A stretch of 64,000 nucleotides of DNA from Lysinibacillus pakistanensis. GTDB lineage: Bacteria > Bacillota > Bacilli > Bacillales_A > Planococcaceae. The stretch spans positions 4,090,501-4,154,500 of the forward strand of contig NZ_CP126101.1 in the NCBI RefSeq assembly GCF_030123245.1. Direction: 5' to 3'. A program made the translations under genes and the position numbers. This document shows positions 1 to 64,000 of this stretch, piece after piece (position 1 is the stretch's first letter; each line of letters begins with the position of its first letter). The notes beneath the pieces are model-generated. The model was given only the letters and a program-made list of their open reading frames with translations. It was not told the DNA's origin and searched no databases.

Positions 1-1698
1 ATCCACTAAAGCGATATCTTTGTCGAATGAACGTGCAGGTAGATTGTGATTTTTGTTCTTTAAGTTACCCGAATCACCATCATAAACAACTTTTACTGCT
101 TTACCTGTTACATCTGTCCCTGTAGGTAACATAAGATTAAGCTTTTTATTATCTGCTAGGTCCACTACAAATGTTGGTGTTATTGGAGCACCATCTAGTG
201 TAATTGTAAAGCCTGTTAAATCAGTTAAAGTTACTTCTTGATTGAATGTTAGTGTAATCTGATGATCCTCTGTCCCTATTTTCTCAATAATAGCACTTGC
301 TAGTTCAGGCACTGGTGCTGCAAACGTGAAATACTGACCATCTTCTAATGTGATTTTTGCAGCATAATGAGGTGTGCCGCTTAAAGTAATCTCTGCTAAT
401 GTATATTCTGTTGCTGGTTCAAAATCTGTATCGCTGTTCCCTACTCGTAATGTTGCGTTTTCTGGAAGAGCACTCTTTGGAATGGCAATTTCTACTTTCC
501 CCACACTTCCTGTATTTTGTAATTTCCAAATACGTTCAGCATGATTTTTGTTAGTTGTGCCGATTTGCTTTGTGAACGCTAGATCCTTGCCGTTATCGGC
601 CCAAATCAAATATTGTCCATCTGTAAGCGTACCTTGATTAGCCGAATTTGTGTCTGTAAGTGCCTCAACACCAATTGCAACCTGTGTACCTTCGTTAATG
701 CTTCGGCTTTGCTTTTGCTCAAGGTTCTCTGCATTGTCACGACCGATACCAGCAATATTTTTTTGATACTTAGTGTTTTTAGTTGCATCCCACACAACCG
801 TGTTATTCGTTGCAACGTAATTGCTAGTACCATCATTTAACGTAATGCCATATTTTACGGCTAAATACGTTTCAATTTTAGCCACATCTGCACTTGTTTC
901 CCTATCATACAAAATAACCTCTGCCACATCAGCCAAGGAACCTGAGTACCCACTACTAGAAGTTCCAGCAGAAGCTCCAATAACAGGTGTAAATGCAAAT
1001 GGTGCAATTGTAACTGTTGGTTGACCTACAGTAGTCGGCTGTCCATTTATCCTTGCTAATGCATTTGTGCCATCGTCATTCATTTCATAGTTTGCCATTT
1101 GGAATATTTTTCTGTTAGCTGGTCCAAAAGAGCGCCAGTTAGAGTTTTTACCTGTACTTACTGCGAAAAAGTTTCTACCGCTTCCACCCCCACCTAAAAT
1201 CTGAGCACCGTAGTTGTGGGTTACTACCGCGGAACCAACAAGTATCCCTGCAGTTTCAGTCACAGTTTCAGGCCATTTATAAACCGCATATCCAGACTGG
1301 AAAGTAATCTCTTTATCTCCTACTAATTTAGCAGATTGATTATAGTGGTTATAGTTATTATAGTTATTAAATTTTACGCTTGGGTTAAAGTTCACACCAT
1401 TTTCATTATACTTCGGTATTCTCGCTTCTTGTCCTGTTGGGATATCAAGTGTAAAATTCACTGGGTCTATAGATTGATCAGCCCAATGTGTTAACTCCCC
1501 AGCACTTTCTACTACTCCATCATTTGCTTTCAACCAAAGTACTGGTTGTGTACTTATACCACCCGGACTCACAGGCTCCGCTGCTTGCGCTTTTTTAGGC
1601 AATCCTGTCAGCGAAACACTACTTGTCACAAGTGTAAGTGAAAGCATGATGGCAAGTGAACGTTTCCACCATTTTTTTTGTTTCGTTATGATATGCAC
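1..1698 (-). CDS. secreted surface protein, C-terminus beyond window
   Basis: The minus-strand frame is open from a GTG at 1698 to the window edge (566 codons, no stop). A GGGAGG ribosome site lies 7 nt upstream of the GTG. Residues 1-40 form a signal peptide: basic KQKKWWKR, a hydrophobic stretch, then KKAQA/AEPV as the likely cleavage site. The mature part begins with an LWLKANDG...WADQS segment typical of LamG-like or DUF8202-type surface proteins, with glycine-rich and NYNNYNHYN stretches. Later comes an Ig-like stretch (ITLTFNQEVTLTDLTGF) of the kind found in SWM/bacterial Ig repeats. I infer a cell-surface or cell-wall protein, function unknown. Anchoring (SLH, LPxTG) cannot be judged because the C-terminus is missing. 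It is monocistronic at its 5' end, with a 279-bp gap to the next gene in which I see no clear extra feature. Confidence 0.8.
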   Translation of the reverse strand, partial: MHIITKQKKWWKRSLAIMLSLTLVTSSVSLTGLPKKAQAAEPVSPGGISTQPVLWLKANDGVVESAGELTHWADQSIDPVNFTLDIPTGQEARIPKYNENGVNFNPSVKFNNYNNYNHYNQSAKLVGDKEITFQSGYAVYKWPETVTETAGILVGSAVVTHNYGAQILGGGGSGRNFFAVSTGKNSNWRSFGPANRKIFQMANYEMNDDGTNALARINGQPTTVGQPTVTIAPFAFTPVIGASAGTSSSGYSGSLADVAEVILYDRETSADVAKIETYLAVKYGITLNDGTSNYVATNNTVVWDATKNTKYQKNIAGIGRDNAENLEQKQSRSINEGTQVAIGVEALTDTNSANQGTLTDGQYLIWADNGKDLAFTKQIGTTNKNHAERIWKLQNTGSVGKVEIAIPKSALPENATLRVGNSDTDFEPATEYTLAEITLSGTPHYAAKITLEDGQYFTFAAPVPELASAIIEKIGTEDHQITLTFNQEVTLTDLTGFTITLDGAPITPTFVVDLADNKKLNLMLPTGTDVTGKAVKVVYDGDSGNLKNKNHNLPARSFDKDIALVD

Positions 1699-1977
1699 CC
1701 TTTTTCCTCCCATCTATTAAAAATTCCGTTGTTCATCATTACATATATTCGCCCCTTTCAAATTTTTAACACCACCATACTTCAATTTACTATAGTCTTC
1801 CTGAACAAAATCTGAACAGAACCATTATCAAGATATTATTTCTATTTTTTATAACAGTTCTATCCATCCATTAAATAGTTCTATCAACCTATATATACAA
1901 TCTATCCATATGTTTAGAAATTGTTCAGATAGTTATTGTATAGTAGAGGCAGTACATAGAATAAAGGAATTTAGCTT

Positions 1978-2163
1978 ATGTTTATGTTAATTATTGTAAT
2001 TATTTGCTTTGTTGCTATTTTCGGTGGATTAGGGTTATTGAAATTTCTGCGTGTGCAAAAGGTGCGAAAAGAAAGAAAAGTAGTTTTAGAAAAGCGGCTG
2101 GAGCATCTGATCCAAGCCAACAAATACAAGACGCTCCAAGACAAAAACGAGTCATCCCAATGA
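1978..2163 (+). CDS. small single-pass membrane protein
   Basis: A 61-residue ORF with one N-terminal membrane helix (MFMLIIVIICFVAIFGGLGL) followed by a strongly basic, probably helical cytoplasmic tail. AAAGGA lies 10 nt before the ATG, and a perfect 12-bp terminator hairpin overlaps the end of the gene, which supports a real transcription unit. I do not recognise the family. It is transcribed away from the surface protein gene at 1-1698. The function is unknown; the reading frame is supported mainly by its signals and the plausible membrane topology. Confidence 0.6.
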   Translation: MFMLIIVIICFVAIFGGLGLLKFLRVQKVRKERKVVLEKRLEHLIQANKYKTLQDKNESSQ

Positions 2164-2184
2164 CATAGGAATGACTCGTTTTGT
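2144..2184 (+). terminator. intrinsic terminator, probably bidirectional
   Basis: AAAACGAGTCAT (2144-2155) pairs perfectly with ATGACTCGTTTT (2171-2182) and ends in a T run on either strand. It terminates the small membrane protein gene whose stop codon lies in the loop region. Confidence 0.8.
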
Positions 2185-2278
2185 AATTACTATTTAAGAC
2201 CCCACCCAAAATTCGGTAAAAGCAAAGAAGTTTAGTGAGAGATCAACGGCTCGTAAAAGCACGATTGGTTCAACTAAC

Positions 2279-2313
2279 AATCAGTAGGTGATGAGGTAAA
2301 TCCCCCACTGATT
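2279..2313 (-). terminator. weak hairpin after glutamate dehydrogenase gene
   Basis: AATCAGT at 2279-2285 can pair with ACTGATT at 2307-2313, with extra G-C pairs inside the stem. It lies 15 nt beyond the stop of the leftward gdh gene. No long T run follows, so terminator activity is only a guess. Confidence 0.35.
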
Positions 2314-2327
2314 GATGTTTCACTTGA

Positions 2328-3572
2328 TTAAACCCATCCACGGAAGCGTGAAGCTTCTGCAGTACGACGAACACCTACCATATAGGCTGCTAAGCGCATA
2401 TTAATATTACGTGTCGTTGCTGTAGTATATACATTATCAAATGCTTCAACCATTTTTTTGTATAGACGTTCTTCTACCTCTTCTTCTGTCCAGTAATAAC
2501 CTTGGTTATTTTGAACCCACTCGAAGTAAGAAACCGTAACACCACCAGCAGAAGCTAACACGTCTGGTACAAGTAAAATGCCACGCTCAGTTAAAATCTT
2601 CGTTGCTTCAGCTGTAGTTGGACCATTTGCTGCCTCTACTACGATGTTTGCTTTAATATTGTGTGCATTGTCAGCTGTAATTTGGTTTTCAATAGCAGCT
2701 GGTACTAAAATATCACAATCAAGCTCTAATAGTTCTTTGTTTGAAATCGTGTTTTCAAATAAAGTAGTTACTGTTCCGAAGCTATCGCGACGATCTAATA
2801 AGTAGTCAATATCTAAACCTTCTGGATCATGAAGTGCACCATAAGCATCTGAAATACCGATTACTTTTGCACCTAAATCATGCATGAATTTCGCAAGGAA
2901 GCTACCTGCGTTACCAAATCCTTGAATAACCACGCGTGCACCTTTAATATTAATGCCACGTTTTTTTGCTGCTTCTTCAATAACGATTGTAACACCCTGT
3001 GCAGTTGCACGATCACGACCTTGTGAACCACCAAGCACTAGTGGTTTACCAGTGATGAAACCTGGTGAGTTGAATTCGTCCATACGGCTGTATTCATCCA
3101 TCATCCAAGCCATAATTTGTGCATTTGTAAATACGTCTGGCGCAGGAATATCTTTTGTTGGTCCTACGATTTGACTTACTGCACGTACATAGCCACGGCT
3201 TAAGCGCTCGATTTCTCCCATAGACATTTGACGTGGGTCACAAATGACTCCGCCTTTACCACCGCCATATGGTAAATCGACAATTCCACATTTCAATGTC
3301 ATCCACATTGAAAGCGCTTTAACTTCTTCCTCAGACACTTGTGGGTGGAAACGTACCCCACCTTTTGTTGGTCCAACAGCATCATTATGTTGTGCACGGT
3401 AACCAGTAAACACTTTTGTTGTACCATCATCCATTTTCACCGGGATGCGTACTTGTAGCATGCGAAGCGGTTCTTTTAATAATTCATACATTGCTTCGTC
3501 ATAACCAAGTTTATTTAGAGCCTCTTGAATGACATCTTGAGTTGATGTGAACAGGTTTAAGTTTTCAGACAT
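2328..3572 (-). CDS. rocG: NAD-specific glutamate dehydrogenase
   Basis: The 414-residue protein matches the usual length of Bacillus RocG/GudB. It oxidatively deaminates glutamate to 2-oxoglutarate and ammonia in the cytosol. The N-terminal dimerisation domain carries the substrate-binding segment VGPTKGGVRFHP (about 67-78) and the catalytic lysine region PYGGGKGG (Lys106). The C-terminal Rossmann domain has GFGNAG at 218-223 for the dinucleotide. GAGGCG precedes the ATG. It follows rocD and rocA on the same strand, so the three genes convert ornithine and proline carbon to 2-oxoglutarate. RocG and GudB cannot be told apart from sequence alone; the symbol follows the catabolic neighbourhood. 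Confidence 0.9.
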   Translation of the reverse strand: MSENLNLFTSTQDVIQEALNKLGYDEAMYELLKEPLRMLQVRIPVKMDDGTTKVFTGYRAQHNDAVGPTKGGVRFHPQVSEEEVKALSMWMTLKCGIVDLPYGGGKGGVICDPRQMSMGEIERLSRGYVRAVSQIVGPTKDIPAPDVFTNAQIMAWMMDEYSRMDEFNSPGFITGKPLVLGGSQGRDRATAQGVTIVIEEAAKKRGINIKGARVVIQGFGNAGSFLAKFMHDLGAKVIGISDAYGALHDPEGLDIDYLLDRRDSFGTVTTLFENTISNKELLELDCDILVPAAIENQITADNAHNIKANIVVEAANGPTTAEATKILTERGILLVPDVLASAGGVTVSYFEWVQNNQGYYWTEEEVEERLYKKMVEAFDNVYTTATTRNINMRLAAYMVGVRRTAEASRFRGWV

Positions 3573-3655
3573 ATTAAATCGCCTCTTTGTTTTTTTTAAT
3601 GATAGTATATCGGCATCATTGTAACATACTTCCGAATTAAAATGTGAACATTTTG

Positions 3656-4849
3656 TTAAAGTTTAAATACTTTTTCAATTTGTTCAATTGACCAATCTAA
3701 ATCTTCTTGTGAAATCACTAGTGGTGGAGCAAAACGAATAACTGTGTCATGTGTTTCTTTACATAGCAAGCCCAATTCTTTCAGTTTTTCACAGTATGGA
3801 CGAGCCGCTTCTGTTAACTCCATCCCAATGAATAGACCTCGACCACGAACATCTTTAATAACAGGGTTGTTAATTTCTCGTAATTTACCTTTGAAGTATT
3901 CACCAAGTTGTTGTGAGCGTTCAGCTAATTTTTCATCTAGTAATACCTTAATGGATGCAATAGAAACAGCACATGCTAAAGGATTACCACCGAAAGTTGA
4001 ACCATGTGAGCCTGGATTGAAGACACCTAAGATGTCACGGTTTGCAGCTACACAAGAAATTGGGAATACACCGCCACCTAAAGCTTTACCAAGGATGTAC
4101 ATATCAGGCTCTACTTCTTCCCAATCACAGGCAAACATTTTACCTGTACGTGCTAAACCAGCTTGAATTTCATCTGCAATAAATAATACATTGTTTTCAC
4201 GGCAAAGCTCACGAGCAGCTTTTAAGAAGCCTTCTGGTGGAATCACGATACCAGCTTCCCCTTGAATTGGTTCAATTAAAAATGCAGCAGTATTTGGAGT
4301 GATAGCTGCTTTTAAAGCTTCTAGGTTACCGTAGTCTACTAGCTTAATATTAGGTAGCATTGGACCAAAGCCACGACGATATTCTTCATCTGATGATAGA
4401 GAAACAGCCAGCATTGTTCGACCATGGAAGTTACCATTACATGCAATAACTTCAGCCTTGCCTTGTTCTACACCTTTTACATCATACGCCCAACGACGAG
4501 CCGCTTTAAAAGCAGTTTCAACCGCTTCTGCACCTGTATTCATTGGTAATACCATTTGTTTATTTGTTAATTGTCCAACAAGCTCATACCATTCACCTAG
4601 GTTTTCACTGTAGAATGCACGAGAAGTTAATGTTACTTTATCAGCTTGTTCTTTTAACGCAGCAATGATTTTTGGATGGCGATGTCCTTGGTTAACAGCA
4701 GAGTATGCTGATAACATATCTAAGTATTTATTACCCTCTGGATCTTTTACCCATGCACCCTCAGCCTCTGAAATTACGATTGGCAGTGGATGATAGTTTG
4801 CAGCACCAAAATTTTGAGTTTGTTCAATCACTTGTTGTGTTTTTGTCAT
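3656..4849 (-). CDS. rocD: ornithine aminotransferase
   Basis: A class III PLP-dependent aminotransferase of 397 residues that transfers the delta-amino group of ornithine to 2-oxoglutarate, giving glutamate semialdehyde/pyrroline-5-carboxylate. The PLP lysine is in [10 protein letters not shown] (Lys255), with the cofactor-binding aspartate in IADEIQ (Asp226) and the phosphate-binding NTGAEAVE at 104-111. It lies 83 bp upstream of the glutamate dehydrogenase gene on the same strand and about 270 bp downstream of rocA, an arginine/ornithine catabolic arrangement. In the intergenic stretch 4850-5117 I see no obvious operator or sigma-54 promoter. Confidence 0.93.
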
Positions 4850-5117
4850 AGTATATTCTCTCCTTACTTCTTATGTTGAAAAATCTATGGAAGGTTCAAT
4901 AAGATAATTTCATAGAAATAATTTATTCATCAGCATTTTCTGAAAAAAGGATGAACTAGAATCTGTTAGGCTTCCTTAGATAATAAGTCGCCTTACATTT
5001 ATGTCTGCGCTTTAACCATGTAAAGAAGTCACACAGATTCTATTCAATATATCCTTTAATTACTTATGGAACAGCCCTATCTTCAAAGTGGCATTTCCTT
5101 CACTAACTCGCTAAATA

Positions 5118-6662
5118 TTAAAGCATTTCTGAAGTTGTTTTCGCTTGCATATGAAGCTGTAGGTAGTCTGGGCCACCAGCTTTTGAGTCTGTACCTGACA
5201 TGTTGAAGCCGCCGAATGGTTGGTAGCCAACGATGGCACCTGTACAGCCACGGTTGAAGTAAAGGTTTCCGACATGGAATTCTTCACGAGCTTTTTCTAG
5301 GTTCATACGGTTTTTCGTGATGACTGCACCTGTTAAGCCATATTCTGTATCGTTTGCGATGTCAATGGCTTGGTCGAAGTCTTTCGCTTTTGCAATCGCT
5401 ACCACTGGTCCGAAGATTTCCTCTTTCATAATACGTGCAGATGGATCTACGTCTGCAAATACAGTTGGTTGTACGAAGTATCCAACTGAATCGTCTGCTG
5501 TACCACCCGCAACTAGACGGCCTTCGCCTTTACCAATTTCGATGTACTCTGTAATTTTATTGAAGGCTGCATGGTCAATCACAGTCGCCATAAAGTTGCT
5601 GAAGTCTGTTGGGTCACCAACTGTTAAAGCGTTTGTTAATTCAACAACGCGCTCTACTACTTGGTCATACACATCTTCTACGATCACCGCGCGTGAACAT
5701 GCTGAACATTTTTGACCTGAGAAGCCAAATGCTGATTTCACAATCGATTGTGCAGCTAGCTCTAAATCAGCTTCTTTATCAACAACGATTGTATCCTTAC
5801 CGCCCATTTCAGCGATGACACGTTTGATCCAAATTTGCCCTTCGTTTAACACAGATGCACGTTGGTTAATACGTAAGCCAACATCACGTGAACCAGTGAA
5901 GCTGATAAAGCGTGTTTTTGGATGGTCTACTAAGTAGTCACCTACTTCAGCACCAGAACCTGGTACGAAGTTCACTGCACCTGCTGGAAGACCTGCTTCC
6001 TCTAATACTTCGATAAATTTATACGCCACAACTGGTGTTGTTGAAGCTGGTTTTAATAACACTGTGTTACCTGTTACTAAAGCAGCTACTGTTGTACCCG
6101 CCATGATTGCAAATGGGAAGTTCCAAGGAGAAATAACAATACCGATCCCTAATGGAATATAGTCATAACGGTTGTATTCACCTGGACGGCTTTCTACTGG
6201 TTGGCCATCTTTTATGTGTAGCATTTGACGACCATAGTATTCCATGAAGTCAATTGCTTCTGCTGTGTCTGCATCTGCCTCTGCCCATGGTTTCCCAGCT
6301 TCTTTTGTTAAAAGTGCAGAGAATTCATGTTTACGACGACGAATAATCGCTGCTGCTTTGAAAAGTACATCTGCACGAATAGCTGGATCTACTTTTTTCC
6401 AAGTTTTAAATGTTTCATCTGCTGCTTGCATCGCTTTTTCAGCTAAGTCTTTGCTCGCTTTTGATACGCGACCAATCACTTCTGTTTTCTTAGCAGGGTT
6501 ATACGAAACGATTTTATCTTCTGTAGTAATACGTTCGCCACCAATAATAAGTGGATAGTCTTGACCTAAATAACTTTCAACTTTATTTAAAGCCTCTACA
6601 TAAGCGTTGTAGTTTGCCTCTTGTGAAAAATCTGTGAACGGTTCGTGTTTGTATGGAATCAT
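5118..6662 (-). CDS. rocA: 1-pyrroline-5-carboxylate dehydrogenase
   Basis: A 514-residue aldehyde dehydrogenase superfamily member that oxidises pyrroline-5-carboxylate/glutamate semialdehyde to glutamate with NAD+. The catalytic cysteine is in [12 protein letters not shown] (Cys319), the general base in AEMGGKD (Glu285), and the nucleotide-binding FTGSRDVG at 255-262. The GQKCSACSR context is characteristic of the RocA/PutC branch rather than generic ALDHs. Its start faces the divergent RocR-like regulator across 145 bp that contain two matching palindromes, so control by that regulator is likely. It supplies glutamate to the downstream dehydrogenase. Confidence 0.93.
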
Positions 6663-6709
6663 ACTTTATCCTCCCTCATGAGATGTATATTGGTGTGCAA
6701 AAAACATTG

Positions 6710-6728
6710 ACGCAAAATATTTTTGCGT
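6710..6728. promoter_or_regulatory. palindromic operator 1, rocA/rocR-like intergenic region
   Basis: ACGCAAAATATTTTTGCGT is a perfect 8-bp inverted repeat around TAT. It resembles the second palindrome at 6754-6772; the centres are 44 bp apart, about four helical turns. It lies 48 bp upstream of the rocA start. Confidence 0.6.
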
Positions 6729-6753
6729 ATAAAATATTCTTACACTTATTATA

Positions 6754-6772
6754 ATGCAAAATTTCGTTGCAT
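6754..6772. promoter_or_regulatory. palindromic operator 2, rocA/rocR-like intergenic region
   Basis: ATGCAAAATTTCGTTGCAT is an inverted repeat with the same AYGCAA...TTGCRT arms and the same 19-bp length as the site at 6710-6728. It overlaps a TATAAT-like hexamer (6750-6755). Spacing from the regulator start codon is 36 bp, so autoregulation is plausible. Confidence 0.55.
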
Positions 6773-6807
6773 ATTTCAAGTAAAAAATTTTTTGAGGTGC
6801 ACATTTT

Positions 6808-8115
6808 ATGAAAAATTCTGAACCCTTATTACCTTTTTATGAGTTTATTGCAACAAATGTATCCGTTGGTATTCACGCTGTTGACCTATCGGGTAAAACC
6901 ATTATTTATAATACAAAGATGAAAGAAATTGAAGGATTTCATTTTGATGAATTAGCAGATCGCTCCATTATTGAAATGTTTTCCTTCCGCCAGCATGAAA
7001 GTACATTAATGCGTGTATTGCAAACAGGTAAAAAAGAAATTAATGTGAAACAAACCTATTGGAATAAAAATGGCCATGAAATAACAACGATTAATGATAC
7101 TTTTCCTCTTTATGACGGAAATAAACTAATTGGAGCAATAGAATTTGCTCGTGATATTACATCACTCGAAAAGCTTGTTTATCAGCCTCTTCGACGATAT
7201 GGTGAGCCTCTAACATTTGATATGATTACATCTGATTCTGAATCTATGCAACAGGTTATTGCAAATGCCAAAAAAGCAGCGGCTGTGAAATTACCTGTTT
7301 TACTAATCGGTGAATCTGGGACAGGAAAAGATTTAGTGGCAGAAGGTATTCACCACGCAGCTTCGACTGATCCCGAAGCCTTTGTTACACTAGTAAGCCG
7401 CCGTTCTGCGCAATCTGTTTTAGATAAATTGCAAGAGCTCTTACAGGATGATAAGGCATATACATTTTTCTTTGAACGCATCGATTTCCTAAGCCTAGAC
7501 ATCCAGGAGCAATTATTAGCAGTACTGCAATCCCTTCCTCAATCCAAATACATGCTAATTGGAAGTGTGGGGAGTGATCCAATTGCATTAATCGCAGAGG
7601 GGAAGCTGTCTAAATCACTATATTATTTCTTTGCAACAATGGCGATTACTATTCCAAACCTAACCGATCGAAAAGAAGATATTCTGCCTTTTGTCGATGA
7701 TTACTTTAGCCGCCATCGAGAACGATTTGCATCTAACGTCACAGATCTTGCACCTGACGTACAGGAATTATTCTTACAATATGATTGGCCAGGTAATTTA
7801 AAAGAACTCGAACTATTGTTAGATGAGATAGTGTCCTTTATGACAACTGAATCTACAGTTACCTCGGATTTACTGCCGTTACATTTTCGCTTTAAAGTCC
7901 AGCAGCAAGATGCCTCCGATCGTGAGCCTGAGTTCTTTATGTTTCATCAGCAAAATAACGTCATGCCTCTCGATGCTTATTTACGCGAAGCCGAATCATA
8001 TTATGTGCAGAATGTCTTGAATTTATATGAGGGCAATATCACAAAAGCTGCAATTGCACTTGGTATGAGTCGTCAAAACCTGCAATATAGAATCCGCAAA
8101 ATAAAAAAACAATAG
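6808..8115 (+). CDS. RocR-like PAS/AAA+/Fis regulator lacking the GAFTGA loop
   Basis: A 435-residue protein with a PAS domain (about 10-120), an enhancer-binding-protein AAA+ module with Walker A GESGTGKD at 168-175, and a C-terminal Fis-type HTH (NITKAAIALGMSRQNLQYRIRK). By position, divergent from rocA, it should control arginine/proline catabolism. The AAA+ module is degenerate: the segment that normally carries the ESELFG...GAFTGA sigma-54 contact loop is missing after the Walker A helix, the Walker B FLDE pattern reads FFER, and the usual LYYRL arginine reads LYYFF. I infer a regulator that no longer works with sigma-54, comparable in that respect to TyrR. GAGGTG precedes the ATG. Confidence 0.8.
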   Translation: MKNSEPLLPFYEFIATNVSVGIHAVDLSGKTIIYNTKMKEIEGFHFDELADRSIIEMFSFRQHESTLMRVLQTGKKEINVKQTYWNKNGHEITTINDTFPLYDGNKLIGAIEFARDITSLEKLVYQPLRRYGEPLTFDMITSDSESMQQVIANAKKAAAVKLPVLLIGESGTGKDLVAEGIHHAASTDPEAFVTLVSRRSAQSVLDKLQELLQDDKAYTFFFERIDFLSLDIQEQLLAVLQSLPQSKYMLIGSVGSDPIALIAEGKLSKSLYYFFATMAITIPNLTDRKEDILPFVDDYFSRHRERFASNVTDLAPDVQELFLQYDWPGNLKELELLLDEIVSFMTTESTVTSDLLPLHFRFKVQQQDASDREPEFFMFHQQNNVMPLDAYLREAESYYVQNVLNLYEGNITKAAIALGMSRQNLQYRIRKIKKQ

Positions 8116-8126
8116 TATTATGGATA

Positions 8127-8168
8127 TAAAAAACGAGGATACCTTCCACTAAAGGCATCCTCGTTTTC
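8127..8168. terminator. bidirectional intrinsic terminator
   Basis: AAAACGAGGAT pairs with ATCCTCGTTTT around a short loop, flanked by A and T runs. It serves the converging regulator gene and yugI. Confidence 0.85.
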
Positions 8169-8546
8169 TTATTGTCCTGATTGTTCGATCCAGTCCTGTA
8201 ATTTATCTTTTAGGGAATTAAAACCATTTGCATCCGACTCATCTACACGATCCTGCAATGATTTACGTGGAGGTGCATCTTTTTTACGTAATGTTGCTGG
8301 GCGTTCTTGTAAAGCTCGAATCGATAAACTAATTTTCTCGGCCTCTTCATCGATTTCAAGTATCTTCACTTCCACCTCTTGCCCAACAGTTAAAAATTCA
8401 CTAACGTCCTTAACAAAGCCGTACGTAATTTCGGAAATATGCACAAGGCCTTGTGTATCTTCATCAAGCGCAACAAATGCACCATACGGCTGTATACCTG
8501 TAACTTTTCCGTTCAACACGTCTCCTAATCCATATTTTTTTACCAT
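8169..8546 (-). CDS. yugI: S1-domain RNA-binding protein (YugI/general stress protein 13 type)
   Basis: The 125-residue protein has one S1 OB-fold at about 6-76 (GLGDVLNGKVTGIQPYGAFVAL, then GLVHISEI, KILEIDEEAEKISLSIRA) and a charged C-terminal tail. Members of this family bind RNA and associate with ribosomes or the cytoplasmic RNA pool. Length and sequence fit Bacillus YugI. It stands alone, between a shared terminator and the anti-sigma gene, and its start is preceded by a purine-rich site. Confidence 0.88.
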   Translation of the reverse strand: MVKKYGLGDVLNGKVTGIQPYGAFVALDEDTQGLVHISEITYGFVKDVSEFLTVGQEVEVKILEIDEEAEKISLSIRALQERPATLRKKDAPPRKSLQDRVDESDANGFNSLKDKLQDWIEQSGQ

Positions 8547-8635
8547 AACTCTTTGCCCACTTTCTTTTTGTTTGCTACGTATATATCACCTTAAATTATA
8601 ACATACGTGCAAAAGCGGGGCAAAAAATCATCTCC

Positions 8636-10285
8636 TCAATCAATGATTCCGGATATACGATTATAGCCTTCCTTATTTTTTGACAATTTAACAAGGAACT
8701 GCCTACCATATTTATTTTGCTGCTCGCTTTCGATGCGAATAGCTACCATTGGATAACTCCCATCATACTCACCTAACTGACTGACAACATCCAAATTTTT
8801 CACATTACCTAACAAGCTAGAATCAAGCTTTGCATCAGGGAGGACTAAAGCCTTTTCTAAAGATTTATCGTCAATTGATTTTGCATACAAATAGAGAGAC
8901 ACTATATTTAAGGGACGTAGTTGATTAATAAACGTTTCAGAATCACTTTTCTTATATTGCTCATAGACTGCCTCAATCTGCATCATTTCTTGGTCATTTA
9001 TATCCACAATAATAAAATCACTATCATTAATCAATCCAGTAGTTTCTTCTCTTGTTTGTAAAATGATTGTCCACATATCATAAGAAGATAGCTTCGATAA
9101 TGTTGTGGAATTATTGCTTTTCTCTAGCTCTTTTATAACTGTCCCAGCCATTTCTTTCATAAGCTCTCCATACTTACCATCTGCTACATCTCGTAAAAAA
9201 TTCAAATGATCCACATGCAGCTTCCCATTGTAAGCAGGATATTTGGGACTTCCTTTTAATAATACCAACCATGTATTTTCAAAAGTTTCTCTTAACACCT
9301 TATAGGCAGTTGAATCAGGATTTTTATCTGCTAATAAGGTGCGTTCTATTATTTTTAAGGATCTAGCTGTATCTTCTCGTGTATACCTTAAATCATCTGC
9401 TAATAATAAATAACCCTTTTCTAAATACTCAAAATAGCCAAAGATATCAGGATGCAAATTATTTATATCCGCTGACCGATATTCCCCATTAATGGGATCA
9501 GCTTTAAAATAGAATGAACCATTCTCATCCCTTCTCAATTCCATAAATTGAGCATTTGCTGCATCAATGATTACCTTTAACTCAGGGTATTTATTAATAT
9601 TAATATCCGGTGATTTCTTTAAGAGAGGTTGAAACGGTTCTAGAAGACCACTGTAAAACTCCTCAAGTTCAATAACACTCTGTTCATATGATAAATATAC
9701 AGTAAAAGATTCATCATAGATTAAATCTCTCCCATTTATAGCTTCTAAAGCTCTTCTTGGGGTCGTCAATTCATTCAAAACATTTTCCTCAGCATCCTTT
9801 AAATACTGCTCATCACTTTCCTGTAATCGTAAATTGTTTTTTGTGTAAAACTCTAACATACTATCTGCATTTTTAATAAATTGAAATGCATTTAGTTCAT
9901 CAATAGAAACGGAAAGCTCTCTTCGTATTTGCTCTTTTTTACTCTTGTATTTTTTAGTAAGCCGTTCAACCCAATCCTTCTCTTCTGTCTTTTTTTCATC
10001 TTCCTTTAAAGCCTTTTCCTCACTGCTCAGACTTACTGGTTGCTGAATCACATAGGATGAAACAAGAACACTAACTAAAAGCACACTTGCAATGCTAACC
10101 ATCCAAACTGCCGACTTCTGCCATTTTGAAGGAGGTTTTTGTACTAAAGGATTTTCCTGTTCTTGTTGTACTTCGTTCTCTAGCTCAATTTGTGTGAAAA
10201 CGGCTTCTGGATCTAATTGCGGTTCCAAACGATCATAGGATTTTTTTAGAAGCTCCATCCGTTTTTCAAGCTGTTTATCATCCAT
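8636..10285 (-). CDS. probable anti-sigma factor, single-pass membrane protein
   Basis: I take the ATG at 10285 as start (549 residues): GGGGAG lies 8 nt upstream, and the ATG overlaps the TGA of the sigma gene (ATGGATGA). A cytoplasmic N-terminus of about 55 residues is followed by one membrane helix (SAVWMVSIASVLLVSVLVSSYVI) and roughly 470 extracytoplasmic residues with no domain I recognise. Translational coupling to an ECF-type sigma gene and the RsiX/RsgI-like topology suggest an anti-sigma factor that senses something outside the membrane. The long external part is unusual for a classical zinc anti-sigma factor and no HxxxCxxC motif is visible. The function is inferred from position. 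Confidence 0.65.
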   Translation of the reverse strand: MDDKQLEKRMELLKKSYDRLEPQLDPEAVFTQIELENEVQQEQENPLVQKPPSKWQKSAVWMVSIASVLLVSVLVSSYVIQQPVSLSSEEKALKEDEKKTEEKDWVERLTKKYKSKKEQIRRELSVSIDELNAFQFIKNADSMLEFYTKNNLRLQESDEQYLKDAEENVLNELTTPRRALEAINGRDLIYDESFTVYLSYEQSVIELEEFYSGLLEPFQPLLKKSPDININKYPELKVIIDAANAQFMELRRDENGSFYFKADPINGEYRSADINNLHPDIFGYFEYLEKGYLLLADDLRYTREDTARSLKIIERTLLADKNPDSTAYKVLRETFENTWLVLLKGSPKYPAYNGKLHVDHLNFLRDVADGKYGELMKEMAGTVIKELEKSNNSTTLSKLSSYDMWTIILQTREETTGLINDSDFIIVDINDQEMMQIEAVYEQYKKSDSETFINQLRPLNIVSLYLYAKSIDDKSLEKALVLPDAKLDSSLLGNVKNLDVVSQLGEYDGSYPMVAIRIESEQQNKYGRQFLVKLSKNKEGYNRISGIID

Positions 10286-10826
10286 TTTCAACACTCCCCT
10301 CTTGCATTAACACGACTTTTAATTTTTCCTTTGCACGCAGTAGCCGAATTTTAACTGTCGATAATGAGATGTTTAGAATCTCCGCTATTTCCTCATACTT
10401 CAGCTCATGAAAATAAAATAATACAAGTGGATAACGGTATTTTTCATCGAGTGCTTTAATGGCATTATGTAATACTCTATCCTCCTCAAAATTTAGTACA
10501 TGCATTTCTGCTGAAGAGGAAGGGAGCTGCCGTTCAACACTTAATCTTTCTTCCTTTGCTTGTTCTCGTTGCTCTTTGCGATAATAATCACGCGTGGCAT
10601 TCAGTGTAATTTTATAGAGCCACGTCGTAAAACGATCCTGTTTAAATTGATGTAAAAAACGATATAGCTTCACAAATACTTCCTGTGAAACATCTGCTAA
10701 ATCATTACTATGTACGCCACATTGATAGGCAAATTTTTCAACTGTTTGTTGATGTATTCGAATAAGCTCTATATAGGCTTCTTTGTCCCCTTGCTGTGCC
10801 TTTGCTATTAATTCAGCTTCCGTCAA
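10278..10826 (-). CDS. ECF-type RNA polymerase sigma factor
   Basis: A 182-residue sigma-70-family protein. Region 2 is seen in DVSQEVFVKLYRFLHQFKQDRFTTWLYKITLNATRDYYRK, and region 4 in YEEIAEILNISLSTVKIRLLRAKEKLK. Regions 1 and 3 are absent, as in ECF factors (SigX/SigW/YlaC type). The start is TTG at 10826, preceded by GGGGGGAT. It is co-transcribed and overlaps the downstream membrane protein gene. A TGTAAC-N17-CGTT element upstream suggests autoregulation. Which ECF subgroup it belongs to is uncertain. Confidence 0.9.
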   Translation of the reverse strand: MTEAELIAKAQQGDKEAYIELIRIHQQTVEKFAYQCGVHSNDLADVSQEVFVKLYRFLHQFKQDRFTTWLYKITLNATRDYYRKEQREQAKEERLSVERQLPSSSAEMHVLNFEEDRVLHNAIKALDEKYRYPLVLFYFHELKYEEIAEILNISLSTVKIRLLRAKEKLKVVLMQEGSVENG

Positions 10827-10849
10827 AATTATCCCCCCTTTGTTTATGG

Positions 10850-10876
10850 AACGAATAAATCCTCCTAATTGTTACA
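10850..10876 (-). promoter_or_regulatory. candidate ECF-type autoregulatory promoter
   Basis: Read on the minus strand, TGTAAC (10876-10871) is 17 bp from CGTT (10853-10850), close to the SigX-type TGTAAC-N17-CGWC pattern. It lies 24 bp upstream of the sigma factor's TTG start. Suggested by pattern only. Confidence 0.4.
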
Positions 10877-11046
10877 AAATTTACGTGTGCTTATTTTCAG
10901 AAAAAGCACACCAAAACCATATTTGGCATCATTCTACAACTTAACTGAATCTCATAAAGAAATCTATTATCAATTTTCTGATATCTGCTTGTGTTATGAA
11001 AATATTGCGGTAAAATAAAGCTTTAGTATAAGGAGGATTTATTTTC

Positions 11047-12387
11047 GTGTCATCGAGAGATCAATTTACAACTAAAATTGGATTTATTTTAGCTGCTGCA
11101 GGAAGTGCTATAGGATTAGGAGCTATTTGGAAGTTTCCATACATGGCGGGCACAAATGGCGGCAGTGTTTTTATTTTATTATTTATTTTATGTACATTCT
11201 TTATTGGCCTACCAGTGCTAATTGCTGAATTTATGATTGGCCGCCGTGGACAAAAAGATGCTGTAACATCGTTTAAGGAACAAGCGCCTGGAAAACCATG
11301 GTATTTAATTGGCTGGGGAGGCATGATTATTGCTGGACTTATCCTGTCATTTTACAGTGTTGTTGGTGGTTGGATTTTAAGCTATTTAGCTCGTGCATTT
11401 ACATTACAGTTAACTAGCTCTAGCACCCATATAAATTATGCAGATTTATTTGGTAGCATTATATCCAGCCCATTTGAAGCAGTGCTTGTTCAAGGACTAT
11501 TCATGCTATTAACCGTAGTCATTGTATCAGCAGGGATCAAAGGTGGTATTGAAAAAGCGAGCACTTGGATGATGCCACTATTGTTCATCTTTTTCATTGT
11601 ATTAGTGGTTCGCTCCCTAACATTGGACGGTGCGATGGAAGGCGTTAAGTTTATGTTTGTGCCTGACTGGTCATACTTCAATGCGGAAACATTTTTAATG
11701 GCACTTGGACAAGCATTCTTTTCATTAAGCGTTGGTATTGCGGTTATGATTACATATGCTTCCTACCTATCTAAGACAGAAAAAATAGGGAACTCCGCAA
11801 TTAATGTTGCATCCATGAATATCATCATTTCTTTACTAGCAGGTTTGGTTATATTCCCAGCAGTGTTTGCCCTAGGCTATACGCCAGATCAGGGTCCTGG
11901 TCTTGTATTTATTATTTTACCTGCTGTTTTCGAGCAATTACCACTTGGTGGATTATTTTTAACCATTTTCTTTATTCTTTTACTTTTTGCAACGGTAACA
12001 TCTTCGATTTCTATGTTAGAAATTGTTGTTGCTATTGCCATCGGTGATAAAGCTGAAAAGCGTAAAAAAGTTGCTTGGATTGGTGGCATCATTATTTTCA
12101 TTTTTGGTATACCAAGCGCCCTGTCATTTGGTATTCTATCAGATATAAAAATATTAGACCGCTCTATCTTTAACTTTGTTGACTTTTTAACAAATAGTAT
12201 TGGGATGCCAATTGGAGCCTTACTAATTTCCATTTTCGCAGGCTATTACTATACAAAGGACATTTCACGAAAAGAGCTTGCTTCCTCTAATATGATGTTT
12301 ACAATTTGGTATATTTTAATTCGTTATGTTTCGCCATTAGCCATTTTTATTATTTTTATTCAAGGAATTTTACCACTGTTTAAATAA
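11047..12387 (+). CDS. sodium-dependent NSS-family amino acid transporter
   Basis: A 446-residue polytopic membrane protein of the neurotransmitter:sodium symporter family. The hallmark first helix is GFILAAAGSAIGLGAIWKFPYMAGTNGG, with the unwound substrate/Na+ site around GSAIGLG. About eleven to twelve helices can be counted, as for MhsT-like bacterial members. The GTG start at 11047 follows AGGAGG. The substrate is probably an amino acid but cannot be named. It is monocistronic, with a terminator immediately downstream. Confidence 0.9.
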   Translation: MSSRDQFTTKIGFILAAAGSAIGLGAIWKFPYMAGTNGGSVFILLFILCTFFIGLPVLIAEFMIGRRGQKDAVTSFKEQAPGKPWYLIGWGGMIIAGLILSFYSVVGGWILSYLARAFTLQLTSSSTHINYADLFGSIISSPFEAVLVQGLFMLLTVVIVSAGIKGGIEKASTWMMPLLFIFFIVLVVRSLTLDGAMEGVKFMFVPDWSYFNAETFLMALGQAFFSLSVGIAVMITYASYLSKTEKIGNSAINVASMNIIISLLAGLVIFPAVFALGYTPDQGPGLVFIILPAVFEQLPLGGLFLTIFFILLLFATVTSSISMLEIVVAIAIGDKAEKRKKVAWIGGIIIFIFGIPSALSFGILSDIKILDRSIFNFVDFLTNSIGMPIGALLISIFAGYYYTKDISRKELASSNMMFTIWYILIRYVSPLAIFIIFIQGILPLFK

Positions 12388-12411
12388 GCGCGTATTCCAA
12401 TGAATTCAAAA

Positions 12412-12450
12412 AAAACGAGGTCGTCACAACTTGATGGACAACCTCGTTTT
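12412..12450. terminator. bidirectional intrinsic terminator
   Basis: AAAACGAGGT (12412-12421) pairs perfectly with ACCTCGTTTT (12441-12450), flanked by A and T runs. It lies between the converging transporter gene and yugE. Confidence 0.85.
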
Positions 12451-12472
12451 CTATCATCAAGCAAAGCCTTTG

Positions 12473-12742
12473 TTAAATAATACACTTTGCTTCAAATTTA
12501 ATGGCAATTAGTTTGTATGATATGGCTACACAATCCTCAAATGGAATCCATTCTTCAAACGAATGCTCATATGTTTCTTGTATAACCTTTGCAAGAATAG
12601 ATGGATCATCAATACCTTGCAATGCTGCTACAACATCTGCTGTTTCAGTATCATAATGATCTGAACCCAAGTGGAATGGATCCCACTCCTCAAGCAGATG
12701 TACAGCTGCTTGATTCATTTTAATATTTTCCAAAATACTCAC
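12473..12742 (-). CDS. yugE: DUF1871 family protein (YugE-like)
   Basis: An 89-residue acidic soluble protein with the DUF1871 pattern (LLEEWDPFHLGSDHYDTETADVVAAL). It is close to Bacillus YugE in size and in its position next to patB. It is probably a small helical protein; no enzymatic role is known to me. It is transcribed divergently from patB across about 60 bp. The ATG at 12742 is preceded only by a weak purine-rich site. Confidence 0.8.
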   Translation of the reverse strand: MSILENIKMNQAAVHLLEEWDPFHLGSDHYDTETADVVAALQGIDDPSILAKVIQETYEHSFEEWIPFEDCVAISYKLIAIKFEAKCII

Positions 12743-12805
12743 CTATTATCCTTTTATCATACTCGTATGATACCATAGTAAATAAAAAAGAAAAGAGTGA
12801 TTTGC

Positions 12806-13978
12806 TTGTCTATTTTCGATCAAACTAATAAACGTCGTTGTACAAACTCTGTAAAATGGGACGCAATGGAAAAAGTATATGGGCTAACAGATGCCTCGGA
12901 CATACTCCCAATGTGGGTAGCTGATATGGACTTTACCGCACCAGCAGCTGTAACAAAAGCCCTACGAGAGCATGCTAAAAAAACGGTTTTCGGCTATAGT
13001 TTTGTTGGTGAGGAAGCCGTGCAGTCGATTATAGACTGGCAAAATACTCGTCATAATTGGCAAATTGAAAAAGATTCAATTCTGTTTTGTAATGGTGTAG
13101 TTGCTGCTTTAGCCAATTGCATTACAGCCTTGACAAACCCTGGCGATAAAGTACTTATTTCCTCACCAGTCTATCCGCCATTTTATAACATTCCCAAAAG
13201 CAATGCTCGAGAAGTTATTAGCTGTCCTTTGGTTGAGCAAGATGGTACATTTGTATTTGACTTTGAAGCCTTTGAACAGGCATTATCTCAAAACATCAAA
13301 GCTTACATATTGTGCAATCCACATAATCCAGGGGGCTATGTATGGGATGAAGCAACGTTAAAGGAAATTGTGCGCCTTTGTGCAAAATACGATGTTTTGA
13401 TTATTTCAGATGAAATTCACTCTGATTTAATGATTGATGGTGCAACTCATACACCACTTGCAAAAATTGCTGGTGCTGAAATTGATCGAATTATTACTTG
13501 TCTGGCTCCAACAAAGACATTTAATTTAGCTGGAATACAAGTAGCCTATATGATTGTGACGGATAAGCGAAAACGTTTAAAATTAGAAGCTATTAATATG
13601 GCGAGTGGACAAGGCTCATTAAATACCTTTGCTTCTGTTGCACTGCAGGCAGCTTATACAGAGGGCTCTTCATGGCTAGATGAGTTACTTACTTACATCT
13701 CCAAAAACATGGACTATGCCATCAAAGAATTAGAGCAACTACCAGGCATTCGAATCACAAAACCACAGGGAACTTATTTGCTTTGGATAGATTATCGAGA
13801 TCTGGCTCTTGATGAAAAAGAAATGATGAAACGTTTACTTGAAACGGGCAAGCTAGCATTAGAGCCAGGAACTAAATATGGTGAAGAAGGACACGGTTTC
13901 CTACGTATGAATGTAGCTTGCTCCTTTGAAACAATCAAAGATGGTGTTCAGCGCTTTAAGCTAGCACTACAATCATAA
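12806..13978 (+). CDS. patB: PatB/MalY-type cystathionine beta-lyase (aminotransferase class I fold)
   Basis: A PLP-dependent C-S lyase that splits cystathionine or cysteine to pyruvate, ammonia and a thiol. Family signatures are SVKWDAM, LPMWVADMDF, NPHNPGGYVW, and the PLP lysine in LAPTKTFNLAGIQ. I choose the TTG at 12806 (390 residues) because AAGAGTGA lies 5 nt before it; a GTG at 12797 is an alternative. It is divergent from yugE, as in Bacillus. With the sulfate assimilation genes elsewhere in the window it belongs to sulfur amino acid metabolism. A terminator follows. Confidence 0.88.
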   Translation: MSIFDQTNKRRCTNSVKWDAMEKVYGLTDASDILPMWVADMDFTAPAAVTKALREHAKKTVFGYSFVGEEAVQSIIDWQNTRHNWQIEKDSILFCNGVVAALANCITALTNPGDKVLISSPVYPPFYNIPKSNAREVISCPLVEQDGTFVFDFEAFEQALSQNIKAYILCNPHNPGGYVWDEATLKEIVRLCAKYDVLIISDEIHSDLMIDGATHTPLAKIAGAEIDRIITCLAPTKTFNLAGIQVAYMIVTDKRKRLKLEAINMASGQGSLNTFASVALQAAYTEGSSWLDELLTYISKNMDYAIKELEQLPGIRITKPQGTYLLWIDYRDLALDEKEMMKRLLETGKLALEPGTKYGEEGHGFLRMNVACSFETIKDGVQRFKLALQS

Positions 13979-13992
13979 TGAGCTAAATAGTG

Positions 13993-14023
13993 AAGGATAT
14001 CTCAATTCAGAGATATCCTTTTT
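13993..14023 (+). terminator. intrinsic terminator of patB
   Basis: AAGGATATCTC (13993-14003) pairs perfectly with GAGATATCCTT (14010-14020), followed by T residues. Confidence 0.88.
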
Positions 14024-14114
14024 ATGTTTAGAATTATAATAGGGTGGAATGGTTTGTTAGATACTCCTTCTTTCTTTTACAAGCATGCTATCAAATTGGT
14101 TTGAGGTGATTTTC

Positions 14115-15539
14115 ATGGAGTTAGTGCCATTAGCAATAGAACGAGCATACATGACTTTTTTATTTCCATTTGCTTATCAAATGAAACATCGTTCCCAGCT
14201 TAGCAATGTCCTTAAAAATGAGGGATACTCCTTTTTTTCATTAAACAATACTTCTTTAGAAAATGCATTTTATGGTCATTCCATTTCAGTTACACATGAA
14301 GAGCTCGCTCAATTTTTCTATCCCTTTCTTGAGGATAAACTATTTCCAGAAAAATTGAAGAGTCAAGATTTTCTTCGATTTTCAAAGGCTTACCATACAA
14401 AGGGTTTTTTACAGCACAAGGATAGCCATTTCGATTATGAAATCATCAGTTTAGATGTTACATTATGCCCTTTTGGAAATGGAATTGTTACAGTTCGGGT
14501 AAGTATGACAGAGCACATACAGGATATTAGTGATGTTATTCATTTTATTCATTATTTTAGAGTACTTGAAGCAAAGCTAAGAGAGGAAAAGGGAGCTAGT
14601 CATCATTTTTCTTTTGGTGACTTTTCCTCCACCAGTGAATTATTATTTAAGCATTTTATGCCCTTCTTACAGCCTTTTTTATTGCATCATCAAGAAAATA
14701 CGTATGAAGGATTACCTTTTTTTGAGGATGAACGCATGTTTTCATCAGGGTATTTGCTTTGTAGGGAGGGACAAGCCATTTTAGACGAGCATTTATTTAG
14801 ACTGGGACAAGTAGATGGAAGAACGCCCGAAGGCACCCCTTTTATCTCTAGTACTAATCCTGAGTACATTGCTGACTATGTAAAACATCATACACATCAA
14901 CGTTGGGCTCCACAAAGCTATATTGTAACCTCTGCACAGGCACAGATAACAATTAGCAATATGTCTTTGGAAAAAAGCAAGCATAACTTGGAAGAATTTA
15001 TGGGTACTCACTACTATAACTTGTTTATTCATTATTTCTATAAAATGATGCTCCTAAAAGTTTCATATGAATATAGTGAAATCAGCTGGGGCAAAGATAA
15101 ATTAGTAGTGAACGAGCTCATTGAATTAATTACAAAGTTTTCTGCGCGCTACTATTTTGAAGAGGTAGTCGTTCGGACCGAAGGCAGAGAAATTTCACAA
15201 ATGTTGCGGAAATATTTTCGTATTAATGAGCATTATACGGAAACAAAAGCAACGCTCGATAGCTTATACCGTACACAAGAGGATCAATCGGACAATAGAA
15301 GTAATAAATTACTATTTATTCTCACAGTTTTTACAGTTATATCAGGTATTTATGGCATGAATTTAGTGATTGAGGAGTGGAGAGACTCTAATGGTTTAGG
15401 CAGTATTTGGAGTTATACCATATTTGAATGGGTAGCATTTGTTACAGCACTTAGTGGTATTGGTCTTTCCCTAATACTTGTTTGTATAACTACTATCAAG
15501 TCCATTAGAAATCAAATGCGACGCTATCAAAGAAAATAA
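14115..15539 (+). CDS. CorA-like divalent cation transporter family protein
   Basis: I choose the ATG at 14115 (474 residues) because GAGGTGA lies 6 nt upstream. A long soluble N-terminal part of about 390 residues is followed by two C-terminal helices. The first ends in the GMN signature (LFILTVFTVISGIYGMNLVIEEW) that defines the CorA pore. The N-terminal domain is longer than in classical CorA (total about 315) and has little recognisable similarity apart from a coiled, helical stretch before the first membrane helix. It is probably a Mg2+ or related metal channel with a divergent sensor domain; the substrate is unverified. Confidence 0.75.
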   Translation: MELVPLAIERAYMTFLFPFAYQMKHRSQLSNVLKNEGYSFFSLNNTSLENAFYGHSISVTHEELAQFFYPFLEDKLFPEKLKSQDFLRFSKAYHTKGFLQHKDSHFDYEIISLDVTLCPFGNGIVTVRVSMTEHIQDISDVIHFIHYFRVLEAKLREEKGASHHFSFGDFSSTSELLFKHFMPFLQPFLLHHQENTYEGLPFFEDERMFSSGYLLCREGQAILDEHLFRLGQVDGRTPEGTPFISSTNPEYIADYVKHHTHQRWAPQSYIVTSAQAQITISNMSLEKSKHNLEEFMGTHYYNLFIHYFYKMMLLKVSYEYSEISWGKDKLVVNELIELITKFSARYYFEEVVVRTEGREISQMLRKYFRINEHYTETKATLDSLYRTQEDQSDNRSNKLLFILTVFTVISGIYGMNLVIEEWRDSNGLGSIWSYTIFEWVAFVTALSGIGLSLILVCITTIKSIRNQMRRYQRK

Positions 15540-15545
15540 AAGCAT

Positions 15546-15575
15546 TGCCTCGTAGTCCTAAGTGGTTACGAGGCA
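15546..15575. terminator. hairpin between converging genes
   Basis: TGCCTCGTA (15546-15554) pairs with TACGAGGCA (15567-15575). T-rich sequence follows on the plus strand. Likely terminator of the CorA-like gene. Confidence 0.65.
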
Positions 15576-15590
15576 TCTAGCTTTCTTACT

Positions 15591-15803
15591 TTAAATATTT
15601 TGTTGATTGTTTGTTTCGCTCTTCTCAGCAAGAATACGTGCTTCAATTTCCTTGGATTTTAGTTCTTGCTTTTTTGAAATTTTGCGGAAAATCATAAATA
15701 CAGCAATACACAATATTAGCATTACTAAAAATTCAAAAGCAGCAGGAACATAACCTGATTTATCTTCAGGGAAATATAAAAATTGATACATTACGTTATT
15801 CAT
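15591..15803 (-). CDS. small membrane protein of unknown function
   Basis: A 70-residue protein with one clear membrane helix (FEFLVMLILCIAVFMIFRKI) followed by a basic then acidic, lysine/glutamate-rich cytoplasmic tail ending in NNQQNI. It lies 22 bp downstream of the cyclophilin gene on the same strand, so it is probably co-transcribed. I do not recognise the family. The reading frame is supported by context and plausible topology. Confidence 0.6.
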   Translation of the reverse strand: MNNVMYQFLYFPEDKSGYVPAAFEFLVMLILCIAVFMIFRKISKKQELKSKEIEARILAEKSETNNQQNI

Positions 15804-15824
15804 CTTTACACGTCCTTACAATTA

Positions 15825-16412
15825 TTATTCTAAAACTGTAATTGACTCAATCTTCACATCTTCAAGAGGTTTGTCACGGAAATCTTTTTCAACTTCTGCA
15901 ATTTTATCAACAATATCCATTCCTTCAACTACATGACCAAATACCGTATGCTTATGATCTAACCAAGGTGTACCACCATTTTTTGCATAAGCCTCAATAA
16001 TTTCCTCGGGGAAGCCAGCCCCCTGTAATTGACGAAGCATATCACTTGGAAGGTGCTTCATTTGAACGATAAAGAATTGTGAGCCATTAGTGTTTGGGCC
16101 TGCATTTGCCATAGAAAGAGCACCACGAAGATTAAATACTTGATCTGAGAACTCATCCTCAAAAGAGTTACCCCAAATAGATTCGCCACCCATACCAGTA
16201 CCTGTTGGGTCGCCACCTTGAATCATAAAATCTTGAATAACACGGTGGAAAATAATGCCGTTATAATAGCCTGATTTTGCATGGCCTAAGAAGTTTTCAA
16301 CTGTTTTTGGTGCATGCTCTGGGAATAACTTAATTTTAACTGCACCTAATGTTGTTTTCATTTCTACAAGTACTTCGCCTGCTTGTACTTCTGATGTTAA
16401 TTGTGGAAACAT
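15825..16412 (-). CDS. ppiB: peptidyl-prolyl cis-trans isomerase, cyclophilin type
   Basis: A 195-residue cyclophilin that isomerises X-Pro bonds in proteins. Signatures include [24 protein letters not shown], the active-site arginine in FHRVI, NGSQFFI and [15 protein letters not shown] short N-terminal extension is present, but there is no signal peptide, so it should be cytosolic. An AAAGGAGAG ribosome site precedes the ATG at 16412. It probably heads a two-gene unit with the small membrane protein. The 279 bp between this gene and the divergent PBP gene hold both promoters, not resolved here. Confidence 0.93.
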
Positions 16413-16691
16413 TGGAGTCTCTCCTTTAAATGTAATTTCAGTTTCACTGAATATGATAGTAGCCTATCATATCTGACCTCATTTTAGTCTAACACACTTC
16501 CTACAGGTTTTCTCCACCAAAGTATTGACGATTTTTGCACTTTTATCACCATTTATAATCTGAATCTAGTTAAGAGAAATTGATAAAGCCTTCAAATTTT
16601 TATAAGTGCAAATAGGTCCGAACGCGTATTTGGAAACCATCCAAATTATGTTATTCTGTTGAAGGATTCATAATTTAGAGTGGAGGCACAC

Positions 16692-18542
16692 ATGAACAAG
16701 GCTTTTGGTTTTTTTATCATACTTCTATCCTTACCTGTTCTCTGGTGGGTTAGCACTAATATTAGAACAGAAATTAATACGGCAAAGGCACACGAAGAGC
16801 AAATTGCCAGCGCTATTCATTTACCGGAAGTACAGACACAGCTTCCCGTAACACTTATCGATCGAAACGGAGAAATTTTTAGTGAGGAATATGTCGAATG
16901 GAGACAGCCACTAACCTTACAGGAAATTCCAGAAATTGCCCAGGAAATTTTTATAGCAAGTGAGGATGCTCATTTTTATGATCATATTGGTTTTGATTTC
17001 AGTGCCATCATTCGAGCTGTTGTAGCAAATTCAAATACAAACTCAGCGTCTCAAGGTGGAAGCACTATCACCCAACAACTTGTTCGAATGCGCTATTTAT
17101 CAGATGAAAAAACTTATGAACGTAAATTAACAGAGCTTTTTTATGCACATGAACTTGAGAAAGAATTCGATAAGGATACGATTTTAACAATGTATTTAAA
17201 TGAATCCTATTTTAGTAATCAGGTTTATGGAATTGGCGGAGCAGCTACCTATTATTTTCAAAAGCCGCTCAAGGAACTTTCTATTGCTGAGATGGCATTT
17301 ATTTCAGCCATACCAAATAATCCGTCGCTATATAACCCTTTAAAGAATTTTGGTAACACAAAAGCACGACAGGAGCGGCTATTAGATACACTGGCAGCGA
17401 GCGGTGCTATAACATTAGAAGATGCTGCTACATATAAGGCTGAACCCATTACATTGAATGTAAAAAATAAAATTCAACAGTATCCTACATACAGCACATA
17501 TGTCCTGCAAGAGCTTAGATGGTTAGTGGCAGAAAAAGAAGGGTATGCGGAGCGACTTGTCAAAGCACAGAATGAAGAAGAAAAGAAAAAAATCAAAACT
17601 CAGCTAGACAATCGACTCAATACATTATTCCAAAATGGGCTGACAATCTATACAGCCCTTAATCCAAGCAAGCAGTCACATGATGAAAAAAAAATGACAA
17701 CCATTTTAGGCTCTGGCAAGCTACAGGCAGCAGGAGCAGTCATAGATAATAGTACTCGTGAAATTATTAGCCTTTATGCAGGGAAAAATTACGAAAAATT
17801 TGATTTTCACCGTGCCTTTCAAGGTACACGGCAGCCAGGCTCAGCCTTTAAACCACTAGCTGTCTATGCGCCGTTCTTTGAAACAACTGCACATACGCCT
17901 GATTCCATCGTTAATGGCGGAAGCTACTGTGTCGGATCATTTTGTCCGCAAAACTACGGGGGCTATAAGTATGGTGATGTGCCAATTCGGGTAGCATTTC
18001 GTCATAGCTATAACACATCTGCCCTACGACTTTTCCAGACAGTTGGCATTGAAACAGCATTTAGTTATCTGGATCGTTTTCATTTTCGCTCTATCATAGC
18101 AAAGGATCATAACTATGCTGCAGCATTAGGGGGATTAACATATGGCGTTACAGCACTTGAGCTAGCTGATGCCTATACTAGCTTTATAGACGGTTCCTAT
18201 GTCCTGGCTCACAGTATACGTAAGGTAACAGCCGCTGATGGAACTGAGCTTTATAGCTGGAATACGGAGCGCGATCAAATTTGGTCCCCAAAAACAGTAA
18301 AGTATATGCGTACGCTGCTGGCAGATGTTGTTGCAAACGGCACAGGACAAGGTGTCTATAGTACAAGTAGCTACATTGGAGCAAAGACTGGGACAACAAA
18401 TGACTATCGTGACTACTGGCTAGCTGGATTAACGCAGGAACATACAGCAGCTGTGTGGCTTGGCTTTGATAAGCCACAATCTATGGAAAATTTAGAGGCC
18501 TATAAAATTCACCATCAGCTGTTTAATGTATTAATGGAATAA
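16692..18542 (+). CDS. class A penicillin-binding protein (glycosyltransferase/transpeptidase)
   Basis: The ATG at 16692 is used because GGAGG ends 7 nt before it (616 residues). An N-terminal membrane anchor (FGFFIILLSLPVLWWVS) is followed by a GT51 domain with EDAHFYDHIGFD and GGSTITQQLVRM, then a transpeptidase domain with SXXK as SAFK (RQPGSAFKP), SXN as SYN and KTG as AKTGTTNDYRD. It polymerises and crosslinks peptidoglycan outside the membrane. It is short for a class A PBP, comparable to PbpF/PbpG, and ends soon after the KTG domain without a C-terminal extension. It is monocistronic with a strong terminator. Confidence 0.9.
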   Translation: MNKAFGFFIILLSLPVLWWVSTNIRTEINTAKAHEEQIASAIHLPEVQTQLPVTLIDRNGEIFSEEYVEWRQPLTLQEIPEIAQEIFIASEDAHFYDHIGFDFSAIIRAVVANSNTNSASQGGSTITQQLVRMRYLSDEKTYERKLTELFYAHELEKEFDKDTILTMYLNESYFSNQVYGIGGAATYYFQKPLKELSIAEMAFISAIPNNPSLYNPLKNFGNTKARQERLLDTLAASGAITLEDAATYKAEPITLNVKNKIQQYPTYSTYVLQELRWLVAEKEGYAERLVKAQNEEEKKKIKTQLDNRLNTLFQNGLTIYTALNPSKQSHDEKKMTTILGSGKLQAAGAVIDNSTREIISLYAGKNYEKFDFHRAFQGTRQPGSAFKPLAVYAPFFETTAHTPDSIVNGGSYCVGSFCPQNYGGYKYGDVPIRVAFRHSYNTSALRLFQTVGIETAFSYLDRFHFRSIIAKDHNYAAALGGLTYGVTALELADAYTSFIDGSYVLAHSIRKVTAADGTELYSWNTERDQIWSPKTVKYMRTLLADVVANGTGQGVYSTSSYIGAKTGTTNDYRDYWLAGLTQEHTAAVWLGFDKPQSMENLEAYKIHHQLFNVLME

Positions 18543-18589
18543 GCAATTTGCCTGTAGAGGTGGGAGTCCTTTTCCAGTGAAGATAAAAA

Positions 18590-18639
18590 ACAAAGAGCAG
18601 TCCAAAGTGAAGTATTTCACTAATTGGACTGCTCTTTGT
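18590..18639. terminator. strong bidirectional terminator
   Basis: A perfect 16-bp stem (ACAAAGAGCAGTCCAA, 18590-18605, with its complement at 18624-18639) around a 17-nt loop. It separates the PBP gene from the converging yufK. Confidence 0.9.
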
Positions 18640-18650
18640 CATTATGTAAT

Positions 18651-19214
18651 TTAACTAGCAAATGGTAAACTTGCCAAAATACCATTATATAATTTTAAAA
18701 TCACATAAACTAAAAGTGATAATAGTATGGTCCACATAAAAAGCTCAAAAACTAGTAATCCAATTGTTCCACTCATCGGCATAAAATGGCTCATCTTATA
18801 AATAAGGTAGATAAAATAGATAAAAATAGTTAGCACAAAAATACCTACCAATACATAGATGAATTGAATAGCAAAGGCTGAACAAATTGCACCGACAAGT
18901 AAAATAATATAGCCGCCTCGAGCCTGACTAACTGTCGCACCGTCCTGATCTTTAGAGAAAAATAACATTCCTAACTCATGAATAGTTTCTCCCACTAATT
19001 TTAAAGCTGAAAATACCATAAAGAAAATCACTGCGAAGACAATTAATAAAAACACACGAAGCTCAAAATCTGATAAAAACTCTCGCATACCTGAGTATAC
19101 GCCAATGGATTGGAAAATTTGCAAAGATTCCCCCACCGCATACATGCCAAATGTTAAACTAAACAATAAAATTGTAATTAATGGTAGATAACCATAAATA
19201 TAAGGGTTCCTCAT
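18651..19214 (-). CDS. yufK: YufK family membrane protein (DUF5366)
   Basis: A 187-residue integral membrane protein with about five hydrophobic helices (for example YLPLITILLFSLTFGMYAVG and VFLLIVFAVIFFMVFSALKL). In Bacillus the YufK family sits next to the mrp operon, and here it is divergent from mrpA with 155 bp between. No catalytic motif is visible. Its role is unknown; an association with cation homeostasis is only suggested by conserved neighbourhood. Confidence 0.75.
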   Translation of the reverse strand: MRNPYIYGYLPLITILLFSLTFGMYAVGESLQIFQSIGVYSGMREFLSDFELRVFLLIVFAVIFFMVFSALKLVGETIHELGMLFFSKDQDGATVSQARGGYIILLVGAICSAFAIQFIYVLVGIFVLTIFIYFIYLIYKMSHFMPMSGTIGLLVFELFMWTILLSLLVYVILKLYNGILASLPFAS

Positions 19215-19369
19215 AAAAAATTTTTTTCCTCTATTTTTATTGATAACTTCCTATTTATAATATAGCCAATATTCTTCCATTATCGCAAGCTAAAACCTAT
19301 ATGTACATATGCATTCCGACAAAAAGTGCGTTATAATGGACACACTTACCTACATAAAGGAGGATTTTT

Positions 19370-21784
19370 TTGTTACAAGTACTTTATATTTTCATACCAA
19401 TGCTTGCTGCGATATTAGTGCCCTTTTTATATAAAAGCATTAAAAATATCCACACAGGCTGGTTTGTTCTTGCAGTTCCTGCTACACTCGCGATTATATA
19501 CACCACTTATATCGCAAAAGTGGCAGACGGTGAAGTATTTCATGCAGAGCTTCCTTGGATTCCATCACTTAACATTTCCGTCGTTTCTTATTTAGATGGA
19601 CTTAGCTTGCTATTTTCATTACTAATTACCGGAATCGGCTCATTGGTCGTACTTTACTCAATCTTTTACTTAGATAAACATAAAGAAAAATTACATAATT
19701 TTTATGTTTACTTATTATTATTTATGTCCGCTATGCTAGGTGTAGTACAATCTGATCATTTAATTACTTTGTACTTCTTCTGGGAATTAACGTCTATTTC
19801 ATCATTTTTATTGATTGGCTACTGGTTTACTCGTGATGCATCTCGACTTGGTGCACTTAAGTCAATGATGATTACTGTCGGCGGCGGCTTAATGATGTTG
19901 GGAGGATTCATTCTTCTTTACCTAATGGGCGGTACTTATTCAATTCGTGAATTGATTGTCCTTGCACCAGATTTAGTGCACCACCCTTTATTTACTTGGT
20001 CACTTGTTTTATTACTTTTAGGAGCATTTACGAAATCCGCACAATTCCCATTCTATATTTGGCTACCAGATGCAATGGAAGCGCCAACACCGGTTAGTGC
20101 CTACCTCCACTCCGCTACAATGGTCAAAGCAGGTATTTATTTAGTAGCACGTTTTACACCGATTTTTGCTGTTTCTGAACTTTGGGTATGGCTTGTTACT
20201 GGCATAGGTATCTTAACTTTATTCTGGGGTTCTTTCTTTGCAGTCAAGCAAACTGATTTAAAAGGAATTCTTGCTTTCTCAACAGTGAGTCAGCTTGGGC
20301 TTATTATGTCATTGCTCGGTGCAAGTGCGGTAGCTTATCACACAAATGGTGCAATAGATAGCATCAAATTTGCAGCCTTTGCAGCTATCTTCCATCTTAT
20401 AAACCACGCAACCTTTAAAGGTAGCTTATTCATGATAGCAGGTATTATTGATCATGAAACAGGTACACGTGATATTCGTAAACTAGGTGGCTTAATGAGT
20501 ATTATGCCAATTAGCTTTACAGTCACAGCAATTGGTAGTTTATCAATGGCAGGTCTACCTCCATTTAATGGTTTCTTAAGTAAGGAAATGTTTTTAACTG
20601 CTATGCTAGCACTTCAAAATTTTGAATTTTTTGGCTTTGAAACATGGGGGGTATTTTTCCCTATTATTGCTTGGATTGCTAGTATATTTACATTTATCTA
20701 TAGTTTTTATTTTGTCTTTCGAACATTTACTGGCAAATATACACCAGAAAAATTGCCTCAGAAACCACATGAGGCTCCCATCGGTATGTTAATTTCGCCA
20801 ATGATTTTAGCTACATTAGTCATAGCAATATTCTTTATTCCGAATTTTGTTGGTGATACTTTTGTAAAGCCAGCTGTCCAAGCTATCCAGCCGTTCCTGT
20901 ATGACTCACCTCAGGATATTGACATTCATGTAGCTGCTTGGCATGGTAGTTTAACACCCGAATTACTTATGACAATTGGTATCGTCATTGTAGGTGTTTT
21001 AATGTTTGTCGCATTACCGAAATGGCAAGGTATGTACACACGATTCCCACAGGCATTCACGTTAAACAATGCCTACGACAAGTTGATGCTTGGTCTTGAT
21101 GTTGGCTTGAATCGCGTATCACGACTTTATATGACAGGCTCTATGCGTCACTATTTACTTTATATGTTTAGCAGCATCGCAGCGATTGTCATAGGCTCTT
21201 TATTTGTAAAAAATGCCTTTACCTTCTCTTTCCAAAATACGGCACCTATTCGTTCGTATGAGATTATTTTAGTGGTGGTTTTGGTCATTGGTACAGCCAT
21301 TACAATTTTAGCAAAATCACGTCTAACAGCCATTATAGGACTTGGATCTGTTGGTTATACAGTTGCATTATTCTTTGTTATTTTTAATGCTCCTGATTTA
21401 GCATTAACACAGCTTGTTATTGAAACGATTTCTGTTGCATTATTTTTATTAGCATTTTACCATCTCCCTAAGCTTGGGAAACGTGAAGAACGAATGAGAT
21501 TCCAATTAAACCGCGCGATAGTTTCCATCGCAGTTGGAGTAATGGTCACGCTTGTAGCACTATCTGCCCAATCACAAAAATTAATTCCAACTATTTCAAA
21601 GTATTATGAGGAAACAGTTTATTCAAAAGCCGGCGGTGGTAACATTGTTAATGTGATTTTAGTAGATTATCGTGGCTTCGATACATTATTTGAAATTACT
21701 GTACTAGGTATTGCTGGCATGGCCATTTTAGCAATGATCAAGTTACGTATGAATAGAAAGGAGAAAACTCATGAAAACAAATGA
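19370..21784 (+). CDS. mrpA: Na+/H+ antiporter subunit A
   Basis: An 804-residue subunit of the Mrp complex, homologous to the NuoL-type proton channel of complex I with a C-terminal MrpB-like extension. Typical segments are YFFWELTSISSFLLIGYW, AMEAPTPVSAYLHSATMVKAG (conserved channel lysine), and FHLINHATFKGSLFM. AAAGGAGG precedes a TTG start. It is the first gene of a seven-gene operon, and all subunits are required for Na+(K+)/H+ exchange, alkali tolerance and pH homeostasis at the membrane. The C-terminal domain from about residue 650 carries the NAPDLALTQLVIE motif typical of full-length MrpA. Confidence 0.96.
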   Translation: MLQVLYIFIPMLAAILVPFLYKSIKNIHTGWFVLAVPATLAIIYTTYIAKVADGEVFHAELPWIPSLNISVVSYLDGLSLLFSLLITGIGSLVVLYSIFYLDKHKEKLHNFYVYLLLFMSAMLGVVQSDHLITLYFFWELTSISSFLLIGYWFTRDASRLGALKSMMITVGGGLMMLGGFILLYLMGGTYSIRELIVLAPDLVHHPLFTWSLVLLLLGAFTKSAQFPFYIWLPDAMEAPTPVSAYLHSATMVKAGIYLVARFTPIFAVSELWVWLVTGIGILTLFWGSFFAVKQTDLKGILAFSTVSQLGLIMSLLGASAVAYHTNGAIDSIKFAAFAAIFHLINHATFKGSLFMIAGIIDHETGTRDIRKLGGLMSIMPISFTVTAIGSLSMAGLPPFNGFLSKEMFLTAMLALQNFEFFGFETWGVFFPIIAWIASIFTFIYSFYFVFRTFTGKYTPEKLPQKPHEAPIGMLISPMILATLVIAIFFIPNFVGDTFVKPAVQAIQPFLYDSPQDIDIHVAAWHGSLTPELLMTIGIVIVGVLMFVALPKWQGMYTRFPQAFTLNNAYDKLMLGLDVGLNRVSRLYMTGSMRHYLLYMFSSIAAIVIGSLFVKNAFTFSFQNTAPIRSYEIILVVVLVIGTAITILAKSRLTAIIGLGSVGYTVALFFVIFNAPDLALTQLVIETISVALFLLAFYHLPKLGKREERMRFQLNRAIVSIAVGVMVTLVALSAQSQKLIPTISKYYEETVYSKAGGGNIVNVILVDYRGFDTLFEITVLGIAGMAILAMIKLRMNRKEKTHENK

Positions 21785-22193
21785 TGTTATTATACAATTT
21801 ACAGCAAAAATTGTATTCTTCATTATTTTCTTCTTTTCCATTCATATTTTTCTGGCTGGGCATTATACACCTGGAGGAGGATTTGTCGGTGGACTTCTAA
21901 CATCAAGTGCCATTGTACTCCTAGTACTTGCCTTTGATTTAAATACAGTTCGCCATGTTTTACCTATTAATTATACGTATCTAACAGCAATTGGCTTGTT
22001 ATTAGCCCTTGCAACTGCTGCTTTTCCAATGTTTCTTGGCAAGCCTTTTTTCACACATTTTTTTGATTATTTCAATTTACCGCTTCTTGGCAAACAGTCA
22101 CTTCACACGGCTATGCTTTTTGATAGCGGTGTCTATTTGGTTGTTGTCGGCGTTACGATGACCATTATTCAAACGATTGGGGAGGATGAATAA
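21771..22193 (+). CDS. mrpB: Na+/H+ antiporter subunit B
   Basis: A 140-residue membrane subunit with about four helices and the family segment HIFLAGHYTPGGGFVGGLLTSSA. It overlaps the end of mrpA by 14 bp and touches mrpC, which supports translational coupling. GGAG lies 8 nt before the ATG. It is a structural part of the Mrp complex and is homologous to the C-terminal part of MrpA. Confidence 0.95.
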   Translation: MKTNDVIIQFTAKIVFFIIFFFSIHIFLAGHYTPGGGFVGGLLTSSAIVLLVLAFDLNTVRHVLPINYTYLTAIGLLLALATAAFPMFLGKPFFTHFFDYFNLPLLGKQSLHTAMLFDSGVYLVVVGVTMTIIQTIGEDE

Positions 22194-22534
22194 TGGAAAT
22201 AATTATGGCGTTTGTCATCGGCTTTCTGTTTATGGCAGCGATTTATTTAATCTTATCCAAAAGCTTATTGCGTATCATCATAGGCACTGGTCTTTTAAGC
22301 CACGGTGCGCATCTGCTTATTTTAACAATGGGCGGACTTGGAGGAGAAGCACCTCCTGTATTAAAGGAAGGAGCGAAAACATTTGCAGACCCATTACCTC
22401 AAGCACTCATTTTAACAGCCATTGTTATTAGCTTTGGGGTTACAGCATTTTTCCTTGTACTTGCCTATCGTTCCTACCAGGAGCTTGAAACAGATGATAT
22501 TAGCTTAATGAAAGGAAGTGATGAGGATGAATAA
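22193..22534 (+). CDS. mrpC: Na+/H+ antiporter subunit C
   Basis: A 113-residue NuoK-like subunit with three helices; the motif LLRIIIGTGLLSHGAHLLILTMGG corresponds to the conserved second-helix region. The start codon shares its first base with the mrpB stop. It overlaps mrpD by 8 bp. Confidence 0.95.
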   Translation: MEIIMAFVIGFLFMAAIYLILSKSLLRIIIGTGLLSHGAHLLILTMGGLGGEAPPVLKEGAKTFADPLPQALILTAIVISFGVTAFFLVLAYRSYQELETDDISLMKGSDEDE

Positions 22535-24014
22535 CTTCCTTCTACTGCCCATTATCATTCCTTTCTTCTTCGGCATGATTTTAATGTTCGGGCAAAAAAA
22601 CCTAAAATATCAGCGAACATTTTCATTACTTGGTATAGGCATTGCACTTATATCAGCCATTTCACTGCTTATAAAAGTTAAAAATGATGGCATACAAAAG
22701 GTAACATTCGGCAACTGGCCAGTGCCATTTGGCATTACGATGGTGTCTGATATGGTATCTGTATTACTTGTTACAACAACACTACTAATTGCATTTTTTG
22801 TAGTTTGGTATGGTTTTGGCTCCATCACAAAGGAGCGAGAACGGTTCTTCTATTACCCAGGAATCATGTTTATTTTAACCGGAGTGAATGGAGCATTTAC
22901 TACAGGTGATATTTTCAACCTTTTCGTATTCTTTGAGGTATTGTTAATGGCTTCGTACCTGCTAATCGTTTTAGGAGGAGAAAAGGGACAACTTAAAGGG
23001 TCAATTAAATATATTTTAATCAATGTGATTTCTTCAGCATTATTTGTCATAACAGTTGCCTTCCTCTACTCTGTAGTTGGAACTTTAAATATGGCAGATA
23101 TCGCGGTAAAAATAGCTGAAGTGAATCAGCCTGGGATTGTTACTGTTATAGCTGTTCTGTTTTTAATGGTATTTGGTTTAAAAGCGGCAATTTTCCCGCT
23201 CTACTTCTGGCTTCCAACCTCTTATGCATCAGCGCCAATACCAGTGCTAACACTATTTGGGGCATTATTAACAAAGGTCGGTATTTATGCCATTACGCGG
23301 ACATATACGCTGTTCTTTGTACATGATTTATCCTATACACATGACTTACTAATGGCTCTTGCTATTGCAACCATAATAGCAGGCTGTATTGGAGCACTTG
23401 CCTACTTTGATATTAAGCTTATTATTATTTACAACATTGTGATCGCAGTAGGCGTTATTTTATTTGGTGTCTCTCAAATGAACGAAGCTTCCTTAAAAGG
23501 AGCCATGTTTTATTTAGTGCATGATATGCTGATTAAGGCAGCCCTCTTTATGCTAATCGGTATTATCATCTATATTACGGGTACATCTGATTTAAGAAAA
23601 ATGGGTGGCCTTATGAAAAAATATCCTGCTCTCGGCTGGTTTTATTTAATTGCGGCATTTGGCTTAGCAGGAATTCCGCCACTTAGTGGATTTGTCGGAA
23701 AGCTTCTTATTGCTCAAGGTGGCTTTGAGGCTGGCAGTATGTGGAGTAGTATTTTTATATTAGCTTCATCACTTCTCGTATTATTGTCTGTGATTCGTAT
23801 TTTCCTTTATGCCTTCTGGGGTGAAGAAAAAGCAACAACAGGTACGGTCGATAAAAAAGTCTACAAAACACTGTTTGTGCCTACTGTTCTTTTAGTGCTC
23901 ATTACTGTAGCCTATGGTGTGGGGGCTGAGTGGATTACACCATTTATGGATGATGCGGCAAAACTATTATATGATCCATCTATATATATAGATGCTGTTA
24001 TGAAGGAGGATTAA
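22527..24014 (+). CDS. mrpD: Na+/H+ antiporter subunit D
   Basis: A NuoM/NuoN-like proton-channel subunit of 495 residues. Conserved segments are IFNLFVFFEVLLMASYLLI (channel glutamate) and GLKAAIFPLYFWLPTSYASAPIPVLTLFGALLTKVGIYA. I use the ATG at 22527, inside the end of mrpC, because GGAAGTGATGAGG precedes it; an in-frame GTG nine bases upstream is less likely. It works with MrpA to move protons across the membrane. Confidence 0.95.
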   Translation: MNNFLLLPIIIPFFFGMILMFGQKNLKYQRTFSLLGIGIALISAISLLIKVKNDGIQKVTFGNWPVPFGITMVSDMVSVLLVTTTLLIAFFVVWYGFGSITKERERFFYYPGIMFILTGVNGAFTTGDIFNLFVFFEVLLMASYLLIVLGGEKGQLKGSIKYILINVISSALFVITVAFLYSVVGTLNMADIAVKIAEVNQPGIVTVIAVLFLMVFGLKAAIFPLYFWLPTSYASAPIPVLTLFGALLTKVGIYAITRTYTLFFVHDLSYTHDLLMALAIATIIAGCIGALAYFDIKLIIIYNIVIAVGVILFGVSQMNEASLKGAMFYLVHDMLIKAALFMLIGIIIYITGTSDLRKMGGLMKKYPALGWFYLIAAFGLAGIPPLSGFVGKLLIAQGGFEAGSMWSSIFILASSLLVLLSVIRIFLYAFWGEEKATTGTVDKKVYKTLFVPTVLLVLITVAYGVGAEWITPFMDDAAKLLYDPSIYIDAVMKED

Positions 24015-24018
24015 AGCT

Positions 24019-24498
24019 ATGGCATTTCAAATTATTTTAAATTTTGTACTTGCCTTCGTCTGGATGTTCCTTTCTTCTAATTACACAGTAGCGGGCTTTA
24101 TTGTAGGTTTCCTTCTTGGTATTCTTTTGCTTATTATGATGCGGAGATTTTTTGCAACACGTCTCTATGTCTACCGTATTTGGGCAATTATTAAACTGAC
24201 TTTACTGTTTTTAAAGGAGTTAGTATTAGCAAATATACAAGTTCTTCAAGTAGTATTAAAGCCTAAATTGGATATGCAACCAGCATTCTTTGCTTATCCT
24301 ACTGTTCTAAAGCAAGAATGGGAAATTACCCTATTATCAAGCCTTATTACCTTAACACCAGGTACTGTAGTTGTTCATGTATCTGATGATGCGAAAACGT
24401 TATATGTACATGCAATCGATATTAGTGATGTCGATGAAGCAATTGCAGCGATTCGAGATTCTTTTGAAAAAGCAATTTTGGAGGTGAGTAAATCATGA
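24019..24498 (+). CDS. mrpE: Na+/H+ antiporter subunit E
   Basis: A 159-residue MrpE/MnhE protein with two to three N-terminal helices and a cytoplasmic domain. Family segments include NYTVAGFIVGFLLGI and LSSLITLTPGTVVVHVSDDAKTLYVHAID. It starts 4 bp after mrpD and overlaps mrpF. It is required for complex assembly in related systems. Confidence 0.95.
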   Translation: MAFQIILNFVLAFVWMFLSSNYTVAGFIVGFLLGILLLIMMRRFFATRLYVYRIWAIIKLTLLFLKELVLANIQVLQVVLKPKLDMQPAFFAYPTVLKQEWEITLLSSLITLTPGTVVVHVSDDAKTLYVHAIDISDVDEAIAAIRDSFEKAILEVSKS

Positions 24499-24776
24499 CA
24501 ACGTTTATTATAGCTGCGATTGTAGTGATTTGCTTATCAATGATAGCCGTTGTTTATCGAATGGTTAAAGGACCTTCTGCATCCGACCGTGTTGTCGCTT
24601 TGGATTCATTAGGTGTGTCCCTCATTTCGTTAATTGGGTTATTCTCCATATTAGTGGAGACAAGCTTCTTCCTTGAGATTATATTATTGTTAGCGATTTT
24701 ATCATTTATCGGTACAGTAGCTTTCTCTAAATTTATAGAGAAAGGAGATATCATTAAACGTGACAATTCTCGCTAA
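24495..24776 (+). CDS. mrpF: Na+/H+ antiporter subunit F
   Basis: A 93-residue subunit with three helices and the conserved GPSASDRVVALDSLGVSLI segment, whose aspartates line the cation path in this family. GGAGGTGAG lies upstream of the ATG. It overlaps mrpE by 4 bp and mrpG by 17 bp. Confidence 0.95.
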   Translation: MTTFIIAAIVVICLSMIAVVYRMVKGPSASDRVVALDSLGVSLISLIGLFSILVETSFFLEIILLLAILSFIGTVAFSKFIEKGDIIKRDNSR

Positions 24777-25128
24777 TAGTTTAGTTATCTTTTTTATTTC
24801 TGTCGGGGTGCTATTTATTGTCGTGACAGCTATTGGTCTTATTCGCTTACCTGATTTGTACACTCGGGCTCACGCTGCCTCAAAGAGTGCAACATTAGGT
24901 GTCATGTGTATACTGATTGGCGTATTCTTTCACTTTTGGCTTATCGAGGACCACTTTAATCCCCGTATTTTGCTCGGCATTTTGTTTCTATTTATCACTG
25001 GACCTGTAGGAGGTCATATTATGACTCGCTCCTCGTATATCGCTGGTGTAAAGCCATGGAAAGGCACTGTCCGCGATGAGCTTGGACCAGAAATTGAACG
25101 CATGAAAAAGGAACAAGGCTTAAAATAA
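24760..25128 (+). CDS. mrpG: Na+/H+ antiporter subunit G
   Basis: A 122-residue MnhG-type subunit with three helices and the motif AIGLIRLPDLYTRAHAASKSATLG. The start is GTG with AAAGGAG upstream inside mrpF. It is the last gene of the operon and is followed by a hairpin terminator. The complete A-G set means a functional Mrp complex is expected. Confidence 0.95.
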   Translation: MTILANSLVIFFISVGVLFIVVTAIGLIRLPDLYTRAHAASKSATLGVMCILIGVFFHFWLIEDHFNPRILLGILFLFITGPVGGHIMTRSSYIAGVKPWKGTVRDELGPEIERMKKEQGLK

Positions 25129-25135
25129 AAAGATA

Positions 25136-25166
25136 GGCCAATGAAATCATCTAGACTTCATTGGCC
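25136..25166. terminator. intrinsic terminator of the mrp operon
   Basis: GGCCAATGAA (25136-25145) pairs perfectly with TTCATTGGCC (25157-25166), followed by ATTTTTT. It also faces the converging acetyltransferase gene. Confidence 0.88.
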
Positions 25167-25171
25167 ATTTT

Positions 25172-25642
25172 TTAATTATTTGATAGCATAAAAAACTCTC
25201 TCTCCAAGCCGACACCTTCCCAGAATTCGAGTGCTAGGTCATTTTCTAAATCTACATAAACATTAACGACAGAAGTATCATGCTTTTCATTAAACCAATT
25301 TACCAATTCATCTACAAGACGTTTAGCAATCTTCTGTCGTCTATATGCTGGTAAGACATAGATCTCATCAATTTGTCCATAAATCGTATCATACATTAAT
25401 TCCTTTTTTATGGAAGCCAATCCGAAGCCTATAATTTGATGGTTTTCATTTGTTGCAATATAAATAGCCCCATATTGTGATTGCAAATATTGTTCTAGTT
25501 GATTTAGAATAGCCTCTCTATCACTCTTCTCTAACTCACAATCTGCCGTTTCTTTCACATTTTCATTCCATAGCTCCAATATTTCATTTCCTATTTTTTG
25601 ATTCATACTATCCTTTGTTAGTAACTGAATATGTATGCTCAT
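25172..25642 (-). CDS. GNAT family N-acetyltransferase
   Basis: A GCN5-type acetyltransferase. The acetyl-CoA pyrophosphate loop is in YVLPAYRRQKIAKRLVDELV, followed by NVYVDLENDLALEFWEGVGLE, the C-terminal beta-bulge region. I choose the ATG at 25642 (156 residues) because AGGAG lies 9 nt upstream; a TTG at 25651 would sit on top of the site. The substrate is unknown. It is monocistronic. Confidence 0.85.
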   Translation of the reverse strand: MSIHIQLLTKDSMNQKIGNEILELWNENVKETADCELEKSDREAILNQLEQYLQSQYGAIYIATNENHQIIGFGLASIKKELMYDTIYGQIDEIYVLPAYRRQKIAKRLVDELVNWFNEKHDTSVVNVYVDLENDLALEFWEGVGLEREFFMLSNN

Positions 25643-25715
25643 TCCAAACAACTCCTATACCATTTGATCAATCTATCATCTCACAACAAATGGTATTACT
25701 CTAATAAAAACCCAT

Positions 25716-25752
25716 AAAAGAATCTGCCTCCTCTTTGTTAGCAGATTCTTTT
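25716..25752 (-). terminator. intrinsic terminator after cysC
   Basis: AAAAGAATCTGC (25716-25727) pairs perfectly with GCAGATTCTTTT (25741-25752). It ends the cysH-cysP-sat-cysC transcription unit just beyond the cysC stop. Confidence 0.85.
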
Positions 25753-25757
25753 AAAAA

Positions 25758-26351
25758 TTAGATATATCCGTTTGAAGTTAAAATTTCTGTAAGTTGGTCA
25801 ACACATTCCTCAATGGAATAATGCTCTGTATCTAAAATAATCTCGGGATTTTCCGGTTCTTCATAGGGCGCACTAATCCCTGTAAAGTTTGGAATTTCAG
25901 CATTGCGCGCTTTTTTATAAAGTCCCTTTGGATCACGCTGTTCACATGTTTCAACAGAGCATCTTACATAAACTTCTATAAATTCTCCCACTTCTACGAG
26001 CGCTCGTACAACTTGACGATCCTCTCGATATGGAGATATAAAAGCTGTTAAAACAATTTGACCATTTTCCACAAATAGCTTTGAAACTTCTCCAATGCGC
26101 CGAATATTTTCCCTACGTCCTGCTTCATCAAATCCTAAATCCTTATTCAAGCCATGACGAACATTATCACCATCTAGGACAAAGGCTTGATTGCCACGAT
26201 CAAAAAGGCGACGTGCGAAAGCATTTGCGACAGAAGATTTTCCTGAGGCAGATAAGCCCGTAAACCATAAAATGAAGCTTTGATGCTTGTTTTGTGTACG
26301 ACGTTCCTCTTTCGTAATGGAAGCCTCATGCCAAACAATATTGGAACTCAT
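25758..26351 (-). CDS. cysC: adenylylsulfate kinase
   Basis: A 197-residue APS kinase that phosphorylates adenosine 5'-phosphosulfate to PAPS using ATP. The Walker A is [11 protein letters not shown], followed by [16 protein letters not shown] (substrate binding) and ISPYREDR. It overlaps the sat gene by 4 bp (translational coupling) and is the last gene of the sulfate activation operon. It acts in the cytosol between ATP sulfurylase and the CysH reductase. Confidence 0.95.
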
Positions 26352-27487
26352 TTTAAAACCTCCTTACGCATTCCTTTAATCAGAACATCCACGACCTCTT
26401 TACGACTAAACGTGCTTGGTGGAATTTCGCCATTACGTAGCATTTCACGAACTTTTGTACCTGATAAGATCACATGTACTGTATTATCATGTGGACAGGT
26501 TTTAGTTGTTGCCATCCCCTCACATTTGTTGCAATAGAAGCTATGCTCAAACTTTAGTGGGACAATGCCTAATTCATCTTCCGTAAATTGTTCAAATATT
26601 TTTTGTGCATCATATGTGCCATAATAATCACCAACACCTGCATGATCACGCCCAACGATAAAGTGTGTACAGCCATAATTTTTCCTTACAAGTGCATGGA
26701 AAATGGCCTCTTTTGGTCCTGCATAGCGCATGGCAGCAGGAAACACGCCTAATTGCACACGATTTTCTGGATAATAATTTTGCAGTAAAATCTCGTAACT
26801 TTCCATACGGATTGCAGCCGACACATCGTCTGATTTTGTTTCCCCAACAAGCGGGTTGAGAAATAGTCCATCAATCGTTTCTAACGCAGCCTTTTGAATA
26901 TATTCATGTGCTCGGTGCACAGGGTTTCGAGTTTGGAAACCGACAATAGTTTTCCATCCTTTATCTGCAAACAACTGACGTGTCTCAATCGGATCAAAGG
27001 AATACGCAGGAAACTTTTGTTCAATACGTTTAGTTAAAGTAATTTTTCCACCCACATAAATACTTGGACGTTCATGCAGCTTTTTCACACCTGGATGCTC
27101 TAAATCCTCTGTGCCATATACTAACAAAGCCTCTTTTCGCTTATTTGGCTCATAAATATCAGCCACCTCAATCACACCATAAACATCATTAGCATAAACC
27201 AGCTTTGCCTCATCACCAGGCTGTAAAGTTGTTGCAACTTCCTTTGTTACAGGCAATGTAATTGGAATACTCCATACCACACCAGATGCTAGACGTGTAT
27301 GTTCCACAACAGATTCATAATCTTCCCTAGTTAAAAAACCCTCAATCGGACTGTAACCGCCTATTGCAATTAGCTCTAAATCACTAAGGGATATGACATC
27401 AAGCTCTATTGTTTTATTTATCCTTGTCACATCTTTCTCCGGATGAAAAGCTTGCACTAATTGTCCACCATGTGGTTGTAAACTCAT
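26348..27487 (-). CDS. sat: sulfate adenylyltransferase (ATP sulfurylase)
   Basis: The 379-residue monofunctional enzyme that makes APS from sulfate and ATP. Motifs are [12 protein letters not shown] (the HxxH-type nucleotide-binding signature), [12 protein letters not shown], and the metal-binding [15 protein letters not shown] near the C-terminus. An AGGAGG-like site precedes the ATG. A 21-bp-period tandem array lies between this gene and the upstream cysP, so the expected operon contains a long repetitive spacer. Confidence 0.95.
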
Positions 27488-27589
27488 AAAAAATTCCTCC
27501 TATTTTTATAAAAATACTCAGTTTTATAGTTTAGTTTAGGTAGTGATTCAAAAAAGTTACTGTTAATCTTAATCGGGTCCTAATTTTTT

Positions 27590-27860
27590 TGATCAGGTAC
27601 CGCCATATTTTGATCGGCTTCCCGTTAATATTGATCAGGTACCGCCATGTTTTGATCGGCTTCTCCTTTTATTGATCAGGTACCACCACATTTTGATCGG
27701 CTCACCCCTTTTTTTGATCAGGTATCAACATATTTTGATCGGCTTCCCTCGTTATTTGATCAGGCCCTGCACTGTTTTGATCAGGTCCCTTCCTTTTTAA
27801 TCAAATCACCCTCTGTTTTAATCCACTTCCCCACTATCTCAACGAATTCTCCCATCTTTT
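27590..27860. repeat. tandem array of about 12 units with 20-21-bp period
   Basis: TGATC or a variant recurs at 27590, 27611, 27632, 27653, 27673, 27694, 27715, 27736, 27757 and 27778, then degenerates to TAATC at 27798 and 27819 and CAACG at 27840. Spacing is 21 bp except for two steps of 20 bp, i.e. two helical turns. Odd and even units alternate between GATCAGGTACC and GATCGGCTTCC types, giving a 42-bp higher-order unit. It fills most of the 387-bp gap between cysP and sat. Units decay towards cysP. No coding frame is maintained through it. Function is unknown. Confidence 0.85.
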
Positions 27861-27874
27861 ATCCTCCCATTGAT

Positions 27875-28939
27875 TTAGATACCTTCGCCAGAATCGTATA
27901 TGGAGCTTTCCTCTTCTCGCATAGTCCGCATTAAGCTGATGACACCTAGCGTTCCAACTATAATGCTACCAATTAATACGATGGCGTAAAAATCTTTTTC
28001 CAAGAATAGCTGCACTAAAAAATAAGAAATGGCTAAAGAAAATATTGGGGATACAATCCAAATTCGGACGATTTTCCTAACAATTTGCTTATGCAAAATC
28101 CTTCTTCCGTTTTTTGCCATCCCTATTCCAATAATAGAGGATGAAGTTACTTGTGTTAATGGTACTGGAAGCCCAAAAATAGAGCTAATACCAACAAGTA
28201 ATGCTCCTGTGCTAGAAATTAAAATACCTTCTGTTTTCTCGAAACGTACAATCTTCTTCCCATTTGTTTCGAGTACTCGTTTTCCAAGCAGAATGGCACC
28301 AAGTGCTACAAATGCCCCACCAAGCCAGATTCCACTCGTCACACTTATCATTCCTGCGCCAACAAGTGGTCCTACTGCATTCGCTACATTATTCATCCCA
28401 GCGGAAAATGCTTCAAAAAATCCAGCTAACACAAGGAGAATCGTTAATATCGGTCGATCCTTTAGCAAGCCCTTGATACGTAATTTATACAGCCATTTCC
28501 CAAAGACTAATGCCATGACAAATGCAATAATCGGAACAATCACCCAAAATGACATGATGACAAACAATGATTTAACATATAGCACCTTATAAGCTATCCC
28601 TACACCTACGACAGCTCCTACCGTTACTTCACTTGTTGATAATGGGATACCTAACAGATTAGCCAGAAAGAGCGAGCTTGTTGCAGAAATCAAAATAATA
28701 ACAACAATCTTTACAGTGATGTACTCTTGTGGCATGATGCCAGCGCTAATTGTTTTTACTACCTCTCCACCACCAAGAACCGCTCCGCTTAAAACACCTA
28801 TTGCACAAATTAGCAAGGCCTGCCAAGCTTTAGGGATGGCCCCTGCACCGTAAGCGACTCCCATAGAAGCCGCTGCTCCACTAGCACCTATATTTAATGC
28901 AAAAAATAGACTAATTGCTATTGCAACATATTCTAGCAT
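27875..28939 (-). CDS. cysP: PiT-family sulfate permease
   Basis: A 354-residue polytopic membrane protein of the inorganic phosphate transporter (PiT) family. Duplicated family signatures are GASGAAASMGVAYGAGAIP near the N-terminus and GMNNVANAVGPLVGAG in the middle. In Bacillus the gene in this position (cysH-cysP-sat-cysC) is the sulfate permease CysP, so sulfate is the probable substrate. It is co-directional with cysH (12 bp apart). A separate sulfate ABC transporter is encoded nearby, giving two uptake routes. Confidence 0.85.
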   Translation of the reverse strand: MLEYVAIAISLFFALNIGASGAAASMGVAYGAGAIPKAWQALLICAIGVLSGAVLGGGEVVKTISAGIMPQEYITVKIVVIILISATSSLFLANLLGIPLSTSEVTVGAVVGVGIAYKVLYVKSLFVIMSFWVIVPIIAFVMALVFGKWLYKLRIKGLLKDRPILTILLVLAGFFEAFSAGMNNVANAVGPLVGAGMISVTSGIWLGGAFVALGAILLGKRVLETNGKKIVRFEKTEGILISSTGALLVGISSIFGLPVPLTQVTSSSIIGIGMAKNGRRILHKQIVRKIVRIWIVSPIFSLAISYFLVQLFLEKDFYAIVLIGSIIVGTLGVISLMRTMREEESSIYDSGEGI

Positions 28940-28951
28940 GGCAAAGCTCCT

Positions 28952-29653
28952 TTATTCATGTAACCCACACTCAGTTTTACCAGATCCTTGCCATCTACCT
29001 GAACGTAAATCATCCATCGTAAAGGCTGGCTTTGTGCAATGCTCGCAGCCTATGCTCGGATAACCTGTGTCATGCAAAGGATTGTAAGGCAAATTATGCT
29101 TGGAGACATATCTCCAAACTTCCTTCCATGTCCAATGAATGAGTGGACAAATTTTAATTAACTTAAATTTATCATCACGATTGATAAAGTTTGTATTTTG
29201 ACGGGTTGGCGATTGTTCACGACGCAAGCCTGAAATCCAAGCTTTTGCACCTGCTAATGATTGATGTAATGGTGTAATCTTTCTTATATCACAGCATTTA
29301 TTTGGATTTGACTTCCATAGTTCATCACCATATTGAGCTGCTTGTTGTGCTAACGTAAGCGAAGGCTTTTGCATAATAATGTTTAACTGTGGATATTTTT
29401 CTTTCACCCGCTCAATAGTTTCATAGGTTTCTTTAAAATGAACATCTGTATCTAAAAAAATAATAGTAGCATCAGGCTTCACCTTTGAAATTAAATCGAT
29501 TAAGACGATTCCCTCAATTCCAAAGCTACAAGCATAAACAATCTCCTCTCCATACTCCGCAAAACTCCAGTGTAAAACCTCCAGCGCAGCCTTATAGGTT
29601 TCATCGATCTTAAAATCCAGTATTGGCTCATGCCAAGTTGCAAATGTTAACAT
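28952..29653 (-). CDS. cysH: phosphoadenylyl/adenylyl-sulfate reductase
   Basis: A 233-residue thioredoxin-dependent PAPS/APS reductase that releases sulfite. The PP-loop region is [16 protein letters not shown]. Four cysteines form the Fe-S type pattern: CC in [14 protein letters not shown] in GCEHCTKP, and the catalytic C-terminal TECGLHE. Presence of the CC...CxxC set indicates an iron-sulfur enzyme, as in Bacillus CysH. It is the first gene of the leftward sulfate operon, preceded by an RNA leader with a terminator, and divergent from the sulfate ABC transporter operon. Confidence 0.94.
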
Positions 29654-29654
29654 G

Positions 29655-29804
29655 TTATCCCCCTTATAACGAAAAAAGACGCTCTAACAAAAGACATAGT
29701 TATAACATGCCTTATTGCTAAAACGCCTCTAGTTTGACTAGCCAGCTCTTATCTGATGATTGTTTACTAGTATTTGCTACCTTGTTCACAATCATTCTTC
29801 TTAT
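29655..29804 (-). ncRNA. cysH leader with terminator and conserved element
   Basis: On the minus strand a TTGACT-N16-TATATA promoter (29839-29812) would start RNA near 29804, leaving a leader of about 150 nt before cysH. It contains a helix between ATGATTGT and ACAATCAT, then the element at 29747-29725 with a CTAG-loop-CTAG stem, whose 3' part (AGAGGCG) can instead pair through a G-U-rich stem with the AGAGCGUC segment before a run of six U (29672-29731). The same element occurs in the cobA leader. I infer transcription attenuation; the ligand is unknown. Confidence 0.55.
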
Positions 29805-29827
29805 TACCAAATATATACTAAATTACA

Positions 29828-29844
29828 CCTAGTAGTCAACTAGG
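29828..29844. promoter_or_regulatory. palindrome overlapping the cysH -35 box
   Basis: CCTAGTAGTCAACTAGG has 6-bp inverted arms around AGTCA and covers the TTGACT hexamer of the cysH promoter. The 13-mer GTTGACTACTAGG inside it recurs with one change at the divergent sulfate transporter promoter (29973-29985). Probable binding site of a sulfur regulator (CymR- or CysL-like); the protein is not identified. Confidence 0.45.
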
Positions 29845-29972
29845 CTTTTTTAAAATTTAAATTATCTTTTTCAACTTTGTTTAACATGTGGTGTATGTAT
29901 CTGTTCCCCTTCTTTCTTTCTGTGTAAGGTCGAACTACCTCTTTTGATTTTTTCAAAAAAATTTAATTCCTT

Positions 29973-29985
29973 GTTGACTAATAGG
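29973..29985 (+). promoter_or_regulatory. GTTGACTAATAGG motif at the sulfate ABC transporter promoter
   Basis: It differs by one base from GTTGACTACTAGG at the cysH promoter and again includes a TTGACT hexamer in the orientation of transcription. A weak -10 (TAATGT, 29997-30002) lies 17 bp downstream, suggesting an activator-assisted promoter. Confidence 0.4.
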
Positions 29986-30053
29986 AAATATATGTTTAAT
30001 GTATAACTAAGATTTGAACCAAACCAATAAAATGCTGATCAGAGGAGCTGAAG

Positions 30054-30113
30054 GCCATCTACTTAGGACGAAATATTTTCGTTCTAAGAGATGGCTTTTA
30101 GTGTTTTTTAGAT
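30054..30113 (+). terminator. leader terminator hairpin upstream of sbp
   Basis: GCCATCT, TTAG and ACGAA (30054-30072) pair with TTCGT, CTAA and AGATGGC (30078-30095), followed by TTTTAGTGTTTTTT. It stands between the predicted promoter and the sulfate-binding protein gene, so it should act as an attenuator rather than as the end of an upstream unit. GATCAGAGGAGCTGAAGG precedes it. Confidence 0.65.
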
Positions 30114-30131
30114 CAAAAAGGAGCGATTTTA

Positions 30132-31184
30132 GTGAAAAAGAGAAAAAATTTTTTCCAACCATTGGCACTTATATCCGTGCTGACATTGACCTTAACAGGC
30201 TGTGGGACTAAATCATCTGATAGTGATACAGGTGCTTCAGATACAAAAAAATCTGTGGAATTATTTAATGTGTCCTATGACCCTACACGAGAGCTATACG
30301 ATGCATTCAATCAGGATTTTATAAAGAAGTGGAAGGATGAAACAGGTCAAGAGGTGATTATCAAGCAATCTCATGGCGGCTCTGGAAAGCAGGGAAGAGC
30401 TGTTATTGATGGGCTGGATGCTGATGTTGTTACCTTAGCCTTGGCCTACGATATTGATGAGATTGCACAGGCTCGGGATTTATTAAACAAAGATTGGCAA
30501 ACTGAATTTGAAAATAATTCTACACCTTATACATCTACCATTGTCTTTTTAGTACGCAAGGGCAATCCAAAGGGCATTAAGGACTGGGATGACTTAATTA
30601 AGAAAGATGTTTCCGTTATTACGCCAAATCCAAAAACATCTGGTGGTGCCCGTTGGAACTATTTAGCTGCTTGGGCGTATGCAGGGAAATTATATAACAA
30701 CGATGAAACAAAAATAAAAGAATTTATGAATGCTTTATATAGCAATGTGGAGGTACTTGATTCAGGTGCTCGTGGCGCAACAACAACCTTTGTTGAGCGT
30801 GAAATTGGAGATGTCCTAATTGCTTGGGAAAATGAAGCCTATTTATCACTCAATGAATTAGGAGATGATGAATTTGAGATTGTCACACCTTCTTTAAGTA
30901 TTTTAGCTGAGCCTCCTGTTGCAATTGTTGACAAGATTGTTGATAAAAAAGGGACACGTGAAGTAGCCGAAGCATATCTAAAGCATTTGTATAGTGATGC
31001 TGGGCAAGAAATTGCTGCAAAAAACTACTATCGACCAAGGAATGAAGAAATTCTAGCAAAATATCAAAACCAGTTTCCACAACTTGAGCTCGTTTCCATC
31101 GATGATTTCGGAGGCTGGGCTGAAGCACAAGCAAAACATTTTAAAGATGAAGGTACATTTGACGAAATTTATGTACCTCAATAA
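30132..31184 (+). CDS. sbp: sulfate-binding lipoprotein of ABC transporter
   Basis: A 350-residue periplasmic-type solute-binding protein, family of Sbp/CysP of enterobacteria. A lipoprotein signal ends at TLTLTGCG, so the protein is anchored outside the membrane through Cys24 or thereabouts. Sulfate-binding family features include [15 protein letters not shown] near the N-terminus, [35 protein letters not shown] and ENEAYLS. The start is GTG with AAAAAGGAG upstream. It is the first gene of sbp-cysT-cysW-cysA. Confidence 0.93.
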
Positions 31185-31195
31185 GGAGGCCTGTT

Positions 31196-32026
31196 ATGAC
31201 TAGTTTAACGGTTAATAAAAAGCGTCGCATCATTCCGGGCTTCCATCTTTCACTTGGTTACACCATGCTCTATGTTAGCTTGCTAGTTTTATTGCCGCTT
31301 TCTACGATTCTTATTCATACACTATCCTTAAGCTGGGCAGAGTTTGTTGATATTGTGACTGCTCCTCGAGCTGTTGCTTCTTATAAAGTAAGCTTCAGCA
31401 CTGCGCTCGCTGCTGGTTTACTGAATGTTGTTTTTGGCACCATTATTGCTTGGGTGCTTGTGCGCTACCAATTTCCCTTTAAACGCATTATTGACGGACT
31501 TGTTGATTTACCGTTCGCTTTACCAACTGCTGTAGCAGGAATAGCCTTAACATCACTTTATGCACCCAATGGCTGGATTGGTCAATTTTTCAATTTCAAA
31601 ATTGCTTTTACACCGCTTGGTATTATCATCGCCCTAACATTTATTGGGCTACCATTTGTCGTGCGTACAGTCCAACCTGTTTTGCAGAATATTAGTGCGG
31701 AGGTTGAGGAGGCCTCTGCAAGTCTTGGTGCAACACGCTTACAAACCTTTGGAAAAGTCATTTTACCCGAGCTTGCTCCTGCCATTTTGACAGGCTTTTC
31801 ACTAGCTTTTGCCCGAGCGCTAGGAGAGTATGGTTCGGTTGTTTTTATCGCTGGAAATATGCCGATGAAAACTGAAATTACACCGTTAATTATTATGACA
31901 AAGCTAGAACAATATGATTACGCTGGTGCTACAGCCATAGCATTAGTCATGCTCATTACATCGTTCATTCTCTTATTTAGCATAAATATCATACAATGGC
32001 TAGCAAATCGTCGCTTTGTACAGTAG
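31196..32026 (+). CDS. cysT: sulfate ABC transporter permease CysT
   Basis: A 276-residue inner permease with six helices and the EAA loop EEASASLGATRLQTFGKVILPELAPAIL that contacts the ATPase. It forms the translocation pore with CysW. It starts 11 bp after sbp, with AAGGAGG upstream of the ATG. Confidence 0.94.
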   Translation: MTSLTVNKKRRIIPGFHLSLGYTMLYVSLLVLLPLSTILIHTLSLSWAEFVDIVTAPRAVASYKVSFSTALAAGLLNVVFGTIIAWVLVRYQFPFKRIIDGLVDLPFALPTAVAGIALTSLYAPNGWIGQFFNFKIAFTPLGIIIALTFIGLPFVVRTVQPVLQNISAEVEEASASLGATRLQTFGKVILPELAPAILTGFSLAFARALGEYGSVVFIAGNMPMKTEITPLIIMTKLEQYDYAGATAIALVMLITSFILLFSINIIQWLANRRFVQ

Positions 32027-32035
32027 GAGGTATAT

Positions 32036-32911
32036 ATGGAACAATCTACAGTTATTCAGCAAGCTGCTCCTGAAAAAAATAAAGCCATAGCGAGGTCTTC
32101 AGCCTTACAAGAACCCCACTTCGTACGATATACGTTGACATTTTTTGCACTAGCTTTTTTAGGGTTTTTTATTGTTTTGCCACTAGTATCTATTTTCATT
32201 AGTGCCTTTCAAAAAGGCATAGACGTGTATATGGCAGCTATCACACACCCAGATGCATTAGCAGCCATCAAATTAACTTTAACCGTTGTAGTGATTGCCG
32301 TCCCATTAAACGCAATTTTTGGTATTATGGCTGCCTGGACATTAACGAAATTTAATTTCAAAGGGAAAAATTTATTACTAACAATTGTCGACCTCCCTTT
32401 TGCTGTATCCCCTGTTATCGCGGGCTTGATATTTATCTTGTTATTTGGTTCACAGGGTCTATTTGGTGAATGGCTCTTTGAAAATGATATTAAGATTGTT
32501 TTTGCGCTTCCTGGGATTGTGCTTGCTACCATTTTTGTTACGTTGCCCTTTGTCGCAAGGGAACTCATTCCTCTTATGCAGACACAGGGAACCTCTGAGG
32601 AGGAGGCTTCTATTTCACTTGGCGCAGGTGGCTTTAAAACATTTTGGCATGTGACATTACCAAATATCAAATGGGGCTTATTATACGGGCTTATTTTATG
32701 TAATGCTCGAGCAATCGGTGAGTTTGGTGCAGTTTCTGTTGTTTCAGGTCATATACGAGGGATGACGAATACAATGCCGCTTCATATTGAAATTTTATAT
32801 AATGAGTACCAATTTGCGGCAGCCTTTGCCGTTGCTTCACTAATGAGCGTCATTGCCATCATTACACTAATCGTGAAAGATATTATTGCTTGGAAATCGA
32901 AATCTGTTTAA
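32036..32911 (+). CDS. cysW: sulfate ABC transporter permease CysW
   Basis: A 291-residue second permease with six helices and the EAA loop [27 protein letters not shown]. The N-terminus carries a 40-residue polar extension before the first helix. It is encoded 9 bp after cysT, with AGGAGG before the ATG. Confidence 0.94.
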
Positions 32912-32927
32912 AGGAGGCACTGCCGTT

Positions 32928-33998
32928 ATGAGCATTCAAATAAAAAACGTTTCAAAAAAGTTTGGTTCCTTTCAAGCTTTACAGGATATTTCCCTCCATA
33001 TTCAATCCGGTGAACTCGTTGCCCTTCTTGGTCCATCTGGTTCAGGGAAAACTTCTTTACTACGTGTAATTGCTGGTCTGGAGACCTCCGATGTTGGGGA
33101 AATTTTATTTGACGATCAAGCAATTACAGACCGTCAGCCTAAGGAACGAAATGTAGGCTTTGTGTTCCAGCATTATGCCCTTTTTCGACATATGACCGTA
33201 TTTGATAATGTTGCCTATGGTCTTAAAGTACGTCCTCGTAAAACAAGGCCCTCAAAATCAGAAATTAAAGAAAAAGTGATGGAGCTATTACGCCTTGTTA
33301 AACTGGAAAATTTCGCTGAGCGTTTACCCACACAGCTTTCAGGTGGACAACGTCAGCGTGTGGCACTGGCTAGAGCACTTGCTGTGGAGCCAAAAGTACT
33401 TTTATTAGATGAACCCTTTGGTGCACTAGATGCTAAAGTAAGAAAAGAGTTACGTAGATGGTTACGAAAACTTCATGATGATTTCCACATTACAAGTATA
33501 TTTGTCACACATGATCAAGAGGAGGCGCTAGATGTAGCAGATCGTATTGTTGTGATGAACAATGGCCAAATTGAGCAAATTGGTAGTCCAGATGAGGTTT
33601 ATACAAACCCTAAAAGCCCATTTGTTTATGATTTTTTAGGCAATGTAAATATTTTTAAAGGACGCTTACATAATGGTAAATTAACACATGGTGAATTTGC
33701 TATTGATGTACCGGACTCACATGCACACACCCAGGATGATGCTATTGGCTACGTTCGCCCACATGATATTCAAATTGAAAAAACGGCTGTTACAGGTACA
33801 GTTCCTGTCAAAATAAGTCACATTCATTTGCTTGGCCCAATTGTACAAATTGAGTTACGGCGTGAGGATATTGGTGAATTTTTAGAGGCCGAGTTATCAA
33901 AAGAACAATATCATCTTCTTCAACTGAAAGTGGGCGACCAAGTATTTGTAAAGCCGAAACAATTAAAGGTGTTTATTCCTGAGGAATACTCCATTTAA
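32928..33998 (+). CDS. cysA: sulfate ABC transporter ATP-binding protein CysA
   Basis: A 356-residue ATPase starting at ATG 32928 (AAGGAGG upstream; a longer upstream frame would overlap cysW and lacks a site). Walker A is [11 protein letters not shown], the signature [15 protein letters not shown], Walker [13 protein letters not shown], and the switch histidine in [11 protein letters not shown]-terminal TOBE-like domain follows ([22 protein letters not shown]). It powers sulfate/thiosulfate import with CysT and CysW. Confidence 0.95.
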
Positions 33999-34638
33999 TG
34001 AATTGTCATATTAAGCGCAACACCTCTAAAATAAAAGAGCCCATAACGACCTCGTGTAACATGTTAGTTACCACACAAACATCGGAGGAGGAATCATTAT
34101 GGGTTTTCCCCATCACTTTATTATCAATTGACATGACCCTCCAACATGGCATTTGTCATGAAGTATGAAAGGCTATTGAATCCTTTCCAATATGCTTTAA
34201 GTAAGAATAAAACGATGAAAGTTTATTCTGTTAATGCTCAATCATCCAAATTAAAAATGTATCGTAATTACATTTTTTTCATAATCGAACCAAATGTTTG
34301 TAACTAGCATAGTAAGATAAACAGTCACTTCGCTCCCTTTGCACTTTAAAGTATGTCCATGTATTGCCGAAAAATCTCATCTAATTGAAAAGTAGAAACA
34401 CAAGTGAAGTTTATGCCTATCTAGGGAATTAATCTAGGAATTGTTATATCAATTCATGGAGAACTAATAATAAAACGGGTGAATCTTTTTTTCTATCAAA
34501 GTTCAGGAAAGATACCTATATTCAGGTTATAACAAGAAAAAAGCTCCTTTCTTTCGCTACCAGCGGAAAAATAAGGAACTCTTGTCGTATCAAGTATCAG
34601 CTTGTAAAAGTGAACACCTCAAGTAGGACTTCACACAT
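33999..34638. other. gene-poor stretch between cysA and the IstB remnant
   Basis: No ORF of convincing length. A ten-codon ORF beginning MGFPHH at 34099 follows a very strong GGAGGAGG site and then stops, which may be the stub of a broken gene. A paired AAGCTCCTT/AAGGAACT element lies around 34541-34583. The rest is AT-rich and scattered with stops, consistent with decayed sequence at the edge of an acquired segment. Confidence 0.5.
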
Positions 34639-34905
34639 GATGTAGCAGCAAACTACCAGTAACTTCTGAAATCACTAGAGTAGCTACTTTATTTAGTTAA
34701 GCTCACAAACTTTAAATTCGATTCTTAGCCTTTGATAAATCCTTAGCAGATTCGAGGCTTTACGACATTACGCTTTATTGATAACAATGAAAATATCTTT
34801 TTTTAGGTTCTAATAGTGTTGGAAAAATACACTTGGCTTCTGCAATCAGAATAACAGCTACAAAGAAATATGCAAATTTCTATTGCTCTTTTAGTCTCGT
34901 TCAAA
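34639..34905 (+). pseudogene. IS21-family IstB remnant
   Basis: Read in one frame with stops: AANYQ*LLKSLE*LLYL, then KLTNFKFDS*PLINP*QIRGF, TTLRFIDNNENIFF, and after a one-base frameshift in a run of seven T, LGSNSVGKIHLASAI. This follows the IstB helper ATPase order (NYQxLLxxLE, FDFSFQPSI, LATLRFIEXXENVIFLG, then PGVGKTHLAIAL), including a degenerate Walker A. It has several in-frame stops, a frameshift and an apparent internal deletion, and the C-terminal half is missing. It ends right at the 3' end of the leftward FtsX-like gene, which marks an old insertion at the border of the lasso cluster. Confidence 0.75.
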
Positions 34906-34907
34906 TT

Positions 34908-37436
34908 CTAACGAATACCTTCTAATACATTTCTTTTTATAACCCAAATAGCTGGGAAAAGCACTGCAATAACTCCTACGATTGGAGAACTAATTATCAA
35001 TCCTAGCAATAGATTTGGTGTGATAATAATAGTCTCAGCATTCATGCCTAATAATAGGTTATAAGCTGAAAGAGTTGATAGAATCACTGAAAGTACACCA
35101 ACAGAGCCTGTCAAAAGTGCCCCCTCTAATACTAAAAGAGAGAATAGCCTTCCTTTTGTATAACCAAGCACACGTAGCATACTTAATTCTTGTATTCTTT
35201 CCTTAATACTGCTAGCTGTGCTGTTCATTAGACCTATAATGGTAAATATAATGATTAGCCCAACTGCTAAATATAAAATAAAAAAACGCTGTAAGAATTG
35301 TTCTTCTAATTCATTCAGTTCTTCTGCCCTATTATATAGAATTGTATTGGTATACTGTGGTTCTTGGATAAGTGATTGTATCTCTTCTATTGTTTCTGCT
35401 TGATCCGTTTCTGACTCTATATTCATTTCTACACTATAAAGTGTATTAACATCAAACATATCACCCATTATTTTTTTAGAAGTAAATATTTTGTATTCAT
35501 CACTAATATGTTTTGAATTAGTTATAATACCTTCCACAATAAAATCTCTCTTATCATCTCCATCTATATTTCCAAAGTTTTCACCCTCTATTACATCTCC
35601 TAATTGATACCCCAATTTCTTTGATGTATCCTCTGTTATCATTACTCCATTAGGACTTAAATCTTCTTCCAGACTTATTTCATCTTTAACCTTAACCTCG
35701 TTTCTATCCAAACTGTATTGTAAATTAATTCCGCTAATACTTATTAATATCTCATCTTGTACACCTTGTTTTAAAGGTAGATTTATTGTTTCGAATACTT
35801 TCTCATTTGTGTAGAAAAATGCCTCAATATTAGGCGTTTCATTAACAAGTTCATAAAAGGAAAAAGGGAAACCCTCTTCCACTTGGGACTTAATAGACAC
35901 TACTTTTAAGTCATTTGGATAAGTACTCATAATCGTATTAGTTGTGTACTCCTTAACAGTTGTTAAGACCACCATTCCTATAATAGTTATGATAATTCCT
36001 AAAGTAAAAATAACAGATATTTGTACATTTCTCCCCAATTGCCTCAGTAAATTTTTGGTAGCTAATAAGATTTCTGCTCTAACCTTTACCTTTCTATCTA
36101 AATAGCTTATTACTTTCTCAAATAAAACAAACATTAAAGGAATAGTAATAAATGATAATACTATAAATAAAACAGCATTAATAACATACATAATTCGTGA
36201 TTGCCAATACCACTGGTTACAAGCAAATATTATAGTTATTAATACAACATACAATGAACTAATTATGATATACCTTTTAGTAATATCTTGAGTGCTTTTC
36301 ACACCTCTATAAATAATAATTGGTGAAGACAAGCTTGCCATATATCCTGGAATGAGAGAAGATAAAAAGATAACTATAGTAAAAATTCCTAAACTAAGTA
36401 ATATATCTTGATACGGCAATACAATACCAGCATTTGGGACATTCATAAGCCCTAAGAAAAGATCAAGTGTGAAAAACGGGATGGAAATACCAAGAATAAT
36501 TCCTACTATTAAAGATACTAGGCCTAGAATCAATGTTTCAATTAGAACTAAAAACATAATGTGTTTTCTTCCAAAACCTAAAAGACGTAAAGTTGCAAGA
36601 TCCTTTTGTTTTTCCTGAATAGACATTCTCATCGTACTAATGAGGATTAATGCACTCACCAAGTAAATTGCAATATTGAGTCCCTGAACAAAAGGTCCCA
36701 ATCCTCCAATATTATTACGTTGGTTATCAACCTCTAATCGTTGATCGATAAAGAAATCTTGATTAAGCTTTTTCAATTGTTGAACAACATCAGCTTTCTT
36801 TTTAATGTCGTCTAACTTAACAATTAATGCCGTTGTTTTTCCTACATTCAAAGTGGCCTCCTGAAGCCAGTGAAAATCAAAAATAACCATATTGGATAAG
36901 CCTTCATCACCTTCGCTAAATCCGGATACTACCACTTTTTCTTTTCCATAGGGTGGAAAATTCATTTCTATAACTGAACCAATTTGCAAGTTCTTTAAGG
37001 TAGCATACGTGGGAGAAACTACAACTTCTCCTGCTTTCGGAAAATGTCCTTCTGCTATGGATACAAACGGATATTCATATGCCAGCTCGTCATTATTAAA
37101 ACCAACATAAATTGGTTCACCCCACATGTCGTACTCTTCTTCTTTATTTAAATATGGATAAAGAAATGGAGTTACTGTTTCTACTTCCTCCATATCCGTT
37201 ATCGTATTAAGTTCTTTATTAGTCAATGATTTATGACCATCTTGATAACCAACTACTAAGTCATAATCACCATGTATATCACTTATAGTTGTTTCATTTG
37301 ATTCTTGTAAACTACCAAGTAATATTTGTACAATTACGATAAGAGCAACGCCTAAAGAAATACCTAAAATTAAAAACGCATTTCTACCCTTATGACTTAA
37401 TAAAAAATTAATAGCTGCTTTAACTAATAAACTCAT
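34908..37436 (-). CDS. FtsX/MacB-type ABC transporter permease
   Basis: An 842-residue permease with eight to ten helices arranged as two FtsX modules around large extracytoplasmic domains, the layout of LolC/MacB/BceB-like exporters with a duplicated core. The N-terminus (ALIVIVQILLGSLQESNETTISDIHGDYDLVVG) is typical of this family. It overlaps the ATPase gene by 4 bp and is the last gene of the leftward lasso cluster. By analogy with RiPP clusters it may give self-protection or help release the product. It is not a classical lasso exporter; that role better fits the ABC half-transporter at 40248-41963. Confidence 0.85.
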   Translation of the reverse strand: MSLLVKAAINFLLSHKGRNAFLILGISLGVALIVIVQILLGSLQESNETTISDIHGDYDLVVGYQDGHKSLTNKELNTITDMEEVETVTPFLYPYLNKEEEYDMWGEPIYVGFNNDELAYEYPFVSIAEGHFPKAGEVVVSPTYATLKNLQIGSVIEMNFPPYGKEKVVVSGFSEGDEGLSNMVIFDFHWLQEATLNVGKTTALIVKLDDIKKKADVVQQLKKLNQDFFIDQRLEVDNQRNNIGGLGPFVQGLNIAIYLVSALILISTMRMSIQEKQKDLATLRLLGFGRKHIMFLVLIETLILGLVSLIVGIILGISIPFFTLDLFLGLMNVPNAGIVLPYQDILLSLGIFTIVIFLSSLIPGYMASLSSPIIIYRGVKSTQDITKRYIIISSLYVVLITIIFACNQWYWQSRIMYVINAVLFIVLSFITIPLMFVLFEKVISYLDRKVKVRAEILLATKNLLRQLGRNVQISVIFTLGIIITIIGMVVLTTVKEYTTNTIMSTYPNDLKVVSIKSQVEEGFPFSFYELVNETPNIEAFFYTNEKVFETINLPLKQGVQDEILISISGINLQYSLDRNEVKVKDEISLEEDLSPNGVMITEDTSKKLGYQLGDVIEGENFGNIDGDDKRDFIVEGIITNSKHISDEYKIFTSKKIMGDMFDVNTLYSVEMNIESETDQAETIEEIQSLIQEPQYTNTILYNRAEELNELEEQFLQRFFILYLAVGLIIIFTIIGLMNSTASSIKERIQELSMLRVLGYTKGRLFSLLVLEGALLTGSVGVLSVILSTLSAYNLLLGMNAETIIITPNLLLGLIISSPIVGVIAVLFPAIWVIKRNVLEGIR

Positions 37437-38185
37437 AAACTTAACCCCTCAATCTTAGAGGCTATTACTCTAACTACTTCATTATCCTTCAAACCTGAAT
37501 GTTTTAAATTTAAAGTATCACAGATTTTACCATCATGCATAAAAACTACTTTATCGGCGTAAGCTGCTACATTTGCATCATGCGTTACTACTATTAACGT
37601 GTGCCCTAGTTCCTCACAGAATTGACGTAAAATATTCATCATATCTTTAGAAGTTTTTGAATCAAGACTACCAGTAGGCTCGTCTGCTAAAATCAATTCA
37701 GGTTCATTAATTAAAGCTCTTGCGATAGCTACTCGCTGTTGCTGCCCTCCAGATAACAGTGAGGGCTTGGTATGAATATACGAACCTAAACCTACTAATT
37801 TTAAAAGTTCTATCGCTTTATTATTCACTTCTTCCTTTTTACTATTTGTTAGTAATGCAGGCATAGTAACATTCTCTAACACTGTCAAAACTGGTATTAG
37901 ATTGAAAAATTGAAAAACAAACCCTATTTTTTCACGCCTTAGTTGTGTTAATTTAGCATCATTATAATTATTTATATTTTCATCGCTAATTAGTACCTCG
38001 CCTTTGTCTACAGAATCTAATCCTGATATCATATTAAGTAAGGTCGATTTCCCTGAACCACTTGTACCCATAATGGCAACAAATTCTCCCTTACCCACAT
38101 TCAAATCTACCTCATCTAATGCTTTAACTTTATTATTTTCCTCACCGTACGTTTTTGATATACATTTTACTTTTAAGACTGACAT
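37433..38185 (-). CDS. MacB-type ABC transporter ATP-binding protein
   Basis: A 250-residue ATPase of the LolD/MacB class. Walker A is [12 protein letters not shown], the Q-loop [10 protein letters not shown] (family-typical), signature [15 protein letters not shown], Walker [13 protein letters not shown], and switch VVTHDANVA. It is coupled to the FtsX-like permease. Genes of this pair at the end of peptide clusters usually protect the producer or pump out peptides. It is separated by 60 bp from the VKOR-like gene. Confidence 0.92.
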
Positions 38186-38245
38186 GCTAAAACCCCCAAG
38201 TTATTGATTATCTGCAGGTTTAAGTATAAATATATTAAAACGATA

Positions 38246-38665
38246 TTAACTTATCTGTTCATCAATAAAACCTTTTTTATTAATACGTTTAATCTTATCT
38301 TTTACTTGTAAAAGCAAGGTAATTAAAATAATCAGAAAAGACAACAAACACCAAAAACAAAGTGTTTTAATAATAAATATGGAAATAATCATTAAATATG
38401 ATGAAAACAAAAAAGCTAAAATTAACGTCATAGTTAAAAAACGTTCTATTTTAAATATACTTAAATTTATCAAAGCAAGGTAACCAAATACACCTATTAA
38501 AGGAACAGGAATTCCTATTATCTTTGAGTATGGACTCATAGCTACCTCATCACATCCATCATTAGGACATATTAATATACCTTTATAAACTGAATAACTT
38601 ACTAATAAATATAAAGAAATTAATAGACCAATTATAAAAAAACTAATTCGGAGATTAGGCTTCAT
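38246..38665 (-). CDS. vitamin K epoxide reductase (VKOR) family protein
   Basis: A 139-residue membrane protein with four helices that should reoxidise a DsbA-like partner and pass electrons to quinone. All four redox cysteines of the family are present: the loop pair Cys33 and Cys38 (ICPNDGCDE) and the quinone-side CxxC as CFWC (103-106). The conserved SPYSKIIGIPVPLIGVFGY segment is also seen. It follows the two lasso precursors in the cluster, and a DsbA-like gene lies on their other side. It probably forms the disulfides of the four-cysteine cores. Confidence 0.88.
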   Translation of the reverse strand: MKPNLRISFFIIGLLISLYLLVSYSVYKGILICPNDGCDEVAMSPYSKIIGIPVPLIGVFGYLALINLSIFKIERFLTMTLILAFLFSSYLMIISIFIIKTLCFWCLLSFLIILITLLLQVKDKIKRINKKGFIDEQIS

Positions 38666-38692
38666 TTCATTACCTCCTATTGATGCAATAAA

Positions 38693-38720
38693 TACCGAAG
38701 AGTAAAAATACTCTTCGGTA
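38693..38720 (-). terminator. perfect hairpin after the second lasso precursor gene
   Basis: TACCGAAGAGTA (38693-38704) pairs perfectly with TACTCTTCGGTA (38709-38720) around a four-base loop (UUUU in the transcript). It lies 10 nt after the precursor stop and lacks a full U run, so partial termination or mRNA end protection is likely, giving more precursor than downstream mRNA. Confidence 0.7.
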
Positions 38721-38730
38721 ACGAATTATA

Positions 38731-38919
38731 TTAACATCTTCCATTTCCAGCTAATGTTGTGCAAATACAAACATTCTCTACTTTATCTGTACTAACATAT
38801 CTATATTGTCTATCTGAATCATTAAAGCCTAGGCCTTCAAGGCCCCAGCCTCCACATCCTTGAATTAAGTTAGTAGCTTGTCCATATTCAACTAATGTTG
38901 GTTCAGTATATTTTGTCAT
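38731..38919 (-). CDS. lasso peptide precursor A1
   Basis: I start at the ATG at 38919 (62 residues): GAGG lies 8 nt upstream, while an ATG two codons earlier (38925) would be only 2 nt from it. The leader MTKYTEPTLVEYGQATNLIQ has the YxxPxLxxxG pattern recognised by lasso B1 proteins. The predicted core begins at Gly21 with GCGGWGLE, so the Gly1 amine can bond to Glu8. It is 42 residues long, with cysteines at core positions 2, 31, 33 and 42 (VCICTT, NGRC). A FNDSDRQYR stretch is shared with the other precursor. The lasso Thr at -2 is replaced by Ile. Cleavage site and ring are predicted, not shown. Confidence 0.82.
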   Translation of the reverse strand: MTKYTEPTLVEYGQATNLIQGCGGWGLEGLGFNDSDRQYRYVSTDKVENVCICTTLAGNGRC

Positions 38920-38989
38920 TACCATTACCTCGCTTCAATTTTATAGTTTGTCTGATACACTATATTAAATATTCAGAATTTTATTATTA

Positions 38990-39181
38990 TTAAAGTTGCG
39001 GTTTACATTTAGTACCATCTAAACTTGTACAAATACACAATTTTCCACCCCCGCTGTAAATCCATCGATATTGTGAATCTGAACTGTTAAAAACTAGACT
39101 CTCAGTACCCCAGCCTGCGCATCCTTTAATCACATTTTCTGCATTTCCAAATTCAATAATTGTTGGTTTTGTATAATTCAT
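38990..39181 (-). CDS. lasso peptide precursor A2
   Basis: 63 residues, with AGGAGG 9 nt before the ATG, among the strongest ribosome sites in the cluster. The leader MNYTKPTIIEFGNAENVIK carries YxxPxIxxxG. The predicted core starts at Gly20 with GCAGWGTE (Glu8 for the macrolactam). It is 44 residues long, with cysteines at core positions 2, 30, 32 and 40 (KLCICTS, TKCKPQL). Identity with A1 is high in the leader, the ring (GC-GWG-E), FN-SD-QYR and CICT, while the segment between QYR and CIC varies. Two paralogues in one operon suggest two products or diversification. Confidence 0.85.
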   Translation of the reverse strand: MNYTKPTIIEFGNAENVIKGCAGWGTESLVFNSSDSQYRWIYSGGGKLCICTSLDGTKCKPQL

Positions 39182-39248
39182 TCCATTCTACCTCCTGAGT
39201 TTTTATTATTTTATTATATATAAAGCCATTTTTGGCATCAGACACAAG

Positions 39249-39896
39249 TTAGTTATCTGCGTTAAGTATAGTTAAAAAATTTTCAATATCTTTTGGCGCC
39301 CCATTGTAAATCCTTTCATTATATATTAGAATTGGAGTACCTATAGCGCCTAACGAATCAAATTCATCTTTAATATTTTTTAATTCTTTATCTATTTTTT
39401 TACTATCAAAACTTTTATCAAATTCATCTATATCTAGATTCAACTGTGCTGCATAATGATAAAAGATGCTTTCATCAATATCCTTTAACCAATCTTCATT
39501 TGAAAATAAAATTTCTTGCATTGATGTATATGCTCCTTGATCATGGGCTGCTAAAGCTGCTTTTGCAGCATTTTTGCTATTATGTTTTGATGTTCCTAAA
39601 TCCTTATAAGTAATACTAATAAATCCGCTCTCAATTAGTTTTGTTATTTCGTCATTTTCAGTCAACATATTGTGGAAATCTTTACAGGCTATACAATTAT
39701 AATCAGAATATACAATTAATTTATTCTCCGCCATTTCCTTCCCATTTACAATGCCAACATCTGAATTCAATATATAATCATCTTTTATTAGGTCACCTTC
39801 ACTATATACTTCAATAGTTGGATTAATAACACAATAATAGAAACCTGTTATAATTAGTAGGGATATACTAAGTACTAATGTTATTTTTTTTACCAC
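39249..39896 (-). CDS. membrane-anchored DsbA-like thiol oxidoreductase
   Basis: A 215-residue protein with one N-terminal membrane anchor (ITLVLSISLLIITGFYYCVI), an extracytoplasmic thioredoxin fold with CIAC at 68-71 (SDYNCIACKDFHNML), and the cis-proline loop GAIGTPILIYN. It resembles BdbD-type DsbA proteins that introduce disulfides into exported polypeptides. It is placed directly upstream of the precursors and opposite the VKOR gene, its likely reoxidant. It is in the same leftward operon (67 bp to precursor A2). Confidence 0.87.
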   Translation of the reverse strand: MVKKITLVLSISLLIITGFYYCVINPTIEVYSEGDLIKDDYILNSDVGIVNGKEMAENKLIVYSDYNCIACKDFHNMLTENDEITKLIESGFISITYKDLGTSKHNSKNAAKAALAAHDQGAYTSMQEILFSNEDWLKDIDESIFYHYAAQLNLDIDEFDKSFDSKKIDKELKNIKDEFDSLGAIGTPILIYNERIYNGAPKDIENFLTILNADN

Positions 39897-39898
39897 AT

Positions 39899-40228
39899 TT
39901 AAGCCTTCCTTTTTCGAGTTCTATACCACATAGAGCCACTAAATAATGTTAATAATAAAGTTGAGAAAGCTGTTACTACTAAGAAAAGGTTTTTATTATC
40001 TTTGTCAACACTCAATTGTTCAAGAACATTATCATCTACCTCTGCACTCGATTGTTCAAAGGAATCATCAGATGATTCTAGTTCACCATTACTTTCTCGC
40101 TCGGTCTGTAAAGATTCTACAAATTGATCATGAATTGCAATTTCAATTTGCTTTTCTCGTATAAATAAGGAAGTTGACAAAATTAAAATAATTAATGATA
40201 TAATCGTAATATATTTAAAAAACCCCAT
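39899..40228 (-). CDS. two-helix membrane protein of the lasso cluster
   Basis: A 109-residue protein not recognised as a family member. One membrane helix lies at each end (about 5-23 and 82-101), around an acidic, serine/glutamate-rich external loop with predicted coil, and the C-terminus is basic (RTRKRKA). It is encoded between the ABC exporter and the DsbA-like protein, 2 bp from the latter, so it is co-expressed. It could be an immunity protein or an accessory of the exporter or oxidation complex; this is only position-based. Confidence 0.65.
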   Translation of the reverse strand: MGFFKYITIISLIILILSTSLFIREKQIEIAIHDQFVESLQTERESNGELESSDDSFEQSSAEVDDNVLEQLSVDKDNKNLFLVVTAFSTLLLTLFSGSMWYRTRKRKA

Positions 40229-40247
40229 TATTAAAACTCACTCCCAA

Positions 40248-41963
40248 TTAGGCATAAATTTTATTGAATTCACTTTCTTTATCAGTCAATAGTGTTTCAT
40301 ATTTACCTCTTTCAACAATTTCACCATCTTTTAATACATAAATAGTGTCACAATCTTTTAATGTAGTTATTCTATGTGCGATAGTAATTACCGTCCTATC
40401 TTTAGTCAATTTAGTTAACGCAACTTGTAGGAAATGCTCTGTCTTAGTATCAAGTGCGGATGTAGCTTCATCTAAAATAATAACTTTAGGATTTTGTAAA
40501 AAAACTCTCGCAATTGCAAGTCTCTGTTTTTCTCCTCCCGACAATTTATAACCTCTTTCTCCTACGACAGTGTTGTATCCTTCGGGTAAAGACATTATTT
40601 TATCATGTATAAATGTATTTTTAGTTGCTGTTATTATTTCATTCTCAGTAGCTTCTTTATTAGCAATTTTTAAATTTTCCCAAATACTAGCATTAAGAAT
40701 ATATGGCTCTTGAACTATCATACCAACATTCTTATGATAATAATTGGTATCATAATTGTTTATATTTATACTTCCGATTGAGATATTTCCGCTGTCTGGT
40801 AAATACAATCTTGCTAATAAATAGCCCAAGGTCGTTTTACCAGAACCACTAGGACCCACAATACCTACTTTTTCTTTCTCATTTATCTCGATAGAAATAT
40901 TTTTCAATGTAGGAGTCCCTTCTTCATATGAAAAACAGACATTATTAATTAAGATTTTGTTTCCTTGCATATTTTTTATACCATCTTCGTCTGATTGGTA
41001 CGAGGGTAAATCTATATATTCGAAAAATCTTTCGAATACATATTTACTTTGTTGCAAAGTGATACTTAACTGTCCAATTTGTTGAATTGGATTAAATAGT
41101 GATGCAATATAGCCAGTAAAGGCTATCGCTGTACCAGCGGTAATTTCTAAAGCTCCTCCAGGTCTTCCGAACCAATATACTAGTAATGGAGCTAATGTTG
41201 TAGCCAGCATAAAAAAGTTATCATAGCCTATTGCAACATAAGATTGTTTCATAGTTAGATCTTTGACCGCAGTAATCTGTTCATAAAATTCTTGATTTAT
41301 TTCTTTTCTACGCCCATAAATTTTATTTAAAAGTACACCATTAATATTTAGATTTTTATGGATATAATTATTTAATTCTGTTATTGACTCAACTAACTTT
41401 TTACTAAATTTATAAGCGAATTTCCCTATAAATGGCAATGGAATAAATAATATTGGAATTATCAGTAATATAATTGTAGTTAATTTCCAGTTCAATGAAT
41501 ACATAACAACTATTGTTGCTAAGAGAGATAAAATTGTCTGTAAAGTATAGACAAATGGTTTTATTGCTGTATCTCCAATTGAATTGGCTTCTTCATTTAA
41601 ACGTGCAATCATTTCACCCATTTTAGTTTCTGTAAAAAAGCTAATTGGTTGCTCTTGTAACTTTGAATGTAAGTTTTCTCTTACATTTTTTGTTATTGTT
41701 GAAGTTAAAGAGATCATTGCTAAACTTTGAGAACCAATAACAAAAATTTGTAGAATACCAATCCCCAGTAACATAAGAACTAACGAAAAAAATGAATATT
41801 CACCATTTCCGCTAAAACCATTATCAATTAATTCCATTACGATAACAGGTGATAAGGGAGCGATAGCTGCATTAATTAATACAGTTAACAAAATCACAAA
41901 TAATATCCATTTTTTATTAACTAGTTTCAAAACTCTTTTCCATGTGAAATTATATTTATTCAT
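40248..41963 (-). CDS. ABC exporter (lasso peptide transporter, D protein)
   Basis: A 571-residue half-transporter with an N-terminal six-helix exporter domain fused to an ATPase. Walker A is [11 protein letters not shown], the signature LSGGEKQRLAIARVF, Walker B VIILDEATSALD, and H-loop TIAHR. No N-terminal C39 peptidase domain is present, consistent with leader removal by the separate B2 protease. Lasso clusters commonly include such an exporter, which also gives immunity. It is encoded between the MauE-like gene and the two-helix protein. Confidence 0.9.
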   Translation of the reverse strand: MNKYNFTWKRVLKLVNKKWILFVILLTVLINAAIAPLSPVIVMELIDNGFSGNGEYSFFSLVLMLLGIGILQIFVIGSQSLAMISLTSTITKNVRENLHSKLQEQPISFFTETKMGEMIARLNEEANSIGDTAIKPFVYTLQTILSLLATIVVMYSLNWKLTTIILLIIPILFIPLPFIGKFAYKFSKKLVESITELNNYIHKNLNINGVLLNKIYGRRKEINQEFYEQITAVKDLTMKQSYVAIGYDNFFMLATTLAPLLVYWFGRPGGALEITAGTAIAFTGYIASLFNPIQQIGQLSITLQQSKYVFERFFEYIDLPSYQSDEDGIKNMQGNKILINNVCFSYEEGTPTLKNISIEINEKEKVGIVGPSGSGKTTLGYLLARLYLPDSGNISIGSININNYDTNYYHKNVGMIVQEPYILNASIWENLKIANKEATENEIITATKNTFIHDKIMSLPEGYNTVVGERGYKLSGGEKQRLAIARVFLQNPKVIILDEATSALDTKTEHFLQVALTKLTKDRTVITIAHRITTLKDCDTIYVLKDGEIVERGKYETLLTDKESEFNKIYA

Positions 41964-41973
41964 CAGAATCCCC

Positions 41974-42375
41974 TCAAATTGTTACTACTATAATTGAGCA
42001 AGCAAAGAGCATTGTTAGATTTATGATAATTTTCTTTTTTGTAATTTTTTCTGGTGCATGTAATCCAAAGCAACCACAGCCAAATGGTAGAGTGCGATTA
42101 TAATTAAATAGCATCATTAATAAGAAAATAATTTGTAAAAAAATTGCAAAATACACCATGTAATTATAAATATCATCTATTCTCAATAACAGTGTCAAAC
42201 CAATTAATAACTCTAAAGGACCGATAAGAATAACTGGAACAATAAAAATTTTCTTTAAAAAAAAGAGATTATAACCTGATAATACTTTTCTAAACGCAAA
42301 AGGGTTCTTTATTTTACCAATGCTACTTTTTATAAAAATAAGACCAATAATTGCTCCAATTATAAATATAAACAT
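41974..42375 (-). CDS. MauE-like redox membrane protein
   Basis: A 133-residue protein with four helices and the hallmark FGCGCFG (Cys100, Cys102). MauE/DoxX-like proteins support cysteine maturation of exported proteins with a MauD-type thioredoxin. It starts 30 bp after the thioredoxin-like gene and precedes the exporter. In a cluster with VKOR and DsbA-like proteins a role in disulfide chemistry of the lasso peptides is probable. Confidence 0.82.
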   Translation of the reverse strand: MFIFIIGAIIGLIFIKSSIGKIKNPFAFRKVLSGYNLFFLKKIFIVPVILIGPLELLIGLTLLLRIDDIYNYMVYFAIFLQIIFLLMMLFNYNRTLPFGCGCFGLHAPEKITKKKIIINLTMLFACSIIVVTI

Positions 42376-42405
42376 TCTAGACCATCCTTCTTTTGTATTG
42401 GAGTA

Positions 42406-42816
42406 TTAACTCTGAATAAAATCTTCGAGTTCTTTTACTGACAATATCTTTTCATTTGCATTTATACTTTTCTTAACTACTCCATTTTCTATAATAAAGG
42501 CTGTTGGCGTACTTTTAACTTGATATACTTTAATTAGTTCATTAGTTTGTATCGGCTCTCTCTCATCTAATACATTTATTAATATAGAAGAATTAAACTT
42601 CTTTATTTTGTTTGACAAAAAATTTATTAATTTTATATTTGTCATTTCGTCATAAAATATTAGAATACCGTTAAAATTATCATTTAGTTTATCCTTATAA
42701 GTGCTTGGTAACGGTGTTCTCCCATTAACGAAAGTAGCACTTCTATAGTATGTACGTATTGAATATATTAAAGTTAGTAAAAATATTGTAATAGTTAATA
42801 TTGCAACGATGGACAA
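42406..42816 (-). CDS. thioredoxin-fold membrane protein without CxxC
   Basis: A 136-residue protein with an N-terminal membrane helix (AILTITIFLLTLIYSI), then a thioredoxin-like domain (GILIFYDEMTNIKLINFL...VKSTPTAFIIENGVVKKSI) with the cis-proline loop STPTAF. The place of the catalytic pair reads DEMTNIK and no cysteine is present in the protein. It overlaps the cyclase gene by 22 bp. It resembles MauD-type partners of MauE in context, but without redox cysteines a scaffold or binding role is more likely. Confidence 0.7.
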   Translation of the reverse strand: MSIVAILTITIFLLTLIYSIRTYYRSATFVNGRTPLPSTYKDKLNDNFNGILIFYDEMTNIKLINFLSNKIKKFNSSILINVLDEREPIQTNELIKVYQVKSTPTAFIIENGVVKKSINANEKILSVKELEDFIQS

Positions 42817-44582
42817 CTCACATCACCTACTTTTCTTTTTAACCATAGCTCTGCTTCTAATGTAGCAAAATAATCCATACCTTTACTCAATACTCCATGC
42901 TTGTACATTAACATTTGGTTTTTAAAATCCTCTAGGTTAATTATTCCTAACTCAGCTAATAAACTACCTCTATATGCTTTAGCAATAGTATCCCACTCGA
43001 TCTTAAAACCTTGAAAGAGCAATAGGTCATCAGAGGACTTTCCTTGTTGATCAAGAATTGGGTCTGGAACAATTCCCCTCATTGAGTTTCGTAGTAGAAC
43101 TTTAGTAGTAGCGTTGTTTATTTTTTGATGAATTGGAATATTATACAAAAACTCTACAAGTTCCCTGTCTAGAAAAGGAAATCTTACTTCCATTCCTAAT
43201 GATTCAGCTATCGATCGAGTCATTGTGAAGCCTTGGCTTCTTTGTATATATTTAAAACTATTATTTATTTTTGATTTAAAAATTTTTTTATTTTTCTTAC
43301 TTAAAATAAAATTATTAGCATATTCACTTAACACTGGTGATTTTTCATCTGTGTTAAAAAGACCTTTAATTCCATAATTTCTAATTACGTAGATAAGAGT
43401 TTCATTTCTAAAGCGAGCTAGTTTTTTAGATTCGTTAAAAAAACCTATGATGTTTAAATTTCTTAAATCATTTGAAATATACTCAGGATTGTAGCCAAAA
43501 ACTTGATCCCCAGCATAGCCAGATAACACGACAGTCGCACCACCGTTTTTAGCTGCTTTTAGATTCTCATGAACTAAACTATAACTCAATGTATTTATAC
43601 AAGGTTCATCTAATATCTTATGTTGAAAATAATTTTTTAGTATCCATAGTTCGTCACTTATAATAAATTTATGATTTTTTTCCCCATACTGATCTAATAT
43701 CAGTTTTATATAGGGTCTTTCATCATCTTCCTTATATATATCGTAGACGTTAGATACAGGGAATACTTCTTCGCCTCTTAACTGTTTTGCTATACCATAT
43801 ATCGACGTGGAATCTAATCCACCACTCATCATAATAGAAACTTTACCGTATGTATTACTTTGGTTAAGAATGACTTTGCTAAAAATATCCCTAAAATGTT
43901 CCACATAATCAGAACTTCTTTTATAATTAATTGGTTTATAAAGTAATTCCCAGTATACATTCTTTATCAATTTCTCTTTTGAGATTTCAAGATAGGTTGC
44001 TTTTTCCACCCTAAAAATATTATTAAAAGGAGTTTGTATATTCGGAGGTGTAGCTTGATTATAAATATAGTCGATAAAGTACTCTTTGTTAAAACTAGTT
44101 GTCTCCTGCAACATTTCTAGAAACTTCAATTCAGTTGAAAAGAATAAGTTATGACCTTCTTTCATATAAAATAAAGATTTCAGCCCAAAAGAATCCCTTG
44201 CAAGAAAACATAGATTTCTTTGTTTATCAAATATAAAAATTGCAAACTCTCCATTTATATATTTTAAAAAATCTATTCCCCACTTCTTATAACTATGTAA
44301 TATTATTTCTAAACTCTTACTCTGGATACATTTTAGGTTCTCTTTTAATCCATCGAGGTTGTCGATACGTAAATCAGCAATTACTAATAAATCTTTGTCA
44401 TTATAGATACTTTCTTCATTTCCTACTACATCATTATGATTGTTTAAGCCTATCAAGAAGGATTTGTCCATTTCAATGGTATCGTTAAAAAGTTCTCTAC
44501 TCCAGATTTGTAAAATTTTATCTTTAGGAATAGATTCATTATTGAGATTAATAATTCCTGAAAATTTCCCCAATTTAATCAC
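42795..44582 (-). CDS. lasso cyclase (asparagine synthetase-like, C protein)
   Basis: A 595-residue protein with an N-terminal glutamine-amidotransferase-like domain that lacks the catalytic Cys2 (MIKLGKF), and a C-terminal ATP-pyrophosphatase domain with the PP-loop SGGLDS at 253-258. This combination, next to B1 and B2 genes, is the signature of the enzyme that adenylates a side-chain carboxylate (here Glu8) and closes the macrolactam. It overlaps B2 by 4 bp and the thioredoxin-like gene by 22 bp. Ordinary asparagine synthetase is ruled out by the missing Cys2 and the context. Confidence 0.9.
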   Translation of the reverse strand: MIKLGKFSGIINLNNESIPKDKILQIWSRELFNDTIEMDKSFLIGLNNHNDVVGNEESIYNDKDLLVIADLRIDNLDGLKENLKCIQSKSLEIILHSYKKWGIDFLKYINGEFAIFIFDKQRNLCFLARDSFGLKSLFYMKEGHNLFFSTELKFLEMLQETTSFNKEYFIDYIYNQATPPNIQTPFNNIFRVEKATYLEISKEKLIKNVYWELLYKPINYKRSSDYVEHFRDIFSKVILNQSNTYGKVSIMMSGGLDSTSIYGIAKQLRGEEVFPVSNVYDIYKEDDERPYIKLILDQYGEKNHKFIISDELWILKNYFQHKILDEPCINTLSYSLVHENLKAAKNGGATVVLSGYAGDQVFGYNPEYISNDLRNLNIIGFFNESKKLARFRNETLIYVIRNYGIKGLFNTDEKSPVLSEYANNFILSKKNKKIFKSKINNSFKYIQRSQGFTMTRSIAESLGMEVRFPFLDRELVEFLYNIPIHQKINNATTKVLLRNSMRGIVPDPILDQQGKSSDDLLLFQGFKIEWDTIAKAYRGSLLAELGIINLEDFKNQMLMYKHGVLSKGMDYFATLEAELWLKRKVGDVSCPSLQY

Positions 44583-44998
44583 TCCCTTCTTAAATTAAAA
44601 GTATTAAATTGAACACTCAATTTTTCCACAAACTCCGGTGCATCATTTATTACTTGACCATTAAATTCTAGCCATGCATGTGATATAAAAGGTTTCTTAC
44701 TGACACCTATAACTAAATCAATAGGTAATTGTTTTTTTCTAAATATATGATAAGCACTCACTGATCGATGTAAACACCTTGCTTCATTAAAAAAGAGTAA
44801 GCATGTATCTTCTACCATTTTTAGTATTTCTTTTATATAATCTAAGTCAATTTCCGTTAAATCCCTTAATGGAGGTAATGTGTCTTTAATTAAATACTCT
44901 TCATTAACATAACTAAATCCATATTTTTTTAAGTTTCTATTAAAACTTAAAACAGTTTTATATACTAAAAATCTATTAATAACCCTACTCATGCACAT
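44579..44998 (-). CDS. lasso leader peptidase (B2 protein)
   Basis: A 139-residue transglutaminase-like cysteine protease that removes the leader before cyclisation. The triad is visible: Cys75 (ARCLHRS), His107 (SHAWLEF) and Asp119 (INDAPEF). Size matches the separate B2 proteins of Gram-positive lasso clusters. It overlaps the B1 gene by 14 bp and the cyclase by 4 bp, so the three are tightly coupled. Confidence 0.92.
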   Translation of the reverse strand: MCMSRVINRFLVYKTVLSFNRNLKKYGFSYVNEEYLIKDTLPPLRDLTEIDLDYIKEILKMVEDTCLLFFNEARCLHRSVSAYHIFRKKQLPIDLVIGVSKKPFISHAWLEFNGQVINDAPEFVEKLSVQFNTFNLRRE

Positions 44999-45248
44999 GT
45001 ACCAACTTCAATTGATTTAATTTTGTAATAAACTTTTTTACGTCTATAGCAACTTTTGTCTCTTCAACATTATATATACGTGCAATCTTATTAACTATAT
45101 TAGAAATATGCTCATTATTTTCCAGTAAATTCAAAATTTCCGTACCTACCTCGTCAACACCATAATATTTACCATCATCAACATTGAGTAGTACACTTTC
45201 TCCCTCGATGATGGTTAATTTCACTGAATTATTAATTGTATATTTCAT
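44985..45248 (-). CDS. lasso leader-binding protein (B1, PqqD-like)
   Basis: An 87-residue RiPP recognition element of the PqqD fold (ESVLLNVDDGKYYGVDEVGTEILNLL). It delivers the precursor to B2 through the leader's YxxP motif. AGGTGG precedes the ATG at 45248. It is the first gene of the leftward cluster, facing comX across 286 bp. Confidence 0.9.
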   Translation of the reverse strand: MKYTINNSVKLTIIEGESVLLNVDDGKYYGVDEVGTEILNLLENNEHISNIVNKIARIYNVEETKVAIDVKKFITKLNQLKLVHVHE

Positions 45249-45372
45249 ATTTTCACCACCTGAGTATTTATTTTTCTTGTTTTTAGTTATATCTCAAAAC
45301 TTATATAACTATTTCTACCAAAAATAAACTAACAATGATGCAACTACAATGTTATTTTGCATGTCTATAATA

Positions 45373-45391
45373 TACCAAACCCTTTTTGGTA
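45373..45391. promoter_or_regulatory. inverted repeat in lasso/com intergenic region
   Basis: TACCAAA (45373-45379) pairs with TTTGGTA (45385-45391) around 5 bp. No T run suits a terminator in either direction. Possible operator. Confidence 0.4.
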
Positions 45392-45401
45392 AATATATCC
45401 G

Positions 45402-45430
45402 TATATTCCGCCATTTTCTAGCGGAATATA
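45402..45430. promoter_or_regulatory. perfect 10-bp inverted repeat, candidate operator
   Basis: TATATTCCGC (45402-45411) and GCGGAATATA (45421-45430) are exact inverse complements separated by 9 bp. Placed between the divergent lasso and com promoters, 34 bp upstream of the candidate comX -35. It is not the Bacillus ComA box (TTGCGG-N4-CCGCAA), but the GC core and dyad form suit a LuxR-type dimer such as the encoded ComA-like protein. Confidence 0.6.
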
Positions 45431-45463
45431 CCTATTTAACAATATTTGATATAAATATAATAT

Positions 45464-45492
45464 TTTACTATTATTCTTTTTTGTAGTATTAT
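45464..45492 (+). promoter_or_regulatory. candidate comX promoter
   Basis: TTTACT (45464-45469) and TATTAT (45487-45492) with 17-bp spacing, 42 bp before the comX ATG. Pattern only. Confidence 0.4.
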
Positions 45493-45534
45493 AGAAACTG
45501 GAATAAATTTAATTATTAAGGAGATTTACCTAAA

Positions 45535-45699
45535 ATGAATGGACAATTATGGGAAGTTATTCAATTATTTAAGAAAAAAAAGGAGCTTACTATAGAGGAT
45601 TGGATCTACGCAGAATCAGTACTAGAGCCAGAGGTAGTTCAATTATTAGCATTACAACGTGATGGAAAGATGGATATAGGCTCACCAGGTTGGAAATAG
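45535..45699 (+). CDS. comX: ComX-type pheromone precursor
   Basis: A 54-residue ORF with AAGGAG 11 nt upstream. The sequence begins MNGQLWEVIQLF and ends MDIGSPGWK, with a tryptophan next to last. ComX precursors have this length, a conserved helical N-terminal part and a C-terminal Trp that is isoprenylated by ComQ, then cleaved to a short peptide. It overlaps or abuts comQ and is followed by comP and comA, which makes the assignment firm. The order comX-comQ differs from the comQ-comX order in Bacillus subtilis. The modified tryptophan would be Trp53. Confidence 0.85.
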   Translation: MNGQLWEVIQLFKKKKELTIEDWIYAESVLEPEVVQLLALQRDGKMDIGSPGWK

Positions 45700-45701
45700 A
45701 T

Positions 45702-46631
45702 ATGCGTACTACTATTCAACTTATTATTAAAGATATCTTACTTACCAGTGGCTTAGAGTATGATATCCAAAAGCTTACTTTACAATTATTACATCAAAGT
45801 GGGAAAATATTTAGTCAAAATAAAGAGGATTTTACTTGGGGAGAATTTTCTTACTATGTATTCTCTCTCTTAACTGAAACTGAGGTATCGCATACTACAA
45901 AAATGAAACAAGCTGCTGGGATTGAATTATTAATGTTGGCTACAGATTTATTTGACGATGTTATAGATCATGACAACAGTTTAGACACTCCTATTGCCAA
46001 ACACCAATTATTAATGATTGGAAATTTATTACTAGTGGAGGCATTGCATTTGCTAATGCCAAATACTGCTTCCTCTACAACAGATCGATTTGCTATTATT
46101 CACCACTATTTACGCACTGCTGGTAATGGGCAATGGCTAGATTTCCATCTTACTATGGAACATCCAGCAGCAACAGAGGAGCAGTATTTTCATATTGTCC
46201 AACAAAAGTCTTGTTCATTTCTACAACTTATATTTGAATTACATAGTTCAACTGTTCCATCTCCTATTTTGCAAGAAATCGCTATTTATATTGGTTACGG
46301 CGCACAACTTCAAAATGATATACGCGATATTTTTGCTGATCATAAAAGTGATTTACTTCACCAAAAAGCTACACTTCCTTTAATTAAAGCAGTACAGCAT
46401 AGTAATACATATGATCATGGTTGGTTATTGAAACAGCTACAATTAATCCGTAGTCAAGATGTAGCTACAAAGCATTTAACTACAATTAGAGAGTATATAT
46501 ATCAAACAGGAGCTATTGACTACTGCTCTATTTTAGCAAAATATTATACAAAAAAAGCTAAATCATTATTACAACACTATTTTAATGATAAATCACCCTA
46601 TATAAAACAGATTATTCACTTAATAGATTAG
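45702..46631 (+). CDS. comQ: ComQ-like isoprenyl transferase
   Basis: A polyprenyl synthetase-fold protein of 309 residues from the ATG at 45702, with an in-frame TTG at 45690 as alternative. The first aspartate motif is DLFDDVIDHD; the second is degenerate LQNDIRDI. ComQ proteins transfer a geranyl or farnesyl group to the ComX tryptophan and help its processing. It starts 2 bp after comX, so it should be coupled to it. Located at the membrane/cytosol interface by analogy. Confidence 0.87.
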   Translation: MRTTIQLIIKDILLTSGLEYDIQKLTLQLLHQSGKIFSQNKEDFTWGEFSYYVFSLLTETEVSHTTKMKQAAGIELLMLATDLFDDVIDHDNSLDTPIAKHQLLMIGNLLLVEALHLLMPNTASSTTDRFAIIHHYLRTAGNGQWLDFHLTMEHPAATEEQYFHIVQQKSCSFLQLIFELHSSTVPSPILQEIAIYIGYGAQLQNDIRDIFADHKSDLLHQKATLPLIKAVQHSNTYDHGWLLKQLQLIRSQDVATKHLTTIREYIYQTGAIDYCSILAKYYTKKAKSLLQHYFNDKSPYIKQIIHLID

Positions 46632-46647
46632 AGGAGAATTCATTATA

Positions 46648-48684
46648 TTGTATCAGCGTATTTTATTATTTCTTGTCTTGTCTAGTCTTTGGATTTTCGC
46701 AGTTATCCGCACACAACCTTTTCATCTAGTCGATGCACAAATCCATCGCAATGACTACCTTAATGCGATATTGCTTATTTTATATAATCATTCAACAAAT
46801 TTTATTGGTCTATTATTTTTATGCATTGGCTTTTACGCTTATCTAAAAAAGCCTAAAGCTATGATTGTTCAACGTTTTTTTCAATTGATGTGTATCACTG
46901 GTATAGCCATAACTTATGCTAAACTATCAAGTTATCAAATTCAGATTGCATCTTCCATTGAAACATTGGCAATTAGTCTAGCACCTTTTTTTCTTATGCA
47001 TTTTTTTGAATACTTTCCTATCCCTAAAGCAAGAAATCATTTATCATTCTTTAAATGGTTAACTTTAATAATAGCGATAACGATTACTATTTTAGACATA
47101 GTTCTATTAACACCTTGGGCGGCAACTCTTATACCGATTATGATCATTCTCAATATTTTGATTTCCATTATATTATGTAGCTATTTTCTTAGTAGGCAAT
47201 GGTTGTCACATACAAAATGGGTGCAGAATCAATTGCGTATATTGGTCATTAGCCTTGTCCTATCTTTTACACCTGTTTTAATAAGTATGATTCAACTCTC
47301 TATTTTCCATCTTCCAAGTGTGCCCTATGAATTTTCGATTATATCCATTACTCTGTTCCCTATTGCACTTGCTTATTTATTAACAAAACAGGAAATTATA
47401 AATTTCAGTTACCTTATCAGACAACTATTTCCTGTATTTTTAGCCTGTCTGATCACATCTGCTATCTTAATAGGATTATTACAATTTTCTACTCAACAGT
47501 TCACAGCCTTTATCGTTGGTGGAGGAATATTCACATTTTTTTACAAATCATTTAAACACATCGAAGAAAAGCAGATGGTGGCAAAGCTTCAAGCCATCCA
47601 GCAAGAAAAACAGCATATTTTCAACCAAATGAATTCAGAAGCATTTTTGCCTATCTGTGCTAAACGTATTGCACAATTACTTCATAAAATGTTTGATGTA
47701 GAAGGTGTATGTATCATATGGTCACAGCCTACTCCAGCAATTCTTTATGATTCAGGCTTATTTCAACATTCTCCAACAGCTCAGCAAGATATACAATACT
47801 ACCTACAACAACAGCAAAATCATACTGAAATTTTGAAACAATCACTTTACCACACACTGCCGCTAAGTAATGGTACAGAAATTAACGGTATTATTATTGT
47901 AGGTCGCAAAAGTAATTTCACCAAGTGGGAAAAAGAGGAGCTAACATTACTAAAAAATATTCATGTAGAGGCAGTACAATTATTTGCTAGTGCACTAACC
48001 ATCCAAAAAATAGATAAAATTACACAGGAGGCACAACAAACCTCACAGCAACTTACAAACTATAATCGACAATTACTAGAGGCGATCGAGGAGGAGCGTA
48101 AACAATTATCACTTTTTCTTCATGATGATGTTTTACAGCAACTATTATTAGTAGTACGTAAAATACAGATAGGTTCAGTTGACACAATCGAGCAGCCGTT
48201 AGTAGAAACTATTACAACTATTCGTACTATGTGTCATGATTTGCATCCAATAATGGTGGAAGATTTAGGGCTCGGTTTAAGTATCCAGTCCTTACAGCAA
48301 AAAATTCAACAACAACACGCTATTGATGTGCACCTAACATATGATATAGATGATGAACGTATCCCCTCTTTTTTTGCAGTTCACTTATTTCGTATGCTAA
48401 AGGAGCTCCTTAATAATAGTATAAAACATGCAGAAGCAACATACATTCATATCGCTCTTTACGATAAACAGCATGAGCTAGTAATGGTTGTAGCTGATAA
48501 TGGAAAGGGCTTTGCTATTCCTGAACAACAGACATTACATGCAGGGGAACACTTTGGATTGTTGACTATTCAAAAGAAGGTAGAGCAACTAGATGGGGAA
48601 TTTATAATAGAATCCCAGTTCAACCAACATACAACCGCTACAATCACATTACCATTGAAATGGAGTGAACAGCATGTCCATTAA
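46648..48684 (+). CDS. comP: ComP-like sensor histidine kinase
   Basis: A 678-residue kinase. About eight to ten N-terminal helices (residues 1-300) form the pheromone-sensing part. A GAF-like region follows, then a HisKA_3 phosphorylation motif EEERKQLSLFLHDDVLQQLL and a HATPase domain (ELLNNSIKHAEAT, VADNGKGFAIP, GEHFGLLTIQKKVEQL). TTG is the start with GAGGAG 11 nt upstream. It overlaps comA. It detects extracellular ComX and phosphorylates ComA. Confidence 0.9.
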   Translation: MYQRILLFLVLSSLWIFAVIRTQPFHLVDAQIHRNDYLNAILLILYNHSTNFIGLLFLCIGFYAYLKKPKAMIVQRFFQLMCITGIAITYAKLSSYQIQIASSIETLAISLAPFFLMHFFEYFPIPKARNHLSFFKWLTLIIAITITILDIVLLTPWAATLIPIMIILNILISIILCSYFLSRQWLSHTKWVQNQLRILVISLVLSFTPVLISMIQLSIFHLPSVPYEFSIISITLFPIALAYLLTKQEIINFSYLIRQLFPVFLACLITSAILIGLLQFSTQQFTAFIVGGGIFTFFYKSFKHIEEKQMVAKLQAIQQEKQHIFNQMNSEAFLPICAKRIAQLLHKMFDVEGVCIIWSQPTPAILYDSGLFQHSPTAQQDIQYYLQQQQNHTEILKQSLYHTLPLSNGTEINGIIIVGRKSNFTKWEKEELTLLKNIHVEAVQLFASALTIQKIDKITQEAQQTSQQLTNYNRQLLEAIEEERKQLSLFLHDDVLQQLLLVVRKIQIGSVDTIEQPLVETITTIRTMCHDLHPIMVEDLGLGLSIQSLQQKIQQQHAIDVHLTYDIDDERIPSFFAVHLFRMLKELLNNSIKHAEATYIHIALYDKQHELVMVVADNGKGFAIPEQQTLHAGEHFGLLTIQKKVEQLDGEFIIESQFNQHTTATITLPLKWSEQHVH

Positions 48685-49276
48685 AGTATTATTAGTAGAT
48701 GACCATTTATTATTAGTAGAAAGCCTAAAAACAATACTAGAAGCTGAGCCAACTATTCACGTAGTTGGTACGATCACTGACCCCTCGCAACTTTTAGAGG
48801 ATATCTTGTCATTACAGCCTGATGTACTCTTAATGGATATTCGCATTAAGACATATAATGGGCTAAACTTAACAAAAGCTATTATAAAAAGCATACCCAC
48901 GATGCCGATTATTATCTTATCCGGCTACGATGATGATGCCTATATTCAAGCTGCACAAAATGCTGGAGCTAAAGCCTTTATAAAAAAAGAACAGTCTAAT
49001 GAGGATTTAATTGCGACAGTGAAGAAGGTCTATGCGGGATATACTTTGTTTCCTTCCTTCGAAAAAACACTACTTACACCAAAAGAACTAGAAGTTTTAC
49101 AGCTTATTGTAGCAGAAAAAACAAGTGAAGTTATTAGTAAAGAGCTTTCTATTAGTAAGAGGACTGTAGAACATCATATTTCCTCTATTCTACGAAAACT
49201 GGGTGTTCAATCACGTGTAGGTGCTGTTGTAAAAGCACTGGAACAAGCCTTAGTTAATAACACAGAAAGGCCGTAA
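48674..49276 (+). CDS. comA: ComA-like response regulator
   Basis: A NarL/FixJ-family regulator of 200 residues from the ATG at 48674 (GGAG 8 nt upstream; an earlier GTG overlaps that site). The receiver has VDDHLLL, the phosphorylated aspartate in VLLMDIRIKTYNG and the lysine in AFIKKE. A LuxR HTH follows (LTPKELEVLQLIVAEKTSEVISKELSISKRTVEHHISSILRKLGV). Likely targets are its own locus and possibly the divergent lasso cluster. Confidence 0.9.
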   Translation: MSIKVLLVDDHLLLVESLKTILEAEPTIHVVGTITDPSQLLEDILSLQPDVLLMDIRIKTYNGLNLTKAIIKSIPTMPIIILSGYDDDAYIQAAQNAGAKAFIKKEQSNEDLIATVKKVYAGYTLFPSFEKTLLTPKELEVLQLIVAEKTSEVISKELSISKRTVEHHISSILRKLGVQSRVGAVVKALEQALVNNTERP

Positions 49277-49304
49277 GGAAAAGTAACACCTTCCTTACAG
49301 CCTT
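49267..49304. terminator. bidirectional hairpin after comA and cysI
   Basis: AAGGC(c)GTAAGGAA pairs with TTCCTTAC(a)GCCTT with one mismatch. It lies between the ends of comA and the leftward cysI. Confidence 0.75.
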
Positions 49305-49320
49305 CGTCTAGTCTATTTTT

Positions 49321-51045
49321 CTAGTATTGTGCATGAAATTCGCGACCATCATAAACAGCAGTGACATAGCCAGCTCGAATCACAAAATCACCAAAATGCT
49401 CGCCCTCTAACCGTTCCTTGGCAAAGTGCAGAAGTATTGGACGGAGCTCTGCTAAAATCTCCTCTTCACCAATATTTTCACGATAGATTTTATTAAGGCG
49501 ATTTCCTGTAAAGCTTGCTCCGAGATACATATTGTACTTTCCTGGTCCTTTGCCGATAAAGCCAATTTCAGCCATAGCAGCTCGCGAACAACCATTAGGA
49601 CAGCCAGACATACGAATAACAATTTCCGTTTCGTTTAAGCCAGCCTCATCAATGATGGTTTCAATTTTTGTAATCAAGGAAGGCAAATAGCGCTCTGCTT
49701 CAGCCATGGCTAATCCGCATGTTGGTAACGATACACAAGCAATAGAATTTCGTCGTAGGGCAGAATAATGTGCACCATCTGTTAGCCTATATTCTTCAAT
49801 AAGAGCTGCAATCTTTTTCTTCTTTTGCGGAGTAACATTGCCAATCATTAAATTTTGGTTTGGTGTTAGGCGGAAATCACCCGTGTGTACCCTCGCAATT
49901 TCCCGTAGCCCTGTTAACAGTTGGTAATCTTCAAAATCCTTAATACGCCCATTTTGAATAAATAGCGTATAATGCCATTTCCCCTCTGCTCCTTTTATCC
50001 AGCCAAATTCATCACCTGTACGATCAAATGTAAATGGACGTGCCTCTTGAATATCCCAGCCTAGACGACGTGTCAGCTCTTCGTTAAACCATTCAAGCCC
50101 TCTTGCATCAATCGTATATTTAAAGCGAGCATTTTTACGTACGGAACGATTGCCATAATCGCGTTGAATCGTAATAATTTTTTCTGCCGTTTCCAGTAAT
50201 TTATCTGGTGTGATAAAGCCAATAACCCGAGCAAGCTGTGGGTATGTTTCATGATCGCCATGTGTCATGCCCATTCCACCACCTACTGCAACGTTAAAGC
50301 CTACTAACTTGCCCTCCTTAACTATCGCAATTAAACCGATATCTTGTGAAAATACATCTACATCATTGCTTGGAGGAACAGCTATACCAATCTTAAATTT
50401 ACGTGGTAAATATAATGCACCATAAATTGGTTCAATTTCTTCCTCTTGACTATCCACTACCTTTTCACCATCTAGCCAAAGCTCATGGTATGCTCGTGTT
50501 CTAGGAAGTAAATGCTCGCTTAACTTTGCAGACCAATTGTAGATTTCCTCATGTAATGCTGATTGATTTGGATTGACGTTACACATAACATTACGGTTTA
50601 CATCCCCGCAGGCTGCAAGAGAATCCAATAATACATCGTTAATTTCCTGCATATATTTTTTGACATTCCATTTTAAAATACCGTGTACCTGAAATGCCTG
50701 ACGTGTTGTTAATTTTAAGGAACCATTGCCATACTTTCTCGCCATTTCATCCATTACTAGCCATTGTGCTGGTGTAGCTGCTCCACCTGGTGTACGTACT
50801 CGCACCATAAATTGATAAGCAGGCTCTAGCTTTTGACGTTGTCGTTCATTACGAAGATCACGATCATCTTGTAAATAACTGCCATGGAATTTCATCAGTC
50901 GGTTATCATCCTCTGGAATTCCTGAACTTAATGGGTTATTCATCGTACGTTCAAGTGTTCCACGCAGATAATTACTTTCACTTTTTATACGCTCTACATC
51001 ACTAGGGTTTCCTGGTTGTGGAGGTAAAATAATTTTTCCTGTCAT
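49321..51045 (-). CDS. cysI: assimilatory sulfite reductase hemoprotein subunit
   Basis: The 574-residue siroheme/4Fe-4S subunit that reduces sulfite to sulfide with six electrons. Four iron-sulfur/siroheme cysteines are seen in [11 protein letters not shown] and [11 protein letters not shown]. The family start segment [19 protein letters not shown] is present. It is downstream of cysJ (17 bp). Siroheme comes from the cobA/sirB products encoded in the same direction. Confidence 0.95.
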
Positions 51046-51062
51046 GTATCTTCTCTCCTTTA

Positions 51063-52850
51063 TTAATAAACATCACGTTGATAGCGATTTTGTTGTTTTA
51101 GTTCATTGACAAAGGCTTTCGCTTCCTCTGGCGTTTTTTGCCCCTGTTGCTCTATCAGACGATGTATTGTGGCATCGACATCTGCCGCCATCGTTTTTTC
51201 ATCACCACATACGTAAATAACAGCCCCTTGCTCCAACCATTCATAAAAAGCCGCTGCATTTTCCTCAATTTTATGTTGCACATAGATTTTTTTATCAGTG
51301 TCTCGTGAGAAGGCTACATCCATTTGCGTTAGTGTGCCAGAAGCAAGCCAACGTTGCCAGTCTGTTTGATACAGAAAATCTGTCACAAAATGCTGATCAC
51401 CAAAAATTAACCAAGCCTTTCCTTCAATCCCTAGCTCCTCACGCTCCTCTAAAAATGCCCGATATGGAGCCACACCTGTACCCGCACCAATCATGATAAT
51501 TGGCGTGTCCTGCTGCTCTGGTAATCTAAAATTAGGATTTTTATGCACATAAACTGGTAATGTATCACCAATTTGAATACGCTCTGTAATGCTACCAGAG
51601 CAAACGCCAAGACGTTGACGTCCATTTGTCTCATAGCTTACTTTCCCAATTGTTAAGTGCACTTCTTCATTATTCGCCTTTTGACTACTGGCAATGGAGT
51701 AAAGTCGTGCGGGAATTTTACGTAACAACTCTACAAATTGCTGTGCATTCCATGAAAATGGCGCAAAATCCTCCACAACATCAAGTAAATCTCTTCCCCT
51801 TGCATAGTCCTTCCATGCGTTAGCGTCTTCTACTAACTTTGTAAATTCCTTATGCACTGTATAAGTACTAATCTTTTGTAACAATGGCTTGGATAGCACA
51901 GTTATTTCAAGCCTTTTTTGCAATGCTTCCCTTATTGATAATTTTCCATCAAAGACATCTACCTCAGTTTGTGGATCAAACTGTAGTGCTGTTAATAAAG
52001 CATCAACTAATTTTTCATCGTTTTCTGGTAAAATACCGATGCTATCTCCAGGCTCAAAGTAGAAATTTGCCCCCTCAATGGCTAATTCAATATGACGCGT
52101 CTCTTTGTTGGAGCCCCTGCCATTTAAATTGATGCTTTCTAGTACCTCAGCATAAAAAGGATTTTTTCGAGAATATGTAGAATCTCCCTGTACGGTCTGA
52201 TTTGCTGCCTCTACCGTAGCCGCTACATCAGCCTGCTGCAGGAGCTCCTTCTGAACAGCTGAGAACCATTGTGCTGCAGCATCATCATAATCCACATCAC
52301 ATTCTGTGCGAGGAACAATTTGAGTAGCCCCCAATTTGGCAAATTGCTCATCGAAATCTTTTCCTGTTTTACAGAAGAATTCATAGGAGCTGTCCCCTAA
52401 AGCTAATACCGAATAGTGTAAATTCTCTAGTTTTGGAGCGCGCTTACTATGCAAAAATTCATAGAACTGTATGGCTTGATCAGGTGGTTCTCCTTCACCA
52501 TGTGTGCTGACAATCAATAAGAGATTTGTAAGTTTTTTCAAATTATTCGGCTTAAATTTTCCTAAAGATGAAACCGTCACATCTACATCATTGCTTTTCA
52601 ATATGGCCGCATATTTTTCGGCTAGACCCTGGCTGTTACCTGTTTGTGAACCATATAAAATCGTCACTGTTTTAGTGCTTGGTGTTACCGTTGACGTTAT
52701 TTCTTCAGCTATAGTATTGATTGTTGTTAGCGGTGCACTTAAATAACCGTTTAGCCAAATCCTCTGCTCGCCAGTTAGTTTTGGGAGAAGCTCATTTAAT
52801 AGCTTTACCTGCTCCTCATTAAATGGACTGTTTATTACTTGCAGTTTCAA
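51063..52850 (-). CDS. cysJ: assimilatory sulfite reductase flavoprotein subunit
   Basis: I choose the TTG at 52850 (595 residues, [14 protein letters not shown]...) because GAGGTGG lies 6 nt upstream and the N-terminus then matches Bacillus CysJ; an in-frame GTG at 52865 has no site. A flavodoxin domain ([24 protein letters not shown]) is followed by an FAD-binding domain ([10 protein letters not shown]) and NADPH site ([22 protein letters not shown]). It passes electrons from NADPH to CysI. Confidence 0.94.
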
Positions 52851-52903
52851 AGCTTGCCACCTCACGTATTAGTATCATTTCTGTTCTTTCTTTTCATTGA
52901 GTC

Positions 52904-52931
52904 AGCGCCAAACCCTTATTTGGCTGGCGCT
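52904..52931. other. stem-loop between yezD and cysJ
   Basis: AGCGCCA (52904-52910) pairs with TGGCGCT (52925-52931), with additional CC/GG pairs inside. The T run lies on the plus strand, so for the leftward operon it is not a standard terminator. It may stabilise or process the mRNA. Confidence 0.45.
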
Positions 52932-52951
52932 ATTTTTTCTACAAAATCAAA

Positions 52952-53101
52952 TTATCGAAGTCTTATTTTTTCCTTTTTTTCAATTTGGACCACATAGGAA
53001 TTTTGGATAATTAAAGTAATTGATCCATGACTCACAGTATTTAAAATCTGACGGACATTATCTAACGCTAAATTTACATTTTCAGTCCTTTTATCTACCA
53101 T
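52952..53101 (-). CDS. yezD: YezD family small protein (DUF2292)
   Basis: A 49-residue ORF: MVDKRTENVNLALDNVRQIL, then a SHGSITLIIQNSYVVQIEKK segment. This is the compact pattern of DUF2292 proteins, often found in sulfur assimilation operons of Bacilli. Its ATG overlaps the last 7 bp of sirB, and GGAAGG lies 9 nt upstream. Function is unknown; a link to sulfite reduction is suggested by position alone. Confidence 0.8.
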   Translation of the reverse strand: MVDKRTENVNLALDNVRQILNTVSHGSITLIIQNSYVVQIEKKEKIRLR

Positions 53102-53841
53102 GACAGAACACCTTCCTTATGACATGCTAGTAATTCGGCAATACGTTCCACTAAAACTTTCCTTACATTATCGTCATAGCCTAAGCTTTCACATAATGTG
53201 ATAGTTCGACCCTCATATTCTTGCAGGCGCTTTGTTATACTTTGTCGAAGAATTCCTGTAAACAATAAGTACGGCACGATAAATACTTGATCAGTCTTAT
53301 TTTTCTTTTGCTGTAGCCATTCCTCAAAAGTTGGACCTATTCCATACAAAAAGCATGTGTCTACGGCTGTATAAGCATATTTCTCACGTAGCCTTGCTGC
53401 GATTTTAGCTAAATCGCTCTTGACTACTGGATCACTACTTCCACGACCAATTAGTAAAACATTTGCATTGTTAGTAGGTAATTTTGTTTCTAAAATCCTA
53501 GTGTGTAGTGTATCAATTAATAATTCATGGACACCAAGTGGTTCACCGTATGTAAATTCTACATCTGGATACTGTTTTTTCGCTTTTTCGATTTCACTTG
53601 GAATATCCTGTTTTGCATGCTGTGCAGCTAGCAATAAAATAGGCATGATCGCAATTGCTGTAGCCCCTCGTTTAATACAGCTATCGATTCCTTCAGCAAT
53701 GGTGGGTACCGCCAATTCAAGGAAACAAATTTCTTGAATTGGTATATCAATCTCCAGTTGTACGCTCGTTAGAAAGGCAATGGCTTGCTCTACACCTTCC
53801 TTTACTCGACTTCCATGAGCAATATATAAAATAGCTTGCAT
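53095..53841 (-). CDS. sirB: sirohydrochlorin ferrochelatase-type protein (SirB/CbiX)
   Basis: 248 residues, two CbiX-like halves. The metal-binding N-terminal segment is YIAHGSRVKEG, and the second histidine region is LLLAAQHAKQDIP. It inserts iron into sirohydrochlorin to make siroheme for CysI. It is encoded 12 bp after cobA and overlaps yezD. Confidence 0.88.
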   Translation of the reverse strand: MQAILYIAHGSRVKEGVEQAIAFLTSVQLEIDIPIQEICFLELAVPTIAEGIDSCIKRGATAIAIMPILLLAAQHAKQDIPSEIEKAKKQYPDVEFTYGEPLGVHELLIDTLHTRILETKLPTNNANVLLIGRGSSDPVVKSDLAKIAARLREKYAYTAVDTCFLYGIGPTFEEWLQQKKNKTDQVFIVPYLLFTGILRQSITKRLQEYEGRTITLCESLGYDDNVRKVLVERIAELLACHKEGVLSW

Positions 53842-53853
53842 AAATCCACATCC

Positions 53854-54630
53854 TTACACAGAATTTTTTACTAACTGCGGCTGTGGAATGCTTTGCTCAA
53901 ACCATTGAATGGATTCCCTCAATGTAACAACCTTTCCCACTACAATTATGCTTGGATTTTGGATATTTTCTCGTTGTGCAATCTTTTCTATAGTTGCTAA
54001 GGTACCCATAACTGTCTTTTGCCGAGAAAGTGTTCCCCAATGTATAAGTGCTACAGGCGTATCTTCATCGCGACCATACTTAAGCAGCTGCTGACGAATA
54101 TAAGGAAGATTACCAACCCCCATATAAATTGCAATTGTATCAATTCCTTTTGCAAGGCTTTCCCATTGTATGGCATCATCCCTGCCCTCTCTCATATGAC
54201 CTGTAACCATCGCAAAACTTGAGCTTAAATCACGATGTGTAACTGGAATTCCCGCATAGGCTGGTGCTGCTATCCCAGAAGAAATGCCGGGGACAATTTC
54301 AAATGGAATATTATGCTGTGCAAGCACCTCTGCTTCCTCTGCTCCTCTGCCAAATACGAAGGGGTCACCTCCCTTTAATCTCGTCACAATTTTTCCCTGC
54401 TGTGCATAGCTGACAATTGATTGATTTATATGGTCCTGTATCATGGCATGTTGCTGAGGCAGTTTACCGCAAAAGATAAGTTGAGCATCCTTTTTAGCAT
54501 AAGCAAGCAACTCTTTATTAATGAGTCTGTCATACAGGATGACATCCGCACATTCGATACACCGTAATCCTTTGACAGTGATCAAATCCACATCTCCAGG
54601 ACCAGCACCTACGATAAAAACTTTCCCCAT
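53854..54630 (-). CDS. cobA: uroporphyrinogen-III C-methyltransferase
   Basis: A 258-residue SAM-dependent enzyme (SumT/YlnD type) that makes precorrin-2 on the way to siroheme. Motifs are VGAGPGDVDLITVKGLR, LYDRLI, RLKGGDPFVFGRGAEE, and VPGISSGIAAPAYAGIPVTHR. It is the first gene of the cobA-sirB-yezD-cysJ-cysI unit and is preceded by an attenuator-type leader. In Bacillus its homologue ylnD lies in the cysH operon; here it is with cysJI. Confidence 0.93.
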   Translation of the reverse strand: MGKVFIVGAGPGDVDLITVKGLRCIECADVILYDRLINKELLAYAKKDAQLIFCGKLPQQHAMIQDHINQSIVSYAQQGKIVTRLKGGDPFVFGRGAEEAEVLAQHNIPFEIVPGISSGIAAPAYAGIPVTHRDLSSSFAMVTGHMREGRDDAIQWESLAKGIDTIAIYMGVGNLPYIRQQLLKYGRDEDTPVALIHWGTLSRQKTVMGTLATIEKIAQRENIQNPSIIVVGKVVTLRESIQWFEQSIPQPQLVKNSV

Positions 54631-54639
54631 TCCATTTCA

Positions 54640-54763
54640 CTCCTTCTTGTCTCTTGTTAGAGATAGAAAAAAGACTCATATTATCCATGGGCATAGCGAT
54701 GCCAATGAACAATAAGAGCCTCTAGTTTGCTAGTCAGCTACGTTTTCAATTCTTAGTAATATA
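54640..54763 (-). ncRNA. cobA leader with terminator and conserved element
   Basis: The leader starts from a TTGACA-N17-TATTAT promoter (54798-54770). It carries the element at 54739-54718 (CTAG-CAAA-CTAG stem then AGAGGC), nearly identical to the cysH leader element. Its 3' end forms the 5' arm of a long terminator hairpin (54667-54724) that ends in six U. Mutually exclusive folding suggests attenuation. It shows neither S-box nor T-box core sequences. Confidence 0.6.
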
Positions 54764-54769
54764 ATAAGA

Positions 54770-54798
54770 ATAATAAATAATTTAGTATATTCTGTCAA
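54770..54798 (-). promoter_or_regulatory. cobA operon promoter
   Basis: On the minus strand TTGACA (54798-54793) and TATTAT (54775-54770) are 17 bp apart, a near-consensus housekeeping promoter about 130 nt before the cobA start. Confidence 0.65.
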
Positions 54799-54879
54799 CA
54801 GTTTATTTCATGCCATTTTAATGATTTTTTCAAGAACAATACCAATTAACAGCCATGAAAACATTTACAAATTAAGAAA

Positions 54880-54914
54880 AAACCAGTTGACGATTTAATC
54901 TCGACAACTGGTTT
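54880..54914 (-). terminator. terminator of the Gly/Pro/Tyr-rich protein gene
   Basis: AAACCAGTTG (54880-54889) pairs with CAACTGGTTT (54905-54914), followed on the minus strand by a T run. Confidence 0.85.
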
Positions 54915-54934
54915 ACATATTTCACTTATTCAGC

Positions 54935-55132
54935 TTAATAAGGTCTACGATATGGTGGTGGAAATGGTCTACCTGGACGGAAATACGGTCCTGGTGGATA
55001 TGGACGATAGTTTGGATAAAATGGTGGATATGGCCTAAATTGTGATCCAAGAAAACTACCTAAAAAGCCTCCAAAAAACGGTGCACCGAATGGCCAAAAG
55101 CCTCCTCCTGGATAACCTCCGAAAAATGGCAT
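54935..55132 (-). CDS. Gly/Pro/Tyr/Phe-rich low-complexity protein
   Basis: 65 residues, with GGGAGGT before the ATG and a dedicated terminator. The first half is FGG/GFLGS-rich, the second half is a PYPP/RPYPPGPY repeat region ending in PPYRRPY. Composition resembles spore coat and exosporium-associated proteins of Bacilli, but no family can be named. No signal peptide is obvious. Monocistronic. Confidence 0.65.
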   Translation of the reverse strand: MPFFGGYPGGGFWPFGAPFFGGFLGSFLGSQFRPYPPFYPNYRPYPPGPYFRPGRPFPPPYRRPY

Positions 55133-55276
55133 AAGCTACCTCCCTTTTTACTTTATCGTATGTTGGGAGGGCACAACTATCACATGTACATCGCCTAAGC
55201 TACTTAACATTATCGAGGAATAGCTTATCTACTATCAATATCACTACTGAAACAAGGTACATTCACCGTAACGTTT

Positions 55277-56785
55277 TTATTTCTCTTCCCCTAATCGTTG
55301 CACAAAGTTTGCAATAGTTCTTACCATGACACCTGTACCACCCTTTGGACCTAGATCATGTACAGCAACTGCATCAGATGTGCCAGCGATGTCTAAATGA
55401 ATCCATGGTGTATCGCCAACAAACTCACCAACAAAGCCCCCACCGAAAATCATATGTCCATCTCGACCTGGAGAATTATTTAAATCAGCAACATCCGATT
55501 TACGAATTCGCTTTTTATCACTTTCCGTTAAAGGCATGCGCCATACAAATTCATCCGTTTCTTGTGAAGCTTCCATAAATGCAGCAAAGAATTCATCATT
55601 ATTCGATAATGCCCCAGTTTTATCCATACCAAGTGCTGTAATCACTCCACCTGTTAATGTCGCTACATCAATAAGCGAGGTTGCACCTTGCTGTTTAGCA
55701 TAGGTAGTAGCATCTGCTAATACTAAGCGTCCCTCTGCATCCGTATTTAATATTTCGACTGTTTTACCACTATATGTTGTAATGACATCATCAGGTTTAA
55801 AGGCTGTAGCCGACACCATATTATCAGAAGAACCAATAACAGCTACAACATTTTTATTTGGACGTAATTCACCGATAATTTTCATGGCGCCCAGCACTGC
55901 CGCAGCACCGCCCATATCACCCTTCATGCCTACCATTGAATCCTTTGGCTTTAAGGAGTAGCCACCTGTATCATATGTAACGCCTTTCCCTACAAGACCA
56001 ATTGGATCCTCAAAGTTTTCAGTAGCCTTATATTTTAATGTGATTAAACGAGGTTCTTCTTGGGAGCCTTGATTAACACATAAAATACCACCCATACCAA
56101 GCTCCTCTAATTGTGCCTTATTTAAAATCTCAACTTCAAAATCGTATTTTATGGCAAGAGATTCCGCATAATTAGCCAAGTCTGTTGCTGTCAGAAGATT
56201 CGGTGGTAAATTAATTAAGCTTCGTGCTTCGTTTACTGCATCTGCATAAATAATCCCTACCTCAAAGCTTGCCACAATCTCATCAATGTCACTAGCTTTC
56301 GTTACTAGATGAATAGCCTCAATACGCTTATCGACTTCATTTGATGTTGTTTTGTAATGAGGAATTGCATAATAACCAAGACCTGTTCCCTCACCAGCTA
56401 AAAATGCAACATCAGCAACAGTAATATCTTCTGTCGTAAAGGATTCAAGCCAAACCGAATATTCCTTAACCTTTAAGGCTCTTAGCTCCTTACCTACTAA
56501 ACCAAACGCTGCACGTATATCGCCCTCTGTTAGATTTTTACGTTCATCTAATCCCACAAATAAAATACGTTTAAGATTAGTGTGATCTTTCAAAAATGGC
56601 AATTTCGTTAATTTTTTTAGCTCTGTCGATACGTCCCCTGCGCTTAGCCACGCATTAATGGATTCTCCGTAAAATGATGAAAAGGTTGCCCAATCCTGCA
56701 TTTGTTCACGATGTTTTGTGACCCCTACTACCAGCACTTCAGTAGAAATCGTTTCAAATGTTTTTGCTTCTTTTACAATATGCAT
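55277..56785 (-). CDS. pepA: leucyl aminopeptidase (M17 family)
   Basis: 502 residues from the ATG at 56785 (GGAGGA 6 nt upstream). A dizinc aminopeptidase with the signature NTDAEGRLVLADA, metal-binding VGKGVTYDTGGYSLKPKDSM and GDMGGAA. It removes N-terminal residues from peptides in the cytosol. Corresponds to Bacillus yuiE by its position beside yuiD. Confidence 0.93.
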   Translation of the reverse strand: MHIVKEAKTFETISTEVLVVGVTKHREQMQDWATFSSFYGESINAWLSAGDVSTELKKLTKLPFLKDHTNLKRILFVGLDERKNLTEGDIRAAFGLVGKELRALKVKEYSVWLESFTTEDITVADVAFLAGEGTGLGYYAIPHYKTTSNEVDKRIEAIHLVTKASDIDEIVASFEVGIIYADAVNEARSLINLPPNLLTATDLANYAESLAIKYDFEVEILNKAQLEELGMGGILCVNQGSQEEPRLITLKYKATENFEDPIGLVGKGVTYDTGGYSLKPKDSMVGMKGDMGGAAAVLGAMKIIGELRPNKNVVAVIGSSDNMVSATAFKPDDVITTYSGKTVEILNTDAEGRLVLADATTYAKQQGATSLIDVATLTGGVITALGMDKTGALSNNDEFFAAFMEASQETDEFVWRMPLTESDKKRIRKSDVADLNNSPGRDGHMIFGGGFVGEFVGDTPWIHLDIAGTSDAVAVHDLGPKGGTGVMVRTIANFVQRLGEEK

Positions 56786-56912
56786 GTTAATTCCTCCATT
56801 CATTCTTCATTATACCTAAGTTTCAGAAAACGCGTAATAATTGGCTTTAGCTTCTTTTAGAAAATAATGAATGTTATAATAAAGGCAATTATAAGTGAAG
56901 GTTGTGATGATT

Positions 56913-57389
56913 ATGAGTTTACTTCAAAATACCCCTTTACTCGTTGCCCTCTTTGCAGTTCTCTTTGCACAGTTTGTCAAAATTCCAATTCATTTTTTAA
57001 TGACCAGACAAATTAAATGGGGACTGTTTACTTCCACTGGAGGAATGCCTAGCTCACATTCTGCTTCCGTTACAGGACTTACAACCTCAATTGCCTATGA
57101 AACTGGCTTAAATTCTCCCATTTTTGCTGTCGCTGCTATGTTTTCATTTATCGTTATGTATGATGCAAGTGGTGTTCGTTATCAGGCAGGTCAACATGCA
57201 GCCATCCTAAATCAGCTACGGAAGGACTTTCAAACATTGCTTCATGATTTAAAGAAATGGCCACAAATGGATGGGCAAGAAAAAATGGAAGAGCTGAAAA
57301 CATTGCTAGGTCACAAGCGAAGCGAGGTTTTTTTCGGGGCACTAACAGGAATTTTTATCGCCATCATCACCTACCAATTCCTATTATAA
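56913..57389 (+). CDS. yuiD: divergent PAP2 family protein (YuiD-like)
   Basis: The start at ATG 56913 (158 residues) aligns with the YuiD N-terminus (SLLQNTPLL). A membrane protein with the PAP2-like STGGMPSSHSASVTGL motif and a later MYDASGVRYQAGQHA segment. It is probably a lipid phosphate phosphatase relative; the activity is uncertain. Divergent from pepA. Confidence 0.85.
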   Translation: MSLLQNTPLLVALFAVLFAQFVKIPIHFLMTRQIKWGLFTSTGGMPSSHSASVTGLTTSIAYETGLNSPIFAVAAMFSFIVMYDASGVRYQAGQHAAILNQLRKDFQTLLHDLKKWPQMDGQEKMEELKTLLGHKRSEVFFGALTGIFIAIITYQFLL

Positions 57390-57430
57390 AAAGGACACTT
57401 CTTCATGATGAGGCTGTGTTAGAAAAAAAT

Positions 57431-57470
57431 CAGTATTTATCTCTACATCAATGCATAGAGATAAATACTG
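57431..57470. terminator. terminator between yuiD and yuiB
   Basis: CAGTATTTATCTCT (57431-57444) pairs perfectly with AGAGATAAATACTG (57457-57470), followed on the minus strand by a run of T. It probably ends yuiB. Confidence 0.88.
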
Positions 57471-57477
57471 AAGCTTG

Positions 57478-57807
57478 TTAAAACATTCGATATCCACTTT
57501 TTCGTAAATAAATCATGACAATCCCAGCTACAATAGAACCTGCAAAGCCACCAGATAGAATAGCAATATCTACAAATTGCAATGCTTGTAATTTATCGAT
57601 CAAAGCTGGAAACGCAGAGCCTGGCTTGAAAATATAATCTAAAAAGCTTACATCATCGACAATGAAAATAACAACGATTGGATACACAATTGCCATTAAC
57701 CATGTCATGCGCAAAAGCATATTTAATAAAAACCCGATACCAAAGAACATGACGAAAAATAACAAAATTGAAATGATTAGCTGAACTAATGAAACTGGAC
57801 CATCCAT
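57478..57807 (-). CDS. yuiB: YuiB family membrane protein
   Basis: A 109-residue protein with about three helices (LIISILLFFVMFFGIGFLLNMLL, WLMAIVYPIVVIFIV, ILSGGFAGSIVAGIVMIYL). It matches Bacillus YuiB in size and genomic neighbourhood. Function unknown. Confidence 0.8.
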   Translation of the reverse strand: MDGPVSLVQLIISILLFFVMFFGIGFLLNMLLRMTWLMAIVYPIVVIFIVDDVSFLDYIFKPGSAFPALIDKLQALQFVDIAILSGGFAGSIVAGIVMIYLRKSGYRMF

Positions 57808-57989
57808 GTATGTATAACCTCCATTTTCCTCCCACTAGTTTACATGATTACGACAACGCTTTCAATGAACATAGCCTTGTTTTCGCTTGTTCGTCATATT
57901 TAGGAAAATCATTTCGATTCTGCTACGCCTAACATTTAATAGAAGAGTAAGGATTCTTTACAGCTCCAAATATCCGTCATCCACCATTA

Positions 57990-58487
57990 TCATTTTTTAA
58001 AGAATAATCGATAGGAGGAGTAGCCAAAAACATCGCCTGGATTAATGCCCTCAATCCCCTGCAATTGGTGTTTTTCAAATTGATTGGAGGCCATCTCTCT
58101 TAACATAACGGATGTCATTTCATCTTGTGCCAGCTCTTGTGGAAACATCCATCTTGCTTCTAACAATTCATTTTCTTGTATACAAATTAGCTGTTGCTCA
58201 TCTATCATTCGACAATAGAAAATGGCCATATTATCACTAATTTCACCCCGAATAACACCTGTACGAAAACCAATTAAGCCAGATACATAACAATCAATGC
58301 CTGTTTCTTCTTTTAATTCTCTGACAACAGCCTCATCCACCGTTTCACCCGCATTGACAAATCCAGCTGGCAATGACCATCTTCCCTTTAAGCCACTATA
58401 TGCTTTTTTTACAACTAACCATTGACCAAGTTCATTCACAGCAACTCCAGCAACACCTAACCAAACTTTTCCTCTATCCTTTTTCAT
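57990..58487 (-). CDS. Nudix hydrolase
   Basis: The start at ATG 58487 (165 residues) follows AGAGGTGA by 5 nt; a GTG nine bases upstream sits on the site. The Nudix box is [23 protein letters not shown]. It hydrolyses a nucleoside diphosphate derivative; the substrate cannot be told. N-terminal [23 protein letters not shown] is typical of the ADP-ribose/NADH-type subgroup. Confidence 0.87.
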
Positions 58488-58590
58488 CACATTCACCTCT
58501 TATATCAATATTATAACGGCTCATTTTCTATAGGGTGAAGCATTAATTCAGAATTTTTAGTGCTTAGCAAAACAATTTGTCTAAAACACA

Positions 58591-58633
58591 AAAAGTCGAT
58601 TGGCATCATAATTTTGGCAGCAAATCGACTTTT
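58591..58633 (-). terminator. terminator of the MarR gene
   Basis: AAAAGTCGATT (58591-58601) pairs with AATCGACTTTT (58623-58633). T-rich on both sides. Confidence 0.8.
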
Positions 58634-58700
58634 TCTGTGCCCTTCATAATCAAAGGAGGTTAGTGATACTACTCTAAGAATTCTGAACGTATTCCATTCC

Positions 58701-59171
58701 TTAGAGTGAATCCTGCATTACTAAATGTTCCAATTGCCAATTAAGCCTTAAGATATGCTTTAATTTGGCCACATGTTCTTCGCCTATCGTATTGATAAGT
58801 TGCTGCTCAATTTCAGCTTTGTATAGTTCATTTTTTTTATAGCATTCTTCACCAAATTCAGTCATACGAATGGCTTTATGTTTCTTACTATGTTCAACTT
58901 TACAAACTGTTACAAGACCTTTGGCTTCCAAATTTTTTATAAATTTGTGGGTTGCCTGTCTAGAAAAATCAACATCCTTAGCCACATCTGAAATCGTAAG
59001 TTGCTTATTGTATATTTTACCCAAAATATTCCATTCAGAATTTGAAATGTAAATATGATTATGTTTATTCCACTTCTCTTCAGCAAGTCGTCGAAGTATT
59101 TCATGACGCTCGCTTAATAAATCAATGACATCCCGATTTTGCAATTCGTCCTTCAACTTTTTCACCTTCAT
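58701..59171 (-). CDS. MarR family transcriptional regulator
   Basis: 156 residues with the winged-helix core LTISDVAKDVDFSRQATHKFIKNLEAKGLVTVCKVEHSKKHKAIRMTEFG. It is divergent from a CarD-like gene. Two copies of GTCAAC-N3-GTTGAC in the shared region would bind it and repress both genes. The mRNA start predicted from its -10 leaves a leader of only about a dozen bases. The signal it responds to is unknown. Confidence 0.88.
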   Translation of the reverse strand: MKVKKLKDELQNRDVIDLLSERHEILRRLAEEKWNKHNHIYISNSEWNILGKIYNKQLTISDVAKDVDFSRQATHKFIKNLEAKGLVTVCKVEHSKKHKAIRMTEFGEECYKKNELYKAEIEQQLINTIGEEHVAKLKHILRLNWQLEHLVMQDSL

Positions 59172-59190
59172 TCCCTATTTTTTCGTTAAT

Positions 59191-59219
59191 AATATACAAA
59201 AAAAAATACCAATCGTCAA
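59191..59219 (-). promoter_or_regulatory. marR promoter
   Basis: Minus strand: TTGACG (59219-59214), 17 bp, TATATT (59196-59191). The -35 overlaps operator 1. Confidence 0.65.
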
Positions 59220-59229
59220 CTAAGTTGAC
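59215..59229. promoter_or_regulatory. MarR operator 1
   Basis: GTCAACTAAGTTGAC, a perfect 6-bp inverted repeat with 3-bp centre. It overlaps the -35 boxes of both divergent promoters. Confidence 0.75.
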
Positions 59230-59253
59230 AAAAAACATTTATTGGATTATACT
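59225..59253 (+). promoter_or_regulatory. carD-like gene promoter
   Basis: TTGACA (59225-59230), 17 bp, TATACT (59248-59253): near-consensus. Operator 2 starts 7 bp after the -10, over the expected start of transcription. Confidence 0.75.
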
Positions 59254-59260
59254 TAATTTA

Positions 59261-59275
59261 GTCAACTTGGTTGAC
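59261..59275. promoter_or_regulatory. MarR operator 2
   Basis: GTCAACTTGGTTGAC has the same arms as operator 1; the centres are 46 bp apart. It covers the start region of the carD-like transcript. Confidence 0.75.
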
Positions 59276-59303
59276 AATTTATTTTTTGTTGGAGGGAATT
59301 TAC

Positions 59304-59795
59304 ATGTATAGTGTTGGCGATGTAGTCATTTATTCATCACATGGTCTTTGTTCAATTGAAGATATTTGTGAGCAAACTTTCAGCGACATTACAAAAACTT
59401 ACTACGTTTTACATCCATTAAATGATTCAAAGTTAACCATTCGTACCCCTATTGACAATGCAAAAAAACAGCTTAGAGACATTATAAAAAAAGATGATGC
59501 CCAAAAAATTCTTCATTCATTTACTTCTCCTGGTGTTGAATGGATAGAACAAAACACACATCGTATGCGATATCATATAGAAATCATTAAATCCGGTGAT
59601 CGACAAAAGCAAGCAAATCTCTTAAATACTTTACTAAGAAAAAAGCTTGAATTTCTAGCACTAGAAAAAAAATTCCCAAATCAAGAAGAAAAATTACTTC
59701 AAACCTTACAGGAATCCATTTTCTCAGAGTTTTCGATTGCCCTTAATAAACCCTCAGAAGAAATTTATGAAGATGTATTAACAAAACTTCAATAA
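59304..59795 (+). CDS. CarD-like/TRCF-domain transcription factor
   Basis: ATG 59304 (163 residues) follows GGAGGG by 7 nt. The N-terminal CarD/TRCF RNA-polymerase-interaction domain is MYSVGDVVIYSSHGLCSIEDICEQ, and a helical C-terminal domain follows. CarD proteins bind the RNA polymerase beta subunit and modulate open complex formation. Dedicated control by a MarR protein is notable. A terminator follows. Confidence 0.87.
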   Translation: MYSVGDVVIYSSHGLCSIEDICEQTFSDITKTYYVLHPLNDSKLTIRTPIDNAKKQLRDIIKKDDAQKILHSFTSPGVEWIEQNTHRMRYHIEIIKSGDRQKQANLLNTLLRKKLEFLALEKKFPNQEEKLLQTLQESIFSEFSIALNKPSEEIYEDVLTKLQ

Positions 59796-59811
59796 GCATT
59801 TTTGGGTACAT

Positions 59812-59857
59812 AAAGAAGCCACAACAATCTCAAAATTGAGGTCATTGTGGCTTCTTT
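59812..59857 (+). terminator. terminator of the carD-like gene
   Basis: AAAGAAGCCACAA (59812-59824) pairs with TTGTGGCTTCTTT (59845-59857), with inner TCTCA/TGAG pairs. Confidence 0.88.
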
Positions 59858-59909
59858 TATATTTAATCAAATCTAGTCTATGTATACACCTAGCCAATAT
59901 GTAATGTTA

Positions 59910-60065
59910 CTATCTCTTTTCAACAAATAACAAAATTAGTGTTGCCAATGGACCTAATACAAGAGAAAGTAAAAACCAATTTAACCCCGTTCTGTTCTTC
60001 CCTTGTGCAAGTGCAGCATTTATCAACGCCAATGTACCCCAACCTACGAAATATTCGTTATCCAT
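59910..60065 (-). CDS. small membrane protein, 51 residues
   Basis: Starts MDNEYFVGWGTLALINAALA and ends with the helix FLLSLVLGPLATLILLFVEKR. Two short hydrophobic segments with a polar QGKNRTGLN turn between. A GGGGGC site precedes the ATG at 60065. Similar short membrane proteins are common in Bacilli. Function unknown. Confidence 0.65.
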   Translation of the reverse strand: MDNEYFVGWGTLALINAALAQGKNRTGLNWFLLSLVLGPLATLILLFVEKR

Positions 60066-60100
60066 TATCTGCCCCCATCTTATTTAACAATCCTGCACCG

Positions 60101-60334
60101 TTAGTATATTTCTTCACAAATTTGATTATAACACATCCAAATAACATGCTTCATAAAGGTGTTGATACTGTTAACCTGTATATCACCATCACTTAAATGA
60201 AATTGCTCGCAAAACATAGTCTTAACGTACATTAATTCAGGTGTAAAACCAATAGAACAAGTTTGAAAAACATAATCACTGAATCCCCTTGATCGCAAAT
60301 AATTCCAAGCGGTAGGCCGATTATGTACGGACAT
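60101..60334 (-). pseudogene. possible DnaG-type primase fragment
   Basis: A 77-residue frame whose first half, RPTAWNYLRSRGFSDYVFQTCSIGFTPELMYVK, follows the A-x-YL-x-RG-x-F-x-IG-[FY] pattern of the DnaG core start. The in-frame sequence upstream (EEARKLI) runs only 8 codons to a TAG. The second half has no match I recognise. No catalytic motif, so it is probably a remnant of a mobile element or phage gene. Weak assignment. Confidence 0.3.
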
Positions 60335-60381
60335 AATTAATTTTCTCGCTTCCTCATTCTTGCTCTAAGCCGGCCGTTAAT

Positions 60382-60428
60382 AAAAAAAGCGCTTCTTTCA
60401 TATCGAATTTCAATACGTAAGAAAGCGC
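60382..60428 (-). terminator. terminator of the IscA-type gene
   Basis: On the minus strand GCGCTTTCTTAC pairs with the GAAAGAAGCGC arm (one bulge), followed by seven T. Confidence 0.8.
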
Positions 60429-60476
60429 ATTTAGCGTATATATTCAAATATCCTATAAAAACCAACTAACAATTAA

Positions 60477-60851
60477 TTATTCACAAACCTCAGGCGTACC
60501 TTCACGTTTTGCTGCTCTGAAAGACGTACCGCAGCCGCATGACGCAATGGCATTTGGATTATCGATGGTGAAGCCACCGCCCATTAGCGATTGTTTATAG
60601 TCAATTTTTGTTCCCATTAAAATCGGCGCATCTTCGCGGGAAACAAGAATTCTTAAACCATGTTGTTCATCTTCAATATCATCATCTTTTTTCTCTTTAT
60701 CAAAATGCATCCCATAAGACAGACCACTACAGCCTCCGCCATTCACAGCTACACGTAAAAAAGAACCTTGCTCTTCGTTATGCTCCATCATTTCTTGAAT
60801 ATGAAAACCAGCTGCCTGTGTAATTTCAATTACTTGCTTTAAACTTGTCAT
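60477..60851 (-). CDS. yutM: A-type iron-sulfur carrier protein
   Basis: ATG 60851 (124 residues) lies 9 nt from AAGGAAGG; the upstream in-frame GTG touches that site. The HesB/IscA fold shows the three ligand cysteines in GGGCSGLSYG and SCGCGTSF. It inserts Fe-S clusters into target proteins. Its C-terminus (REGTPEVCE) carries an extra cysteine. Located near NifU-like yutI as in Bacillus. Confidence 0.87.
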   Translation of the reverse strand: MTSLKQVIEITQAAGFHIQEMMEHNEEQGSFLRVAVNGGGCSGLSYGMHFDKEKKDDDIEDEQHGLRILVSREDAPILMGTKIDYKQSLMGGGFTIDNPNAIASCGCGTSFRAAKREGTPEVCE

Positions 60852-61037
60852 CCCAATCACCTTCCTTCTTATATAACATCATATCAATTTTGACCATTGT
60901 ATGACAAACATTCAGCTTCGAGCGTATTTTTAGCAATAATTCTAATATTTTTCACATAAATAGTATTTTTTATTCATGTTTATAGAAATTACATTGGTAT
61001 AATAGTTATAACGATGTCGATGAAAGAGGTAAAAAAT

Positions 61038-61730
61038 ATGGAGATTTCACCTTATTACGAAAAAAAAATTCAATGTCTTAATTGTAAAAAAGATTTTCCT
61101 ACGTTAAAAGTCCGCTCTAAATTCATTAAGGTCGACCATACAGAAACGGACTTTCAGCCTATTTATGCTGATGGGGTTAATGCTCTTTACTATAATGTTT
61201 TTGTTTGTGAGCACTGTGGCTTTTCCTTTACAGAAGACTTTACCAAATATTTTGCACCTGGTATTCAAGATGAAATTCGCACGCAAATTACTGAAAAATG
61301 GGTACATCATGATTTTAAAGGAGAGCGTACTGTATTTCAGGCAATTCAAGCCTATAAGTTAGCCTTCCTTTGTGGCACCATCAAAAAAGAAAAATTTGTT
61401 GCCATAGCTGGTCTCGCATTACGTCTCGCATGGCTTTATCGTTCCCTTAACAATAGCGGTCAGGAGCAGCGTTTTATGAAATTGGCTCGGGATCAATATA
61501 TGGAGTCCTATTCAACAGAGGATTACAGCTCAACCCAGATGTCTGATGTACGTATTATGTATATGATTGCAGAACTATCAAGACGTATTGGTGATATTGA
61601 AAATGCTACTCGCTTCTTTTCAAGGGTCATTGAAAAGCAAAGCATTGGTGGGGAAGCAAAAATTATTGATATGGCAAAAGAGCAATGGGCTATTATCCGA
61701 GAAGAAAAAGAACAGTCACGCCAACACTAA
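61038..61730 (+). CDS. DUF2225 family protein with zinc-ribbon
   Basis: I use ATG 61038 (230 residues): AGAGG lies 8 nt upstream and a TATAAT at about 60995 would leave no room for a leader before the earlier ATGs. Two CxxC pairs (CLNCKKDF and CEHCGFSF) are typical of DUF2225. A tetratricopeptide-like helical C-terminal half follows. Function unknown. Confidence 0.8.
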   Translation: MEISPYYEKKIQCLNCKKDFPTLKVRSKFIKVDHTETDFQPIYADGVNALYYNVFVCEHCGFSFTEDFTKYFAPGIQDEIRTQITEKWVHHDFKGERTVFQAIQAYKLAFLCGTIKKEKFVAIAGLALRLAWLYRSLNNSGQEQRFMKLARDQYMESYSTEDYSSTQMSDVRIMYMIAELSRRIGDIENATRFFSRVIEKQSIGGEAKIIDMAKEQWAIIREEKEQSRQH

Positions 61731-61736
61731 AAAGAA

Positions 61737-61771
61737 AAAAGTTCTAGCTTGAATGGTCAGCTAGAACTTTT
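61737..61771. terminator. bidirectional terminator
   Basis: AAAAGTTCTAGCT (61737-61749) pairs perfectly with AGCTAGAACTTTT (61759-61771). Between converging genes. Confidence 0.88.
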
Positions 61772-61779
61772 AAAATTGT

Positions 61780-62016
61780 TTAGAATACTTGCTCTACCTC
61801 AACGATACCAGGTACTTCTTCTAATAATGCACGTTCGATACCCGCTTTAAGCGTAATCGTTGAGCTTGGGCAACTGCCACAGGCGCCTAGTAAACGTAAT
61901 TTTACAACGCCGTCCTCTACATCTACTAATTCACAGTCTCCACCGTCACGTAGTAAGAATGGGCGTAATTTATCTAATACCTCTTGTACTTGGTCGTTAA
62001 TTGTTGCTTCAGCCAT
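61780..62016 (-). CDS. yutI: NifU C-terminal domain Fe-S scaffold/carrier
   Basis: 78 residues with the NifU/Nfu motif [16 protein letters not shown], whose CxxC holds a bridging 4Fe-4S cluster between two monomers. It delivers clusters to apo-proteins. Divergent from yuzD. Confidence 0.93.
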
Positions 62017-62099
62017 TTATCTCGACTCCTTTCCTTATAATGATTATAATGTTAGCAACAGAAAAAATCCAATATAGTATCACGGGGAGAGGAAATACA

Positions 62100-62435
62100 A
62101 TGGGACAATTGAAACCAATGATCGAAATTTATGGAACGGCAGTTATCTGCGCTAGCTGTGTAAACGCACCTTCTTCAAAGGATACATATGAGTGGCTACA
62201 GGCAGCGATTAATCGAAAATATCCAAACCAAGCTTATGATATTCGTTATGTAGATATCGAAGGTCCAATTGAGAATGAACGAGATCAAGATTATGCAACT
62301 CGCATACAAGAAGATGAATTTTTCTATCCATTAGTTTTAATAAATAATGAAGTAGTGGGAGAAGGATATGTGCAATTAAAGCCTGTCTTTTCAGCGCTTG
62401 AAAAAATGGGCTTCACTCCAGATGAAACCGTATAA
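62100..62435 (+). CDS. yuzD: YuzD family protein (DUF1462)
   Basis: ATG 62100 (111 residues) follows GGGGAGAGG; an upstream frame extension overlaps yutI and lacks a site. Thioredoxin-like fold with IEIYGTAVICASCVNAPSSKDTYEWL, in which CxxC sits near the N-terminus, and a later FFYPLVLINNEVVGEG. Possibly a redox protein linked to Fe-S assembly. Confidence 0.88.
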   Translation: MGQLKPMIEIYGTAVICASCVNAPSSKDTYEWLQAAINRKYPNQAYDIRYVDIEGPIENERDQDYATRIQEDEFFYPLVLINNEVVGEGYVQLKPVFSALEKMGFTPDETV

Positions 62436-62445
62436 AAAATAAAAT

Positions 62446-62479
62446 GGATTGCTTCAAATAATTATAATTGAAGCAATCC
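62446..62479. terminator. terminator between yuzD and yutJ
   Basis: GGATTGCTTCAA (62446-62457) pairs perfectly with TTGAAGCAATCC (62468-62479), followed by TATTTTA. Serves converging genes. Confidence 0.85.
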
Positions 62480-62502
62480 TATTTTAGCTCTAAATGGCTA
62501 GT

Positions 62503-63570
62503 TTAATCGTTTTGGTATTTATACAGCCATAATAGTCCTGATTTCATCAATCGAGCTATACGTCCTGTTACAGTCGTGTCTGCTAAATAAGCAAACCCCT
62601 GTTTTTTACCAAGTGATCCCATAAAGCCTTTTAATTTAATATCTGGCATCTTCTCTGGTAAATTTTCACCTTTCCAACGCATACGAAGCACTTTCACAAT
62701 ATGTTCTGCTTGTTCCTCAGCTAACTGAGCACTAGGGGAAAAATCAGAAGAAGCACAATCCCCAACAACATATACATGCTCATCATCAAGGACATTAAAA
62801 TATTGCGTTACTAGTGGACGACCTTGCTTATCTTTTTCAACATCCATCTCACGCACAATCTTCACTGGCTGTACACCAGCAGTCCAGACAACCGCATCAA
62901 GTGGAATTTCATCTTCATGATTAAAGATTTTACCAGGCTCAACCTTTGTGATATTAGAATTGGCAATGACATCAACATCATGCTTCACAAACCAAGCCTT
63001 CACATAGTTACTCAATTTTTCTGGGAAGTCCTTCATAATACGTGGACCACGGTCAAATAATTTTATCTTTAAATCTGCCCGACTTTCACGAAGCTCACTT
63101 GCAAGCTCAATCCCACTTAAACCAGCCCCTACAATTCCGACTGTAGAGCCTGCTGGTAAACCACAAAGTGCTTGGAAGGTTGCACGTGATTTCGCCATAG
63201 TCTGAATGCTATATGTGTACTCCTCTGCACCTGGTACACCGTGATATTTATCTTCACAGCCAAGACCTACGACTAAATCATCATATTCAATACGTTGCCC
63301 ATCTTCTAGAATGACTACTTTTTCAGCACGATCAATGTTAACGACTTCTCCATATACAGCCGTTAAACGTTCATGCTCCGGGAAGCTTACACGAATTTCT
63401 TTATCTGTTGAAGTCCCTGCTGCTAATGCATAAAATTCTGTTTTTAAACTATGGAAAGGGGCTCTGTCTACTAGCACGATTTCCGTGTCTAATGGAAGAT
63501 TGTTTGGTAACAAACGAAGCATGACACGCATATTGCCGTAGCCGCCACCTAAAAGTACTAATTTTCCCAT
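62503..63570 (-). CDS. yutJ: type II NADH dehydrogenase-like protein
   Basis: A 355-residue FAD-dependent oxidoreductase. The N-terminal FAD site is LVLLGGGYGNMRVML, the NADH site GIVGAGLSGIELASEL, and the third motif VYVVGDCASS. It moves electrons from NADH to quinone at the membrane. Length fits YutJ. Two Rex-type operators lie 66-116 bp upstream of its start. Divergent from yuzB. Confidence 0.87.
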   Translation of the reverse strand: MGKLVLLGGGYGNMRVMLRLLPNNLPLDTEIVLVDRAPFHSLKTEFYALAAGTSTDKEIRVSFPEHERLTAVYGEVVNIDRAEKVVILEDGQRIEYDDLVVGLGCEDKYHGVPGAEEYTYSIQTMAKSRATFQALCGLPAGSTVGIVGAGLSGIELASELRESRADLKIKLFDRGPRIMKDFPEKLSNYVKAWFVKHDVDVIANSNITKVEPGKIFNHEDEIPLDAVVWTAGVQPVKIVREMDVEKDKQGRPLVTQYFNVLDDEHVYVVGDCASSDFSPSAQLAEEQAEHIVKVLRMRWKGENLPEKMPDIKLKGFMGSLGKKQGFAYLADTTVTGRIARLMKSGLLWLYKYQND

Positions 63571-63635
63571 AATAGTCTCCTTTTATACCTCTTATAATAA
63601 TTGTTCACAAAGTATCCACAAATGAGTATAACCGA

Positions 63636-63653
63636 TTGTGAGATGTTTCACAA
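63636..63653. promoter_or_regulatory. Rex-type operator 1
   Basis: TTGTGAGATGTTTCACAA fits TTGTGA-N6-TCACAA, the Rex redox repressor pattern, between yutJ and yuzB. Confidence 0.7.
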
Positions 63654-63668
63654 TATAAGAATGCAATT

Positions 63669-63686
63669 TTGTGAAAGATTTCACAA
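63669..63686. promoter_or_regulatory. Rex-type operator 2
   Basis: TTGTGAAAGATTTCACAA fits TTGTGA-N6-TCACAA; the inverted repeat extends to 11 bp per arm (ATTTTGTGAAA). The centre is 33 bp from operator 1, three helical turns. Confidence 0.75.
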
Positions 63687-63890
63687 AATAAATGATTACC
63701 TGCATTTTTCGAATGATTTTCGTAGTATTTGCATTTCACCATTACAACCCTAATTCCCCTCATAGTTCCCTTCAATACCTTTTTTTCAAGAATTTAACTA
63801 GAAATTAAATTCCTCCTTAGCTCAAGATAAACTTAAATTATTGACGAAAGTTTTAAAAGCGAGTAGCATTACTTTGGTGAGGTGACATGT

Positions 63891-64000
63891 ATGAATCCAA
63901 TGGTTGAATTTTGTGTAAGTAATTTAGCAAATGGCTCTCAAAAAGCATATGAAATATTAGAGCGTGATCCAAACATCGACGTTCTGGAATATGGCTGCCT
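63891..64000 (+). CDS. yuzB: YuzB family protein (DUF1450), truncated by window end
   Basis: The frame [20 protein letters not shown]... is open to the window edge. GGTGAGGTGA precedes the ATG. The start matches YuzB/DUF1450, small proteins with conserved cysteines at the beginning (FCVSN) and later (EYGC). It neighbours yutJ as in Bacillus. Only 36 residues are visible. Confidence 0.8.

Follow-up and report, generated by a model that had tools for sequence, protein, structure and literature searches.

A stretch of 64 kb, here called the window, encodes two small peptides beside genes of the lasso type, raising the question of what such enzymes would make of precursors that are unusually long and rich in cysteine. 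The cluster lies at window positions 38246 to 45248 on the minus strand and comprises B1, B2, a cyclase, an exporter and two precursors. A redox set is attached to it, consisting of a Cys-free thioredoxin-like protein (Trx1), MauE, DsbA and VKOR, genes that an earlier note on this DNA had left out. The features of the region are as follows.

45535..49276, plus strand: divergent ComX-Q-P-A-like block, possible regulator (PF00348, PF02518, PF00072+PF00196)
45401..45431, unstranded: possible operator, an inverted repeat lying in the divergent promoter region
44985..45248, minus strand: B1, PqqD-like RRE, predicted leader-binding (PF05402 [PqqD, Pfam], 3.8e-15; NF033536, 6.4e-16, below cut-off)
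44579..44998, minus strand: B2, leader peptidase, Cys75/His107/Asp119 (NF033537, 60.4 bits, cut-off 33)
42795..44582, minus strand: C, Asn-synthetase-like lasso cyclase (PF00733, 3.1e-33; NF033535, 5.2e-73, below cut-off)
42406..42816, minus strand: Trx1, thioredoxin-like, one N-terminal hydrophobic segment, zero Cys (weak PF13098, 0.11; aligned relatives)
41974..42375, minus strand: MauE/DoxX-type membrane redox protein, CGC motif at 100 (PF07291, 1.8e-15)
40248..41963, minus strand: D, ABC exporter without a detected peptidase domain (PF00664 + PF00005)
39899..40228, minus strand: small protein with two hydrophobic segments (counterparts in L156, L112 and L110)
39249..39896, minus strand: DsbA-like oxidase with a CIAC active site, membrane-anchored at its N-terminus (PF13462, 4.6e-20; PF01323, 2.9e-8)
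38990..39181, minus strand: precursor A2 of 63 aa, with a 44-aa core at 38993-39124 (from sequence)
38731..38919, minus strand: precursor A1 of 62 aa, with a 42-aa core at 38734-38859 (from sequence)
38693..38720, minus strand: stem-loop plus T-rich tail directly after A1, attenuator/terminator-like (stem-loop scan)
38246..38665, minus strand: VKOR, its four Cys at 33, 38, 103 and 106 (PF07884, 3.5e-20)
37433..38185, minus strand: MacB/LolD-type ABC ATPase, possible immunity/export (PF00005, 7.8e-37)
34908..37436, minus strand: FtsX-type permease, partner of the MacB/LolD-type ABC ATPase (PF02687, PF12704)

The three enzymes by which lasso clusters are recognized, namely, B1, B2 and the Asn-synthetase-like cyclase, adjoin the precursors. 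Overlaps of 14, 4 and 22 bases join B1, B2, C and Trx1, consistent with the overlapping B1/B2/C unit previously described, and the PqqD-like nature of B1, the B2 triad and the lack of Cys2 in the cyclase, all proposed earlier from the letters alone, were confirmed. The catalytic residues of B2 were located in its sequence, and B2 alone exceeds its NCBIfam cut-off (60.4 bits vs 33), the cyclase (246.7 vs 525) and B1 (58.3 vs 80) scoring below theirs. The cyclase carries SGGLDS at 253, and because its first Cys is residue 85, the N-terminal glutaminase Cys is absent; judged by eye, it possibly starts at TTG 44573. In a phylogenetic tree, it clusters with 12 other cyclases of the family introduced below (SH-aLRT 97), and these fall among lasso cyclases. 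Domain searches found no peptidase gene besides B2 among the cluster genes, and no C39 peptidase domain was matched in D at E up to 1; leader removal by D (C39-type) was dismissed for lack of such a domain.

With regard to the surroundings, the small two-segment protein gave no family match in NCBIfam and occupies the same position in three relatives (L156, L112 and L110) that share the position of the ring Cys. The ABC ATPase/FtsX permease pair is also present near relatives' clusters. The ComX-Q-P-A-like block consists of a pheromone candidate, a prenyl synthase, a histidine kinase and a LuxR regulator; the pheromone gene is a candidate ComX by position and C-terminal Trp, with no family match in Pfam and NCBIfam searches. 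Stem-loops with a T-rich tail number 5 in 7.1 kb, versus 1.8 expected, and promoter-like matches show no excess (45 vs 47.8 in shuffles).

A lasso precursor is expected to carry [Y/W]xxP in its leader and a first core residue able to bond Asp/Glu at 7-9. Both precursors have YxxP (YTEP and YTKP), Gly1 and Glu8, and no further acid occurs at 7-9 among 29 aligned sequences. The cores, GCGGWGLE... of A1 (42 aa; Cys 2, 31, 33 and 42) and GCAGWGTE... of A2 (44 aa; Cys 2, 30, 32 and 40), are exactly as the earlier note had read them, as is the presence of two small YxxP precursors; the start of A1 is most likely 38919 (62 aa) and not 38925, as judged from ribosome-site spacing by eye and from the database entry P0001, which begins there. 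At leader position -2, Thr is usual in lasso precursors, albeit not universal. Both A1 and A2 have Ile instead, a residue validated at -2 in another lasso pathway, that of BsfA (PMC10368454). A degenerate leader-plus-ring pattern occurs at only two places in the 64 kb, both of them the precursors, and at none in 100 shuffles. The AlphaFold model of A1 with eight family members had a mean pLDDT of 46.7 and was not used. Given the common YxxP, we also considered an LPP-type RiPP (SpI peptidase), and rejected it because the leaders deviate from the LPP consensus (YxxPxVLxHQxIxFETxxS; PMC13381572) and the window encodes a B2-type Cys peptidase.

Rather than the single oddity it had been taken for, the window cluster is, on sequence grounds, a member of a Bacillota family with long, putatively cystine-rich cores. 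The search for similar precursors beside lasso B/C genes, suggested previously, yielded 64 distinct precursors (61 full-length), and the counts that follow are not independent because the members are related: Gly1-x4-Gly6-x-Glu8 and a single ring Cys (position 2 or 3) in 64/64, an even number of Cys in 61/61 full-length precursors (4 in 25, 6 in 36), and Ile, Val or Thr at -2 in 61, 2 and 1, respectively. Cores span 39-67 residues, with 31-59 residues following the ring in full-length rows, and the invariant portion of the tail is three Cys near the C-terminus. The ring Cys position divides the family into a Cys2 branch, to which the window belongs, and a longer Cys3 branch (50-67 residues), and a plasmid of Priestia megaterium carries the identical gene order.

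Members of the family are sparse: in the phylum sample, the precursor profile matched a single genome out of 398, that of the window itself. An A1-only search matched 15 of 261 family genomes at E up to 0.1 (the "order" sample being these same 261), among which only the window genome, G136, G038, G036 and G051 truly encode such precursors; a motif scan of the remaining A1-matched loci found none. Six pattern matches on viral contigs were attributed to chance, as cluster genes were not matched beside them, and so were 13 of 26 in genome contigs.

Linkage to the redox genes was strict in the loci examined. MauE is present in 9 of 61 lasso loci, exactly the 9 with family precursors (Fisher p=1.3e-10, uncorrected for ancestry), and the precursor profile matches 11 ORFs, distributed over these same 9 loci and no others (the next match has E=0.009). 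The 52 loci without MauE (47 with a readable other precursor, 5 with none) held no leader-like ORF with at least 3 Cys in a putative core. Together with the even Cys counts, this linkage favors the disulfide-bonded tail suggested earlier. DsbA occurs in 4/4 Cys2 loci and 0/9 Cys3 loci, and a second MauE plus a CxxC thioredoxin (Trx2) in 9/9 Cys3 loci whose DNA reaches far enough. The dedicated oxidase pair thus appears to be swapped between the branches, DsbA/VKOR for CxxC thioredoxin/second MauE, beside the retained Trx1/MauE, and such replacement of one catalytic pair by another points to oxidation as the retained function.

According to a 2026 review (PMC13352647), how lasso peptides acquire their disulfides is unknown. 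The redox genes might instead act in export or immunity, the disulfides arising spontaneously. In class I clusters, deletion of DoxX/Trx genes left disulfide formation intact, so that the redox genes of the present family may be auxiliary: sviceucin without SviF and MS-271 without MslE or MslF were still produced, and loss of SviF, which seemed important for export, altered sviceucin location (PMC9266682). Trx1, moreover, lacks the active-site CxxC in 9/9 aligned loci. Against this stand the typical catalytic Cys, intact in the window DsbA and VKOR, the CxxC of Trx2 in 9/9 Cys3 loci, and the exchange of catalytic pairs itself; we regard a role confined to export or immunity as unlikely, although it is the strongest of the alternatives.

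We consider it likely that the cluster encodes a full lasso pathway, with B1/B2/C processing, a Gly1-Glu8 ring, export and extracellular disulfide formation. The genes, their conservation and their linkage are observed; we infer the ring, its threading, how the Cys pair, the sequence of steps, what each redox protein does and a role as bacteriocin. B1 would bind the YxxP leader and B2 would cleave after Ile(-2)-x; in the cytoplasm, with the Cys still reduced, the cyclase would bond Gly1 to Glu8. After D had carried the product out, the anchored DsbA would oxidize its four Cys to two disulfides outside the membrane and be re-oxidized by VKOR, MauE and the Cys-free Trx1 serving as an accessory pair. 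If every Cys pairs within the molecule, a lone ring Cys requires exactly one disulfide from ring to tail (or loop); the window peptides would then have one ring-to-tail and one tail-tail disulfide, and six-Cys relatives one ring-tail disulfide and two others. Our best reading of the product is an 8-residue macrolactam ring tied to the tail by a single disulfide, with one or two further disulfides, oxidized extracellularly; the invariant Gly1, Gly6, Glu8 and single ring Cys lend support to the earlier suggestion of such a ring with a tail linked to its Cys.

The two encoded peptides are unusually long and probably knotted. Alternatively, ring and disulfides might form with the tail unthreaded, giving a branched-cyclic, cystine-locked miniprotein from lasso enzymes. 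Two or three disulfides and 31-59 residues after the ring could hold a fold without a knot, threading is not proven by any sequence rule used here, and we found no precedent for threading with so many residues. The family cyclases nevertheless sit among lasso cyclases, and long tails are compatible with threading because some lasso peptides mature even when fused to another sequence at the C-terminus (PMC13352647), leaving us to judge the unthreaded form improbable, slightly more so than the export reading. That an extra protease trims the tail to an ordinary-length lasso peptide, as host carboxypeptidases are mentioned to do for others (PMC13352647), is very improbable, since the invariant part of the tail is near the C-terminus and B2 is the only peptidase gene seen in the cluster.

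A knotted product of this kind would, in our best reading, fit none of the four known lasso classes. Class I peptides (sviceucin, MS-271/siamycin I and aborycin) are alike in their four Cys, two disulfides, split B1/B2 and DoxX-type plus thioredoxin/DsbA-type genes, but have Cys1, an Asp9 ring, Cys1-Cys13 and Cys7-Cys19 bonds and, in aborycin, a 21-residue core (PMC6409603, PMC9266682). The family differs in Gly1, Glu8, cores of 39-67 residues and an extra VKOR or second MauE, and its one ring Cys (64/64) is at odds with two disulfides from ring Cys. Class III (BI-32169) likewise has a ring-tail disulfide, yet a single one from two Cys, compared with 4 or 6 Cys in 61/61 full-length family precursors. 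Class IV (LP2006 and pandonodin) has a single disulfide wholly in the tail and a ring without Cys, unlike the family rings (64/64 with Cys). The WGxE ring also occurs in actinobacterial precursors L025, L032 and L039, which presumably resemble LP2006. The LP2006 and pandonodin clusters are described as having no extra redox gene, and felipeptins as having a candidate oxidoreductase, FilE (PMC9266682).

Paeninodin-type lasso peptides share the phylum and split B1/B2 but differ in their mostly WxxP leader (YxxP in the window), in cores that have two Cys or none and are mostly about 20-35 residues long, and in the absence of MauE. Cores predicted to be long also occur outside the family, since one paeninodin-type, non-family locus (L148) has a predicted 41-residue, two-Cys core and rumen predictions reach 42 residues (PMC7533575). 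MauD of methylamine dehydrogenase maturation is thioredoxin-like, and MauD/MauE resembles Trx1/MauE as a thioredoxin-like plus membrane pair, but serves another substrate, and window Trx1 has lost the active-site Cys. A disulfide role has been speculated for MauE (PMC7794033). Whether the family constitutes a fifth lasso disulfide class across Bacillota, with 39-67 residue cores, a ring Cys-tail bond plus 1-2 disulfides and a swapped oxidase pair, we hold to be an even bet.

Earlier knock-outs of redox genes in lasso clusters were ambiguous (PMC9266682). The present family offers a compact system of complete, swapped redox modules and full-length precursors with even Cys, which opens the origin of lasso disulfides to direct tests. 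The Cys3 products, at 50-67 residues, would, if threaded, far exceed pandonodin, at 33 residues in total the longest-tailed lasso peptide according to the 2026 review (PMC13352647), and would provide a stable scaffold of protein-like size.

The gene calls and overlaps in the window bear out the earlier note's description of an overlapping B1, B2, and cyclase (C) unit accompanied by two precursors (A1 and A2), in a genome comprising a single 5.25-Mb contig:

45248 down to 34908, minus strand: lasso-type cluster plus ABC/FtsX pair

Read from 45248 to 34908, the gene order is B1, B2, C, Trx1 (a thioredoxin-like protein), MauE, D (an ABC exporter), a small protein with two hydrophobic segments, DsbA, A2, A1, VKOR, and ABC ATPase/FtsX. 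Overlaps within B1/B2/C/Trx1 amount to 14, 4, and 22 bases, and the remaining intergenic gaps as far as A1 to 2 to 67 bases. The previously claimed 42- and 44-residue cores with Gly1, Glu8, and four cysteines read as stated in both precursors, i.e., one core of 42 aa (Cys 2, 31, 33, 42) and another of 44 aa (Cys 2, 30, 32, 40); both begin with Gly1, carry Glu8, and follow a leader that has Ile at −2. The leader-plus-ring pattern matched twice in the window versus never in 100 shuffles. Directly 3′ of A1 and 5′ of VKOR, a 12-pair stem-loop (38693 to 38720) is followed by a T-rich stretch, arranged as though to favor precursor over downstream expression.

Protein searches with A1 alone returned two proteins (A1 and one relative), a five-row alignment returned 20 precursor proteins, and a 29-row alignment 45; in total, 53 proteins from sequence searches and 11 more from loci gave 64 distinct precursors. 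G-x4-G-x-E stands at the core start in all 64, and the ring carries never more than one Cys, at position 3 in 53 (Cys3 branch) or position 2 in 11 (Cys2 branch). Residue −2 is Ile in 61, Val in two, and Thr in one. Because these rows are kin found by similarity, the search motif is bound in part to look conserved, but the even Cys count is not built in: leaving out three short rows as truncated (P0004, P0016, and P0053, with 2, 1, and 1 Cys), there are six Cys in 36 precursors, four in 25, and an odd number in none, and the cores of these 61 range from 39 to 67 residues. The earlier note had proposed looking for further such precursors beside lasso genes, and a pattern scan of an 84,980-species collection found them: 10 of 26 matches belong to Bacillota and have lasso genes or MauE close by (Bacillus sp., Lederbergia, L. 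macroides, Caldalkalibacillus, three Paenibacillus, Alkalibaculum, Virgibacillus, and Lihuaxuella). Three others are actinobacterial lasso precursors sharing a similar ring, and 13 were judged chance. In the actinobacterial precursors at L025, L032, and L039, Thr occupies −2 and the ring reads GxxGWGxE; this ring motif is that of the family, but their cores are short.

The B2 model NF033537 exceeded its cut-off in 11 of 261 family-rank and 55 of 398 class-rank genomes, and also fired in 1 of 14 control genomes. Our background set of 61 lasso loci comprised the window, all 10 other family places over the cut-off, and 50 of the 64 class places; those left out, 14 in all, each score above 91 bits, as do the examined paeninodin-type B2. 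MauE occurred in nine loci, every one with a long Cys precursor. Among the 52 without MauE, 47 carry an other-type precursor (motif search or by eye), and five (L104, L105, L108, L119, and L131) had no readable precursor among ORFs listed from 35 aa. For the association of MauE with the long Cys precursor, 9/0 versus 0/47 gives Fisher p = 1.3e-10 (ancestry uncorrected). Against 7,329 ORFs of the 61 loci, the precursor profile matched 11, all in the nine MauE loci (next best match, E = 0.009); these matches are partly by construction, but absence from the other loci is not. A check of the other 52 loci gave no leader-like ORF with at least three Cys. Two MauE-less loci, L144 (7782 to 7934) and L148 (7440 to 7619), encode paeninodin-type precursors whose two cysteines both follow the ring, possibly candidate Bacillota class IV peptides; their predicted cores have 31 and 41 residues, and the latter counts against length being unique to the family. 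Precursors at the lasso loci L102, L103, L128, and L129 lack YxxP and have KKSKPGDGK(F/H)GRG cores that resemble triculamin/lariocidin.

In a cyclase tree of 63 sequences (quick method; long-branch warnings among non-members), 13 family cyclases fall on one side of one branch (SH-aLRT 97), with the Cys2 (3) and Cys3 (10) cyclases forming two separate groups (99 each). L042 and L047 were counted as members by precursor, as their MauE would fall beyond the sequence examined, and the L110 and L099 cyclases are partial. At L099 (9326 to 14394; L. macroides-like genome), a reverse-strand DDE transposase ORF splits the cyclase ORF and an ISL3-type transposase precedes the precursor; this cluster is probably dead.

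The Cys2 loci (the window, Caldalkalibacillus L110/L030, Lihuaxuella L112/L048, and Priestia megaterium plasmid L156) have the order B1-B2-C-Trx1-MauE-D-small protein-DsbA-A(s)-VKOR. DsbA and the small protein are present in 4/4 and VKOR in 3/4, the fourth contig stopping 81 bases past A. DsbA and VKOR are both intact in the window, the former with CIAC and a single hydrophobic segment at the N-terminus, the latter with four Cys. L156 (NZ_CP085449.1, 60000 to 73010) has the same gene set, FxxP leaders, and two precursors annotated merely as hypothetical proteins.

Cys3 loci L098, L100, L101, and L123 have the order B1-B2-C-A-Trx1-MauE1-MauE2-Trx2-D-ABC-FtsX (final FtsX scanned in L098, by eye in the others); A precedes B1 in L116, L035, and L023, and L116 places MauE2-Trx2-D after the FtsX gene. 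Trx2 with CxxC and a second MauE occur in all nine Cys3 loci whose sequence extends that far (L098 to L101, L116, L123, L026, L044/L158, and L046; that region lies beyond the sequence examined in L023, L035, L042, and L047), and the available sequence of these nine gave no DsbA or VKOR match. Trx1 lacks CxxC at the active-site place in 9/9 aligned loci: the window Trx1 has zero Cys, those of L110 and L112 have CPxC at a different place, and that of L101 has CLSC inside an N-terminal hydrophobic segment. Thus, each branch appears to have one catalytic oxidizing pair, of different origins, and both also keep a conserved, degenerate Trx1/MauE pair.

In lasso biosynthesis, the RRE binds YxxP and B2 then cuts; here, C would close Gly1-Glu8. 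As DsbA and VKOR act at the membrane or outside, disulfide oxidation would be expected after export. Since each ring has one Cys, complete pairing would tie that Cys to one beyond the ring and keep all other bridges clear of it, a predicted arrangement fitting none of classes I to IV as listed in reviews (PMC9266682, PMC13352647). Ile(−2) in place of Thr was reported to work in BsfA (PMC10368454). As evidence against such a redox role, an sviF mutant still gave its product, and mslE and mslF mutants still made theirs at lower yield, with thiol intermediates absent (PMC9266682); by analogy, the redox pair may be auxiliary rather than essential.

A ComX-Q-P-A-like pheromone block (45535 to 49276, plus strand), transcribed away from the cluster, suggests quorum control; its ComX candidate precedes ComQ and had no match in family searches. 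Between B1 and this candidate, an inverted repeat, GTATATTCCGC...GCGGAATATAC (45401 to 45431), whose core pattern is found a single time in the 64 kb and never in 100 shuffles, is possibly an operator.

The accessible literature on lasso peptides (MauE, cysteine-rich, Bacillota) yielded no description of the family, and the two large precursor surveys of Tietz 2017 and Kretsch 2023 may include some of its sequences. As far as their available portions go, PMC7794033 concerns other RiPP candidates, rumen predictions reach 42 residues (PMC7533575), and a putative novel lasso cluster is reported without precursor detail in Lysinibacillus irui (PMC11166776), which carries the Cys3 precursor P0038. 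Judged from its genes, the window cluster is a real, well-supported member of this Bacillota family of long cystine-rich lasso-type peptides, with predicted chemistry.
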